Shown here piece by piece: positions 1 to 64,000 of a DNA stretch of 64,000 bases. The DNA lies in the NCBI GenBank assembly GCA_963971405.1, contig OZ020484.1, positions 21,948,001 through 22,012,000 of the forward strand, given 5' to 3'. Positions within the stretch are counted from its first letter, which is position 1. The number at the start of each line of letters is the position of its first letter. The DNA is from Psococerastis gibbosa (Eukaryota; Arthropoda; Insecta; Psocodea; Psocidae). Below the pieces are notes generated by a model, which did no database searches, was not told the DNA's origin, and worked only from the letters and a program-made list of their open reading frames with translations. The position numbers were made by a program, and so were the translations under genes.

Positions 1-80
1 TAAAAATTTATCCTTTTATGGGTGGTGTTTGTTTACATTAATAAGTACACAGTTATAAGATACAGTATGTAGGTAGTATG

Positions 81-387
81 TGAATTCAAAAATTATCGTA
101 GGAGCTGTTTTTTAGAATATATTTCTTTGTCGTTTTTTGGTTGTTTTTGTGGTACAAACCCTACAAAATTAATGGAAAAAAAATGAATCACAGACCCATG
201 GACAATATTTTTTTGAACTTAAATGCCGAATTTCATCAAATTCTACCTAATAGAATCTGGTTATACAGACAGACATGTCATAAAACCACTTTATTGGGTT
301 CCTGGGACCTCAAAACGTTTAAATCTCGAAACAGGGCTTTTCTAATAATAGCGTATTTAATAGGAAAGCAACCAAAAAGTTTATAGT
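81..387. mobile_element. (CAGA)n-containing repeat, degraded partial copy
   Basis: Matches the right third of the repeat: a TCGTAGGAGCYG-like block, CCGAATTTCATCAAA, CAGACAGACATGTC, GGTTCCTGGGACCTCAAAAC and AGGAAAGCAA. The open frame here is a by-product. Confidence 0.75.
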
Positions 388-1131
388 ATTTCAAGTACGG
401 TATCCCACAGTGGCGTTTAGTGTCCACCAACACAATGGGGTGCCTTGCGAATTTTCTCCCATCCCATGCAAAGCTAAAACCTTACAACAAAGTTTCTGTC
501 AGCTACTTTATCCGACAACCGTTGTTCACTGTTACGCAAGTTAAGCATTGCGTTTGATGGATAATCAGATTGTCAAACAGACTGCCACCAGAGTGGGCGT
601 TGGATAAAGTAAGTAAGTAAGTAGATTGTCAAACAAACAAAAAGACAAAATTATGTGAAATAGATTTGCATTAAATTGTATGCACTATTACCGTTATAGC
701 TTCGGCAGCAAAAACCCTCCAAACAGATGGTTATCTATTGTAAGTCTACCTTGTAGAAGTCAGTAAAAATTATTCCGTCAAATGAGAAAGGCCCTCGTTA
801 GGGGTGGTGATTTCCTAGCAATGGCTTTCCGGGCACGAGTCAACCCAAGCCGTCTGCAGCAGTTGCCGCTTCCTGTCTCAGCTATAATCGCGTGCCATCC
901 CCAGGAAGTTATGAAAGACTGAAGCTTTTGAATAATTATAGTGGACTTCTCCTATTAACCCTTTTAATCAAATAGCATTTTCAATTTAAATATTAATTTA
1001 AGAATACATTTGCGCCACGATGAAGACGTAGGCTACCTCCCTACTTAAAATCATCCAATTACATTACTAGATCATTTTATAATGCTGGAGAAGTATTGTA
1101 TAATTGAATGATTTTGGGTTTCATCGGATAA
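388..1131. other. No gene seen
   Basis: AT-rich anonymous DNA with short GTAAGTAAGTAAG repeats near 608. No recognisable element ends. Confidence 0.6.
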
Positions 1132-1261
1132 AGCGCTTAATACACCTGCGTCAATAGTGCATAGTGACGTGGTAGCAGACATTTTTAGACTGTCTTTAAT
1201 GTCTGCTACCATGTCAATACCACATTTACTATGCAGTATTGACGTAGGTGGAATAGGCGCC
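1132..1261. mobile_element. Palindromic mini-transposon, copy P1
   Basis: The two halves are inverted copies centred near 1195. The conserved core (GACGTGGTAGCAGACATT) and an outer block (cacctrcgtcaata) are mirrored. The right arm carries about 12 extra bases. The flanks are TAA and TTA. The ends resemble GGCGCCTATTCCACC of other copies. Confidence 0.8.
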
Positions 1262-2025
1262 TTAGACATGAAATGGAAAAATAATACGATTAGCAAAATG
1301 TCCGAAAAATTACCGAGCCCACTTCTTATAAAACAAGTAAAAAAGTTACTGGAAACGTGTGTGAATTTTCCCATTTTCGGAGTGAGTTACTTCGGGTAAT
1401 GGAATGCAATATGTTGTACAATAAAATATAGCCAAGGCTCTATTAATTATTACATTTATTCCCCATTAATATTGCAAGTGTAGCCTGTGCCAGTGTATTA
1501 TACGGTATGTTGTATCCAATGCATAGTGATTATGTTAAATGTTTGATTAAAATAGTAACTTATACTCTACATTCGCTCTACATTAAGTAGGCCAACAATC
1601 ACAAAAATGTGTTGCGCGCCTTAACTAGAAGTTATTTTGAGAGCTTTCGTGCTTAAATTATGGCAGAACAAGTGATAGCACACGAAATCTGAGAAAAAAA
1701 ATGAAAAAAATCCAAAAATACTGCACAGGAAGTATTCAGGCATGTGAGAGAGAAGAGTGACAAGCTACCTGAATTACGTATTTACATATCGTGTTTCTTG
1801 TTACTTCACGCAAATGTTAAGCCTCGGCACGAACATGGGAATCAAAATACGCAAAAGACCATCTACGGTAATCCAAAAAATAAGCGGATTTTACGCTGAT
1901 ATAAGCATCACTTTGGTTTGTGCGAGCAGCATTTACTCCCATATTATGCGGAAGCACTGAAATGTGTAAAAGAGATGTCTTATGCGAATAAACCAAAAGA
2001 GTTATATTTAAACCCACATACAAAC
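1262..2025. other. No gene seen
   Basis: Anonymous AT-rich sequence between a palindromic element and a SINE. The open frames at 1757-2023 on both strands lack motifs. Confidence 0.6.
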
Positions 2026-2214
2026 ACTAGAGTAATGGTACAGACTCCAACTTTGACCCGAAAGGTTGTTGGTTCGAGTCACACACTTGCTACACTTTCT
2101 GACCATGCTTCGGAGGGCATGTAAAGCAGGCGATCCCGGGTCTTCCTAGTTAAGTGTAAGAGAGGGCTTTATAGCCCGAACTCCGCTAGGTTGGCTTAGT
2201 AATAAAACAAAAAT
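2026..2214 (+). mobile_element. tRNA-derived SINE, copy 1
   Basis: The copy has a tRNA-like head with an A-box-like stretch (TAGAGTAATGG) and a good B box (GGTTCGAGTC). It then has the family body: GGAGGGCATGTAAAGCAGG, TCCCGGG, CTTCCTAGTT, and a GGGCTTTATAGCCC hairpin, ending GGCTTAGTAATAAAAC. Head-plus-body length is about 190 bp. Confidence 0.8.
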
Positions 2215-2339
2215 GTCAAAGTCGAATTCTAGAGTCTACTTATTGTTAATCTATATTTTGAAGGAAATAAAATTTACTTTACTTACTTACTTAATTACTT
2301 TGATATTATACATACAGTATATTATGTAATAGGGTACAA

Positions 2340-2652
2340 CAGTGGTTTCCAAACTGTGGTCCACATGCATATATCAGGTGGTCCACGGACCAAAATAAGA
2401 AATAAGAAAATAAAACATCTGACTTATTGGAAATTAAAGTAAAAAATACAGTAAGTTTTAGCACTGGACTATAATATCCAACCGATACCAGTCCTTAACA
2501 TTTAATCAAATATTAGCACGTAGCCTATTGTACGCTCAAACTACTTGATCTTGGAACTAGAATTTGACGATTTTCCTGTCACAGCCATAGTGGTCCACGA
2601 AAAATCATAAAATAATCTAGTGGTTCACGGACAAAAAGTTTGGGCACCCCTG
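2340..2652. mobile_element. hAT-type non-autonomous element A
   Basis: Ends are CAGTGGTTTCCAAACTGTGG and AAGTTTGGGCACCCCTG. The 8-bp target duplication GGGTACAA/GGCTACAA flanks them with one mismatch. The interior (GGTGGTCCACGGACCAAA) matches element B at 19896. There is no coding capacity. CAGNGGTTCCCAAAC ends with 8-bp duplications are typical of hAT elements. Confidence 0.88.
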
Positions 2653-3120
2653 GGCTACAATAATACCTAGCGTAGTTATGTCACTTGTGGTTATCAATCA
2701 AATTCATTGTTATTGCGACAAGTAAGTATCTACTGTACAATTATGTTATAAATATTATTTTAATGACGCGTTTTAGATACATCCGATAGTTTTATTTTAA
2801 GGAAAAACTTAAGCTTGACAAGACGTATAGCTAATGCCTTTCAAGTATAAATATAAAATTTCTGCCCGACTTACTGGTGCGAAGTTGCACCATTTAATAA
2901 ATTTTAGGTAGTTGTTCTGAAATACCTATTAGTTGTTCCTAGGACTCACTTTCATACTTGGTAAGTCGGGATAACACCTGCGGGCCTGTAATACAATACT
3001 TTGCCGTTTAGTATTAAATTATTGTTGGGGTTAAAAATGTAAATAGTGCTTTCTATTCGAAAATTATCTTATTTACAGTTTTTCACCTGAGTTAAGTTTA
3101 ATAATAATCGCCATCACAAT

Positions 3121-3235
3121 GTCAATGGTAAGCATGTCTGAGCTTGCCCATTGGCACTTGTAGTCGGTGTGGGTTGACATCGAGGAGTGAACCAATGGCT
3201 ATAAATTCATTAGGAAACAATACCAATAATCGAAT
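3121..3235. repeat. Dispersed repeat, pair with 48332-48460
   Basis: Both start GTCAATGGTAAG and share GTTGACATCGAG-like and GGAAACAATACCARTAAT blocks. No function is visible. Confidence 0.6.
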
Positions 3236-3371
3236 GTAAAAAAAAAAACAATGGAAAACTTAAAGTACTTATACTTGCCAGATATCCCCAGCTACTTTCT
3301 GACTTTTAAAGATTCAAGACATATGCAGTGACAGTACGGACACCGAGTTTCATTCCAGAATTACACATGCT

Positions 3372-3478
3372 AAATTTTCTGGTCATGCTGCGGAAGAAAT
3401 GTAAAGCAAGTTCAGTTCTAGTTAGGACTCCACTAGATTGGCTTTGTAATAGAACAGAAAGTTATTATTTATTTTTTA
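3372..3478 (+). mobile_element. tRNA-derived SINE, degraded copy
   Basis: The stretch keeps GGTCATGCTGCGG, ATGTAAAGCA and TTGGCTTTGTAATAGAACA followed by a TTATTTATT tail. It matches the SINE body with many changes and small deletions. Confidence 0.6.
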
Positions 3479-5311
3479 AAGTATGTTCTCATGCGTGCAA
3501 CTCCTGAGTGATGTCTCTATATTCACGATCCTTGATGAATTAATTTATCAACGCTTGCAATTTTGATGTACAGTATTAATAAAAGTCAGGATTCTCAGAT
3601 CTCACGTTATTACATATTTCTCATGTATTTTCTTCCACCTCATGATATCATGTATTTTTTCAAAGAAATGAGCAAATCTCATATTTTTACTAAAAATTAC
3701 TTAAATTAAAAAATCGGTCCATTGGTTTGGGCTCTAGCTCTGCGCACTCACACACATACAGTCATTTTAAAAAACTGTAAAGGAACGTTTTTTTTCACTT
3801 TTTGTCTTATGTGAAATGTTTTTTAGGTGAAAATATGAGGTCAACTTTTTTTTAACGAAAACAATACTTTCTCTAAGCCTATATATTTCATGTGGGCGAG
3901 AAAGCAAAAAGTGGAATGTAATGACAGTGAAAATAATCGAGCATTTTCAACAAAATAATCTTGATTCCTTGTTCAATAGTCATATTTTTCACTTATTCAC
4001 TATACATAGGCCTATATTGTTCATTTGCTCATTACAAGTAATTTTTTAGCAATATTATGATCTCATGTTTTTCTCCCTAATCTCATGTTCCGATCTCATG
4101 TCTTTACACTTTGGCCATCTGAGAACACTGTTAGAAGTTAACCTCGTTTCGTTAGTGGCTAAATTTTAAACAAATCGAAACAAAAATAGGTATGTGTATC
4201 CTTAATGGTTAAATTATTGAACTGATCTCGAACGCACCATAACTCTATCAAGTCGCTATTACTGTATTATAGCTATAGCTTCATAAAAAATTCATTCGAT
4301 TAAGCCAAATACGAGCCAATGAAATTGCTGCTATAAAAAAGGATAAACACTCAAACAGTTTACACCACAGAATAAATATTTACTGGTTTTCACAATATAT
4401 GCATTAATTCCAAGTATTATTATCGTACTGTTATCAGTTGTGAAGAATAAACAAGCACGAAGACAACCAAGGCATAACTCAGGGCATGCAACGAGGAGAG
4501 AGAGGGTGACAAGAGTATATGCGGGGGACTAGGACTAGGGTAACTTTAGTCTTTAGTCTATGGTAACAGTCTCAGACTCAAGTTACGGTTACAACCCAAC
4601 AAAGCAGAACAGAAACACCGTAAAACTGACAAATTTGCAGCTACCGCTTCCTAACAGTAAAATTATGTCCATAGTTATCATTTCTCAGGCCTGAGACAGC
4701 TATCTCAGCATATAACATAAAATACAGCAGCAAGCAAACGCGTATAAATATTCTGTATGCACACACAATCCATGTTCATTATGGATTTTAAATTCTGGAC
4801 TCAATGGGAGGGAGTGTCGACGCCGAGGTCATGGAATAAGAAACGGAAATCATAAGGGCGATGCATCGTACAAGGGAGAGAGAGAGAAAAAGCAATTTTC
4901 GGAGTTCTCCAGGAGTCGCGACACTCAGTGCATTAATATCTACTGGAGAAATTGAGGGGTGTGGAGATCAATTATCAGCATGTCGCTGCTGACACCCACT
5001 TGGGTGCTAACGCCTCACTATTCACTCCTCAAGTAAACAATTCTGAAAGGGTTGTCTTTTATTCAGAGCTCGGTAAGGGTTCTTGTTCACACTAGCCATC
5101 GTAAAGGATACTCTACCCTCCGTTTCACTTACAATCCCCGACAGCAAAGGTTTACTTTATCACAGGTCGCTTTTTAGTGTCACATTGGTGAAAGGAAAAA
5201 TTAAAAAGTACTAGGGTCACGATGTACTGTTTAAATACAATGGTACAGTATATGAAATATGAATATGCCGTACATATCAGGTACATCAGGAAACAGAACA
5301 CAGTGTGTATC
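3479..5311. other. No gene seen
   Basis: Anonymous DNA. GAGAGAGAG runs lie near 4495 and 4875, and a moderately GC-rich unique patch is at 4790-5040. No coding signal. Confidence 0.6.
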
Positions 5312-5442
5312 CCTACATTTTCGGAGGGCATGTAAAGCAGGCGGTCCCGGGCCCTCCTAGTTGAGTGTAAGAGAGGGCGTTATAGCCCTAACTTCGCTAG
5401 GTTGGCTTAGTAATAGAAACAATAAAGTCCATATTTATTTAT
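5312..5442 (+). mobile_element. tRNA-derived SINE, copy 2 (5' truncated)
   Basis: Only the body and the ATTT-rich tail remain, from the GGAGGGCATGTAAAGCAGG motif to TATTTATTTATT. The tRNA head is missing, as expected for incomplete reverse transcription. Confidence 0.75.
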
Positions 5443-5589
5443 TCCTGCATTCCTGCAAGGTTTTTGATTGTATTGAAATTAACACAGCCTAGTTCCTAAT
5501 GGATCACGTTAACCAAGATATATAGCGAAAATACAGCAAAGTCAAAAAATATATCAGTGAAGCGAAATACATTATTGATGTTATCCAAA

Positions 5590-5808
5590 GGTGGCTATTC
5601 CACCGACGTCGTTTTTCAATGTGCTTGTGCATGACGTGGTAGCAGACGTCATCATTAATAAGTCTACCATATTATAACTTAATTTATAATAGATAAGTTA
5701 AGTATCTACATTATAGTCTCCTTAAAATATGGCAGAGACTTATTAATGATGTCTGCTACCACGTTATGCACATGCACATTGAAAAACGACGTCGGTTGAA
5801 TAGCCGCC
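5590..5808. mobile_element. Palindromic mini-transposon, copy P2
   Basis: Arms of about 75 bp pair almost perfectly (GGTGGCTATTCCACCGACG at the outside, GACGTGGTAGCAGACG towards the centre) around a roughly 80 bp AT-rich loop. The flanks are AAA on both sides. The loop is shared with copy P6. Confidence 0.85.
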
Positions 5809-7035
5809 AAAACATTTTAAGCTTGGGACCCAAAATTAGTTCCCCAAAGGGATTTAGGGAGTATAATTAATTTTATACTTGAAAAATTTTGCATCCTAGA
5901 AACGGTTTGGACAAAAGACATATATACCATAGGCCAGTAATTATTGTAAATAAAAATTAAAACAACTTCTATTGCACCTAGCCTACATTCCCAATTCTAA
6001 TATACAATTAGGCTAATCTAATTTTAATATTTCATCAATGATGGAGAAAAAACTACTAAGAAGACGTTAACCTGTAGTTCCTCATAGAGAAATGTGGGAT
6101 TGTACAGTAGTATTGTATTATAGTATAAAGAGGTGCCTGCCTCTGTCATTATGACACTGTAGTCGAAATAGATAGTCTAAGTAGGTTTTTAAAATGCTGA
6201 ATTAGATATAGATCAAGATCTTCATAATAGGCTTTTTAAAACTAGGTCAGAAACTAGCGTGCTGTAAAAACAACCCCTTTTGCAAGCTAATCCAAAATAA
6301 CCAATCCAAACACTAATCATTCACTATGTCTAAGTTGAGAAAATTAAGGATTCGTTCAGGGACTGGAAGGGGAAGCTTCCAACTACCCTCAGGACCCCAA
6401 TCAGCAGTCAGCACATTTCAAAAGTCGGAAAAATAGAGTAAGTAACGAAGAAACGTTATTTTTTATCGGAGAAAAAACAACGCTGTGGGAAATTAGAAAA
6501 GCTAGGGTCCGGTTGTTTGCGTCCGAGGTGTTTACTCGCCATGAATTAAGAATAGTAAATGATGACTCAAATCCCGTTCCTCCACGTTTCTCAAATATCC
6601 CCCATATTTTTTCGGTTAATGGGATTTTAGGGAGGAATTGAAGTACCTAACTATACTTTTTCTTCGTCTTCAACGCGTTTTAATCGTAAAATTGCTTTTC
6701 AGTACGATAACCAACAGAGTTCAGCCTTCCTTTTATTGCAAGGGCTGGCATAAAAAACCCTGTGAAAATTAGTATATATAGGCTTATATACTATATATTT
6801 AAGCAGACAGTATTTTACATCATTGAACCCCCAGAATGCAGCACATGAACAAGAAACAATTTACTAAATCCTCTAATTTCGATTATAACGAGGAGGTTGC
6901 CTCTTCATCATATATCAGTTTAATGTCAGTAGGTACTATATACAATATAATAAATTGAATAAAGCATTGCCTCTATGCAACAAAGTTAGCTCAGAGACGT
7001 GTTTGAATAGATTGTGTAAATTAAATAAGGACTTT
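5809..7035. other. No gene seen
   Basis: Anonymous AT-rich DNA. The block TATAACGAGGAGGTTGCCTC near 6883 is echoed near 7395 and 7700, suggesting an old repeat that the 7406 foldback element entered. Confidence 0.55.
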
Positions 7036-7230
7036 TTTGTTCTATTACTAAGTCAACCTAGCGGAGTTAGGGCTATAAAGCCCTCTCTTACACTCAACTA
7101 GGAAAGCCCGGGACCGCCTGCTTTACATGCCCTCCGAAGCATGGTCAGAAAATGTAGGAAGTGTAGGACTCGAACCAACAACCTTTCGGGTGAAAGTCAG
7201 AGTCCGTACCACTACTCTACATGTCCTGAC
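7036..7230 (-). mobile_element. tRNA-derived SINE, copy 3
   Basis: This is a full copy on the minus strand with head (ATGTAGAGTAGTGGTAC, B box GGTTCGAGTCC), body and tail. It is among the least diverged copies in the window. Confidence 0.85.
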
Positions 7231-7405
7231 AGAATAGATTGTGTAGCTGGTGATAACCTGTCTAACAAAACCGAATCTTGTCGAAGAGCATACAAGTAGA
7301 GGTCCAGTGGTCAGGACGATGCCCGAGGTAAGCATGGATGGTGGTTCTGAATCGTGCCAAGTCCTGATTTTTTAAAATTCTCTAAATTCTGTTGTAACGA
7401 GGAGT

Positions 7406-7668
7406 GATGAACCAGTAAAATCCGGGCTGATGGGTCGTGGTCGAAACGTTTCGTCAACATTTGCTGTCGACATCTTCAGTGGAACTGCGTAGACTTCTAA
7501 GATTGTATCTTAGAACTTACAGTTGCTGCTGAGCCTCCAAGATACAATCTTAGAAGTCTACGCAGTTCCACTGAAGATGTCGACTGCAGATGTTGACGAA
7601 ACGTTTGAAAGTTCGCTTTAATTTCGACCACGGCCCATCAGCCCGGATTCTACTGGTTCTTCATTCGA
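7406..7668. mobile_element. Foldback element
   Basis: Arms of about 105 and 125 bp are inverted copies (GAACCAGTARAATCCGGGCT outside, GAAGTCTACGCAGTTCCACT within) around a short loop near 7525. The right arm has about 18 extra bases. Confidence 0.88.
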
Positions 7669-8403
7669 CTCCGGCCGTGAAAGCCTTTGCTGTTACATTA
7701 TAACAAGCAGGTTACCTCTTTAATAAGTTAGTTTAATGTCTGTATTATGTAATTATAATGTACGGTAGTTTATTATAGGTGTACAAATATTTCAACTATC
7801 AATCGTTGATACAGTTATATATATATAGATTATAATATGTATATAGAGAATAGGCCATAATCTCGTTGTATCTACAATATTTATTTAATATATTTTTCAA
7901 TAGAGACTTTATTGTGATTATATTAGGCCTATTATTAGAATAATTTTTCATGCAAAAATCGTACTTTGCTATAATGCAGGCTACCGAATCTTCAAAGTTC
8001 AGTGGCTATGCAAATGCTCTGACTGTGAGCAGAGCGATAAACAATGACTGTATAATAAAATACAGTAAAATGTATTTAAATATTTATGAAAATCGATACG
8101 ATACGGGGAGATAGACCCTCTCTTGCATTAATCAATGAGAATTATTGAATCGAGATGACGCCGAGACTTGATAGCCTCCACTGAAGCCGTCAGCTCTCAA
8201 CATCGCTTATATTGTACTGAGTTCAGAGCACTTCCTCCCCTTCATTGTTTTATTAAAAACTGTATAGAAAACCTCATTAGAGCCGAGAGGTGAGATATTT
8301 TCAAAAATTGATTTTAATATTGGGCTGCATGCTTGCAAAAATCCTGAGCCAGCGTAAATATTTAAAATAAAAAAAGTGGATGTGTGTACTTATGTACACG
8401 CGT
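7669..8403. other. No gene seen
   Basis: AT-rich sequence with a TATATATA run near 7818 and a unique patch at 8110-8230. No ends or frames of interest. Confidence 0.6.
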
Positions 8404-8775
8404 GAGAAGTTATACTTCTTTGCTATCATTAAAAATAAAAATAATACGTACGGATAGAACTATAACACATTTGACGTTCAATTGTACTTTTTATCACAAA
8501 CTTTTTATTAAATTTATTTCTTTATTTTGTAAATATTAAATAGCCAGGTTAGTTAATAAATTAACAGTAACAATTTAATAATATTTAGTGCTAATAATTA
8601 TATTGAATACAAATATTTTGATTTATATCAAGAAATAATACGTACGGATAGAACTAAGACACGGGTACAAAATGGCAGCTTCATTCTGTGAACTTTGTCT
8701 GTGAACTTTTTCTGTGATGTGCGCGCGCATCCTCAAAATTTACTCTCGATCGTAAAGAAGTATAACTTCAAAAAC
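8404..8775. repeat. Region bounded by inverted GAAGTTATACTTCTTT motifs
   Basis: GAAGTTATACTTCTTT lies at the left and its inverse AAAGAAGTATAACTTC at the right. The block AATAATACGTACGGATAGAA occurs twice inside in direct orientation. It is probably a decayed element. Confidence 0.5.
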
Positions 8776-9634
8776 TCGATATTTTGCGACAACCACAATG
8801 CGCAAACAATACTGTATGGGCCATGAGTGGTTACAGAAAAGTAACGAAAACAGTACATCCATTATTTAGTACCTACATGTATAGAGAACATACCTTTAAA
8901 AAGAAAACGGTTGAAACTAAAAAATTGAAACTTAAGTAATTTGCAGGCTACCATTTTGTGGATAAATAATCACACTTTCTTTTGAACCAAGAATAAACTG
9001 CGTAGTTGCAATAGTGTCTGCTAGGGCTTTCTTTTAAAATTTCAACGATACATGAATTTGCATAGATATGCATAATGAAAATTGCCTACATGCCAGTCTC
9101 ACTAGCATGATTTGAAGATATGCTATTAAATTGGACACATAAAAAATGTAAAAAAAAATATATGGGTTGGTCCCGCACACACGTGATGGAAGCATAAATG
9201 GAGATAGGGGTGAAAAGGTGAAAATGTGCCAGTGCACTCCACTCTTCATTACACTTGCCGTAATCTGGCGTATATTTGCAGAAGGCAGATTACATTCATT
9301 TCCGGTCCCCATTCACCAAATGGTAAACCTACGGCCATTTTTAATTACGTGATAACCCATGTTGTCACATTCTCAGCATCAATTCAGTTTCTCCCTCGTT
9401 TTTTTTTCAACCACACTGGATGCTTATTCAAACTGTGAATGCTCAATGTCTGGGGGCAAATGTTTTTTTAAAAGATAATAATAAGAAGTAGTTACTGTAG
9501 TACCCTTCTTCAAAATTCAAATATAATCTTGACGTATTATATTTGCTATAGAATACACAAATGGACGATGTGTGATGTCATTGCTTCATTTAAACCTTGC
9601 AATAGGTATATGCAGGCAGGCTTAATCTGAAATG
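8776..9634. other. No gene seen
   Basis: Anonymous. Overlapping open frames at 9034-9438 on both strands have no motif. Confidence 0.6.
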
Positions 9635-9642
9635 TTCTGAGG

Positions 9643-10885
9643 TAGTGCCGGATTAACCCATGCTGGGCACTTGGGGCACAGGCCCCCGACCCCCCAGAAA
9701 TGCCTAAAATTCCGCCCCCCCCCCCAATGAGATATTTTTATATTAAAATATAAAAAAATAGAAAATAAAAGTTTTGAAAATAAGAATAAAAATTGAAAGT
9801 AAAACCCCACAATTTCAGCCCTATTTTTCTAACATTTTCTCCTGGGGGAGACCCCCGGCCCCCCCGGCCTCCCAATTACATATATTATTAATGCCCTGTA
9901 ATTTATAAACCTTATTCCTCTCAAAATGCGTAGTATCCCAATATTTCAGACCTATTTTTCAACAACTTTTACCCGAAGGTAACCTCTGGGCCCCACTAGT
10001 TCACAATTATATTAATTCCCTGTAATACATATATAAACCTTAAATTTATTGCTTTCAAAATGTGTAAAACCTCAATATTTTTCAGCCTTATTGTTCAAAT
10101 AATTTCACCCGTGGGAAACCCCCGGGCCCCCCTTGTTAGCAATTATTTCAGGTCTGTTTTCGCTAAATTTTTCCCTCGTGGGAGACCCCCGGGTCCCCCT
10201 TCACATTCTCCGAACCGAACCGAATTACGAGTAAGGTCATTATTTTAAAAGCTGCATACTACGTCCATGAGAACGGCTTTCCCTATTTTTTACACTTTTA
10301 TCGAAATGGGTGGAGGGGCGCCAAATTATACACCGCCCTCTTCGAAAACATATCGTTACACCACTGACAAGTGCCCCCCCCCCCTTTTATGAGGTCTGGG
10401 ACCAGAGGCGGACGCAGCGACCGGCACTGCTGGCAATTGCGCCCCCCCCCCCCCTTTGGACAGCAGTTATATTCTTTGCCTATAAAATCTAAGTGTTACA
10501 GCACTCTAAATGCGCAAAACCTCACTATTTCAGCCCTATTTTTCAAATTTTTTTTCTTACCTGGGGAGACCCCCGGGCCCCCCTTGTCCATAATTATATT
10601 GATTCTTTGTAATATGTAAGTTTTCTTGCTCTCAAAATGTGGAAAACCCCAATATTTCAGCCCTCTGTCTCCTGAGCAACTTTTATGAAAATGGGTGGAG
10701 AGGTGCCAAATTATACTACACCTTCGAAAACCTATCGTTACGCCACTGAAAAGTGCCTCCCCCTTCTATGAGGTCTGGGACCGCCTCTGTCTGGGACCGC
10801 CTCTGTCTGGGACCGCCTCGTCCGCCTCTGGTTTGCACCCACGGCCGCCCCCATATCATGTGCCCCAGGGGTTAATCCGGCACTG
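9643..10885. mobile_element. hAT-type element with tandem G/C-tract modules
   Basis: Ends TAGTGCCGGATTAACCC and GGGGTTAATCCGGCACTG are inverted repeats, flanked by TTCTGAGG/CTCTGAGG. Inside are at least five diverged modules of about 130-160 bp. Each has AATATTTCAGCCCTATTTTT, a CCCGGGCCCCCCTTG-like tract and an AATTATATTAATTCC segment. A triplicate of GGGACCGCCTCTGTCT lies near 10780. Proline-rich frames here are by-products of the C tracts. Confidence 0.85.
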
Positions 10886-10893
10886 CTCTGAGG

Positions 10894-11982
10894 GGATTGC
10901 CTTTTCATCCAAAGTCAGTTTAATGTTTTAAAAATGTGTTCTATGAATGGAGCTTTCACAGGACTCCCTGCAGACTTGACGGACTTTACTACAATAACAT
11001 TCTCCTTAACTGTAGGTAAGTATATAGCTGAAAAATCAACAACTACAAGGTACAACCAAATTGCGAGGATGATCGCCATTCTTCGTTAGAAGAGTCATTT
11101 AAAGAAGAAGAATTTAGGCCCTGTCCACCTTTGCAATCGCAAGGAAATAGTATTCTTAATTAATACAGGACGGCACCGCCATCTTTTGTGAAATAAGGCT
11201 TCGGATGACACAAAATTCGCCGTGGTCACCTCATATGAATCATAATGAAATAAGTAGTTTTTTCACACTCTTTTCCGCATACGCCTTTATTCTTATTCCA
11301 AATTATTATGGTCGTCCGAGTAGTATACTTTGTAATCTTGATTGTCGCCGGTCTTCCTGTTCAGAACAGCTCTACAAGATAAAGGTCGAAGTCCGGAAAT
11401 GTTTAGTGTTAAATAACTATAGGTACAATATAGTATATATTGTATTCGGATTATTAATATACTCGGATTATTCGTGAAACGCTTCTTTTTATTCATAATA
11501 GTAAACTGCTAATTCATTTTCCTTCTTCAGTTTTTAGGCATAGTTAGCCATCCTGATAACTCACGTGCCGTGCAATATTACTTGCAGATACTTTTCAAGC
11601 GATGATGGGAACCGGCCTTATATCGCATGAGTCATCGGAAGGTAAAATTTTCTTTGAATAAGATGCAGTTTTGCGGTGGGTCTCCTCGTATCACCGTCTC
11701 AGGTCACAGCGCTACGTTAGAGACTATTGCCCATGCGTCACGATAAGCTACTCCGACGTAATTGCATATAACAAGTCAGAACGATGAAAAGAATGGGATC
11801 ACCGCAACTTATACTGAACTCTTTGACTTCTGTTTATGGAACCATGAAGGGCATTCCATCCACCTAAGTCCAATAGAAAGTCAATCAATTCAAAGATAGG
11901 CTGCTTGCTATACCGTCCTGATAAGTATATGAAGATATTGCTTCACTAAATTAAAAAAGTACAAAGCTGGATACATTGAATG
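10894..11982. other. No gene seen
   Basis: Anonymous DNA of average composition. A short hairpin-prone GGACGGCACCGCCATC motif at 11168 resembles stretches near 46950. Confidence 0.6.
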
Positions 11983-11990
11983 TAGCCAAC

Positions 11991-12461
11991 TAGTGCCGGG
12001 TTTGGCTATGGTGCCAGGAGGGCAATGGCCTCAGGGCCCCCACAAAATAGGGCCCCCACAAAAAGCAGCAAAATACAAAATCGCAATAGATTAAAAAAAA
12101 ACTAAGGTGGGGATTCCACCGACTTCGTTTGTGTTTGTCAGCGTGATATTGACGTGGTAGCAGATATTAAAGACTGTCTTTAATGTTTGCTACCACGTCA
12201 ATATCACGCTGACAAACACAAACGAGGTCGGTGGAATCTCCGCCTAAGGCAATGAATAAACTTGTCGAATTATTTGGCGGGAAATTGGAACGTGCCGCGG
12301 CGTTAATGATTAATCGCCTTACTCTATTCTATATTGCATCCTTAGTCTCTATTTTAAAATGATAGTGGAATATTCGTGTAAGGATATAAGACTTTTCTGC
12401 CCAAGAAGGGCCCCCACACAATTTCGGCCCAAGAGCCCCCACAAGGCCAAACCCGACACTG
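11991..12461. mobile_element. hAT-type non-autonomous element hosting a nested palindrome
   Basis: Ends TAGTGCCGGGTTTGGC and GCCAAACCCGACACTG are inverted repeats. The 8-bp flanks are TAGCCAAC/TAGCCAAA. GGGCCCCCACA repeats lie near both ends. The palindromic element P3 interrupts it, so this element is the older one. Confidence 0.88.
12106..12244. mobile_element. Palindromic mini-transposon, copy P3 (nested)
   Basis: The arms of about 68 bp are almost identical in inverted orientation with practically no loop. A TAA duplication flanks it. It has inserted into the hAT-type element at 11991-12461. The copy-specific arm segment is CTTCGTTTGTGTTTGTCAGC and its mirror. Confidence 0.9.
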
Positions 12462-12837
12462 TAGCCAAATCATTGTATAATATAAAAACCAATAATTCTC
12501 AATTAAAGGGTCTGCTTTAGCCCATCCCTGATTATTAATTATATTGTGCATTACACAGAACTGGACAGTGTGGGATTTGAACTCACAATGTTTGCCTTTC
12601 CTTTCATCGTGTTACCATTATATCCTCTACATGATTACATTAGGCCTTGACCCAGACCATGCTGTTTTGAGTTCTTTTTGGGCAGTTATAGGCCAATACT
12701 TATTGTTGTTTTTCTCGTTTCTGTTTGGTTTTTGCTTGTGTTTTTATTGAATGAGGGAAACTTTAGGACAATAACACTAGTCAATAACACTAGTCATAAG
12801 AATCTTGATTATTTTAATACTAACTATTCCTTGCCTT

Positions 12838-12890
12838 ACCTGGGTTAGCCCATAGAAGACTTCCTAGTCTTATGGCTCGCCCAGGTAAAA
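12838..12890. repeat. Hairpin before an ATTTATTTATT tail
   Basis: ACCTGGGTTAGCCCATAGAA pairs with the inverse of TTATGGCTCGCCCAGGT. A TTTATTTATTTATT run follows, as in a SINE 3' end, but no head was recognised. Confidence 0.5.
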
Positions 12891-12914
12891 TAAAGTCGTT
12901 TTTATTTATTTATT

Positions 12915-13005
12915 TATGATGCTCATCGACAAGATTCGCATTGTAAGACAAGTTAGCACAGCTACACAGCAATCTACTTTAACAGGTCTGTGACCTAATT
13001 AATAA
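12915..13005. repeat. Dispersed repeat shared with 45222-45300
   Basis: This is the partner of the 45.2 kb copy, with GTTAGCACAGCTACACAGC and GGTCTGTGACCTAATTAAT. No ends are visible. Confidence 0.5.
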
Positions 13006-13489
13006 AGCATTATCAATTATTCATCATTAACTTATCACCAAAGCAATTAAAAACGAGTCGAACCTCAAATTACCCTATTGGAAACATTGCATTCTTATCC
13101 TTTGATTAATAATCCCCTCTCTTACATTCGTCAAACGAGGTTAATAAATAGAATAATCGAGTAGAGAGAAGTTGTTCCGTGTATAACGACATCATGCGTT
13201 AAAATTCAGCTTTGTCGGAAGCGGCACGTCACACTAGGCGACTGTGTGCACCAAGGAAAAACGAAATATCGCGTGGAACGGCAAAATTTGAAAAGGCGTC
13301 AATTCGTGCAGCACTGACGCGCCAGCCAACCCAACCAAAAGCTTCCCCGGGAAATTTAAAGCCAACCTTTCAGCACTTCCATGCACCGCTTATTTCTCTC
13401 ATGACTAATTATAACACCTTTATATGCCTGTAAATGGACTGTTGCAGTGAGGCCTATGCAGACACAGTCCCAGATCTGAGCGAGGAAGG

Positions 13490-13690
13490 CTGAAATAATT
13501 AGCTATATATCGTACGCCATCTGATTTTGCTTTTTATTTCTACTTCTAAACTACATTTTTCATACCAGTAAGTTAGACGTATTGGGAGAATTTTCACGCG
13601 TTTAAAATTATTTGTAATTTTTTAAAGTGCTATTAAGTGCACCGTGAGGAATATAATTTTTAGGCAAGGTTCACTCAACTATAGTATTGT
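13490..13690. repeat. Dispersed repeat, pair with 15567-15785
   Basis: Both copies share GCTGAAATAAT-like starts, TACGCCATCTG, TCTAAACTACATTTT, TTAAGTGCACC-like and TTTTTAGGCAAGG-like blocks. They flank the P4 palindrome and the Harbinger derivative. Confidence 0.65.
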
Positions 13691-13734
13691 TAGTTCAGTC
13701 TATGTTAGTTCATGCCTATCTTAAGGTGCCCATT

Positions 13735-14111
13735 CCATTGACCGGCTAGGGCTATTTCCAAAAACGGTGACGTGGTAGCAGACATTCAAGACTTAGGTGG
13801 CGTTTCCACCGACCTCGCATTGCAGAATTGACGGAAATGTTTATTTTCCTCTGTGCCATAGTTAAAATTGATCAATCAATGATCATACAGTAAAATCACA
13901 AACAAACAAACTAAAATTAAAAAATGGCGTCATGGGATATGTTAAGTACAAACATTTTAATAGATTTCTATAAAAAGAAAAATTCTAATTTCCGTCAATG
14001 TCATTTGCATTCTGCAATGCGAGATCGGTGGAAACGCAACCTAATTCTTGAATGTCTGCTACCACGTCACTGTTTTTGGAAATAGCCCTAGCCGGTCAAT
14101 GGAATGGGCGC
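13735..14111. mobile_element. Palindromic mini-transposon, copy P4, with an inner palindrome
   Basis: The outer arms (GACCGGCTAGGGCTATTT, then the core GACGTGGTAGCAGACATTC) are flanked by TTAA. Exactly in the centre sits a second palindrome, 13796-14041, with GGCGTTTCCACCGACCTCGC ends and an unrelated loop of about 150 bp. The same composite occurs at 31288-31671. Confidence 0.88.
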
Positions 14112-14115
14112 TTAA

Positions 14116-14262
14116 GGCGAGGGTCGCACTACGCAGCCATGGCTGCCTGCCTGCCGCAGCCAAAAGAACGTGCACAATTGCATGGCAGCCAACTGGCTGC
14201 GCGCAGCCAGATTATGACAAGGTAAAGTGCATGTAAAGCATGTGGCTGCCTTCAGTCTCTGA
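14116..14262. repeat. Extra Harbinger left-end unit
   Basis: It repeats the GGCTGCC-rich end and the block AGATTATGACAAGGTAAA found again at 14366-14400. It is a roughly 180 bp unit duplicated beside the 14263-15385 element. Confidence 0.65.
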
Positions 14263-14507
14263 GGCTAGGGACGCACTAGGCAGCCTGGCTGCGGCAGCCA
14301 ATCCGACACTTGGTTGTTTATCGGAACCCGCGCACTACGCAGCCAAAAAAACGTGCACCATTACAAGGCAGCCAGATTATGACAAGGTAAATGCATGTAA
14401 ATGCTGCATGTGGCTGCCTTCAGGCTCCGCGCACTAGTCGACGCAGCCAACGAAATTTACCTACTTTTCGTTTATTAGCTTCGTTCATCAGGTGATTTAT
14501 CGAAGAA

Positions 14508-14651
14508 ATGACTTTTGATACAGAAAAATTCATCCGAAAAGTCGAAAATGGACAAGCCATTTGGCAAATATTTTCGGAGGAATATAGCGATCGTGACTTG
14601 AAAACAAGGAAATGGGAGGAAATAGCAAATATAATGTGTGAAGAAAATTGA
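14508..14651 (+). CDS. Short MADF/Myb-SANT-like DNA-binding protein of the Harbinger element
   Basis: The frame has 47 residues and starts MTFDTEKFIRKVENGQAIWQ. Conserved features are an N-terminal Phe-Ile helix, IWQIFSEEYSDRD and TRKWEEIANIM, the first two helices of an MADF domain. In Harbinger elements this partner protein brings the transposase to the ends. The family normally has 80 or more residues in the domain, so this is truncated by the TGA after CEEN and is probably non-functional. It is divergent to the transposase remnant on the other strand. Confidence 0.7.
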   Translation: MTFDTEKFIRKVENGQAIWQIFSEEYSDRDLKTRKWEEIANIMCEEN

Positions 14652-14881
14652 AGAAAATGAATTCGGTAAAAGTATTCTTTATTATACGTCACTTCACTTC
14701 ACTTTTTTCCTTGACAAGTAACCCCGCGGACAAGGTGCATAATAATAATAATAGTAATAGGTAACTTATTTTTATATTTTGTTATTATATAAAAATAATA
14801 ATAATATAAATATAAATATTCTGTGACTATCCCAATGCTACCCGATCTTGCCATTCAAGCGAATTTGTATTTATAAAACAA

Positions 14882-15270
14882 TCAGAAAATAAATCTCTGT
14901 ATGACGCTGATGATTGACTGGTGTAGGTCCTGGGGGCCCAGGGGAGTTTCTAGTTCTGGAGGGACGTACAATGTGTCTTGAAATTTATATCCATCTCTTT
15001 CTCGTACGTAATTATGTAATACACATCATGTTTCAATACCCATAATTGAAATCCTTACATCTTATTTTAGAAGGGGGCATCGAATGATTGTATGGACATT
15101 CTAGTGTAATTCAAAAACCATTCTGGATATCGTCGTAAATCGTTAAAAGAAGTTTTAAATAAGCCCTTCGAGTGCCGTTCCCGAAATACTGGATGAATCT
15201 AATATCTACTCTTTGTTCTGCGTCTCCTACGAGACAATAGGCACATCTCAACAACATCTTCCTCGTCCAT
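14882..15270 (-). pseudogene. Harbinger DDE transposase remnant, core deleted
   Basis: From the ATG at 15270 the frame has an Arg-rich start, then a stop where Trp is expected after KSRY. It continues IHPVFRERHSKGLFKTSFND and RRYPEWFLNYTRMSIQSFDA, the typical N-terminal region of DDE_Tnp_4 transposases, and stops at 15067. At about 15025-14882 another frame carries VLHNYVRERDGYKF, the typical C-terminal block around the last catalytic region. The intervening roughly 200 residues with the DDE core are missing. It is a dead gene inside the 1.12 kb element. Confidence 0.82.
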
Positions 15271-15566
15271 TTTTATAGAGTGTAATGTAACGACTAACGA
15301 ATAATAACGAACTCTCGGCTGGCTGCTTATTATAACTGGCTGCGCCATATTTTGGCTGCCGCAGCCAGGCTGTGCATCCCTAGCCTGAATATATACCAGT
15401 TGAAGCAGCCATTTTTCTACTTTCCTACTATTATCTTGTTTATTAAAATTAGTTTTTTTACACTCTCCTCAAAGTAATAACCAATTTTTCTTCTGGTATT
15501 ATGCATGCTCGCATACGAGTTTCACGAGAACTCCATGAACTGTATAAAACTCCATATTGAGCCTGA

Positions 15567-15785
15567 AATAATAAGCTATATGTACGCCATCTGTCTTTGC
15601 TATCTATTTCTACTCTAAACTACATTTTATGATTTATCAGACGATCATGTACCATCAAGTTTGACAAAAAATTTATAAACTTCTGCGTGTTAAAATCTTA
15701 AAAAGGATTTATAATTTTTTTAAAATATTAAATGCACCATGTAGAAAATTGTTATTTTTGGCAAAGTCTACTACTCAAAGTCGGC
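15567..15785. repeat. Dispersed repeat, pair with 13490-13690
   Basis: Collinear with the 13.5 kb copy at moderate divergence, with a few short insertions. It has no coding content. Confidence 0.65.
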
Positions 15786-16046
15786 TATACTACCTGTACA
15801 AAACCCGCTAGAACCACTTTTCATTCAATGCTGAATTGGTTCTGTATGAAAGGCCAAATAGTACAATTGTCTTATAGAAACAGATAATGCTCGTGTGATA
15901 AAAATGAAGTGCCTTAAAAATATTTGCGTTAGAGATTTAAGATAAGTCAATGAAGAGCATTATAACCCTTGCCAACAGAAATTTGTTTAAGAGGGTACAG
16001 ACTTCCATAAGCACTACTTAACCAACTTGGTTAATTAGTGAGCTTT

Positions 16047-16135
16047 CGCGAAATTCTTAGCTGTTTGTTTTAAGAGGACTTGAGAAGTTTACAATGATTA
16101 GTCGATAATTTGGCTGAGAATTCTGTAATTACGTT
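16047..16135. repeat. Local duplication, first copy
   Basis: ATTCTTAGCTGTTTGTTTTA and GTTTACAATGATTAGTCGAT recur at 16230-16313. The second copy is cut by the foldback element at 16314. Confidence 0.75.
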
Positions 16136-16229
16136 ATTCCTGTATGCGTTTTAAAATTGCGACTTTAAATGCCTATCTGATTAAAAATAGGCTAATAAGA
16201 TATTAATAAAGGCTAAAAGTTTACAGGCT

Positions 16230-16313
16230 ATTCTTAGCTGTTAGTTTTAAGCTGGCTTGAAAAGTTTACAATGATTAGTCGATAATTTATTGGCTGCGAA
16301 TTCTGTAATTAAA
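16230..16313. repeat. Local duplication, second copy
   Basis: Matches 16047-16135 closely and ends at the left edge of the foldback element. Confidence 0.75.
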
Positions 16314-16512
16314 GTCCACACAAAATGAAAAAAGTATGGACATGGAATGTTTTGATCCTGTGCAACACAGTAAAAATATTCTTTGCACAATTTTTGTTAT
16401 GCCTTGCTGCCAATGCAACAAGGTAACACAAAATGGTGCAAGGAATATTTTTATAGTGTCACACAGGATCAAAACATTCCATGTCCAAACTTTTCTCATT
16501 TTGCGTGAACTA
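16314..16512. mobile_element. Foldback element
   Basis: Arms of about 95 bp pair through nearly the whole length (GGACATGGAATGTTTTGATC in both arms). It interrupts the second copy of the 16.05/16.23 kb duplication. A half copy lies at 63556-63665. Confidence 0.88.
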
Positions 16513-17544
16513 TACCTTATGTTATCTAATGTTACCTTATGTTATCTTCCAAGTTCCAACTGAAACCATTTAGGTATGATGATGGTAAACTTATAGTCTA
16601 GACATAGAAAATTCATTCAATAAAAAATTCCTTTCAGGAACATGACCTAGAGAAGCTTCAAAATATTTATTTACTACAAACAAAATATACCCTATCACAA
16701 AAGCATTGCATGAATTGATAGAAGTATTGTCAATAGCGTTTACCATGGTTGATCGTATAATGACGCAACTTTTCCTGTCCTCCGGGTTTTCAATACCAAA
16801 AGGACTGTTAGATAAGGAATATGTACTAAAACAATGAATCAACAAGGCGTCTATTGGTCTGCCGGAAATCAAAGACATGAGCCACATAAATCATCGTCCG
16901 AATCCGGCAATTCAAATTTTTCAATTCGAGACATGTCATGCTGGTTTGGTTCGTCCCATTCATTTGGGGGAGCAATGAGCTGATATCTTGTTTGCTTAGC
17001 AGGGTACAATAATGCAGGAGGTACAATAGTACACTAGAGCTGTTACAATTTTTAATTTTTATCGTTTTCTTTAGAATTCTATTGTTGTGATCATACTTTG
17101 TGCTTATGTAAAATCCTACTCTATAAACGTCGTAAGATCATTATGTGATTAAGAAGACTAACGCGTATCGCGTATTAAATACCCAAATGGTAAGCACGAC
17201 ACTCGTTTTGAATCATAAATCCATATTTCCTTCTCTGATTCCTGAACAAAGTGGATTAACAATAATAAAAAAATCTCGTTCGGCTCCGGCCGATCAGGTA
17301 GGTATATTTCATGCAAGCGCAGACCCCGCTTCACAGATTGGTGGTTTCTTCTTCCCCAGTAAATGATATCATATTTATTGCAGAACACATTTCGCACTAG
17401 TGCTGACCCAGCTTTTCCCATATGTTACGCTATTTATGCAATTAAAAATTAAGCAGACTTAAGTAAAATTACGCTCTCCTTCATTTTCCCGTTGACTAGA
17501 CAACATCTTGAAATGGTCTGAGCGTTAATTACCATTATCATAGA
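16513..17544. other. No gene seen
   Basis: Several overlapping short frames (16591-17421) occur on both strands without recognisable domains. The minus frame at 16591-16887 is the longest, at 98 residues. Confidence 0.55.
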
Positions 17545-17720
17545 TAAAACTACTGGCTTTCATTCCATTCCTTTGCGACCAATATTAACGGAGATATGAT
17601 TTTTTACGGTTTTAATCGGCCTCCATCTTGACATTAAATGACAGATCAGGCTGGTTAAGAAACTTGATCAAGACATTGGTATGATTAATTTTTGTGCCAC
17701 GTTTCATCAAAATAGGATTA
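17545..17720. repeat. Diverged dispersed repeat, pair with 35405-35580
   Basis: Shared order: CTAGCTTTCAKTC-like, GACCAATRKTAACNGAGATAT, ATCGGCNNCCATCTTGA, CTGGTTAA and TTTGTGCCAMRTTTMATCA. It is old, with no ends visible. Confidence 0.55.
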
Positions 17721-17791
17721 TAATAAATAACTAATATCATTATTATATAAAATTGTCTCCTTAGTAACTTTGTAATAATTCGAACACATTA

Positions 17792-18495
17792 TAGGAGGGG
17801 AGCCCGTGATGCTAAATGGGGATTTACTCGAGTGTCATAGAGACCTATTGGGTTGCAAAGCTTAGATGATAAAAATAAGAAAATGTTCTATAATGTATAC
17901 CTTTTCAGCGGTGGAGTACGCTGCTATAGATTTTCAAAAATGTAAAAAAAAACTGTTGCGTGGACATACCCGAGGGCGTCAGATATTGATATATAAGGTT
18001 CATCTATATATTCTAGACGTGCTGTATAATAATCTGACGATTATCTGGAGGGATCTGCCTAATCTGACAATTAAAAGAAAACAAAATTTTCTTCGATTTT
18101 TTAAAATCATTGCACTTAATTATTTGAAAAGCTCAGGAATTATTAAATATACTATTATATTATATTCATATTAATAATATTAAATAGTAAATATTTATAA
18201 ACTTTAATTCTCATAACTTTTATTAAAAATCAATTAAAAATAAAAAAATTAGCCAAAACCTTGGAAATACGCTGTAAATAATATCCTAGCGTCATGGCAA
18301 CAGAACTCAAAGTGGGGACGCAATGAGAAATACAGGCATCACGCAGCTGCACATCCTCAAAGTCCTCCCGTTTCTTTGGGTCACACTCAAATTGTCAGAT
18401 TAGTGAAATATACACTACTTAGCATGCAATGAACTTACCATACCTTAATCTGACGCGCTCGAGTAAATCCCGAAATCCCCGCTTGGGCTCCCCTA
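17792..18495. mobile_element. Mini-transposon with inverted repeats
   Basis: Inverted repeats of about 40 bp share AGGGGAGCCC, GGGGATTT and GATTTACTCGAG. The 0.7 kb interior is AT-rich; the 102-residue open frame at 17866 has no recognisable motif. Confidence 0.75.
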
Positions 18496-19887
18496 CTATT
18501 ATAATAATATACCGTAGCAACAATTTAAAAAAAGAATGAAAAATATTCAATCATATGTAGCCTAAGTAAAAAGAAATGTTAACATTTCATGTTTTAATAA
18601 CTAGGTTGATGTAAAATGACTAAAATGACTAATCAGTGTACGCCTACGAACGGGGGAGTTAGAAAATTAAGTTACCACTTGTGATTAAACAATCGAGTCT
18701 TACAGTCAGGGATCTACATCAACCGAGCGCAATGCCCGATCTCCTGTTACTAATATATAATATGATGAATTTGCTCAAGTATAACTAAAAGAAATTAATA
18801 ATTAGGTAATAAGTAGGATTAAAGAACATTGTTGTTGCAACCGTGATGTCAAGTTACACTTCTATCGTGTGGTCACGACAAGCACACGCCTATTTATTAA
18901 AGCCTACACATTACCTACTTACTTAACGTATCCGGGCCTAGAACACATTGATCCAAAACATTGCGGGCTGGATAGCCTTGTCATTTGCATCTGAAAGATC
19001 TGTCTGGGACACAGCTCCTTCTAAGTTAGGGCAAACCAGAAGGTGGCCCTCGTCTTGTTATTGTCCGCATTCGCCTACACATTATATACAGTACCTACAT
19101 AGGCAACATGCGTACTATATACAATATGAAATATTGTAATGGGTACAGTAGAAGCCAACAAATAAAGAATCTACCTTCTCTATTGTACGTGAAGAAAGAT
19201 CACCGACGCTAGTATAGCAGATATGAATCTGGCCCAGGCGACGGATACATAACTTACGTGCTAATCATGGGTAATGCTTTCTTAATTCAATCACAATCTA
19301 GTCATCTGCACTCTGAATCCTAAGTGCTTTCACAATGTCCAATCCAATTGCTATGAATACAGTATAATCAAAGTTTTGACACTGTGGCCATAGGCATTTT
19401 GGGATGATCATAGCGAAAATTTGGATTATATGCCTTCTTTGTCTGCACGTACTCTCTTGAAATATCTGCTACAATTACTTTACAGCAGAGACGCCATTAG
19501 CTGAAAGACAAGACAAGTGAGAAGTCTAAATCTTTCCACGGTATATAGCAGGACGAGATGGGAATGCCTCAAATAAAGTTCGATTTTATAGATGATATGA
19601 GTAGTGGAGTATCACAAACTGCTTACAAGACAAGCAGTTTTAAAAATGACTCAAAGTCAACTTCGCGAATTTTTACGATTAAAGTAGACTAGCATCATGC
19701 GTGGATAGAAGAAAAACAAATTCAGCCTAAATAATCGTATAATGCTTTAATGTTACCGAGTATTATAGATTCTTATATAAAAGAAGTCTCGTTGAGTCTC
19801 AGACAAAAAACGGAAGACATATAATGACCTACTGCCTGCACTTTCCAGTTTCCAGGAAGAGAGCTGAAAGGACAAATTTAGCAAATA
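18496..19887. other. No gene seen
   Basis: Anonymous AT-rich DNA. Confidence 0.6.
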
Positions 19888-19895
19888 ATATAGAC

Positions 19896-20201
19896 CAGAG
19901 GTTCCCAAACTGTGGTCCATAGACATATATCAGGTGGTCCACGGGCCAAAGTAAGAAATAAGAAAATAAAACAGCTGAGTTGTTGGAAATTTGAAATAAA
20001 ATACGGTACAGTAAGTCTAGGCACTGACCTACAAAATCCGCCCAATACCAGTTATAAACATTTAATCAAATATTAGCACGTATTCTTAGGCACAAGCTTG
20101 CTCCTAGAATTGAACGATTTTCGATTTTCACAGCCACGGGGGTCCACGGAAAATCAAAAATAATCTAGTGGTCCGCGGACAAAAAAGTTTGAGAACCCCT
20201 G
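19896..20201. mobile_element. hAT-type non-autonomous element B
   Basis: Same family as 2340-2652, with CAGAGGTTCCCAAACTGTGG and TTTGAGAACCCCTG ends. The flanks ATATAGAC/AAACAGAC match at six of eight positions. The interior is collinear with element A, with moderate divergence. Confidence 0.88.
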
Positions 20202-20401
20202 AAACAGACAGAGAAGTAATTCAAGAGCCATAGTACTAAGTGTATTATATTGATCGAAAAAACTTATAGAATTTGTTAAAAACAAAGCATCCCACATGTC
20301 AGAAACATGAAATTAAAAATTCTATTACAACAAAACTATTTTCTTCTGTATCATTTATTCGCATGAATTCAGAGAAAGTTTATTAATTCCGTTTTCAGTT
20401 A

Positions 20402-20541
20402 GGCGGGGTTTCCACATACGTCAATGGTCAATGAGAAATATGGTTTTGACGTGGTAGCAGAATTTTTAGTATGTCTTTAATGTCTGCTAAAACGTCAATT
20501 TCACATTCTCATTGACCATTGACGTATGTGGAAACCCCGCC
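20402..20541. mobile_element. Palindromic mini-transposon, copy P5
   Basis: Arms begin GGCGGGGTTTCCACATACGT and are flanked by TTA direct repeats. The copy-specific segment CAATGGTCAATGAGA is mirrored in the right arm. The core is conserved with small changes (TTTTAGCAG on the right). Confidence 0.88.
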
Positions 20542-20544
20542 TTA

Positions 20545-23500
20545 CATCTGTTCAATAATTCACTACATTATCTTCGATAAACAGTTCGCAGAAAGTCACA
20601 CTACGATCCTGACAGAAAATATTTTTTTTAAGTTCATTATCTTCTTTTCTTACAATATACAATGTTATGCAATAATTAAAAACATATTTACCGCAATTTG
20701 TTTCATTAAAGAATAATTCACCTCCTATTGTACGATATAATCCCGTTGACATAATAATGACTAGGCAAGTACAGTATATGCCTAATCTTAATTAAAATCA
20801 GTCTTTGTCAACCCCTAATTTGCGATGTAGGTACCGTAATTCAATTTCATATAGAGTCAACTAGCTGAATGACGAAAATTGATGGAGTGAATTATGAAGT
20901 GGTTGAAATATAAAAACGGGCGTTGGCCTTCTTTATATTAACAGCAATTCTGCTCCGAGTGCTTTTATCTTGTCACACTAATGGGAACGAGGTCTAAGTG
21001 AAGCAGCAATTAAGGTTGTAACCTATCAAAGGAGAATGTTCCCGTGTCGAACAATTTTATAAGAGCTCCCCCATTAAGTACCTGTGACATTTTTATTTAT
21101 CACCAGATAAAATTTTGCACTCCATCCCCTCCATATCAGGAAATAATACTCGTAGACTGAAGTAAAAATCTGTATACCATTGAATGGCTGATCGTACCGA
21201 TGGGAAATATCGTATGTGAAAGCTTTGTTCTGTTTTCAGTTGCTTTCAAGAATATTTGAAGCGATATTCCAAATCTATGCTCTTACAGTGTGCATATACT
21301 GTATCTGTTCAGGTTTGATATTCCCCCATATAGACAGTAACAACACATGGGTGAGTAGGCTACAGCAGTGAAGAAAAATTTGAGATAAAAGAAATGGGAT
21401 ACAGGCTATTTTTTTATTTTTAATAGAAACACTGAATGAAAATTGATGGTATATTTCATAACCTGGTGCAATACATCGATTAAATATACTGTATTATATA
21501 TGCCTAGTATAAAAACATCTTAACATGTAACTTGTAAGCCATATATTTATCCGAAACACCGCGTAAATATTGTGCTTTCCATATTGATAATAATAAATTT
21601 GCATAATGTAAATGAAAGATGGATAAGCCCCAAAGGGTTGAGTAATGAGATAAATATTAAATAGTAAGCTACGGGAAAATTCGACATGTGCAATGACGTG
21701 CACGCCCTAATTAAGCACCAAAGGTTGAAAACAAAATGGAGCAAAATGAAAAATTGAAGGGGAAACAGTAATTAATTAACGATGAATCACATCCGTAACA
21801 AAATAATGAGAGAAGAAAAATCCAAAGACAGTCCAGCGTCCCCCAATTATTTTCAAGAGACTCTTGGAAAATAGGAAAAGCACACCAGCAGCATTTTAGG
21901 GCCAACAGCAGGGGCGGAAAATATTCATTTTCAGGATAGACATCCAAGTCATGAATCTCCTATAATTCAGCGACATCAAGACGCTGTGCTGGTTATTCAA
22001 AAATAAAATTGAGGTGGACCCATCAGGAGGAAAGGCGATTTTGTTTCCCCATAATGAGAGGGAGAAAATGTTATTTTGTGTTCCCCTCGCGCGATGAGAT
22101 TACATTTCGAGGGAGCAGGAGCACGTGTAATCCCGGATGATTAATTGGGCGACGTACCTGCCACCGGGGACACTGGTCCCTCATCTCGTCTATTTTCTTC
22201 GGAAAATGTCTCACAACATGCGAGAAAACTGATTTATGCAGGTACAAAAATTTTGAAATGGAAGGGTAGGAGGAGAAAGCAATGTAAATCCATTTTGTAT
22301 GAAACAGAAAAACTAATTTAGAGTTATGACTCACAGAGCTCCTCTACCGGGCGGCCGAACTTTAATCGCTAACCTACTTCAACTGTTTAAAATTTTATAT
22401 TAAAAGATAAAATTTAGTTTAGCACATAAATCAATATTAGGCTACTTTTGGGCCAGCAATTGAACTTTATACGCACACACTTGAGAGCAACGCGAACGTC
22501 TCCACAATACGCGTTTTTTGTACAAAGTCGTAGAGCTATCAAAAATGTCGCATCCATTGTAAGAAAAAAAAATACTCCTCTACATTTTGGTATGTGATAC
22601 TCGTATGTGGGCGTCATTAATTTACACTGGTTTGCCACAGTTTTTTAACTGCTTCCCCAGGACGCCCTCACCTACCGTTTTTGCTAAAATCTAGTTTTAG
22701 ACGTAATATATAAACATTTCTCATATGGGATCTGAAATTTTTTACAGCTGTAGATATTTCATGAGATATTTCATTTTGTACACTTTTAAGGTCTTCCAAT
22801 TATCTCATAATATTCCTAGTTTGCCTATAACCAAGCCTCACCTCCCAATGCAAATTTGCTATAGGTATTGAATTTTCAAATCAGTTCGAACCACTTTCCA
22901 AGGCCAACGGCCTTACCATGTTGATTCCATTACAGCAGAGCATGTTTCAAACTGCGGCAACTTGGTAGTGTGCACAGCGTTGGCAGGGGAACCTGGTGGG
23001 ACATGATAACTCGCTTAGGGAGTATAAGTCGAGTCCTGGTCACCTCCGATTTAATCGTCTGACTTTACCATGTTCCCCAAGTGGTTCGGAATCCACTATA
23101 ATCAGGAGGTCCACCCTGTTAGTCAACTCCCCTTTCCCCGAGGTGAAAGAGTCTGCCCTTAGGGTGCCTCAAGTTAACAAACAGACTCACTCCCCCCGCC
23201 AGGCTGACAGGGTTACTTAAAGTAGAAATGCTGAAAGCAGGTGTTAGAAACAACAACAACTTTCCATGTGTTTGCAGTGTAGCCAATACACAAATTTACT
23301 GGGGTTTCAATTTTTATTTTAATGCAATAAAGGCACGAGCGGGTATTGTAAGCTTTTGGACCCAAAATTTCGGTCAATCATTCAATCCAAGGGACGAAAA
23401 TACAGTAGTGTCTTCAAATATTGAGATTGGCATTACTTTAATGTATGTAGAGGGGAATTATTTTAATATCAACATGGCGTTGGTACTTAAAAATGCAACC

Positions 23501-23570
23501 ACACAAGTTACTTATGGGCATTTATACACTGTGATGTAGGCATTTTCCTTTTACGTTAACAGTGTAAAAT
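20545..23570. other. No gene seen; two GC-richer patches
   Basis: Mostly anonymous. A non-repetitive GC-richer patch lies at 22070-22210 and another at 22990-23220. The latter is open for 74 residues on the plus strand but shows no domain or splice context I trust. Confidence 0.5.
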
Positions 23571-23707
23571 CTATGCTTTGGAGGGCATGTAAAGCAGGTG
23601 GTCCCGGGTCTTCCCAGTTGAGCGTAGGTGAGGGCTTTTAAATAGCCCTCACTCAGCTATGTAGGCTTAGTAATAGAACAAAAAGGCATTCTTTATTTAT
23701 TTATTTA
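23571..23707 (+). mobile_element. tRNA-derived SINE, copy 5 (5' truncated)
   Basis: Body and tail only: GGAGGGCATGTAAAGCAGG, TCCCGGGTCTTCC, GGCTTAGTAATAGAACA, then (TTTA)n. The head is missing. Confidence 0.75.
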
Positions 23708-24604
23708 TCCACAAATTTTTATGTTTAGGTTTTGTAGTAAAAAACCAGACGAGACGCATTTTCTCCAATTAGTTAAAATGCTACCTACAATAATTTTGTT
23801 ATTTGTAGGGAAACAACATAATATTCTTACCTCAAAATGCCGGCTACACATGGCATTTGAAATTGGCTTCTAGGAAACTGTTTCATTTACTAATTGACTC
23901 GTTTCATTTGCTAGGCCTTATACTGTACGTGTGTAATAATATTTAAGTGTTGACATAGCCCCCCCCCCCCCAACAACCTCAACATGCAATTTTATTCGAC
24001 TGGAAGGTTTAATACGCGAGAAATAAAATAAAGACACACGCTATCGCAAAGCATGAAATGGCGAGAAAATTTAATTATCAGCAAATCATGAAAGAAGACC
24101 GCAGCATGCGAATTATCCTGCTGGGGCTGGTCAAGACTTAATTCCATTCCCATTAGTTAATTAACACGTATAAGCTCTGGTTATTTCGAGAATCCCAATA
24201 TAAAATACCTTGATTGGATTTTCAGTAAAGAGCTATTTCGGGATGATCAATGTGGGGGATAAAAGCTCCTTTATGGGGGAAATAACAATTCAGTATACGC
24301 AATAGTAATCCATTGTCTAGCTTTCTAGGTATATACAGTACAGTAGTTTATTCCACTATTGCCATCATCATTGCCACCAAACCAACTAATAGCTCATAGC
24401 TTAGTGTTATGGGTGTTGCAGGCCACCTCTTTGAATTATAGACCAAATATTTTTAGTGAGTTTTTGGTTTTGGCGCCATTCCTGTCCTTAACTCAGAGTC
24501 ATTGTATTACTAGATCCAACATTTTATCCTTAATCCTCCCCTGTCGCTCGATAACGGCGCATTTTCGGCATAAAAATAAGTGGGTTATTTTTGCATGAAA
24601 AGGA
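23708..24604. other. No gene seen
   Basis: Anonymous, with one C tract near 23960. Confidence 0.6.
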
Positions 24605-24612
24605 ACTGGGCA

Positions 24613-24903
24613 CAGGGGCGTAAAGGGGGGGGCACGGTCCAACTTGCCCCTCCCCCCCCCCAGCCTCGAGCAATGTAAGACGTGGTTCATACTCCATGGT
24701 CCTTTTTGCAGCAACATGAATGTAAGCATTTCTTTTTTAGCTTTGTAAAATCTACAGCTATACTTTACAACTATTAAAATGCTTAAAACCCTACTATTTT
24801 GCTCTTATATTTTCAATTTTTCCTTATCTTGCCTGATGACGTCATAAGGTCTACTTAGTTTTGCCCCTGCCAACATTCTAAAACTTTAGACTTTACGCCT
24901 CTG
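24613..24903. mobile_element. hAT-type element with G and C tracts
   Basis: Ends CAGGGGCGTAAAG and CTTTACGCCTCTG are inverted repeats. The flanks are ACTGGGCA/ACTGGGAA. The interior starts with G and C runs and then one module. Confidence 0.85.
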
Positions 24904-25069
24904 ACTGGGAATACACCCTAGAAGTTTGTCACAGTTCGTCTGAAACAGCCTGTATGCAGTACATGTTGTAATTTATCCAAGAAAATAACCAAAATAGATT
25001 AGGACATGTTTAATCAGAATTGCTGACTTCTTATAAGCTTCAATATCAAGTTTACATATACAAGCAGTC

Positions 25070-25655
25070 CAGCGGCGTAGCCAGAAATTTTTTTGGGGGG
25101 GTCCAGTCTTCATGCAACACGATACGATAGGTTTTCGAATGGGGTGGTGTTTCGTTTAGCACTCCCCCCCCCCCCGCGTATTTTTGTAAAATGGGAAGGT
25201 TTTTGAAACAAAATAGGCTTGAAATTGTGAAGTTTTACATATTTTGATGCATATACGTCTTGTAACATATTCTAATAATGTTTAGTAGAACTACTGCAAG
25301 AAAGGGGGGAACGGGGGAATTATTTTGAAAAAGAATAGGCCCAAAATAGTGGAATTTACGCACTTTGAAAGCATTTGTATTTTACATGACTTGTGAAGAA
25401 TATTACAGCTAACAAGGGGGGCCTGGGGGCTACCGCGGGGAATGTTTTTAAAAGATAAACCTGAAATAGTTTGCCGGCAAAAAAACATTGATTTTTCAGA
25501 CGATAACTTTATTAACTAAACTGGAAACAGGGGGATTGGGGTCTCCCCGGGGATTTTTTTTTAACATAAATATCTGAAAAATTTTCTGTTTTGCTAAATT
25601 TTGAGTGGGGGGTCCGGACCCTGCTGCCACCCCCCCCCCCTTGACTACGCCCTAC
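25070..25655. mobile_element. Probable hAT-type element with G-tract modules
   Basis: Starts CAGCGGCGTAGCCAG and ends CTTGACTACGCCCTA. Three to four modules (AATAGGCYYRAAAT, then a G-rich tract) are in the opposite orientation to 9643-10885. I could not define a target duplication. Confidence 0.7.
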
Positions 25656-26306
25656 AGCCTACTCGTATAGAAGGCATTTATGTACTATAATGTATCTAAT
25701 TAAACTTACCTATGACAAAGGGCAGAAGATACAGGGGCAAGAATCCCACAGCGTGTATCGAAAGCATGGTGTTACTGTTACATCAAAGAACGTGCTAGAG
25801 CGCTGTATAGTTTAGTTGGAAGCTGATGACATGACCACAGGCCCCTCTATTGTTTCCAATAAATTACTTTCCAGTGCAGAGCCCCACGGCATTTCCAATA
25901 GTGCATTCTGAAACAAGAAATTCTATTAACCTGTAGTTCGGCGACCCAGATGAGAAAGGACCACGCGAACATTGATTTTCTCTTATGTTCAATATATGCG
26001 ACAATGCTAACTACCGTATCCAATAGGTAGTAGTGATGACACTGGGGTAAGTAGGCACCTTTTTTATTGTTCTGTGACGCTAAGAACTAAAACATTTGTA
26101 TCTAAAACACATTGTTTGCATTATTATACTGTGAGCAGGTACCACGGTACTTTTAGCAGTATACGTGAGGGTGGACTTGCATTCACTGATACACTGTACA
26201 TGATATAAACCCAGAACATATTTTAAGTAAAGTTCACTGGGTTGCACAAATTGAAATCCTATTCTATATAGTGTAAATTTCGCTTGTATCCCCCCCCCCC
26301 CGTCCA
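25656..26306. other. No gene seen
   Basis: Anonymous DNA ending in a C tract that abuts palindrome P6. Confidence 0.6.
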
Positions 26307-26309
26307 TAA

Positions 26310-26494
26310 GGCAGCTATTCCACCGGCCAATTTGCTTCTCTAATTCACTTGTGGTTTTTTGTTTGTTTTGTTTTAAGGAGACTATTATGTAAATACCGTA
26401 CTTAACTTATCTATTATAAATTAAGTTATAATATGATATAGACTTATTAATGATGTTTGCTACCACGATCAGTGAAGCAAATTAGTCGGTGGAA
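26310..26494. mobile_element. Palindromic mini-transposon, copy P6
   Basis: The outer block is GGCAGCTATTCCACCGG on the left and the mirror of CCACCGACTAATTTGC on the right. TAA flanks both sides and the last few bases of the right end are lost. It shares its AT-rich loop with P2, in inverted orientation. The left core has diverged. Confidence 0.75.
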
Positions 26495-26835
26495 TAAATA
26501 AGTTCAGATTAAGTCTATTTTCCTTTTTACTGCTGCCACGGCTTCTTCGGTCAAGTTGAAAACTAAATTGACGCCATAAATACGACGGACAACGTAACTT
26601 TTGACTTTTTTTCTTTTTTTCCTAATTTCTAATTTTTGTTAGTCATGGAATTTGAAATTTGTGCCCAATTTGTGTGGGGCAATATGCCCAAAAGTAGGGG
26701 GCAAAATCACCTCACTGGGGGGCACGCTTGCTCCAATGGGGATTCCTTAAAATATGCTCTGTATAAACCAGTATAAGTATCCATGAGAGAGTTTCCCAGT
26801 GACTTTGTGGAAATGATGCATGACAAATATTGTAT

Positions 26836-27082
26836 AAGAATAAAATTATAAATAACTTTGCACTTAATTCAACAAAATATTTTTTTTTTAAATTATAACA
26901 GCTGTTTCGGTGGTGACACCATCTTCAGACTAGTTCCCACAAGTACATAATACACAAATCAGTATTAATTTTGGTGTGGAGGGGGAATGAAAATGTCACC
27001 ATTGAAACAGCTGTCATATTAGACTAAAAAAAAATTATTTTGTGGAATTAAGTGCAAAGTTATTGGTAACTTTATTCTTTTT
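26836..27082. mobile_element. Foldback element
   Basis: Inverted arms share ATAACTTTGCACTTAATTC and AACAGCTGTTTC, with T/A runs between. The centre is a unique stretch of about 70 bp. Confidence 0.82.
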
Positions 27083-29103
27083 TGTCAGTATAAGTATACC
27101 TATTGTACTACCATATTTGTTATTTCCAGATATATTCTGCGAAAATTTATAAACCAGGCTTCAGATAGACAATTCCGAACTAGGCTAGTTAGCGTTTCCA
27201 TGGTTTATTTTACACCATAACGTTTTCTCTGACTCCAGAGTTTCAAATTCTGATGGGGGCTGTATACGCATGAACGTATTGGAATATAACACAATATACA
27301 ATAGTTACAGACAATTGATCACCACTAGAACACACCGACCGCAATGGGACAAAGGCAAATAGTGGGAAATGCCCCCTCACAGTGACAAATATTATGAAAT
27401 GCCCTCGTCTCGTTATCACTGATTAAATCATAGGGCCGGCGTTATTGTCATATCTCGTCCACTGTCTCGGAACGCTGATCGAGACACGGCGTAATTGGTT
27501 TTAATCAGCTGGGACTTCAGGAGGGGACGTCACCAATATACGCCCACTAGTATAGGCTAGCATAGTATACTGTATATGGTGGAAGGGTCGATACACAGTA
27601 TGTGTATAGACAATTTAGGCATAGCCACGAATAGATATATGATAGCTTTTTGCACATAGTTGGCAAATTTTGTTATTTCGCCACACTGGCACTGGCTGTA
27701 AGGAAAATAATAACAAGGTGGAAGCTTAAGGCAGAGATTCCAAAATATTTTGTAAGAAAAGTTTATATTAGCATTTTCGACTAATTAATTAGTTTTTTCG
27801 CGACAAAGATTTATAATGGTTTTATGAATAATGTCTATAAAAATTACAAGCTTTCGCGGACAATTTGCGTTATGCACCTGAAATATTATTGAAAAACACG
27901 GTTAGATCGTTAAACTGGTTTTATTAACCTAACCATAAAACTTAACCAAGAAAAACATTTTCACAATGAGTTCTGATGCGAGTACTAATTGATTACATTG
28001 ATTTCCTTGTATTATGGAATAGTCTTTAGAAATATTTTATCTATCAGACCAAAATACTAATACTAGCAAATTGAAATTCATTTCTCTCAGAACTACTTTT
28101 CATGTATGGTCACTACAGAGTACAGATTGCTAATTTACCTGAAGTAAAGACGCCTAGTGATAAATACGCGGAGGCTCTCCTTGGGCATTTGGTAACGACC
28201 ATCAAGCTCTAATATTTCTTGTCGCAGGGTGTCCAAGCTTAACAGTCAGCAATCATCCTAGGATGAATATACATAATTATGGGGTTCCTTATCACATCAC
28301 ATTCGTCGAGATCGCGTAGTATTATTGACGTCTTTTTTCCTTTATATTTTTGTTGATTTTATACCCCGACGGACTCCTAGACTCTGTTATATCAGAATTG
28401 ACGCATATCTGACAATAAATCACTGATATAACTTTCAACTTCCTTAAATAGTTCGCAAAGGTTTAAAACCATCATTCATGTCTCCTTGCCTTACCAAACG
28501 GTGCATGCGGAAATGTTGCTTCAGTTGCTTCCTCTTACTAGGCCTGCTTCCTTTGGTAAGACTTAACACTCTTTTCTGTGGTCTGAATGCCCTTAACTTC
28601 GATATTAACTGTCTACTTTCAAATTGATCCATTTTATAATACAGTATAGCAAGAAGAAAATTTTATAAATTTCTCAAATTTCTCAAAAGAAACGGACTAA
28701 TAATATTTATAACAATAAATATTGCTTTGATTTTGTTCTATGATGACCCTAAGACCGTTGCACTAACGGTGCTACAGTAGTTGAAGACAATTAACTAACA
28801 TTCAGAAAATTTTAATTTTAATTTTGACAAAGGAGTCGTGAATTCGTAAAAAGTGCAACCGATCGACAATTTTAGCTAAAAAAATAAGCAATGTCCACTT
28901 GTGACCTTAATGCATTAAATTTGGAATGGAACCCCAATAAGTTTTGTTTATACAAACACATGCAAAGTAGTTCTATCTGATTTGAAAATGCAGCATAGGG
29001 AATTTTCATGGAGAGGCGGGACTTGGTAAAGCATTACGGGATATTTTCATGTGCATTTGCAAACTTTTCTGGGCGAACAGTATGCGATTTAACCTATTTA
29101 AAA
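27083..29103. other. No gene seen; GC-richer patch
   Basis: Anonymous DNA with a unique GC-richer patch at 27420-27535. A 62-residue Lys/Arg-rich minus frame at 28444-28632 has no recognised family. Confidence 0.5.
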
Positions 29104-29799
29104 TTAAAAGAACCGGTCCGAGTTTACTCGAACATGCTTTCCAATTTATCGATTAGTAGAGAGAGAAAATGATTAATTTCATGGTAAATAATTTTCCTAT
29201 GGTTACATTTCAGATATCACGGGGGGAGGGGGGTCGTCCACCACCTGAAGAAGACTTAAATTCTAGATAGGTCAGACCTACACATTACCACACAGCAATA
29301 ATGGCAGGTCACGCAATGCATTTGAGCGTGAATTTGCTTTCATTTTAAAAAAAAAAACAATTTTTTTGCACAAAACCCAATAGTTTTTTGGAAACCAAAC
29401 TATCCGGTTTCATTACTCAATTTAACACCTAAAACATGCTTGAAGTTAGGAACCATCGATAGAAAGGTTTCGCAGAAAAATTATTTTTTAGTCATTTTTC
29501 ATTCAAATTTAGTCATTTTTATTTTTTTACGCCCAGAAGCAAACTATCAAGGGGTAACCGACCCCCCGCATTTTATCAACATTAACAACAACTACAATAT
29601 ATGTGAATTTAAAAGGAATCGTTGGAGCCGCTTTTGAGAAATAATTTTTTTAGACGTTTTTTTGAAGTTTTTTGAAAATAAAAACCCCCCAAATTGAGTT
29701 TGTCCAAAATAAAACAAATGGTCCCGAGGCATGATTTTTTTGAACCTACGTGCCGAATTTCATCAAAATCGACCGAGTAGTTTGCCCGGAAATCGACGA

Positions 29800-29838
<39 letters not shown>

Positions 29839-29957
29839 TTTCGTAAAAAACACTTTTTTGGGTTCCTGGTACCTCAAAACGTGTAAATCCGTTGAAATCT
29901 CGGAATCGAAAATTTCGATCGTCACAAAGCTTTCCTTATACTACGTATAAATTGGAA
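29104..29957. mobile_element. (CAGA)n-containing repeat, full copy 1
   Basis: It runs from AGAACCGGTCCGAGTTTAC through GCTTTCCAATTTAT to ATAAATTGGAAATC. The two 14-bp blocks are inverted repeats of each other near the ends. Inside are a G tract, CAGAAGCAAACTATCAAGG, AATCGTTGGAGCCG and a CAGA microsatellite near 29803. There is no real gene. The next copy follows directly. Confidence 0.82.
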
Positions 29958-30853
29958 ATCAATAATAAGAACCGGTCCGAGTTCACTCGAACATGCTTTC
30001 CAATTTATCAAAATTATTAGATAGAGAAAATTAGTAATTTTATGGCAAATATTTTTCCTATGGTTAAATTTCCGATATCTCGGGGGGGGGGGGGGGGGGG
30101 GTTGTCCACCTGACGTCACTGGAAGTGAGGTAAATTCTCGATAGGTCAAACAAACACATTAATTACCACACAGCAATAATGGCAGGGCATGCAATGTATT
30201 TGAGCGCGAATTTTCTATCATTTTTTTCAAAAAATAATTTTTTGGGCAAAACCAAATATTTTTTGGGAAAGCAACCTATCCGGTTTCGTTACTCAATTTA
30301 ACACCTAAAACATGCTTGAAGGTAGAAATCATCGATAGAAAGGTTTCGCATTTTTTAGTCATTTTTTCATTAAAATTTAGTTATTTTTATTTTTTTTACC
30401 CCCCAGAAGCAAACTATCAAGGGGCAAGCGACCCCCCGCATTTTGTCAACATTAATAACGACTACAATCTACGAGAATTTAAAAGAAATCGTTGGAGCCG
30501 TTTATGAGAAATAATTTTTTTAGACGTTTTTGTGGAGTTTTTTGAAAATAAAACCCCCCCAAATTGAGTTAGCCCAAAAAAAAATGGTCCCGAGGTATGA
30601 TTTTTGTGAACCTACATGCCAAATTTCACTCAAATCCACCGAGTAGTTTGCCCGGAAATCGACGAACAGACAGACCGACCGACAGACCGACAGACCGACA
30701 GACCGACAGACCGACCGACAGACAGACATTTTGTAAAAACCACTTTTTTGGGTTCCTGGGACCTCAAAACGTGTAAATCCGTTGAAATCTCGGAATCGAA
30801 AATTTCGATCATCACAAAGCTTTCCTTATACTACGTATAAATTGGAAAGCAAA
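29958..30853. mobile_element. (CAGA)n-containing repeat, full copy 2
   Basis: It is directly head-to-tail with copy 1 and collinear along its length, with a longer G tract and a mixed CAGA/CCGA microsatellite at 30665-30727. It ends ATAAATTGGAAAGCAA. Confidence 0.85.
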
Positions 30854-31287
30854 AATGTAAACCAAAGACTCTACAAACCCCCATTTCGAAATAAATACCG
30901 AATATTATCCGACTCTATCGTATTGTAAGTATTGTCTGCATAGATGTAACTCTCCAAGCAACAAATAATTCGTCACTCATAATTTAAAGGATGTATAATA
31001 CCCAGGAACTTGACGTGATAGTATTCTCTCGGTCACTGGCCCTCTCAGCGATTTTAGATCTACGCTACTCGAGTAGCGTCTAACAAAGGTTGATAATCGC
31101 AATAATCTCACTTTACGGAGATTAAACTCGAATTGAGTAGGCTACAGGAATTTAATTTACAGTTTCAGACTACTTCAAAGCTCAATGCACCCACATCAGC
31201 TGATCAACTTAAGACTTATCTGTTTCTATGAAGTAAGGAGGGAGATACTGCTAACAAGTGAATTCGATATAATGCAGAAATGTTTAA
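30854..31287. other. No gene seen
   Basis: Anonymous sequence between the tandem (CAGA)n repeats and palindrome P7. Confidence 0.6.
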
Positions 31288-31671
31288 GGCGCCCATTCCA
31301 CCGACCGGCTAGGGCTATTTACAAAAACAGTGACGTGGTAGCAGATATTCAAGACTTAGGCGGGGTTTCCACCGACCTCACATTGCAGAATTGACGGAAA
31401 TGTTTATTTTCCTCTATCCCATAGTTAAAATTGATAAATGATCATACAGTAAAATCACAAACAAACAAACTAAAATTAAAAAATGGCGTCATGGGATATG
31501 TTAAGTACAAACATTTTAATAGATTTCTATAAAAAGAAAAATTCTAATTTCCGTCAATGGCATTTGCATTCTGCAATGCGAGGTCAGTGGAAACGCCACC
31601 TAAGTCTTGAATGTCTGCTACCACGTCCCCGTTTTTGTAAATAGCCCTAGCCGGTCGGAGGAATGGGCGCC
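31288..31671. mobile_element. Palindromic mini-transposon, copy P7, with an inner palindrome
   Basis: This is a close copy of P4 with the same outer arms, the same inner palindrome (31359-31600) and the same loop, flanked by TTAA. The sites differ, so the two-layer structure moved or was copied as one unit. Confidence 0.88.
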
Positions 31672-32016
31672 TTAAGAGAATTTCAGACTACGGTCAATTT
31701 CACCAAATACGGCAATAAAAAGTGTAGCACTGTTTCAAAATCTGATAAGCACAATTTCTCAACACAAAATACAATTAAGCTTCCAACGAGTGTGATAGAC
31801 GTGATTGTATATTATTTAACAAAGGGTTAGTTGGACTTACATTGCCCTTTGTTAAATAGTATTATGCCATTGCCATTAACCTTAACCAATGAGTATATTA
31901 AACTGCATTTTGTGACACATTGTATGTTTATTTTTATTTGGGCGAAAATACATAGAACATAGAATTTGAAGTCTTGCATCACTGACATAATCATCTGACT
32001 TATCACGGTATTTGAG
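31672..32016. other. No gene seen; small hairpin
   Basis: ATTTAACAAAGGG and CCCTTTGTTAAAT form a hairpin at about 31814-31857. Otherwise anonymous. Confidence 0.55.
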
Positions 32017-32024
32017 CTGTAATC

Positions 32025-32894
32025 CATTGGCGTAAATTCCCAAAATTTCTGGGGGGGCTTTAGGACCCCAACACCTTGAAACCTTGAAATCGATAAATTG
32101 GCCCAAATTATTGAGGTTTTACACTCGTTATACCCTGGAGAAAGGGGGAGCCCCCCTCCCAAAAAAAACTGATAATTGTGAGTGCAAGTGTGGTTTTATA
32201 AATATTTTATCCTGAAGAAAGGGGGGCCCGGGGGTCCCCCCGGAGAAAAAAAAATGATGAATAGGCCCAAATCATGGAGGTCTTACGCATTTTGCAAACA
32301 GTACCGTTGAGATTATACAGACGAATAAACCTACCACTGAGGGGGGCCCGGGGGTCTCCTCGAAGAAATTTTTTTTTTTTTAAATAGGTCTGAAAGTAAT
32401 ACATTTTTTGTGAAAATGACTTGGTCAATATGTTGATTTTTTTCATGATGTCTTTCAAGTGAAATAAGCATGCCAAGAATTAATTTCCCTTTCGTTTTTG
32501 TGGATACTATGCCTTTCGCCTCCAAAACGTCTTTGTCACCAGAAATCCTGGGGGGGGGGCAGGACCCCCCTATTTACGCCAATGTTTGCAAGAGGTACAA
32601 TTGAGTTATTATAACGACGAATAAACCTACCATTGAGGGGAGCTCGGGGGTCTGTTTGGAAATTTGGAAAAAAAAGCTCTGAAGTATTGGGGTTTTAAGC
32701 ATTTTGAATAATAAATTTTTTGTGAAAGTACTTGGTCAATATGTTGATTTTTTTCATGTAAAATAAGCATACTAAGAATTAGTTTCCCTTTCATTATTGT
32801 GGATACTATGCCTTTAGCAGCCAAAACGTCTTTGTCACCAAAAATCTGGGGGGGGGGGCTACAGGTGGACCTGGGGGGGACTAAGCCCCCTATG
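32025..32894. mobile_element. hAT-type element with G-tract modules
   Basis: Starts CATTGGCGTAAATTCCC. It is flanked by a perfect 8-bp CTGTAATC repeat at 32017-32024 and 32895-32902. Inside, the block ending GGTCAATATGTTGATTTTTT is duplicated. An intact right-type end (ATTTACGCCAATG) lies internally near 32570, and the outer right end is shortened. Confidence 0.82.
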
Positions 32895-32902
32895 CTGTAA
32901 TC

Positions 32903-33947
32903 TTTAAATTTCCCATTTCAATCGATCGAGTTTGTTAGCAGCTATCTTTAGCATTATTCTAAATACAGGAATAGGACTGTATAGTCGTAGCCGTTATGAG
33001 GGGATTTTTCAACCAAAATTTAAAAACCAGCCGCGTGTAAACACGGTGGGACATTGTAATTTTATGTTTATAAAAACCATCCGCATTTAAATTTAGGGCA
33101 ACATTGCCGTTTTATGTTTCAACTGTTGATATATAAGGTGACAGTGTCACTGTGTTATATACCACTAGTGTTTTCTTTTTTTGGTCGGAATGTCACCACA
33201 AAACAACTACAACTATGTTGTACTTAAATCGGCACTAATGCCCCTCCCCCCCTCAATTACGGACAGCCCATGTAAAAGTTTTTTTTAAAACCTTTAAAAC
33301 TTAAAATGGCATTCTACTTCACAATTTCTAACTCGCATCAGTACACTATTAGGCACAAACTCGTCGTAACTTACGAATTGTACAATTTTATGTAATTTTA
33401 AAATGGAGAAAAATGAAAGTTAAAACAAAGTTTACATAGGTAGTTGTATACATTTTATAGAGTTGGAAGTGAAAAGAATAAGTAGGCCGGTTTTCTGATG
33501 GGGGAGGGGGCGGAAAGAAACAAAAGGTGCAAACTTGTCGAAAGGGAAGACGGAAGACGGGGGGGGGGGGGAGTTTTATTATTTTTGTATAGCAGACTTG
33601 TTTGCTGTGAATTCATCGCTAGAGTTGGTTATGGTAATGCAATGAAAACATTTCGGGTTGAGAGTAAATTACAAGCGCAAGCTAAAGGCAATAGCAGGCA
33701 AACTAGAGGCCCTTTGTTCAGCGGAGGAGGCAATTTAGAATTTGTAAGTCTCGAATATTGAGATCCAGGTTTTCTTCACTTTGCCATTGCCCCCCCCCCC
33801 CCCCCCCGTCTCTTTCCAGGGTATATCCAGAGAACGAATTAAGTTCAAGCCTTTTCTCAAATTATTGAGCGACCAAACTCATATTTGGTGAAGCAAACTA
33901 ACCAGCATGAGGCTAAAAAATCAGTGTTCCGTTACCTACCTTTTCTT
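32903..33947. other. No gene seen
   Basis: Anonymous, with G and C tracts near 33555 and 33790 that may be element remnants. Confidence 0.55.
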
Positions 33948-34087
33948 GCTCAAACAGATATTTCGTAAAAACCACTTTTTTTGTTTTTGGGACCTCAAAA
34001 CGTGTAAATCCGTTGGAATCTCGAAATCAATAATTGCGATCATCACATAGCTTTTCTTATACTGACGTATAAATAGGAAAGCAAATA
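33948..34087. mobile_element. (CAGA)n-containing repeat, right-end fragment
   Basis: It keeps TTTCGTAAAAACCACTTTTT, GGGACCTCAAAACGTGTAAA and ATAAATAGGAAAGCAA. Confidence 0.75.
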
Positions 34088-34604
34088 GAAGGTAAAGTAT
34101 AAGCGCATTTTTCGGGCAATGATACACGCACCTTTCATTACCAGGCCACCACGATGTGTGGATTATAACATTTCGTATATAGGCAAGACTAAATATTGGC
34201 ATTGGAAAAAAATAAGTTTTTAATGCAAGAAAAATAGCAACCAATGCACAGTACGTGCCACATTCTTCAAAACAATAAGTAGGCTAGTATTTCTATCATA
34301 TAAACCGGCACAGTACGGGTCCGGTAGAAAACTGGTCCATCAAACGGAAGGTCGAGATTCAAGCTCAACACTTTTTAAGAAAGAATTTCCACGAAATATT
34401 TTATATTCAATCAACCTTAGTGGGTAAAACCGCGACTGCTAGGCATATTTCTGGACACAATATACCAAACTCAGCATGGTAGGACGATGATCTTCGACCA
34501 ATCCCCAGCCCTAGACCCTTAGGCCTTAATGCCGTGGAGGTTTTTTTCCTGACACACAAGAACTTAAAATATACAATGGGTGGGCAATAGTATCGTACTA
34601 AAAT

Positions 34605-34791
34605 CAATAGCGGATCCACGGGGGAGATCATGGGGGTAAGCCCTCCCCCCTTAAATGACTAAATTCATAAGATAGTACAATAAAAATGTTTTTTACAAAA
34701 ACGATTTGGGGTATAGTGGGGGTATAGGCTGAACACCTACACAGACAACTTGTGACCCCCTCCCCTTAATTTTCCAGTGGTTCCGGCCTTG
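34605..34791. mobile_element. hAT-type short element
   Basis: Ends CAATAGCGGATCCACGG and CCAGTGGTTCCGGCCTTG form imperfect inverted repeats. A perfect ACTAAAAT duplication flanks them. It has one interior module between G and C tracts. Confidence 0.8.
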
Positions 34792-34799
34792 ACTAAAAT

Positions 34800-36493
34800 A
34801 ACAAAAAAATCTATGACGGCGTGAAAACCGTTAAAACAATTTCCTCTTCAAATTCGAGAGAAAGTGTGAGAGCTTTATTTGGAAAATGAATTCTGTTAAT
34901 GAGATCGCATAAAGTTGCAGGCACGAGTTATGATGATGTCACTTCACTTCCTTCCAACGCCAGTTTACAGCTATTATTTAAATCATGTGTTGCAAATTAC
35001 TTGATAAATATTAATCGGCTAATTTGTCGGTGGAATCAGAGAAAATGGCGCGCTCTGTTGGCTGCTGCTGTACAGCCCTAATGAAAATCCCTAGGAACCA
35101 ACTTTCATCAGCTTTGAAATATTAATGAGAACACATGGCTTCTTATTATTAGTTTTCGCTGTTTGACTGTAACTGCCGGCTTGGCACTACTTTATAACCA
35201 GTCTCACAAGTATAAGCCAAAATTTAAGTTTTCACGTCCCAAGATAGTTACAAATCTTAATTTTGACTTATTTGAGACGAAAATCTTTATTTTGTTTAGT
35301 TTCTTATCCAAGTCAAACAATGCGTTTTGAGAAAGACGGATCACTATAAAATTGAATTAAATTTATGCCGTTGTTGTGGAATTATTTCATCCACAAATTT
35401 TTTACATCAAAATGCACTAGCTTTCAGTCACATGTTATCCTATCCCTCTATGACCAATGGTAACTGAGATATGAATTTTTCAAGTTTATGATCGGCGACC
35501 ATCTTGAAAAAATGATGGATCACACTGGTTAACGAGTTAAATGTTTGTGCCAAATTTAATCAAAATTTGATAAAATTTACAGAAGTTGCAGTGTTTCCTA
35601 AAATCGAAATACTGTACATCCATACATATATACCGTACTGCATATATAAAATTTTGAACGGGGGGATGTTTAAGACTCAGGGGGTCATGAATTGAAAAGT
35701 TGTGAAGAAATTTTGTCTATAGGTAGGCCTAGATGAATCTCCCTAATATTTTTCATGCGACCATTTGCGACTGTGGAACGAAAAATTAATTAGTTTCGCC
35801 TAAAACAACCTAGACATCCCGTGCTTAAACTTGCTTAAAACATATTTGCATGTATCTCTTATTTTGAGTTTATGAAATAGGCCTACAATTTTTTAGAGTC
35901 CCTAAATAAAGTACTAAAAAACACCTAGGCTACTGTGGGCCCATGAACTCACAGTACTTAATAAACCTGAATTTTTGAACCATTATTGTTTTACCATTTC
36001 GTATATTTTAGTTGTCCCAATCTAGATGTGATACAATTTAGCATTCATGTCAGTTTTATACGGTAAAATTAAGACCTTTATTGGCTTTGACGTGATAATT
36101 GTGAAATTTCATCGTTATTGTAAGCGATGGACTTTTAATTAATTTTTCAATTAGCAGTCGTCAGGTAATTATAAATTCCGTTGGACGTTAAACAATGATT
36201 ACTGCTGAAGATAATTAATTTCTGTTAACAAAGTGGGGTGGTAAATCAGCTATAGGCCTATATACAATGGTCGATATTGGCTTTGAAGTAAAATTTATAT
36301 CAATGCCTCTATAGTCTTTCCTTGAAAATGCGCAGGTTGAGATGAAGTATGGACACTCAGTAACTATAGGGATATATCAATTATCTGTAACTCTAAAAAT
36401 ATTTCTTGGTCATAAAATCGTGGCAAAATCATTTACAAAATATGCTTAGTTATTTTAATCAGTAGGTATTCCGGGCCAGTTTAAAAGCGAATT
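34800..36493. other. No gene seen apart from the 35405 repeat
   Basis: Anonymous AT-rich DNA downstream of the LINE insertion point. Confidence 0.55.
35405..35580. repeat. Diverged dispersed repeat, pair with 17545-17720
   Basis: Collinear with the 17.5 kb copy at roughly two-thirds identity by eye. Confidence 0.55.
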
Positions 36494-36733
36494 GCCTGCC
36501 TATATACACATGATTTAAAATTGACAGTTGACTAAATTGTCCGTTACACCAGCAGCGGTACCCAGGAGTCCATATATTGGTCGCAAGTTGCAACCCAGTA
36601 TAGTGGGTAGCATAATGAGATCTCCGCGAAACATTGGTAAAAGACCCGGTACACGCGATGCCTGCCTTTATACACAAGATTTAATTGACAAATAATTGAC
36701 AATTGACTGAATTGTCCTTTATATCGGTACCCG
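36494..36733. repeat. Tandem duplication beside the LINE 3' end
   Basis: GCCTGCC, TATACACA, GATTTAA, TTGAC and CTGAATTGTCC-like blocks occur at 36494-36562 and again at 36660-36733. Two CGGATGTTCGAATG units follow. Confidence 0.65.
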
Positions 36734-36820
36734 GTACACGCGGATGTTCGAATGCGGATGTTCGAATGGTGATTAATTGGTGCAAAAACAAACAGTTTAT
36801 TTCTTAACTCAATTCAGAAG

Positions 36821-36843
36821 ATGAATGAATGAATGAATGAATG
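36821..36843 (-). repeat. (CATT)n 3' tail of the helicase LINE
   Basis: On the minus strand the element ends in five to six CATT units, about 175 nt after the ORF3 stop and after an AT-rich 3' UTR. Short tandem 3' tails like this, rather than poly(A), are known in CR1/L2/I-type LINEs. The tail fixes the 3' boundary and shows the element arrived by reverse transcription. Confidence 0.85.
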
Positions 36844-37018
36844 TATTAAATATTTAGAACAATTTAAATACAAGAATTGTAAAGCCCCACATGGAGACCT
36901 ATAACAATTTACCCTACTCTAAAACTAAAGAAAAAGAAAAAAAATCAATTAGACTTAATTTAACTTATTAAACTACACTTATATATTAATAACAGATCTC
37001 TCATAAACACATAACAGT

Positions 37019-39967
37019 CTAGTCCACTATTTCAAATAAAGATTCCACCTCTTCCCGTCTCATCAGCCATTCCCGGACGAATTTGGAAAATTTATTTATT
37101 GACAGCGACCCAGGACAAATATTAAGTAAGTTAAATAATTTTGGTGCTATATATTGGTAGGATTTGGTAAAATTTGCTATGTATGCCCTTGGTACTACAA
37201 GGTGCTCAATTCTTCTAGTATTTGCTGGTCTGGGTCTCTGTACCATGTCCCCACTGATAGAGTAAAAAATTCGCAATGTCTTGTAAAAGAACAAGTGCCG
37301 CAGCGGGAATAAACCGAGAGACGCAAAGAGAGGGAATGATGGCCAAGTTCTAGGTTTTTTGACTATTGTTCTAATAAGGTATTTTTGGGTAACTACAAGT
37401 GAATTTAAATTTGTAACAAAGGTCCCACCCCACACTTGGATACCATACGCTAACCGAGATTCACAAAGTGAGTGGTATAGTTGGATTAAAATTTTTTGAG
37501 GGCAGACCGTGCGGAGGTAAAAAAGTTGTCTTAAAAAATTTCGACATTTTCCGTTTATCGATTTTAAGTGGCTGCTCCATTTCATATCACTGTCGAAGTG
37601 GACGCCAAGGTATTTCGTCGTTTGTGCTTTAGTGATAGCTGGGCATTGACAATTTGGATTTTGTAAGTTGCAATTATACGCATGGCATCTCACTTCGAGG
37701 GGCTCATCTATACTTCCTGTTCTTAGATTGTATGGCAGAAAACAGGTTTTACTAACATTAATTGTAAGGCCATGGATTTGGAACCAAGTGTTAAGATGTT
37801 GTAAATCCTCAGTCATAAACATTTGTATCTCATTCCAGTCTCTTGCAGAGTAGCAGAGTGCCGTGTCATCAGCGAAGCTAGTCAAAGTACCATGTAGCCG
37901 CAAGTTGCATAGTTGGTTAGTGTATAAAATAAATAATAATGGGCCTAAGATTGAGCCTTGTGGTACAGAACATAGTTGTTCCAAAGCGTCACTATCTACA
38001 AAACCAACTGTTCCACTTTTTTGAATTTGCAAACGTACTCTCTGAGTCCTCCCGATCAGATAGCTCTTGAACCACTCCCACGCTATTCCTCTTACCCCTG
38101 CATTCCATAAAATGTCTAGGAGCAAATTGTGTTCGACAGAATCAAAGGCACGGCTTATATCTAAGAACAAGCTGGCTGTTTTACGGCCTTTATTTAGAGA
38201 ATCGTATATGGGTCGGGTAAATTCTATTAACGCTAAATCTGTTCCTTTTCCTGCCCTAAACCCAAATTGATTTGAACTTATCCAATTATGTTTCGATAAA
38301 AAGTTGTTCAAGCGAGCTGCCATAAGTTTTTCTATGACTTTACTTGTTACATTGAGTAGACTTATAGGACGATATGACTTTGCAGAGCGGCGATCCCCTT
38401 TCTTATGCAATGGTATAACTATTGCTTCTTTCATTTTATTAGGAAATATTCCTTGTGAAAAACTGAGATTTATGATATGTGTAAGATAGGTAGTAATATG
38501 AGCCACAACATTTTTTAAGCAGTCTGTAGATAGGCCATCAGGACCAGCGGAGTTTTTATTTTTTAGTCCAGAAATAACTGTCATTACTTCATCGTGGGTA
38601 ACAGGCGATAAAAAAATAGACTGTTGTGTAGACTTTGAGTCCCACCCTGACATAGTGTGTTGGTTTAACGGTGGTTTTACTAACTGCTCCTTTAATTGCA
38701 ATGGTAGATTCGTAAACAGCCAGTTTAACTCATTTGCCACCAGCTTAGGATCAGAGATCGCTACTCCATCGTCATTTACAATTTCAATCGGTTGTTTATC
38801 CTTACTGCACACTCCCATTACTTCATTGATTACTTTCCACTGTTTTTTACTATCACCAGACGCTTCCGTAAACTTGTTGCTATAAAATGAATTTTTTTCC
38901 AGCTGAACTTGTTGCTTTATATATGTCTTTAAGAACTTTAGCCTCTCTTTACTCTCATAATTTAGAGGAATTCTCTTTTTAGAGTTTATAATTGCATATT
39001 TCTCGTTTATGAGGGCTTTAAGTTCCCGAGATAACCATGGCTTCCCCGGACTTCTGTATTTGGACATGCGTTTGGGTATAGTTGCCGCCTTCTGTGCCTG
39101 AATCATTTTATTCTCGAGTAGTTCGTAAGCGACATTAACATCCGTACAATTTAAAATTTCCTCAAAAGTAGTTACATTTACAATTGCCTTAAATCTATCC
39201 ATGTCAAGCTTTCGCACTACTTGCCTGGGATGATAATTTTGGACGACATCAGCATTAATGATAATGGAGGTCATATGATGATCAGTAACACCTAAGTCAG
39301 TAACAACACTCTCATGGATATATGCTAGCGAGCGTAAGTAGATATGATCTATACATGTGGCTGTTTGTTCAGTTATCCTTGTATGCTCATTTACGAGACT
39401 AGTAAAACCATTCATAGCCATTACTTCTTTGTACTTGTTCCCCTCTTCACAATCCCCCATTATATCAATGTTGATGTCGCCAATAATCAGAACGTTTTTA
39501 CATTTAATACGTTGTAAAAGATCATCCAGTTCGTCAGAAAATGCTGTCTTGTTGAATCTTTGCAGGCGATATACGGCCAAAATAGTTAAATTTGTTGAAC
39601 CTACTACGAGAGAAAGACGTTGTATGTCGGCTGTTCGAAAAGAGCAATCAACATGTTGTACATTTAGCCTTGTTTTGCAAAAAACAAACACCCCCCCAGC
39701 AGCATATCCCTCATTGCAGTTGTACCTAATAGGTTTTGTACCCATCCAGATTATATAGAGTAGAGCCTCAGCATTATATATCCATATTTCACTAAGAATT
39801 AATATATCAGGCCAAAATTTCCAATTTTGCATGATACTAACCAGGGTGTCAAAATTTGCCCGCATGCTACTAATATTAATGTGGCTGATAGTTAATCTCA
39901 ATTTAGAGCTTTGTAACAGTTTTTTACTGAATGGGCATATATCTGCATCTATATTAGAATCCAACAT
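37019..39967 (-). CDS. ORF3: AP endonuclease and reverse transcriptase of the LINE
   Basis: This protein nicks target DNA and copies the element RNA by target-primed reverse transcription. I place the start at the ATG at 39967 (MLDSNIDADI), which overlaps the ORF2 stop by 14 nt; an upstream ATG at 40084 gives 39 more residues lying inside the helicase frame. The product is 982 residues. The endonuclease keeps its catalytic set: Asn31 in HINISS, Glu60 in LSEIW, Tyr133, Asp164/Asn166 in GDIN, Asp207 in IDHI and Asp229/His230 in TDHH. The RT has the fingers motif SYRPISLLN, FLDISRAFD (Asp603, Asp609), PQGSILGPLLF and FADD (Asp700, Asp701), then the thumb region with TKYLGVHFD. There is no RNase H domain. 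The frame is uninterrupted, suggesting recent activity. Confidence 0.95.
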   Translation of the reverse strand: MLDSNIDADICPFSKKLLQSSKLRLTISHINISSMRANFDTLVSIMQNWKFWPDILILSEIWIYNAEALLYIIWMGTKPIRYNCNEGYAAGGVFVFCKTRLNVQHVDCSFRTADIQRLSLVVGSTNLTILAVYRLQRFNKTAFSDELDDLLQRIKCKNVLIIGDINIDIMGDCEEGNKYKEVMAMNGFTSLVNEHTRITEQTATCIDHIYLRSLAYIHESVVTDLGVTDHHMTSIIINADVVQNYHPRQVVRKLDMDRFKAIVNVTTFEEILNCTDVNVAYELLENKMIQAQKAATIPKRMSKYRSPGKPWLSRELKALINEKYAIINSKKRIPLNYESKERLKFLKTYIKQQVQLEKNSFYSNKFTEASGDSKKQWKVINEVMGVCSKDKQPIEIVNDDGVAISDPKLVANELNWLFTNLPLQLKEQLVKPPLNQHTMSGWDSKSTQQSIFLSPVTHDEVMTVISGLKNKNSAGPDGLSTDCLKNVVAHITTYLTHIINLSFSQGIFPNKMKEAIVIPLHKKGDRRSAKSYRPISLLNVTSKVIEKLMAARLNNFLSKHNWISSNQFGFRAGKGTDLALIEFTRPIYDSLNKGRKTASLFLDISRAFDSVEHNLLLDILWNAGVRGIAWEWFKSYLIGRTQRVRLQIQKSGTVGFVDSDALEQLCSVPQGSILGPLLFILYTNQLCNLRLHGTLTSFADDTALCYSARDWNEIQMFMTEDLQHLNTWFQIHGLTINVSKTCFLPYNLRTGSIDEPLEVRCHAYNCNLQNPNCQCPAITKAQTTKYLGVHFDSDMKWSSHLKSINGKCRNFLRQLFYLRTVCPQKILIQLYHSLCESRLAYGIQVWGGTFVTNLNSLVVTQKYLIRTIVKKPRTWPSFPLFASLGLFPLRHLFFYKTLRIFYSISGDMVQRPRPANTRRIEHLVVPRAYIANFTKSYQYIAPKLFNLLNICPGSLSINKFSKFVREWLMRREEVESLFEIVD

Positions 39968-41450
39968 TTGTGGGGGATGTAGCACCACAACGAAAAGAAA
40001 TTGCATCCATGCTACGGTACTTCTTACTGGTAGGCAGTGACTCAGAGTACTTAGTGCCCTTTGCCTGTAGCAAGCGTTCATCATGCCATATTTTCAGTTT
40101 CTTTTCGCTCAGCTGCCGTGCCCTGTTTATTAATGAGCTTACCAGATCCCTCTCATTAGTCGTTAGGTACTGGAATGACTTAGTATGGCGGGATATAGCC
40201 ACTATAGAGTGGGCTATACTATTGTACACTTCAAGAGGTTTAGGATTTATTCTGCACAGTAGGACATGTTCTTCAGTTTTACCCTGACTTTCATGTATTG
40301 TGCATATTTGTAGTTTACCTGGGCACTTACCCTCAAGCGCTTTCACTAATTGTCGCTTTTCTGCCTGGGTAAAAGTCAGAACAAGTGTCCCCGATTTTAA
40401 CTGGAAAAACTCTCCATTTACCAAAGTAGGGGAAATTGATCTTAAAATGTTATTGTGGCTTATAATATCCGGATATTGTTTTGCCAGTGCATAGGTCACA
40501 TCGACAGGGCAACGTTTAGTTGTCATTAAAAATAACTGCGGTGTGCAGAACCCATTGACATTATGAAAATGTACCTTAAGGGGACTTCTTTCAATGTAAG
40601 GTATTTGCTTCGTATCGCCCAATAATAATATCTCCTTTGCTCCTGTTAAATAGGCTATAAACCCAATATAACCAGCATGACCTAGGGAAACCTCATCAAT
40701 GAATACCCTTTCATATTTTTTCCCCGTCTGATTTATTATGAACGATGACACTGTTCGATAATCCTGCATCAGCCTCTTGTTGTCCCTTAAATTGTAACGC
40801 CGGGCAACTGCTTTGCGAATATCAGCTACTGCTTCTCTGGTGTGTGTTAAAATGAGATCCTTATTAGGATGATGTTGCTGTATTATAAAATGAGATTTCC
40901 CTGACCCTGGGCAACCCTCAACCAATGTGATTTTTGGCATCTGACAATTTTGAAGGGGAATTTTGGACACCACTTGAGTTAACTCGGCATTGAGCATTAA
41001 TTCCGTTTTCTCTGTTACTAGGACGTATTTTGCTGAGGTCACGAATTTCTGTGTTTGAGTGTTGAAATGAACATAACCTTCATTTAATGTGTACCCCATT
41101 CTGTACACAGTATTAGTTTTAATCAGGTACTTTTGAGTCTCATTATTGAATAAATTTATTTTCCGTGACCTAATTAGGCTAATAGCACTAGCCGATGAAT
41201 TGTTTACGGGTGAAAACGCTGATGCTAATAACTGACTGTATTGAACGGCGTTTGCACAGTCAGCATTTAGAAGTAGGTTACGCAGTTCTATCATACTGTT
41301 GATATAAAACTCGGAGTGGGATTTTGGCACCATGTACCCTGTAGGGTTTGGCACTGATAATTTCTTCGGGGCTGGGATTTGTAGAAAATCCAGGTTTCTG
41401 TAGCCTTTATTAAAGAAGACAAAGTAAAGGTTTTCGTGTTTTAAAACTGT
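39954..41450 (-). CDS. ORF2 C-terminal part: superfamily 1 helicase of the alphavirus-like RNA-virus type (LINE)
   Basis: All SF1 motifs are visible, numbered from the GTG at 41354. Walker A is GCPGSGKS (147-154). The Walker B acid pair is in FIDEV (220-221). Motif III is GDTKQ (246-250), motif IV TTKRCP (278-283), motif V TIHESQG (352-358) and motif VI VAISRH (385-390). TKRCP-x-DV, TIHESQG and VAISRH are typical of helicases of alphavirus-like RNA viruses (Viral_helicase1) rather than of cellular Pif1/UvrD or Helitron enzymes. The expected activity is NTP-driven unwinding of RNA or an RNA:DNA hybrid. The frame is open from 41450 without an early ATG, so translation probably depends on the preceding frame. 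Its stop overlaps the ORF3 start by 14 nt. No key residue is missing. Its function in retrotransposition is inference. Confidence 0.93.
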   Translation of the reverse strand, partial: TVLKHENLYFVFFNKGYRNLDFLQIPAPKKLSVPNPTGYMVPKSHSEFYINSMIELRNLLLNADCANAVQYSQLLASAFSPVNNSSASAISLIRSRKINLFNNETQKYLIKTNTVYRMGYTLNEGYVHFNTQTQKFVTSAKYVLVTEKTELMLNAELTQVVSKIPLQNCQMPKITLVEGCPGSGKSHFIIQQHHPNKDLILTHTREAVADIRKAVARRYNLRDNKRLMQDYRTVSSFIINQTGKKYERVFIDEVSLGHAGYIGFIAYLTGAKEILLLGDTKQIPYIERSPLKVHFHNVNGFCTPQLFLMTTKRCPVDVTYALAKQYPDIISHNNILRSISPTLVNGEFFQLKSGTLVLTFTQAEKRQLVKALEGKCPGKLQICTIHESQGKTEEHVLLCRINPKPLEVYNSIAHSIVAISRHTKSFQYLTTNERDLVSSLINRARQLSEKKLKIWHDERLLQAKGTKYSESLPTSKKYRSMDAISFRCGATSPTNVGF

Positions 41451-41976
41451 TTAATACGTCTAAAGCTGGAAAATCTAGGTACCCAGTCATGGTGTATATA
41501 TCAATTCCAATGACCAATGGATAGTTTTGGGATGCCCAGTGGTCCAGAGAGCTAATTAGACAAGCCCAATCTGCCATGCCGCATATCGAGTCGCTTGTTT
41601 CGAGCAGTAAAAAAATATTTTTCAGAGATGAGCAACACTGCCTCAGGGGCAGTTTCGACTTGTGGCAAATTTGGGTGAAGTTGGCTAGTTTCTCCTTGTT
41701 TATTGTGCGATTTTTTAAAAGTTTGGACATCCCTTGAGAAAGCCTGTATTTTTTATTTGTACAATCATAGTGGGCAAAGCCTATTGTGATATCGACACTG
41801 TCTCCATAGTTATCCACTAAGTTAACCTTACTCTTAGGGGTGGAGGCGTTGGAAGAGAATTTAGATATTGAGTTTAACAAACTTTCAAAAACTATAGGTT
41901 CATTTTGCTTGAGCCCCCGTTTTCTATTTGGTAAGAAGAAAAGCACATTATTCTTGAGAATGTCAGTTAGGGCCAT
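41410..41976 (-). CDS. ORF2 N-terminal part, domain of unknown function (LINE)
   Basis: I do not recognise this domain. The chosen ATG at 41976 sits 14 nt before the end of the extended ORF1, so the frame starts MALTDILKNN and runs 188 residues. A longer open stretch upstream would need a non-ATG start. It has a basic patch near residue 20, several scattered cysteines and a hydrophobic C-terminal stretch (YPLVIGIDIYTMTGYLDFPALD). I see no methyltransferase or protease motif. The frame ends at 41410, while the helicase frame is already open from 41450, so the two overlap by 41 nt around a TTTTAAAA run at 41439-41446. The helicase frame has no nearby ATG. I therefore infer that both were one protein of about 680 residues, split here by a +1 change. 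Confidence 0.7.
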   Translation of the reverse strand: MALTDILKNNVLFFLPNRKRGLKQNEPIVFESLLNSISKFSSNASTPKSKVNLVDNYGDSVDITIGFAHYDCTNKKYRLSQGMSKLLKNRTINKEKLANFTQICHKSKLPLRQCCSSLKNIFLLLETSDSICGMADWACLISSLDHWASQNYPLVIGIDIYTMTGYLDFPALDVLNSFKTRKPLLCLL

Positions 41977-42103
41977 AGTTAGTTTTATCAATAAGTTGCC
42001 CCAGAGCTTTTAAATAGCTTGGGCATTCAGGAGAGCTGACCTTGTGCTTGAAGTCCGTATAATTATTCCTTTTACAATTTACACAGGTTGGGTTTTTATC
42101 ATT
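41963..42103 (-). pseudogene. Frame-shifted C-terminus of ORF1 with a third zinc knuckle
   Basis: Reading on from the ORF1 stop in the +1 frame gives 46 further codons. They contain C-x2-C, a histidine about ten residues later and another Cys-Pro, the form of the third knuckle seen in many Jockey/R1/I-type gag proteins. The frame ends in TGA at 41963-41965, inside a 14-nt overlap with the ATG of ORF2. This exact abutment argues that it is the true end of ORF1. Either one base has been inserted around the TAA codon at 42102-42104, or ribosomes shift +1 there. An indel in this copy is the simpler reading. Confidence 0.75.
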
Positions 42104-43229
42104 ACTTTCTAGTTTCTTTACAAGACTTTATGTCATGGCCCACTGTACCACAATGACCACATGTTGATTTTTCCTGCTTACAGAATTTGGCTGAGTGAGC
42201 GAAAGCCTGACATTTATAACATCTCGAAATCGCTACATAATCTTTAACTCTACAGGCTGACCAATCTATATACACTCGATTTTTCTCCACTAAATATTTT
42301 CTAGCTCTTGGTGAGCACTCGACAATCCAATGAACGGTATTTTTACCTTTAGGGCCTGTTTTGAATAGGGGGATGATCTCCGGCTTATCGCAGTTTCCCT
42401 GCATGTTCCTGTTTAAAATTTCGTCCACCATGACTTCTTTCGAGATGTAGCTGGGCACATTGTAGATAATTATCCTTGGCTTTCTTTCCGATGGCTCCGA
42501 GACGTCTAGCTCGGGATCTTGCTGGGCGATCTTTTGCAGGACTAACTTTTTATCCTCTGAGGGATCTAGCACTAAAAGAACTCCACCTCCAGAAATGTTG
42601 ACCGCCCTCTTTATTTTAAGGTTTTGATGAGCCGGTATGGCCTTTCGCAGGGACTCACGTACCTTCTTGTTTGCCTCTTGGTCATTTCCGCCATTTCTTT
42701 GTTTCTGCTTTACTATTATGACGCTGTCCTTTGGCTGCTGTAATTTATGCTCTTGGATAACCCTCCCCTTGCTTTGGGGCTGTTTCAGGGCATCTGCAAA
42801 TGTAATTTTCCCTGCAGGAGGTTTATTTACCTGATCGGCCATGTTTTTCAGGCATGATGTAAGGCCATCCAGGTGCTCATACGTAGGTCCAATCATTTGG
42901 CACATTGTTTTTGCCCTCGTTTCAATTTTGGCTAAGTGCACGGTCATTTCTTGTATAACTCCGCATAAGATGTCGAAGTCAGCTCTCAGGATTTTTCTCT
43001 TTTCGAATTCGGCGCTGGCCCAAGCCTTTGCCGATTCCACGGCACCCGCCATGACTGAGATGTCCTCTTCAAAGTCCTGGGCAATACTGCTCATGTCTCT
43101 GATTAAAACCTCACTTGGAGGACCCATTTCCTCAAATTCGGCCACAAGGCCCTTTGGCAAAGTGTCGAAAACTCCGCTTGTCATTAACCGAGGAAACACT
43201 GATGACAGAACAATACCACACACATTCAC
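42102..43229 (-). CDS. ORF1: gag-like nucleic-acid-binding protein with CCHC zinc knuckles (LINE)
   Basis: This 375-residue frame is the gag-like ORF1 of the LINE. Residues 50-150 are charged and probably helical. Residues about 245-335 resemble the region preceding the knuckles in Jockey/R1-type gag proteins (a VPSYISKE-like motif, then IDWSACRVKDY). Two CCHC knuckles follow, at about 337-350 (CYKCQAFAHSAKFC) and 357-370 (CGHCGTVGHDIKSC). Such proteins bind the element RNA and form the ribonucleoprotein. The frame stops at TAA-TGA-TAA just after the second knuckle, but a third knuckle continues in the +1 frame (next entry), so the ancestral protein was longer. The first ATG of the frame is at 43229; an internal ATG about 16 codons later is also possible. 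It is the promoter-proximal ORF of the element. Confidence 0.85.
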   Translation of the reverse strand: MNVCGIVLSSVFPRLMTSGVFDTLPKGLVAEFEEMGPPSEVLIRDMSSIAQDFEEDISVMAGAVESAKAWASAEFEKRKILRADFDILCGVIQEMTVHLAKIETRAKTMCQMIGPTYEHLDGLTSCLKNMADQVNKPPAGKITFADALKQPQSKGRVIQEHKLQQPKDSVIIVKQKQRNGGNDQEANKKVRESLRKAIPAHQNLKIKRAVNISGGGVLLVLDPSEDKKLVLQKIAQQDPELDVSEPSERKPRIIIYNVPSYISKEVMVDEILNRNMQGNCDKPEIIPLFKTGPKGKNTVHWIVECSPRARKYLVEKNRVYIDWSACRVKDYVAISRCYKCQAFAHSAKFCKQEKSTCGHCGTVGHDIKSCKETRK

Positions 43230-43460
43230 AGCGGTCTAATCTAAAAAATAAATGCGCGATTTGCGGACTAACTAAAACTAGGTACGGTAACGTAAACACG
43301 TCCTTACTGCACCGCGGTTACTACGTGTATATAGATTTCTGGTGTATCGCCGGCATGTCGAGGGGAAACCTGCGACGTATATATGTTGAAGTAGACTCTG
43401 GAGCCCATTTGCTCCCATGCCAAATTTCTCAGCGAATCAGTGGCGGTGTGTACGGGGGAT
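43230..43460 (-). promoter_or_regulatory. Presumed 5' UTR and internal promoter region of the helicase LINE
   Basis: The roughly 230 bp upstream of ORF1 are richer in CpG than the flanking AT-rich DNA and carry no gene. LINEs of this structure usually have an internal promoter in the 5' UTR. The assignment rests on position and composition only. The exact 5' end is not visible. Confidence 0.4.
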
Positions 43461-45029
43461 AAAACAAACTTCATTCAATCTTTAAATAAAAATGCCAAAA
43501 GTCGTATTGATAAAAACTAACAACAATAGCTTCTAAGAGTCTGATGCTTAATCACTATAAGCTTTATGTAGCCTTTGAGTTATGACCTTGTCAATAACTT
43601 GACAAAATTAGGCCTACTTTAACAAGGATTTTCTCGGACAGTCAACAAAAGCCAGGGAACGTGTCCGGGATAGGTTTTATCCGGGATTAGTCAAAACAAC
43701 GTTGGGGATCAAAATTAACATGTTTATAAAACGACTATTTCGCACCACTTTTTTCTTCCATGGGAGACCCCGAACCTCCATCCCCGCTTCAGCTTTACCA
43801 TAAGTTTATAATTAAATTATAGGACCATTCTCATTTATACAAGCAATGCAAAGGGTGCATAAAATAAAAATATATATTAAATAAAATATATAAAACGATC
43901 ACGTAGATATTGTAGAAGGAAACAAAGGAAATATCATACACTACTTACATCCAGTACGTATAAAATGCCTTTTACTATTGGTTCCCTGTATACATAACTG
44001 GTATGAGTCACAAAGTTCTTTGACTCTAGTTCCGAAAAAGGTTGTGTACACTGCCCTACAGTACTTTAAGTAAAGCGACCGTCATTAAATACAGCAGGCA
44101 AGTTTGATTGTCTATGAACACCATAAAAATTCAAAATGGAAGCAGATATAAAGACGACTATTTTATTAATACTGTTACACAGCATTCAATGGACCGTTCA
44201 GGTAGGCTACCTCTTTGCGTAAACTGTGAATAACCTTACTTCGATACGATCTGTAATTTGCATTATAGTCATGCGTAAAAGCTACAGTATAAGCCACTAG
44301 CAACAATAGAACGACAGTCTAATGGGTCTTATTTAGGTTCCCATTGATACCATATAAAATAGAATCGTAGCTAATGTGTGTAGCAATAGAAAACAGGCAA
44401 GAATTTTCCCTTTACTTGTAAACAGTAAGCGGGAACTTATCCATCCTCAACATACTCTATTACAAGAGTTACAAGACAGTAATAATTAGCAATGCATATT
44501 ATACCTACACACTGTATATACTGTATACCTAGGTATACTGTACGTACATAGTAATTGTATGGCAGCAATATCAGCAGGCTATTCAAGGCAAGACATTATT
44601 TAAGCGTGATACAGCATAGCATCCCTAATAAAGGTCTAATCTGACGATGCCTCGCAAAACACTTTGGCGGGATAAAGCCTTGTGTTCGGGTAAGATGGGA
44701 AATAAGACACTTGGATAAGGTTAATGGCGCTCAATTTACTTTCCTCGATTTGAGAATGTAATGAAATTGCCATAGTGCTGTAGCGGAGGGAGTTTCGCGG
44801 CAATATCCCAATTACCGCCGCGTAATCCCACCTAATGGAGGCACCGCCTCCGCCCCGCTGCCGCTTCCAACCTCCCTATGCCTAACACAAACTGGTAGGT
44901 ACGTCAGTGCAGATACGATATGCCATAAAAAATTTAAAAAAATAAATTAAAAATTAGGGTTAGCATGAAAACAACAATATAGTCTTACTGTTCGCCTTTT
45001 GTTTTTTTACCTGACAACGTCTATTTATA
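43461..45029. other. No gene seen; GC-richer patch
   Basis: Anonymous, with a unique GC-rich patch at 44740-44890 (CCGCCGCGTAATCCCACC). Confidence 0.55.
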
Positions 45030-45190
45030 GCCGTTTTTCAATTCAATTCAAATTCAATTAGAAAATATGTCAAGCATTTGAAACTGAAATTAGAAGATAA
45101 ATAAAAACTGTACTTGGCGGGATTCAAACCCACGATCTACGCCTAACCGGGGCGTCGTCTTAACCGCTCGACCACAAGCCCGCATAAGAA
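45030..45190 (-). mobile_element. Second tRNA-derived SINE-like repeat
   Basis: On the minus strand GGTCGAGCGGTTAAG (a Leu/Ser-type A box) and GGGTTTGAATCCC (B box) are well formed. The putative acceptor strands do not pair, so it is not a working tRNA gene. The downstream part recurs at 45412-45475 with the same GGGATTCRAAHCCACGATCTA order, showing that it is a repeat. Confidence 0.65.
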
Positions 45191-45221
45191 CAGTTAATGA
45201 ATATCCTCTACTTATATGCTC

Positions 45222-45300
45222 GTATTTCGACATGATTCGTAATGTTAGACAGGTTAGCACAGCTACACAACTATTTAACCGAACAAGTCTGTGAGCTTAC
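45222..45300. repeat. Dispersed repeat shared with 12915-13005
   Basis: Both places contain GTTAGCACAGCTACACA followed by a diverged RCAGGTCTGTGA-like segment. The pair is moderately diverged and otherwise anonymous. Confidence 0.5.
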
Positions 45301-45411
45301 TTAATGCCATAAAGGCAATGCTTTACACATTATTGCAGTATATTATATGGAGTATATAACACTGACTTTTTAAATTAACTGTTGGTTGAAGAGACAACCT
45401 CCACGTTATAA

Positions 45412-45475
45412 CTGAAATTAGAGGATGAATAAAAAAAAAACTGGACTTGGTGGGATTCGAAACCACGATCTAATC
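45412..45475 (-). mobile_element. Partial copy of the second tRNA-like repeat
   Basis: It matches the B-box half and tail of 45060-45140, with an interrupted A-rich run. The A-box half is absent. Confidence 0.55.
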
Positions 45476-46314
45476 ACGATTACAGCAACAATTAGGATCA
45501 AATGCTACTAAGTTATATAGTATGTAATAATGTACATAAATTCATTCATATGATATAGCGTTATTTCAATTTCATTTGGGGGGGGGGGGGGACTCGATTG
45601 AGACGCAAATTTTAAATTCAAAGTGTTAAAAGAACTTGGTTATAGGTACCCTTAAATCGTCGAACTCAGTAGCAAGCAATCAAGCAAACAGTAAAGAATA
45701 AGGAATGAGGATCTATTTATTTCTAGTAAAATATATAGTCTGAAAAGCCCAGCAGCCGTTATTTGACTTATGGAAAAACAGTTTATAAACTAGCTGGACA
45801 TCCCATATTATTCATTGTCAATGGATGAAAAGAAAATATCTTTTTTTTTAATTATTATAATTAACAATTAAATGAATGTATCCGAATAACCTCTTCAGCC
45901 GCCTCTGTAGGTAATACCTGTGTTGAGTTACGACAGGCTTCCGATCGCATGGTGCGTAGAAACGCGCACAAGTACGAACAAGCTACCACTGAATGATAAT
46001 ATACGGAAAGTAAGATATAAGCTATGAACAAGCTTGTCTAATTGAAAGTAATCGCCCTAATGAAATAATAACAGGGACTGCGCCACCATGTACGTATATA
46101 TATACGTACAGTATAGGGGTTGAGCTGATGCTTAAAACACGCAACAGCGGGAAGAATAAAACCTGATAATATTTTTATACGTCGATATCTGGAAGCTACA
46201 GGGATGAGGGACGCAAATTTCGAACAGGACAACCAATCAATTGACGTTATACATTTATACAGGAATTCCGTTCATTAATAGGGCTATTATTTAATTTAAT
46301 TTAATTAAGAGGAT
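45476..46314. other. No gene seen apart from the 45871 repeat
   Basis: It contains a G tract near 45580. No coding signal. Confidence 0.55.
45871..45994. repeat. Dispersed repeat, pair with 51692-51822
   Basis: High identity by eye: TCCGAATAACCTCTTCAG, CGCCTCTGTAGGTAATACC and AGTACGAACAAGCTA in both. Confidence 0.75.
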
Positions 46315-46664
46315 ATGCTACGTAGATAATTGGCACCCTAGAATTAAGTACTTCTCATTTTTTTCTATCATTAACTTACCAAGTTATTAAACATTTGGCT
46401 CATTTAAGTTGTAGAAGACTACTTAATCACACAAAATCGGTTTTTTTTTTTTACTTTTCGGCTTCGCAGTTTTTCCAAAAATCCACTGGTTTTTAAGAGA
46501 GAAATAAGGTATCAAAAATGTAATATTTCTTATTATATGATGCATGAAGTAGTCTTCTACAACTTACACGAGCCAAATCTTTAATAACTTGCTTTGTTAA
46601 TTAATTAAAAATAAAAAGTCAATGAAAACAACCAATTTTGGGGTGCTAATTTTTTACGTAGCAT
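46315..46664. mobile_element. Mini-transposon with long inverted repeats
   Basis: The outer inverted repeats begin ATGCTACGTA, then AATTRGCACCC. A second inverted block (AAGTTGTAGAAGACTACTT) lies inside. There is no coding content. Confidence 0.78.
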
Positions 46665-47258
46665 GTACGTACGGTACATTCATACACCGTCGACGCAGGC
46701 GGATGGCGCCTCCGCTGTTTCCCCATTTAAGACAATTAACGTTAATTGTTCGGCACTATAATTTTAAAGTCGATAAATTTAGCCAACGCATCAAACCCAA
46801 CCAGCTACAGCTACCCTAACCATCAAAAAGTTACCACACGGACTGATGGTGTATTCAGAAATTTACGTTGAAGGTTGACAATTATTTTACAATCTTCTTT
46901 AGGGCGGTTCCCACAAGCACTTGAAAAATATCGGTAAAGAATACTGCACAGCACCGCCATGCATTGGTAGAGGGCCATGCCGTCCAGTATTTCTTATCTT
47001 TTCAAGCGATACGGGTCTTAATTAGAGGAAAAACTGATGAGCATTTTGACACCCAACCCCTCCGATCGCATGTCACAAACTCCACAGCTTTACTTACCGA
47101 AATAACAATCTAATTAATTAATTATTTAATAGTCATCAGTTCACAACACTTAACCCACAAAAACTACAATAATGCATAAAAGCAGAAGGTGAAAAATTCC
47201 TAGAAGACTATCTAGAAAATATTGACAAATGAAAGCTAAGCGCGAAACATGAGCTTCG
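46665..47258. other. No gene seen; small hairpin
   Basis: A hairpin around 46938-46995 pairs AATACTGCACAGCACC-like with GGCATGCCGTCCAGTATT-like sequence. Otherwise anonymous. Confidence 0.5.
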
Positions 47259-47426
47259 AGTGGGGAAGACCGCGCAAGCACTGAAGTGGGCAACAGAGTG
47301 CCGCTACAGACTGGACGCTCCAGCGAACACCACAGGGGCAGTTCCAGCGTTCCAGTGCCCGGTAATGGCTCAGCTGACGGTGGACTCGTGCCACGCTTCG
47401 CTGCATCCCCCGATGGCACTAGGGGC
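47259..47426 (+). other. Candidate exon, GC-rich open segment
   Basis: A roughly 170 bp segment is strikingly GC-rich against its AT-rich surroundings, is open on the plus strand (reading through TAQALKWATECRYRLDA) and ends at a fair donor, GGGCAG|GTGAGG. The minus strand is open too. No acceptor with a clear pyrimidine tract lies upstream and I recognise no domain. It could be an exon, a CpG-rich element fragment or chance. Confidence 0.25.
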
Positions 47427-47984
47427 AGGTGAGGGCCTACGGGCCTGTTGCCATTTTATTATTTGTTGGCTTTTATTAAATAATAGGTGAAGGTACATAC
47501 TGTATATATACTATCACGGAGGATTTTCTAGAAGACTTGCCGTGTTCAGCCACGGTGTTTAAACAGTTTGGGAATTCATACAGTACCGTACAGTATATGG
47601 TTACCCCGTGAATATAAAATTCAATATAATGTTACTATAAGTCACTCTTGTGTCAAATTAATAATTGCCACAATCTTCAAAAGTCCCCATTGGTTAAGTT
47701 AATTAAACATGTACAATTTCACAACGTATACCGTAAGCTGCATTGAAGCAAATAGAAGTTTTCAAGTTGATTCGCTAATGCAGAAAGCACGTTTACTGCC
47801 AGAAGCTGTGATAAGTGTCAGCGAGAAAACTGCTGGAGTTGCTGAGTGTCATCGTGATCCGACGGATGGACGCCCAATACCGAAACTGATCAGTGATAAA
47901 ATAATGGGCATTTCATATATACTATACATGAGTTGTAAAAGAATAATAAGAGGATTATTCAAGTACGGTATACAATACATTATA
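47427..47984. other. No gene seen
   Basis: Anonymous sequence between the candidate exon and SINE copy 6. The 127-residue frame starting at 47709 runs into the SINE and is not a gene. Confidence 0.55.
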
Positions 47985-48183
47985 GTCAGGACATGTAGAG
48001 TGGTGGTAAAGACTCCGACTTTCACCCAAAAGGTTGTTGGTTCGAGTCCCACTCTTGCTACATTTTCTGGCCATGCTTCGGAGATCATGTAAATCAGGCG
48101 AACCCGGGCTTTCCTAGTTGAGTGTAAGTGAGGGCTTTATAGCCCTAACTCTCCTATGTTGGCTTAGTAATAGAACGAAAAAA
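47985..48183 (+). mobile_element. tRNA-derived SINE, copy 6
   Basis: A full-length copy with head (ACATGTAGAGTGGTGGTAAA), B box GGTTCGAGTCC and body with AATAGAACG at the end. The A/B box spacing is compatible with an internal RNA polymerase III promoter. Confidence 0.85.
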
Positions 48184-48331
48184 TTCAAAAGTCAATATAC
48201 TTGTTTTAGAGTAGATCTGACGTTATTTGCTTATGAATTTCCCGTAGCGGTGGACAACCAAGCCCAGTCTTCTTATCGATACAGAAGATTCGTATCAGAT
48301 GTACTTGGTCATACTTTCGCCTTTTCATTGC

Positions 48332-48460
48332 GTCAATGGTAAGTCTGTCACAGCTTATTATTGCTTATAGCCGGTGTAGATTGACATCGAGAACGTATAC
48401 CAGTTTGCCAATGGCCAAAACTTCATACGGAAACAATACCAGTAATGTCCGGAATCCATG
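48332..48460. repeat. Dispersed repeat, pair with 3121-3235
   Basis: Collinear partner of the 3.1 kb copy, just downstream of SINE copy 6. Confidence 0.6.
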
Positions 48461-48515
48461 GTGTCTTTGGCATTGGACAAGGGGTCTAAAGGCCACTATA
48501 AGTAGGCCTGGGTCC

Positions 48516-48957
48516 GTCAAAATTCCTTCAAAAAATTACAATATATCCATAAAGAAAAAACCAGAAGCAAACTATCGAGGGGCAAGCAACCCCCCGCATT
48601 TTATTGACATTAATTACAGCTACCATACATGTGAATTTAAAAGAAATCATAGGAGCCGTTTTTTAGAAATAATTTTTTTAGACGTTTTTTTGGAGTTTTA
48701 TGAGTATAAAGCCCCCCCCCCCCCCCCCCCCCAAATTGACTTAGCCCAAAATATAAAAAAATTGCCTCGAGGTATGATTTTTGTGAACCTACATGCTAAA
48801 TTTCATCAAAATCGACCGAGTAATTGAGAAATTGATGAACTGACAGACAGACAGACAGACAGGCAGACCTCAAAACGGGTAAATCCGTTGAAATCTCGGG
48901 ATCGAAAATTTCGACCATCACAAAGCTTTCCTTATACTACGTATAAATTGGAAAGCA
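48516..48957. mobile_element. (CAGA)n-containing repeat, left-truncated copy
   Basis: It begins within the block CAGAAGCAAACTATCGAGG and is complete to ATAAATTGGAAAGCAAT. Confidence 0.8.
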
Positions 48958-49286
48958 ATAATGATGATAGGTCTAACATAAACAAGTTCTACTATGTATA
49001 ATGTCGTTTTGTGGTAAAAAAAAGCTAGATGTACATAAATAGTACAAATAATGAGTAAATTGATAGGTGCCTAGATCTGGCCCTGTCGTAACGGATGCGC
49101 GGCCAGGTGGAGCCGGTGGAGGAAGGACATCCGTGGGCACGCGACCCCATACTAACGGACGAGCATACCCAAGTTTAATCATGATCAACCTTTTATCAAT
49201 GAGGTGCTCGTACGGTCGTACCTACCGGCTACTGGCTACTCGCGCAATGCACTTGTTAATGCTCCTATTGCATTTTCTCGGGTATA
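48958..49286. other. No gene seen; GC-richer patch
   Basis: A short unique GC-rich stretch lies at 49075-49165, open on both strands, with no recognised product. Confidence 0.5.
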
Positions 49287-49294
49287 ATTTACTA

Positions 49295-50058
49295 CAAGCC
49301 CGTAGCCAGGATTTTTTTTCGGGGGTGGCTGCGGCAACTGTGATCCTATCCAGTGTAAAAAAAAAATTCTTGAGAATTCAATTGTATCTAGTGTATTCTT
49401 TTGAAGTAATGGTGTTACTGAGTACATATATGATAGCATAGCCACACCAAACGTCAATTTATAGGCGGAATTAGCTTTGGTGCGAACATTGGCGTATAAT
49501 ATTTTGCGGATATGCGGACTAAATCGTAATGTTATCATAACGACGGTTTAAATTGCATAGAAATGATATTGCATTCTAACCCAATGAGGGGGCCGGGGGT
49601 CTCCCCCGGGGGAAAAAATCCACCTATAAGTGCTAAACAGTGGGGTTTTACAGCAGCAAAGCTTACAAAGGAATGCATATTCACATTGCTACAAACAGGG
49701 GGGCCCGGGGGCCACCCCCGGAGGAAAATTTGAAAATATAAGTGCAGAATAGTGTGGTTTTACGCATTTTAACAGCAGTAATGGATAGATTTTACAAAGC
49801 TTACAAAGGAATGCTTACTCATAGAAATCATATTGCATTTAACCCAAAGAGGGGGGTTCGGGGGTCTCCCCCGGGGAAAAAATCCACCTATAAGTGCTAA
49901 ACAGTGGGGTTTTACAGCAGCAAAGCTTACAAAGGGATGCATATTTATGTTGCTACAGGGGGGCCCGGGGGTTTCCCCCGGAGGAAAGAAATTTTTTTTC
50001 AAAAATTTCGGGGGGGGGGGCTGCAGCCCAATAAGCCCCCCCCTTGCCTACGGCCTTG
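49295..50058. mobile_element. hAT-type element with tandem G/C-tract modules
   Basis: Ends CAAGCCCGTAGCCAGG and CCTTGCCTACGGCCTTG are inverted repeats, with a perfect ATTTACTA duplication. Four to five modules each carry GTGCTAAACAGTGGGGTTTT, AAAGCTTACAAAGG and a GGGGGGCCCGGGGGT tract. Some modules are nearly identical, showing recent internal duplication. Confidence 0.9.
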
Positions 50059-50242
50059 ATTTACTATGACTGAATGTATTCATTGACTTCAGCTATGCAC
50101 GTAGGCTATATAAAACAGGTACCTAACTTACTAAATTTTTTTGCTCCAAGTACCCTATTCCACTCATTCGAGGGGCAGTGTCGGACTCTCGGAGCCTATG
50201 GGCTGGAATCTCGTGGGGGCCTGCCTTTGTCGTTGGGTAGGT

Positions 50243-50515
50243 CAGTAGCGTAAATACCACCCCTGCAACCCCCATGGTACGGGGGGGGGGGCGCAGCATT
50301 GCTGGGGGCTCACTTCGGCTCCCAAAAATATTAAAATAATTTAGAAATCTACGTAATTAATGAACATGTACAATTTAAATTTGTTATCCATGTTGACTAT
50401 TCCACTATTGACTATCACTCATAAAAAAGATGAAATAATGAGACAAGGTAAGATGCACCAAGGGCTTGCGGGGAGGGGGGGGCGCAGCAGAAGGCAGAAG
50501 TTATTTACGCTACTC
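50243..50515. mobile_element. hAT-type short element
   Basis: Ends CAGTAGCGTAAATA and TATTTACGCTACTC. The flanks GGGTAGGT/GGGTAGAA match at six of eight positions. The right part (CTATTGACTATCACTCATAAA) recurs at 59381-59493. Confidence 0.78.
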
Positions 50516-50629
50516 GGGTAGAACCATCTATAGGTATATAACCCAAGAACATGCCTAATAATGATGATGGTTTCGTTTGTGCGTTTGTGTAGATCAATTC
50601 GGAGAAATTTAAAATAAAGATAAATATAA

Positions 50630-50633
<4 letters not shown>

Positions 50634-50663
<30 letters not shown>
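50634..50663. repeat. (TA)n microsatellite
   Basis: A run of about 14 TA units lies in an AT-rich stretch. Confidence 0.95.
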
Positions 50664-50667
<4 letters not shown>

Positions 50668-51691
50668 TTTAATAAATGTAATATTACAATACGAAATAAA
50701 CAAGCATAAGTTCCTCGTGCATCAACATAAGTTTTATTTTTTAAAGAAAGAATGAAAAATGTCTTTGCGTATAAAATAGTCGTGACATGCACCCATAAAT
50801 TTCTTTACACTTTTCATTTCAGATTGGGTCCGCGGCAGATCCAGTTCCAAAGCCTCACTTCATTTCTGATTTGTAAAATGTTTGAGCTTTTTTTTGGGGG
50901 GGGGGGCGGGCTTTTTGTGGGAGGCCAATCCGGGACTGGCGAGGGGGATGAACACAGCCAATTGTGTAGTCTAAACGATTTTACTTTATACTTTCTTGCC
51001 GATTACTTGTTAATTACATGATTTTATAATTTAACAGAAATATATATTTATTTATTTCCTATTTATTTACCTATTATCCATATTCAATGCCATTTTTTTT
51101 CTTTCAACAAATAGAGCAGAGAACACGGCTGAACGATAGCATCATCGATCCCTGTTCGGCAGTCATCCCCGATAGAAGTAAAACTCAATTTCGCTCATCG
51201 CTGAAATCCTTTTACTTGGACGGTACACTTAGCTCTCCATCGTGTTGATTTTAAGATGAGCTTTTTATCTGAGACTTGTTAGTAATGAGAATGAATGAAC
51301 TTTGGTTGTATTTGCATGAGAGGTTTGTCAACAGTGGCAAGTCTCAAGTGCTTCCGTGACACGTGATACCACTCAAAGCGACCCAATAGCAGCACATTTT
51401 CATCAATACTTTCCTTCAAAATCCTCTTTTGTTAGTCCAATAGGACATAGCACTATACAGTCTGCTGCCCTCTACTCTAAAGATTTCATCACTTCAAAAA
51501 TTCAATTCGATAAAAATATCAAATAATTGCTCCCTGATTTAAACCTTTCATACCTATTTAAATATTAAAACGTTCATGTTCTTTAAAACTGCTCATTTTC
51601 TTCCGATTCATACATTCTGTGGCTCTGTTTAGGTAACTTTAGCCCATCAACTACTTTTTTTATTTTAAAGATTATTCGCATACAAACAATT

Positions 51692-51822
51692 CAATGAATG
51701 CATCCGAATAACCTCTTCAGTCGCCTCTGTAGGTAATACCAGTGTTGAGTTACGGTACGACAGGTCACCGATCGCATGTTGTGTAGAGACTCGCACAAGT
51801 ACGAACAAGCTATACCACAATG
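51692..51822. repeat. Dispersed repeat, pair with 45871-45994
   Basis: Partner of the 45.9 kb copy, with the same blocks plus a 5-bp duplication (GGTAC). Confidence 0.75.
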
Positions 51823-52224
51823 CCAGCGAAGGCAGTTTCATTACAAAATAAAGTTGGATGCTTCTCACATTGTATATGCCGTATTTGTCGAATCTACATA
51901 CTGTAATATATCCTTATTTTATAAACCAATCCAGAGCAGAAACCACCTTTTATAAGGTTGCCAAATGCCATACATTTTAGTCTCTGAGTTAGATGACTAA
52001 TGCTAAAAGACACTACTTATGAAGTGCTTTCAAATCAGAGTTATGTAGATGTATTGTATTGTAGTATACGCGCTACAACTACAATTAGACAGAAATCTTT
52101 CCGTTAATAAAAACAATGGAGTAAACAGCAAGGTACAGAATGTCAGATATGCTTAATACTCTAACAAGGCGCAGATATTTTTTTAATGAATATACACCTT
52201 GGATTTATTCAGAGTAAAGTTAAA

Positions 52225-53047
52225 AGAACCGGTCCGAGTTAACTCAAACATGCTTTCCAATTTATCAAGTAGTAGCTAGAGAAAATGAGTAATTTCATGG
52301 AAAATAATTTTCCTAAAGTTAAATTTCGGGCATCTCGGGGAGGGGGGGGGGGGTTGTCCACCTGACGTCACTGGAGGTGAGGTAAATTCTAGATAGGTCA
52401 GGGCACGCAATGCATTTGACCGTGAATTTTCTATCATTTTTTCAAAAATATTTTTTTTTGCACAAAACCAAATAATTTGTTGGGAAAGTTCGTTAACACC
52501 TAAAAAAAATTTAACACCTAAAACATGCCTGAAGGTAGAAATCATCGATGGAAAAGTTTCACAGAAAAATTATTTTTTAGTCATTTTTAATTAAAATTTA
52601 GTTATTATTATTTTTTTACCCCCAGAAGCAAACTATCAAGGGGCAAGCGACCCCCGTATTTTGTCAACATTAATAACGACTATAATATATGTGAATTTAA
52701 AAGAAATCGTTGGAGCCGTTTTCGAGAAATAATTTATTTTTTTAGGCGTTTTTTATGAGTTTTTTGAAAATAAAACCCCCCCAAAATAAAGCCCAAAATA
52801 AAAAAAATGGTCCCGAGGTATGTTTTTTGTAAACTTACATGCCGAATTTCATCAAAATCGACCGAGTAGTTTGCCCGGAAATCGACGCACAGACAGAGCG
52901 ACAGAGCGACAGACAGACATTTCGTAAAAACCACTTTTTGGGGTTCCTGGGACCTGAAAACGTGTAAATCCGTTGAAATCTCGGAATCGAATATTTCGAC
53001 CATCACAAAGCTTTCCTTATACTAGGCTACGTATAAATTGGAAAGCA
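52225..53047. mobile_element. (CAGA)n-containing repeat, full copy 3
   Basis: Same order as copies 1 and 2, with AGAACCGGTCCGAGTTAAC at the left and ATAAATTGGAAAGCAAT at the right. The microsatellite is short. Confidence 0.85.
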
Positions 53048-54244
53048 ATAATAAGATTCTACAATAGTAGGTATGAAAATGATAGGTACTTTAGTGGTAG
53101 ATAAATATGGTTATGTAAGCAGCAGTAATCAATTAATATAAATTCCAAAACTAAAATTGATAAGAGGCATTTAAATAATCATAAATACTGTGACTAGTAT
53201 GAATAGGCTACTACAATTTATTATTGTATTATGACGACAAACATAATTAAAAACTCATAGATAAAGAAATGGTACAGGGTCTCATTATTTTTTGATACAA
53301 AGTACTATGTTTTATCTGTTGAAGGCGTCAAAACAGAGTAATGACCTTTGATTTGCCCTATCCAACACATTAATTAAATTTGGAAAGATAGGCTAATTTG
53401 TAATCAGGGTGGTCAAGAATATTAATATCAATATTATAAATAAATAGCAGGATCTCCCTACTTATTATCCCTATTACGAGGTGTCGCGAAAAAGCAGCGG
53501 TAAAAGTGCCAAAGATTTGAAAGGAATGAGTTCCATAAATATTTATTCAAAAGTCAAGCCTTAAAAAGTAATTTTTATTTATTTATGGCAGTAGGAAGGG
53601 CGAGTCATCCCATCTTCCAAAAAAATGGGTCGGGAGGTAAAAAAGGTTGGGAACCACTGAAATACCGCATAGAAATTGCAAGGAATTTAATATAAGAAAA
53701 TAATATGCTTGATACAGTAAACTATAATATTTATTAAATTAAAATTTACGTGAACCGTTCCATCTAAGTAAATACCAATCAGGAACGGAAACCGCAAATA
53801 TTTAGAAGTGTTCCCGATCCTAAGTGACGATTGGATGGACCTCCAAGCAAATTCTAGGTTCTACAATAGTATGAGACGGATTTTCATATCACTGTAGTAC
53901 AACAGTACAAGCACCCATTTAGGCCTACTTGCGGTAAAGTGTGGAAAGTCAGGGAAGACACTAGAAGAAATTAGAGACACAAATAAGTCAGTAAATGAAC
54001 AAAACTTCAACTGTGTTTTATGTTTATATTTTTTTTTTAATCTTTTTATTCTTTTCCACTTCACCACAGGTAGCCTACGTGAGTTCCACTATTATTGAAA
54101 TTGCTCCAAATTCAACTCGAAACGAACAAACAACACGTCTGGTAACGGTTTTCAACAAATGCTCCAGTTTCTACATGTTTATTAGTGAAAGAACCCTGAC
54201 ATGCTTTCCTATTTATCAAATAAGTTAGTATAGGTACCTATTTG
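53048..54244. other. No gene seen
   Basis: Anonymous apart from a hAT end near 53640. CATGCTTTCCTATTTATC at 54200 resembles the left end of the (CAGA)n repeat. Confidence 0.5.
53560..53660. mobile_element. Possible hAT right-end fragment
   Basis: AAAGGTTGGGAACCACTG is the reverse of a typical hAT end. No left end was found nearby, so only a fragment is called. Confidence 0.4.
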
Positions 54245-54847
54245 ACTCCAGAATGCGCTATGGGATAGCAACATGGGGAAGCGCCACTGAGTCCGATCGG
54301 GTTTTCAAAGTCCAAAAGCGTGCCATTAGAGCTCTGATTGGGACATGGGATCAACGAGTGTCTTGTCGACCCTTATTCGAGAAACTCGATATCCTGCCTC
54401 TGGCATCAGTGTTTATACTCGAGACCCTGACGTATACTCGTAGGCACTTGCACAAATATGCTTTTAATGCAGAAACTCACCACCATCAGACACGGAATGG
54501 GGGTGACTTGCACCAGGAGCAATACCGTACAGCCGCCATGGGAAATTCACCCCACCACTTAGGTGCAAGGTTGCGTAACCACCTACCCAGCCTCCTAAGG
54601 CTTCCAACAGCTATAACACCATCCCAATGTAGGAAGGGCGTGATTAGGCTTCTTGGTGTGAACCGCCCTTACTCCGTGCCTGAATTTTTTGACCACAACT
54701 ACAACAGTTGAGTTTATATCTTATGTACCGTATTATATGTTTCTGTGTTTCTGTTTGACGTAATAGAGTTGTAACGACGCCGAGAATACCATTGTATTTT
54801 TAAAATGGCCAATACATGACTTATGACTTATGACTAATGACTTAATA
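54245..54847 (+). mobile_element. 5'-truncated LINE, 3' end of the RT ORF
   Basis: The fragment begins inside the RT thumb and connection region and keeps the 3' UTR. It ends in imperfect ATGACTT 7-mer repeats at 54814-54847. Truncation at the 5' end and a short tandem tail are hallmarks of LINE insertion. The tail and sequence differ from those of the helicase LINE, so it is a different family. Confidence 0.8.
54253..54711 (+). pseudogene. Reverse transcriptase C-terminal fragment (LINE)
   Basis: This 152-residue frame starts MRYGIATWGSATESDRVFKV and continues QKRAIRALIGTWDQRVSCRP and LFEKLDILPLASVFILETLT. This is the well-known region after the RT domain of Jockey/CR1-like LINEs (RYGI-WG, QKRAIR, SCRPLF, LP-x-x-IYE). 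It ends with a hydrophilic tail and a natural stop. No endonuclease or catalytic RT motif is present because of 5' truncation. The frame is intact, so the insertion may be fairly recent. Confidence 0.85.
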
Positions 54848-55791
54848 GTTCCATGGTAAATAATTGCGCCCATGGCTAAAAATGGGCTGCCTACATATTT
54901 TCCCCATCCTAAAGCTTTGGAATGTTTGATGGGACAATTGCATAGTCCAAAATGGGATATTAAGCAGTTATACACAATAATAATGGTATGGTTTTCAATC
55001 CATTGGGGCTCAGGTTATCCATAATAACTTCAAAAAAATATTTTTTCCTCAAAACCGAAACCTTAAAAAAAAAAAAATAGATAGCTCTAGTAAATTGAGC
55101 CTTTTGTATTTCAATACACCCTGAATTTAAAGAAATCGTTAGAGTCATTCTTTACTATTTTCTCTTTTTGTGGTATTTAGGGTATTTAGGGTATAACGAC
55201 CAAAAACCTTGGGGATTCCTGGGACCCTATAAAACGTGTAATTCCGTTGAAATCATGAAATCGAAATTTTTTTTTCTTTACAAAGCTTTCCTTATACGAA
55301 CGCATAAATAAGAGAGCAATAAGGATTGCCACCCTACCTATCTTACCGTAGATGATATTACATATTTGTAACCTTAATGCCCATGACCTAGGATAACTTT
55401 TAAGCCCGTAATAAGGCCACACAATAGGACATAGATATCCTATCTTTCAGACAGCTCACTGAGATTAAGAATAAGAAATAACCACAATTTTTTCTTCCTG
55501 TAGCCTATTCAGCGTTATATAAGGCTTATCAATATCTATTCAATTAGAAAACATTAATTTAAAAAAAATCACCGTTTCATTAAAACAAAATCCATTGTTT
55601 TCACTGTTGAGATCATGTAGATATGAGATTAAGTAATTTCCTAGCTATTGATCCCCTTGTACTTAAGCAATACTTCAAATATTGATAGAAGAAATCTGGT
55701 CGCAATTAGAAGTACTAGGCCTATCTCAAGCTCATGTGATGTCCGGCAGCACATGGACTGTCAGTGTCAACTGAAGTCTCACCCGACCACC
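54848..55791. other. Upstream region of the Ig-like gene
   Basis: Contains the degraded (CAGA)n fragment and then about 470 bp leading to exon 1. No clear TATA box or initiator can be claimed. Confidence 0.4.
55124..55322. mobile_element. (CAGA)n-containing repeat, degraded right end
   Basis: It keeps GAATTTAAAGAAATCGTTAG, GGATTCCTGGGACC, AAAACGTGTAATTCCGTTGA and AAAGCTTTCCTTATAC, but the microsatellite is gone. Confidence 0.7.
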
Positions 55792-55852
55792 ATGGCAGCA
55801 GGCAATTTGAGCATATTATTTAGTTTGGCCCTGTCAAATATCGTCCTGACAG
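55792..55852 (+). CDS. Exon 1 of a secreted or membrane Ig-like protein (signal peptide)
   Basis: The exon starts at an ATG in a near-ideal context (CCACCATGG) and encodes 20 residues plus one base: MAAGNLSILFSLALSNIVLT. This is a typical signal peptide with a hydrophobic core. It ends at the strong donor ACAG|GTAAGC, phase 1. An in-frame ATG 13 codons upstream (55753) has a weaker context and would bury the signal peptide, so I prefer 55792. The next matching exon is at 59665, also phase 1, and together they read through without a stop. Transcription start and 5' UTR are not identifiable. Confidence 0.7.
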
Positions 55853-56486
55853 GTAAGCGTCACATTACAACAATCATCATCATCACAATAAAGATTTATA
55901 TCCATATCTGTCTAAGAAATACATTGTTTACATCATACGAGGTTATAGTTAAAAACAAAATAACATTTGTTCATCAATATTCATGTGGTACCGTTATATA
56001 TATGAAATAATGCACGTAAATTAACGATTTTTGCTATTTTAGAAATGTTGTATTACTTTTTAGTTTCGTCTTTAAATCTCCATCCCTTTATAATTCTATT
56101 CAGTTTTGGGGCATGATTGTGGTGCTATATTATTGGTCCAAAAATCACGCACAAGCAACAATGATTGCTGGTCACGATTTGCCAAAACTATTTTCATCAC
56201 TATACTATTCCAAACTTTTCATCAGTTATTGACGCACTGAAGCGTCCAGAGCGAAATTTCGTGTTTGGCAAGCTATCGGCCTTCATGAAGGAGCTTATAA
56301 ACATTTTTTTCTCTGGGGAAGACTCACCACATAGACTCACCAAATAACAAACCTCTCGCATGTTTGCCACCACCCCCCCCCCTTCAGCTGTGGTTACAGC
56401 TACGGCTACGGTATAGTACAGGATCAAATGTAATAAAATCTAGAAAGAAAAAAACTACCATGATCCTGTTTTTGAAACTTACACAA

Positions 56487-56575
56487 CATTGGCGTAATTA
56501 GGGGGGGGGGGGTCTGGAGTGGGCTTAGCCACCCCCGGGTACTTGTCAAGCTCCCCCCCCCCCCCAGGGTTTTCG
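56487..56575. mobile_element. Partial G/C-tract element
   Basis: It begins CATTGGCGTAATTA, like the 32025 element end, followed by G and C runs. No right end was recognised. Confidence 0.45.
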
Positions 56576-57263
56576 AGGAAATAAAACAAATTCACTGAAA
56601 ACACGTCTTAATAAATAAACGAATAATTAGAAATACGTTTAGAAATACTTTTTTTTCACAAAGAATAATAATATATTTAAAAAGAAACACTTCATCGCGA
56701 AAGTGCGACTCTATTTTAATGAATTATGTTGGCAATTTAGCTGTTTCTGAATTCCTTTTGTCAATGTTTACGTTTGAATCTGCACTGAAATCAAGGATTT
56801 TAATATCTTGAAGTTGCTGTGGTTCTACATCTCCACCCCCCCTCCCCCTGATTTTGACAACTAGGGGCACGGAACAAATGGGGTATTTTGGCAATTTACC
56901 CCAATGCTACATAATATACTTTTATAGGCTAACAAGAAAAATAATATTGCCTTGAACAGATTTGGAAAGATTCAAAAAAATAATTGAAACAAATGCCCGT
57001 TGATATGAGTCAGTGTAATGTCGAAGACTAATTGCTGTATAGCTGCAGCGCATGTCACAGAATTATTTTCAACAAAGAGGACTCTTATTTGTTTTCATTA
57101 GACCATATGAATAGGCCTCCTCAGTATACGCCTTACGATTTATTTTACCGGAGGGTACGGAATTAACTAGGTATCGTATTATAAGACACTGGAGGCTATT
57201 AATGGATCCCTCTTTTTCTGGATAAGATCAGTCATAATTTCTGCATTAAGAGGAAGCTGAACC

Positions 57264-57409
57264 CAAGGCCGTGCCCATTTTTAACGTAATTTATTAATGA
57301 ATCAATGGATAAATTCTTCAAACCATACAGGTTTACATGCAAAAATTTGTTTCGGGAGGGGGGGAGTCTAGACTCCATGGACCACCCCCCCCCTCTGGGC
57401 ACGGCCCTG
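57264..57409. mobile_element. hAT-type short element
   Basis: Ends CAAGGCCGTGCCCA and TGGGCACGGCCCTG with a perfect GCTGAACC duplication. The interior is 146 bp with one G and one C tract. Confidence 0.88.
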
Positions 57410-57929
57410 GCTGAACCCACATTATTTCCTATTTTTTAAGTGAAACTTCTTATGGAAGGGATTTGAAATTCTGGTCAGCAACCTTTCAGAAGTGTGACAA
57501 AAAGTGTTTCGGTTGTCCAATTGATGCCTCGCTTGCCTTCGGGTATCGGAGAATAGTGAGATGTAACGCTCTTCTCGCATTCTTTTTCGTTTTACATGTT
57601 AAAATTGTCGAAGAATTAAAATATTTGATTGTCATACTCTGTCACTTCTATCGTGTATATCTTTACCGTACAATTTTATTTAATACGTACTTTATAAAGA
57701 TCTGGATTAGTAGACAACTATTTCATACTTGTACATAGTACTACAATATAAAGATTTGTTTACTTTAAACGGTACAGTGATTTTCCCGTGAAACTGGTAA
57801 GCGACGGAAATTTAGTGAACTATCAAATTAATGGAAAAATATAGGCTGGGCTAGGTCAAGGACGACGTTGAATTTTATTCTTCCAACCAAACCACTCACT
57901 CCCTGTTGACGAGTTGACCCAAACATACT

Positions 57930-58117
57930 CAAGGCCGTAGCCAGGATTTTGTTTCGGGGGGGGGGGGGGGGGGTTAGAAATTTCATTGGGTATTACATAG
58001 TGGTTTTTATTTTTCCTCTGAAAATCCAATTCTATCTAGTATGAAGCCATTTCATTTCGGGGGGGGGGGGGGGGTTTGAACCCCCATGAACCCCCCCCCC
58101 CCTTGGCCACGGCCTTG
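57930..58117. mobile_element. hAT-type short element
   Basis: Ends CAAGGCCGTAGCCAGG and CCTTGGCCACGGCCTTG with a perfect AACATACT duplication. It has the same ends as 49295-50058 but almost no modules, only long G and C runs. Confidence 0.92.
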
Positions 58118-59380
58118 AACATACTTGTAGTATATATTAGATCTGGCGAATTATGTGTTGCAACAACTCATTAGTTAACTTTGTCTTACATTTTCCCGTT
58201 TTGGAGGAGGGGCCACTGCCGCTCCACCCCTAAACTCTGGAAATATTTTTTTCTTGCGGAGTACTCATATATATAGGCCTACACATATACATACATAGCC
58301 TCCGCCACCCTCAAAACTACTTTTTCTCTCGAAATCGAATATTTGGTCGATCACAATACTTTCACTATATAACTTAATTTGTAAGCTATTTGAGTGAAAG
58401 TAAAAAGCAGAAGGAAAAATATGGCGTTGTCAAAATCAATTTGTTGGAATATACCTGCACTGTGTGCATGAAGCGAAAGGAGTAGGAAGTAGGGACTCGG
58501 GGACAGTGATGATCGAGTCACACAATCCGCACCAGTGTCCCGGATGACAAAATAAAGGTGCCGGATTTATCAAAGCAAAGTTTCCGAGTCAATGATTGCG
58601 CTGCTGTATATCGACAGTGACGTCATTCAGTCCCTTAGGATCGTTGCGAGGGGGAATTTGGATTTATCAGGACAGGACGAGTAGTGTCACACTTTTTCCC
58701 ACGGGTTATATCTCATGCTTTCTATGGCCCAGTATAACCGAAATGGGGAGAGTCTGTCAGTGTTATCGTTTTAGTGAACCCTTACGAAGAACAGACATTA
58801 AAATAGAATGTTGTCAGTGCAGAAAAGTAGGAGATGCTTTCACATATTTACATTGGCAATGACACTCAGATGTGCAATTTAGCCATGAGGTGACATATTA
58901 CTGCTGTTTTGAATTTTTTAGGAGAAGCCTATAAATTCAAATTGTCCGTGTACTTGATAGATCGACAGAAATATCTCCAATATTTTCTTGAGCTCCTTTG
59001 CACTTACCCCACTTTTCCTCTTACGTTTCACCGCTACCAGCATTACGTACTTAGCTTATGGCGTCATTTTTTCAATTTTATATTTTTGGTTGACATATTT
59101 TAAATTTAAATTATTTTTAATTGGGGCAATGTCGCTCACAGAGTATAGTAGGTAAAGCAGATAGTACAATAGTTCAAAAATAAACTTATCGCTGAAATTA
59201 AATCATCCCAGTATTTCAGCCTTATCCTGATATAACTCAAGATGTATCTAAAATTGATCAACTCTCCGTTGTACTGAGATATGTCTTAATAAAAGAAAAT
59301 TACATGCTCCTTCTGCTGTTACTTTGTTCTGGTACGTTTTCCATTATTATTTTATTATTTATGCTGCAAACGATTTTCTT

Positions 59381-59493
59381 CCCATTCCACTATTGATTAT
59401 CACTCATAAAAAATATTAAATGATGAGACAAAGTAGGGCGCATCAAAGGTCTTGCGAAGGGGGGGGGGGCAGCAGAAGTTATTTACGCCACTG
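59381..59493. mobile_element. Partial copy of the 50243 hAT-type element
   Basis: It matches the right half of 50243-50515, from CCATTCCACTATTGATTATC to ATTTACGCCACTG, with a G tract between. The left half is missing. It lies in the intron of the Ig-like gene. Confidence 0.7.
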
Positions 59494-59664
59494 GGCACCA
59501 CCATACATTGGAGCATGGCGCTGCTGTCCAGTAAGTATTCCTTTACAGAGGCATTTCTAAGGGTGGTGTCACTTGTGCGCAAGAAGTATCAACTATTTCT
59601 CGGAACATTTAGTTATACACGTCTTAAAGCCACAAGATAATAAACGTTCTGCTTGTAATTCCAG

Positions 59665-59973
59665 TGGGAGCCGATTACACCGTGTTTCCCAGTGCCGTTG
59701 CCGTCAAACAAGGTGGAGGGTTCGTCCTGCAAGTCGTGCCGGCCGACACCCCCCTCAAGTCCTGCACCCTCCGCGTCGGAACGGCCACCATACCCCTCAC
59801 TCCAGGTGGCGAAAACGCCTATGGAATGACGTACTGGGGACGCAGCTTGGACAAAGGCGACTGTGGCGTTAAGGTGGCACACGCCAATGCAACTTTTGGG
59901 GAGAAGTGGGTTTTTGTCATGGTCACAGTGAGCGCTGTTACAAGAACTGCATTTAGCCACGTCGAGTACGTAG
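59665..59973 (+). CDS. Exon 2 of the same gene: Ig-like extracellular domain
   Basis: The exon follows an acceptor ending TAATTCCAG and completes the phase-1 codon left by the signal-peptide exon. It encodes about 103 residues. GADYTVFPSAVAVKQGG leads to a cysteine in KSCTLRVG, then GMTYWGRSLDKGDCGVKV and FGEKW. The spacing Cys, Gly-Asp-Cys-Gly and a late Trp resembles single Ig-like domains of arthropod surface proteins. The coding part is GC-rich with GC at third positions, unlike the surroundings, which argues for selection. The donor GTAG|GTAATG gives phase 1 at both ends, the classic shuffled Ig exon. Alternative donors are ACA|GTGAGC (end 59927) and a weak one after the Trp (59909), where the expected strand-F Cys would come from the next exon. 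Downstream exons were not found. The exact family is not recognised. Confidence 0.72.
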
Positions 59974-60049
59974 GTAATGTATCTAAGTGCTGTTATTATT
60001 AATGTAGGACTATGCAATGCAATGCATAATTCCGTTTAGCCATTTCAAA

Positions 60050-60380
60050 GTCTTGGAGTGTAAAAATGTGTGAGACCCCAATTTCGGGCTTATACTTTGA
60101 CACATTTCCCCCGGGCCCCTCTATCATGGGCCGATATATGTTAATCTTCGTCGGTAAAATCTAAATTTTACTGTTATCAATATGCGTAAAACCTCAATAT
60201 TTCGCGCCTATATTTTATCAAACATTTTCCATGGGGCCATTTGCAGGTTATAGTAGGTTAATTATAATTGTTCATTGAATACAAAGGCTATAATTTTACT
60301 ACATTTCATAAAACGAGTGTACTGTCGACTGAGCCCCCCCCCCCCCCTCAGAATTCCTGGGTACGGCTTGGGCTAAACCT
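60050..60380. mobile_element. Partial G/C-tract element
   Basis: Two modules (RCCYCAATATTTCG, then a CCCCCGGGCCCC tract) and a right end CCTGGGTACGGCTTGGG are present. The left end is not clear. Confidence 0.5.
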
Positions 60381-61488
60381 CGACGCTGATGTTTGAAATC
60401 AGTTAGAACTACAATACTTTGCATGCGTTTTTATGCAAAACTACTGTAGTTTTACATTCCAAATATAACATATACAATATATAAACATACTTTATCCAGA
60501 CCAGGCGTTTATGGATAATTTAAGTTTACTGTATATGATTTAATAAAGTGCCTTCAAAATATACTCACGAATGAGGTATAAACCGGTCTAGGTTTGAATC
60601 CTGCAGTTCTGAGGCGGCTCAAACTGAATCCTTCGCGGGCGGTGTGTTTTAAGAATTAATATTTTACAAATTTAGCAATTAGGTACGGTAGGGACTTAGT
60701 TCGATCACTTGCTAAATTATAAGATTTCTGGAGAATATAACATTTTATTGTAGGTCCAGACAAATAGTGGCTTGTTTCTATAGTACAGTAGATGCTTCCA
60801 ATATTAATTCAATAGTCGATCGGTACAAAGTGAAGAAGACCAAATTCAAAGAAATTGTACATTTAAATTAATTTAACTTCAGAAAACTTTCCGGATTTCG
60901 TCAAAACTTATAGTTACTGAAAGTGCTGCTATATAGAAGTGAGAGGTAACTTCAATTACCCTACCCACGTACAACTCGTGTAAAGGTGGTGTGTAAAGGT
61001 CATCACAATAAAATCTCCTGCGGGGCAGCAGCTTAAAGGAAACCCATCGAAGCCTTCTTTACAACAACTAAATTTTCGAGATTACGCTATTAGCTATAGC
61101 AGCGGGCGGCGAAACGGTATAAAACAAGCTGTTTCATTCAGAGACCTAGGCATTTATTTAGGCCTGTGGTATACTAAGAGCTTAAATATGCAGGAGATAA
61201 TGGAAGTCAAGATAGAAAACCATTGCTGCAGACCCATCGACAGATTGTAAATGGAGCAGGCTACCTTCGTAGTGCTGAATAGGAAAGGCTACAGCAGCGC
61301 TCAGCAGCAAAAAATAGAGCATTATTTTAGGACAAGTACGATTAACAAAATTGATTAGTACCTAATTTTTCTTGGTCTTAATATTGCTAAATTTCAATGA
61401 TAAGGACGTACAGACTGTATCGTATTTTTGTAACTGTCGCGGGATCGTTATTATTGAAGACATTCAATACAGTATGTACACATATTTT
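60381..61488. other. No gene seen
   Basis: Region downstream of the Ig-like exon. I looked for a following phase-1 exon and found none I could support. Confidence 0.5.
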
Positions 61489-61708
61489 CATCAGAACATG
61501 TAGAGTAGTGGTACAGACTCGAACTTTCACCCGAAAGGTTGTTGGTTCTAGTCCCACACTAACTACATTTTCGGGGCTGCGTCGGAGGGCATGTAAAGTA
61601 GGCGGTCCCGCGCCTTCCTAGTTGAGTGTAAGAGAGGGCTTTATAGCCCTAACTCCACTAGGCTGGCTTAGTAATAGAACAAAAAAGTCATTATTTATTT
61701 ATTTATTG
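61489..61708 (+). mobile_element. tRNA-derived SINE, copy 7
   Basis: A full-length copy with tRNA-like head, a slightly altered B box (GGTTCTAGTCC), body and an ATTTATTTATT tail. It lies downstream of the Ig-like exon. Confidence 0.82.
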
Positions 61709-61796
61709 TAATGCAGTATATTCCAATACATTTATGAAACTGAAAAAACTATGAGTTTCGTTAGCTTCAATTCCTGTTCGCACTGCAGCAGCCCAA

Positions 61797-62165
61797 TCAT
61801 GGCGATTTGGGAGGATTATAATACCGGGGTTTATTTAATATTTTTAAACAAATGAGTGCAAAATGCGCGGGAACTTCAAATTGATAAATTAATATTTTTG
61901 GTGAGTTTTCAATTTTTTCTCTCTTATATAGATGTAAGTTTAGACTCATAAATTAAAATTCTTATTATATTTCAAAATTCTACCTGTACATTTTAATGTA
62001 TATTAGTATTTCCTTCAATTATCAAACAATGCAACCATTCTCTTGCATTCTAATTATTTATTAATTTTAATTTCCCGTGCATATTTTAACACCGTCACGT
62101 GACACCTTACTACTGCGGTATTAAAACATAAACCCCGGTATTATAACAATCCCAAATCGCCATGA
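61797..62165. mobile_element. Mini-transposon with inverted repeats
   Basis: Inverted arms of about 37 bp share TCATGGCGATTTGGGA and TTATAATACCGGGGTTTA. There is no coding content in the AT-rich interior. Confidence 0.75.
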
Positions 62166-62777
62166 TCAGACTGCGGGCAACTGTAAATGTTAAGTTGTTA
62201 TTAGTGTTGTTTTTTCGGAAAAATAAATGAGCGGCAGCATGCTTTGCCAAGATTGAAATTCTCCAATTTAATGAAAAGCTTCCTTCCACTTTAAGTGTTC
62301 TATCAGGGTCCGGGTATTTTCCATCAATCCTATTTAGAAAAGAAATGGTGTTAGGATGCACGCGGGTCATACTCACCGCGAACGGACGAGCGGGAAAAAG
62401 CGCACGCTGATGTGAGGAGGGTGAAATACTGGAGACTACAGGCCACTGGTTGCATGTCGCTGCCACTCATGCGCCCCGGCCCCTGTCCTCTCAAATATTT
62501 ACTACTTCTTCTTACCCAATTAGTGTCTACTGTCCTACCTGGATTGCAATCTACTCCGCAATAATTTGTTCCTTGAGACTTATGGCTTTTTTAAGGGAGT
62601 CTCCATCAGCCTGTCTTTTCCTGCAGTAACCATACCATTGGTCATGGCTTCATGGACACGGCAAAATCAAACCACATGAGAATTTTTCTCTGAATAATCC
62701 AAATTATGGCTACATTCAGAAGCCCGTATTCTCTAACATGATGCTTTACAGGGGCTATGTAATCCTGTCCCACTGCA
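62166..62777. other. No gene recognised
   Basis: A 118-residue minus frame (62110-62466) overlaps the 61797 element end and has no recognised domain. Part may belong to the degraded LINE that follows. Confidence 0.45.
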
Positions 62778-63330
62778 GCAATGGAGATAGTACTGGATTT
62801 CCCACCCCTCCATGTTGCAGTGGAAACTTCAGCAGAAATGGCATTATTAGGAGTGGAAGGGCAATTAAGAGAGACTCAGCCTCTCTGACGACGTCTGACC
62901 ACTGCCTGGATCTGCCAAGCGATAGAATCCATCCAAAATACGGTTTTAGGAGGGAATTCGAAACTATATTAGGGACAATGAAAGAATGCTGCGAATCAGC
63001 AGGAATTCTCAATAGTCACACAATCAAGTGGTTTACTGATGGCTCTGCTCTAGGCTAGGAAGTACCAAACCAAGAACAGGCCTTGGCGTCTTTGGTCCTG
63101 GGGTTAAATATCTGGAGTCTCTTAGGGAGACAACTATAGTCTTGCAGATTTTGCGATGAAGGTGCGGAGGACGATGCGTTGCAATCGCACGAAGAAGAGC
63201 AGCATGCTCGGAAAGCTTGCAGTTACATGTAAAAGACCTGCCACTTCTGAATCCCCTCAAGATCCTGGCTCTCGTGAGAGAGATAGGCCTCGAGAAAGTG
63301 ATGTAGAAGTGATGTAGATACTTTGTTGTA
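62778..63330 (+). pseudogene. LINE fragment with degraded RNase H domain
   Basis: Three frames share the similarity. At 62778-62889 one reads AMEIVLDFPPLHVAVE, the block preceding RNase H in Jockey/R1/I-type LINEs. At about 62886-63055 the next reads RIHPKYGFRREFE, then IKWFTDGSALG, the start of RNase H with its first catalytic Asp, followed by a stop. A third frame continues RTGLGVFGPGVKYLESL, and later REIGLEKV is recognisable. At least two frameshifts and a stop make it dead. RNase H is absent from the helicase LINE, so this is another lineage. Confidence 0.7.
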
Positions 63331-63555
63331 GGGGCACAATAGGCCAATAGGCTTAAGTGCACACAGGTAACACCTGTACCCCAATTTATATGAAAAAAAA
63401 GGGAGTCTCCAACCATGAGTCGGATATCTTGCCAACATTCTTAGATAGATAAATTAAATTAGCTAGATAGATAGATATTCAAGAAAGAGACTGTGCCCCC
63501 TCAAGCCGGAGCATATGAAGGGGGTTATCAACTTTACTATTAACAGCAATCTAAA

Positions 63556-63665
63556 CAAAATCCACGCAAAATGAGAAAAGTATGGATTTGGAATGTTTTG
63601 GTACTATACGACACTGTAACCTTTTCGATTGCACCATTTTGTTATGCCTTGCATCCATTGCATTT
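63556..63665. mobile_element. Half copy of the 16314 foldback element
   Basis: It matches one arm (GCAAAATGAGAAAAGTATGG, TGGAATGTTTTGGT, GCACCATTTTGTTATGCCTT). The second arm is missing. Confidence 0.7.
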
Positions 63666-64000
63666 CCCCTATACAGATATAATGAAAACACTTAGGACTG
63701 TTTTGTTCGAATGTTGTATACAAAACTACAAAGCTTCTGTATTCCATATTAGATGTAAAAAGGGCATCAATGCGGATACGTCGCAAACACGATCGTAGGG
63801 TGTCATAAAATAAAAAACATGTTCATCTTAGTTTTGGTATACAGTATGTGGCCGTTAACTTTTGGAACTCATCCTCAGTGGCTGATACTGTTGGCGTCTC
63901 AGAACAGCCTCGGAATTAGGGACACGATCTCTCCAAGATATGCGCTGCATTCATCTGCATTTCCACATTACAATAAAAATATTTACATAGGCTAACTAAC

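Follow-up and report, generated by a model that had tools for sequence, protein, structure and literature searches.

Results

Gene order of the window element

The 64,000-nucleotide stretch of Psococerastis gibbosa DNA analysed here (the window) carries on its minus strand a complete LINE of about 6.5 kb (36821..43322), which together with its close copies we call family A; its 5' terminus is common to L032, L036 and L042, and like other copies it has a (CATT)n 3' end. The first-pass annotation had placed the element at 36821..43460. The 3' end and the (CATT)n tail (36821..36843), which varies in length from copy to copy, were as described, but the 5' end lies at 43326-43322 and not at 43460. 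All features of the element given below are likewise on the minus strand.

ORF1 (42105..43229) is gag-like, with the two CX2CX4HX4C zinc knuckles noted earlier clear by eye and weak in Pfam (zf-CCHC_4, E = 0.086). An ORF1-type stop codon overlaps the AUG of ORF2 by 14 nt (ATGGCCCTAACTGA; 41963..41976), and the stop codon of ORF2 overlaps the AUG of ORF3, again by 14 nt (ATGTTGGATTCTAA; 39954..39967); both junctions are identical in L032, and the order is as tight and overlapping as had been claimed. ORF2 comprises an N-terminal X domain with a macrodomain-like predicted fold (41356..41892) and a C-terminal viral SF1 helicase (39954..41354). ORF3 (37019..39967) encodes, in 982 aa, an APE endonuclease and a reverse transcriptase (RT) (Exo_endo_phos, 4.1e-07; RVT_1, 2.1e-33). 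In Pfam, the RT of the window element did not match RNase H, in agreement with the annotation.

The APE-RT had also been described as intact. Its frame is open, but the window copy is not intact in the other two genes: the gag frame is broken at about 42102, and a split between about 41410 and 41354 divides the helicase ORF, so that a 193-aa ORF (41991-41410) represents its N-terminal domain, with the X domain open to 41410 and broken thereafter. Other copies retain a 421-aa ORF1 frame (L032, L036 and L042) or a 685-687-aa ORF2 frame (L031-L034), both lengths being counted from stop to stop. With endonuclease and RT in one ORF and a gag-like ORF upstream, the element is an APE-type LINE, and the dispersed copies of family A show the 5' truncation and simple 3' tail of LINEs. 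The longest strings common to the flanks of seven copies, searched for target-site duplications, were of 4-6 nt, and none was convincing. In sum, this is a recently active three-ORF APE-type LINE with the order gag, X (macro-like)-SF1 helicase, APE-RT, and we have high confidence in this anatomy and in the helicase type described below. Elsewhere in the window, (ACAG)n microsatellites occur at 29800-29838 and 30666-30728.

ORF2 combines a virus-type helicase with a predicted macro-like domain

The motifs GCPGSGKS, FIDEV, GDTKQ, TKRCP, TIHESQG and VAISRH, from which an alphavirus-like SF1 helicase had been recognized, are all present in the minus-strand frame 41354-39954. The profile search that the annotation proposed upheld this identification, the helicase frame matching Pfam Viral_helicase1 with an E value of 2.1e-33, and among solved structures, tobamovirus helicases come closest in sequence (E = 2e-31). 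With a Viral_helicase1 domain, these motifs and a tobamo-type fold, the helicase half of ORF2 is an SF1 helicase of the alphavirus supergroup, of the virga/tobamo-like type.

The part of ORF2 that precedes the helicase is predicted to be an X domain of macrodomain-like fold. Pfam Macro gave no match in the 25 members of the alignment at E values up to 10, with HMMER filters on. Hepatitis E and rubella virus replicases have X and helicase in this order too. Should the macro-like fold hold true, what the LINE took up was a block of a replicase rather than a helicase by itself.

Nineteen free-standing relatives of ORF2 (P0001-P0019; 633-667 aa) were found on metagenome contigs, all with both domains kept and with invariant residues in the helicase motifs. 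Because these ORFs are free-standing and lie on contigs of 2-6 kb, they are probably LINE ORFs. From its sequence, ORF2 is thus a conserved two-domain protein. The helicases of family A and of a second family, B, share 64% amino acid identity, with 137/96/261 differences by codon position over 448 codons; dN is 0.30, and dS is saturated and not computable. Within family A there are too few differences for an informative estimate of selection. A scan of IMG/VR with the ORF2 alignment yielded 41 pattern stretches, among which no relative was confirmed.

The helicase is an integral part of a multicopy LINE

At least six further full-length helicase copies (L031-L036), with 98.6-99.3% DNA identity over the aligned lengths, were found in the same genome; family A is multicopy and young. 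The 5' ends of L032, L036 and L042 fall within 4 bases of one another and their flanks differ, while the (CATT)n tails are of differing lengths and are followed by unrelated sequence. L033 and L034, which lie about 124 kb apart on G000:C21, agree in their LINE insertion and in its 3' flank, and are probably one insertion copied by segmental duplication.

RT matches of at least 88% identity that start at query residues 1-10 have a helicase match directly upstream in eight of eight cases, the window included; five of these helicases are whole and three are 5'-truncated. RT-family copies consistently without the helicase, which the annotation had named as the sign of a chance insertion, were therefore not what we found among matches reaching the start of ORF3. 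For RT matches that start at residues 69-90, a helicase lies upstream in four of five; at the fifth (L055, C3:39740345) there is none in the 0.8 kb of upstream DNA read, and the RT looks 5'-truncated. We take RT matches beginning further in to be 5'-truncated because LINEs behave in this way. These searches scored 91 of 214 helicase candidates and, with the window RT as query, 47 of 8189 RT candidates, so that copy counts are lower bounds and a missing helicase match is not proof of absence. The helicase belongs to the LINE itself and recurs in its copies.

Decayed helicase-like stretches with internal stops and 31-32% identity also occur within the units of arrays at G000:C14:20.23-20.75 Mb and C3:25.65-25.89 Mb (L043 and L044), the unit of L044 being 3393 bases. 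In or next to the C3 array there are also four 3' portions of family A RTs (96-97%; G000:C3:25593232-25837651).

The 5' half of the element and the RT have different histories

Family B is represented by L037 and L040, which are 99.1% alike over 6080 bases and have the same ORF order as family A, with overlaps of 17 nt at the ORF1/ORF2 junction (L037) and 8 nt at the ORF2/ORF3 junction (both). Identity between A and B is 45-46% in gag, 45% in X and 58-64% in the helicase, but 26% in the RT. The RT nearest to that of A in the genome belongs to family D (46-48%; four matches), and the RTs nearest to B are those of families E (42%; four matches) and F (38%; ten matches). All ten family F matches have open 990-aa frames, eight of them with identical scores; these come from a search in which 47 of 6724 candidates were scored, and their number is a lower bound.

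We read 2.4-3.8 kb of DNA upstream of the RT at each locus of these families examined. No cassette gene was found at three of the four family D loci (L051, L053 and L054), two of which have a different small ORF1, nor at one of the four E loci (L056) or one of the ten F loci (L057), each of which has a small ORF1 without similarity to gag. The small ORF1 at L053:2791-3276, in the helicase-less family D, matches Baculo_FP_2nd (1e-10).

The annotation had suggested comparing RT and helicase topologies, and when this was done the two trees were in conflict. In the RT tree, built from 40 of the 54 RT homologues (P0021-P0060, with P0061-P0074 left out) and six sequences from this genome, A pairs with D (support 100/100) and B with E (100/98; only a core piece of the E RT, covering 46% of columns, was used), and a single A+B clade is rejected (dlnL 435, AU p = 6.7e-62). 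A smaller RT tree contained 14 of the 54 homologues and the same six sequences; family F was in neither. In the ORF2 tree (22 homologues, three sequences from this genome and five of six viral sequences, P0082 being left out), A, B and P0001-P0003 form one group with support of 100/100, and a further family, C, is on a long branch. Inside this group, A clusters with P0001/P0002 (97/96) and B with P0003 (94/90). Since the RT trees pair A and B with the helicase-less families D and E, respectively, and reject A+B, gag-X-helicase behaves as a cassette: very probably, this 5' half has been exchanged and now accompanies RTs of two or more unrelated lineages. A and B join different metagenomic relatives within the ORF2 group, so that the exchange from which they arose is old and may predate the Psococerastis gibbosa genome.

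A chimera of families A and B

At L042 (G000:C2:2252613-2258384), the element has the 5' end of A up to the middle of the helicase, where it passes into the last codons of B ORF2, followed by the B RT and the (TTA)n tail of B. The break point in the helicase lies before motif II. L042 thus preserves a recent exchange between A and B, of which template jumping during reverse transcription would be the simplest cause. The same A/B junction is present in a shorter fragment, L041 (C21:1502137-1504789), the gag part being found only at L042.

Family C: a helicase joined to a Ulp1-type protease

At L039 (2686-6075; G000:C21:242185-245574), a frame of 1130 aa comprises an X domain, a helicase and a C-terminal protease of the Ulp1/C48 type (Peptidase_C48, E = 1.5e-12). 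Its N-terminus is coiled-coil-like by eye, its X domain and helicase are 35-36% identical to those of A, and a broken APE-RT frame overlaps it. Among the matches listed, this helicase-Ulp1 form occurs at one locus only.

Discussion

The explanation that we regard as probable overall is that a LINE captured X and helicase as one block from the replicase of an arthropod virga-like virus of the alphavirus supergroup, and that the block became part of a mobile cassette acting on the side of the ribonucleoprotein particle (RNP). Translation of ORF2 and ORF3 would follow a stop/restart mode, which fits the short overlaps of stop codon and AUG (14 nt each in A, 17 and 8 nt in B). The ORF2 protein would join gag in the RNP and act there on the element's RNA, from which it would most likely strip double-stranded RNA and host silencing factors, and it would secondarily ease reverse transcription. 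Template jumping in the course of target-primed reverse transcription would give cassettes new partners. That the helicase sequences are those of an endogenous viral fragment lying by chance beside LINE genes is vanishingly improbable: the other full-length helicase copies, at least six with two stemming from a single duplicated insertion, have the same gene order, common ends and mostly open helicase frames, and copies in the same order refute it.

What ORF2 does for the element is a more tentative matter. Template or hybrid unwinding by the helicase is possible, and the annotation had proposed that the helicase replaces RNase H. A dedicated RT cofactor of this kind, which would unwind template RNA or clear cDNA hybrids in place of RNase H, finds some backing in the missing RNase H match of the window RT, and PMC5563155 cites the unwinding of dsRNA and of RNA-DNA duplexes by viral SF1 helicases and suggests that helicase and RT co-operate. 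However, the helicase-less sister RT (family D, L052) likewise lacks an RNase H match, so that the absence of RNase H cannot be tied to the helicase and its replacement is unsupported. The cassette has moreover switched RT lineage, and the helicase-less family F (upstream DNA read at one of ten loci) has many open copies; we consider a dedicated RT cofactor unlikely. We lean towards a gag- or RNP-side, anti-silencing role, since gag stays with the cassette whereas the RT changes, and since open copies of cassette-less LINEs are numerous in the genome; judged from sequence, this role is plausible, though we would put it at somewhat under an even chance. A weak suppression of silencing by a TRAS helicase in Nicotiana leaves, as recounted in PMC5563155, points in the same direction.

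The RT is normally the slower-evolving part of LINEs. If gag and helicase had come down vertically with the A and B RTs from their common ancestor, and if D, E and F had since dropped them or put another ORF1 in their place, as each could have done, A and B would not be expected to be more alike in gag and helicase than in RT, as they are. Vertical inheritance also needs at least two replacements, and L042 shows that exchange occurs, making this history very unlikely. Alternatively, related viruses may have given their helicases to A/B, to family C and to the metagenomic ORFs on separate occasions. The frame of family C, with its coiled coil and Ulp1 domain around X and helicase, differs from the others and sits on a long branch, and PMC5563155 argues that TRAS and Jockey helicases arose independently. 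Nonetheless, C aligns with the free-standing ORFs across X and helicase together (71-74% of an 831-residue query), and a branch with support of 100/98 separates the 25 non-viral from the five viral sequences, in a tree from which the nearest viruses are absent; such independent captures seem improbable to us, to about the same degree as the RT cofactor.

The capture of an X-helicase block can be carried further. The virus replicase block (macro-like X and SF1 helicase) behind a LINE gag might be a portable cassette against host defence, traded between unrelated RT lineages by template jumping and extended once with a Ulp1-type SUMO protease, a conjecture that we hold with considerable doubt. 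If it were true, LINE evolution here would be modular, like that of viral accessory genes. LINE ORF1s are variable, and with far-diverged RTs that have a common cassette, nearest RT kin without it and the junction of L042, modular exchange between LINEs can be traced in one genome. The two-domain ORF2, the helicase-less sister families and the helicase-truncated chimera provide natural comparisons within that genome, and these bear on a question now ten years old, what use a LINE has for a viral helicase.

Comparison with known elements

The annotation named no earlier LINE with a viral helicase. Viral SF1 helicases have, in fact, already been reported in TRAS LINEs (PMC4686597; 2015) and in Jockey-like LINEs (PMC5563155; 2017), and SF1 helicases in LINEs have been reviewed (PMC6338049); because of the first two reports, the central claim is not new. 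In the Jockey-like elements of Nilaparvata lugens, other Hemiptera and Orthoptera, the helicase ORF likewise lies upstream of the APE-RT ORF and overlaps it, by 2 nt in one N. lugens contig compared with 14 nt (A) and 8 nt (B) here. There, however, the helicase ORF is ORF1, with a single SF1H domain, and the available portion of that paper describes no separate gag ORF, macro-like domain, RT/helicase discordance, chimera or Ulp1 fusion; the elements are set apart by description, not by sequence (PMC5563155).

The TRAS/R1 elements of Lepidoptera have, as here, a tobamo/virga-like SF1 helicase, preceded by a spacer of more than 300 aa without known similarity that may or may not match the X domain. 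Their helicase forms the C-terminus of the RT protein, whereas here it belongs to a separate upstream ORF, and they are members of the R1 clade, whereas insertions of the window family have unrelated flanks (PMC4686597). Compared with the replicases of tobamoviruses and arthropod virga-like viruses, the LINE ORF2 is a free-standing ORF without methyltransferase or polymerase. Family C shares a Ulp1-like protease with the NeSL/Utopia LINEs, in which it is N-terminal and part of a protein with a restriction-like endonuclease, whereas in family C it is C-terminal and lies behind the helicase; the word helicase is absent from the main text of the report on NeSL/Utopia, as available (PMC4640811).

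In the literature on helicases, Ulp1, macro domains and modular LINEs, which covered few subscription journals or preprints, we found no macro-like domain, RT/cassette discordance or helicase-Ulp1 fusion. The kind of element has thus been known since 2015-2017, and what is new, as far as we have seen, is its domain make-up, the exchange of the 5' cassette and the Ulp1 variant.
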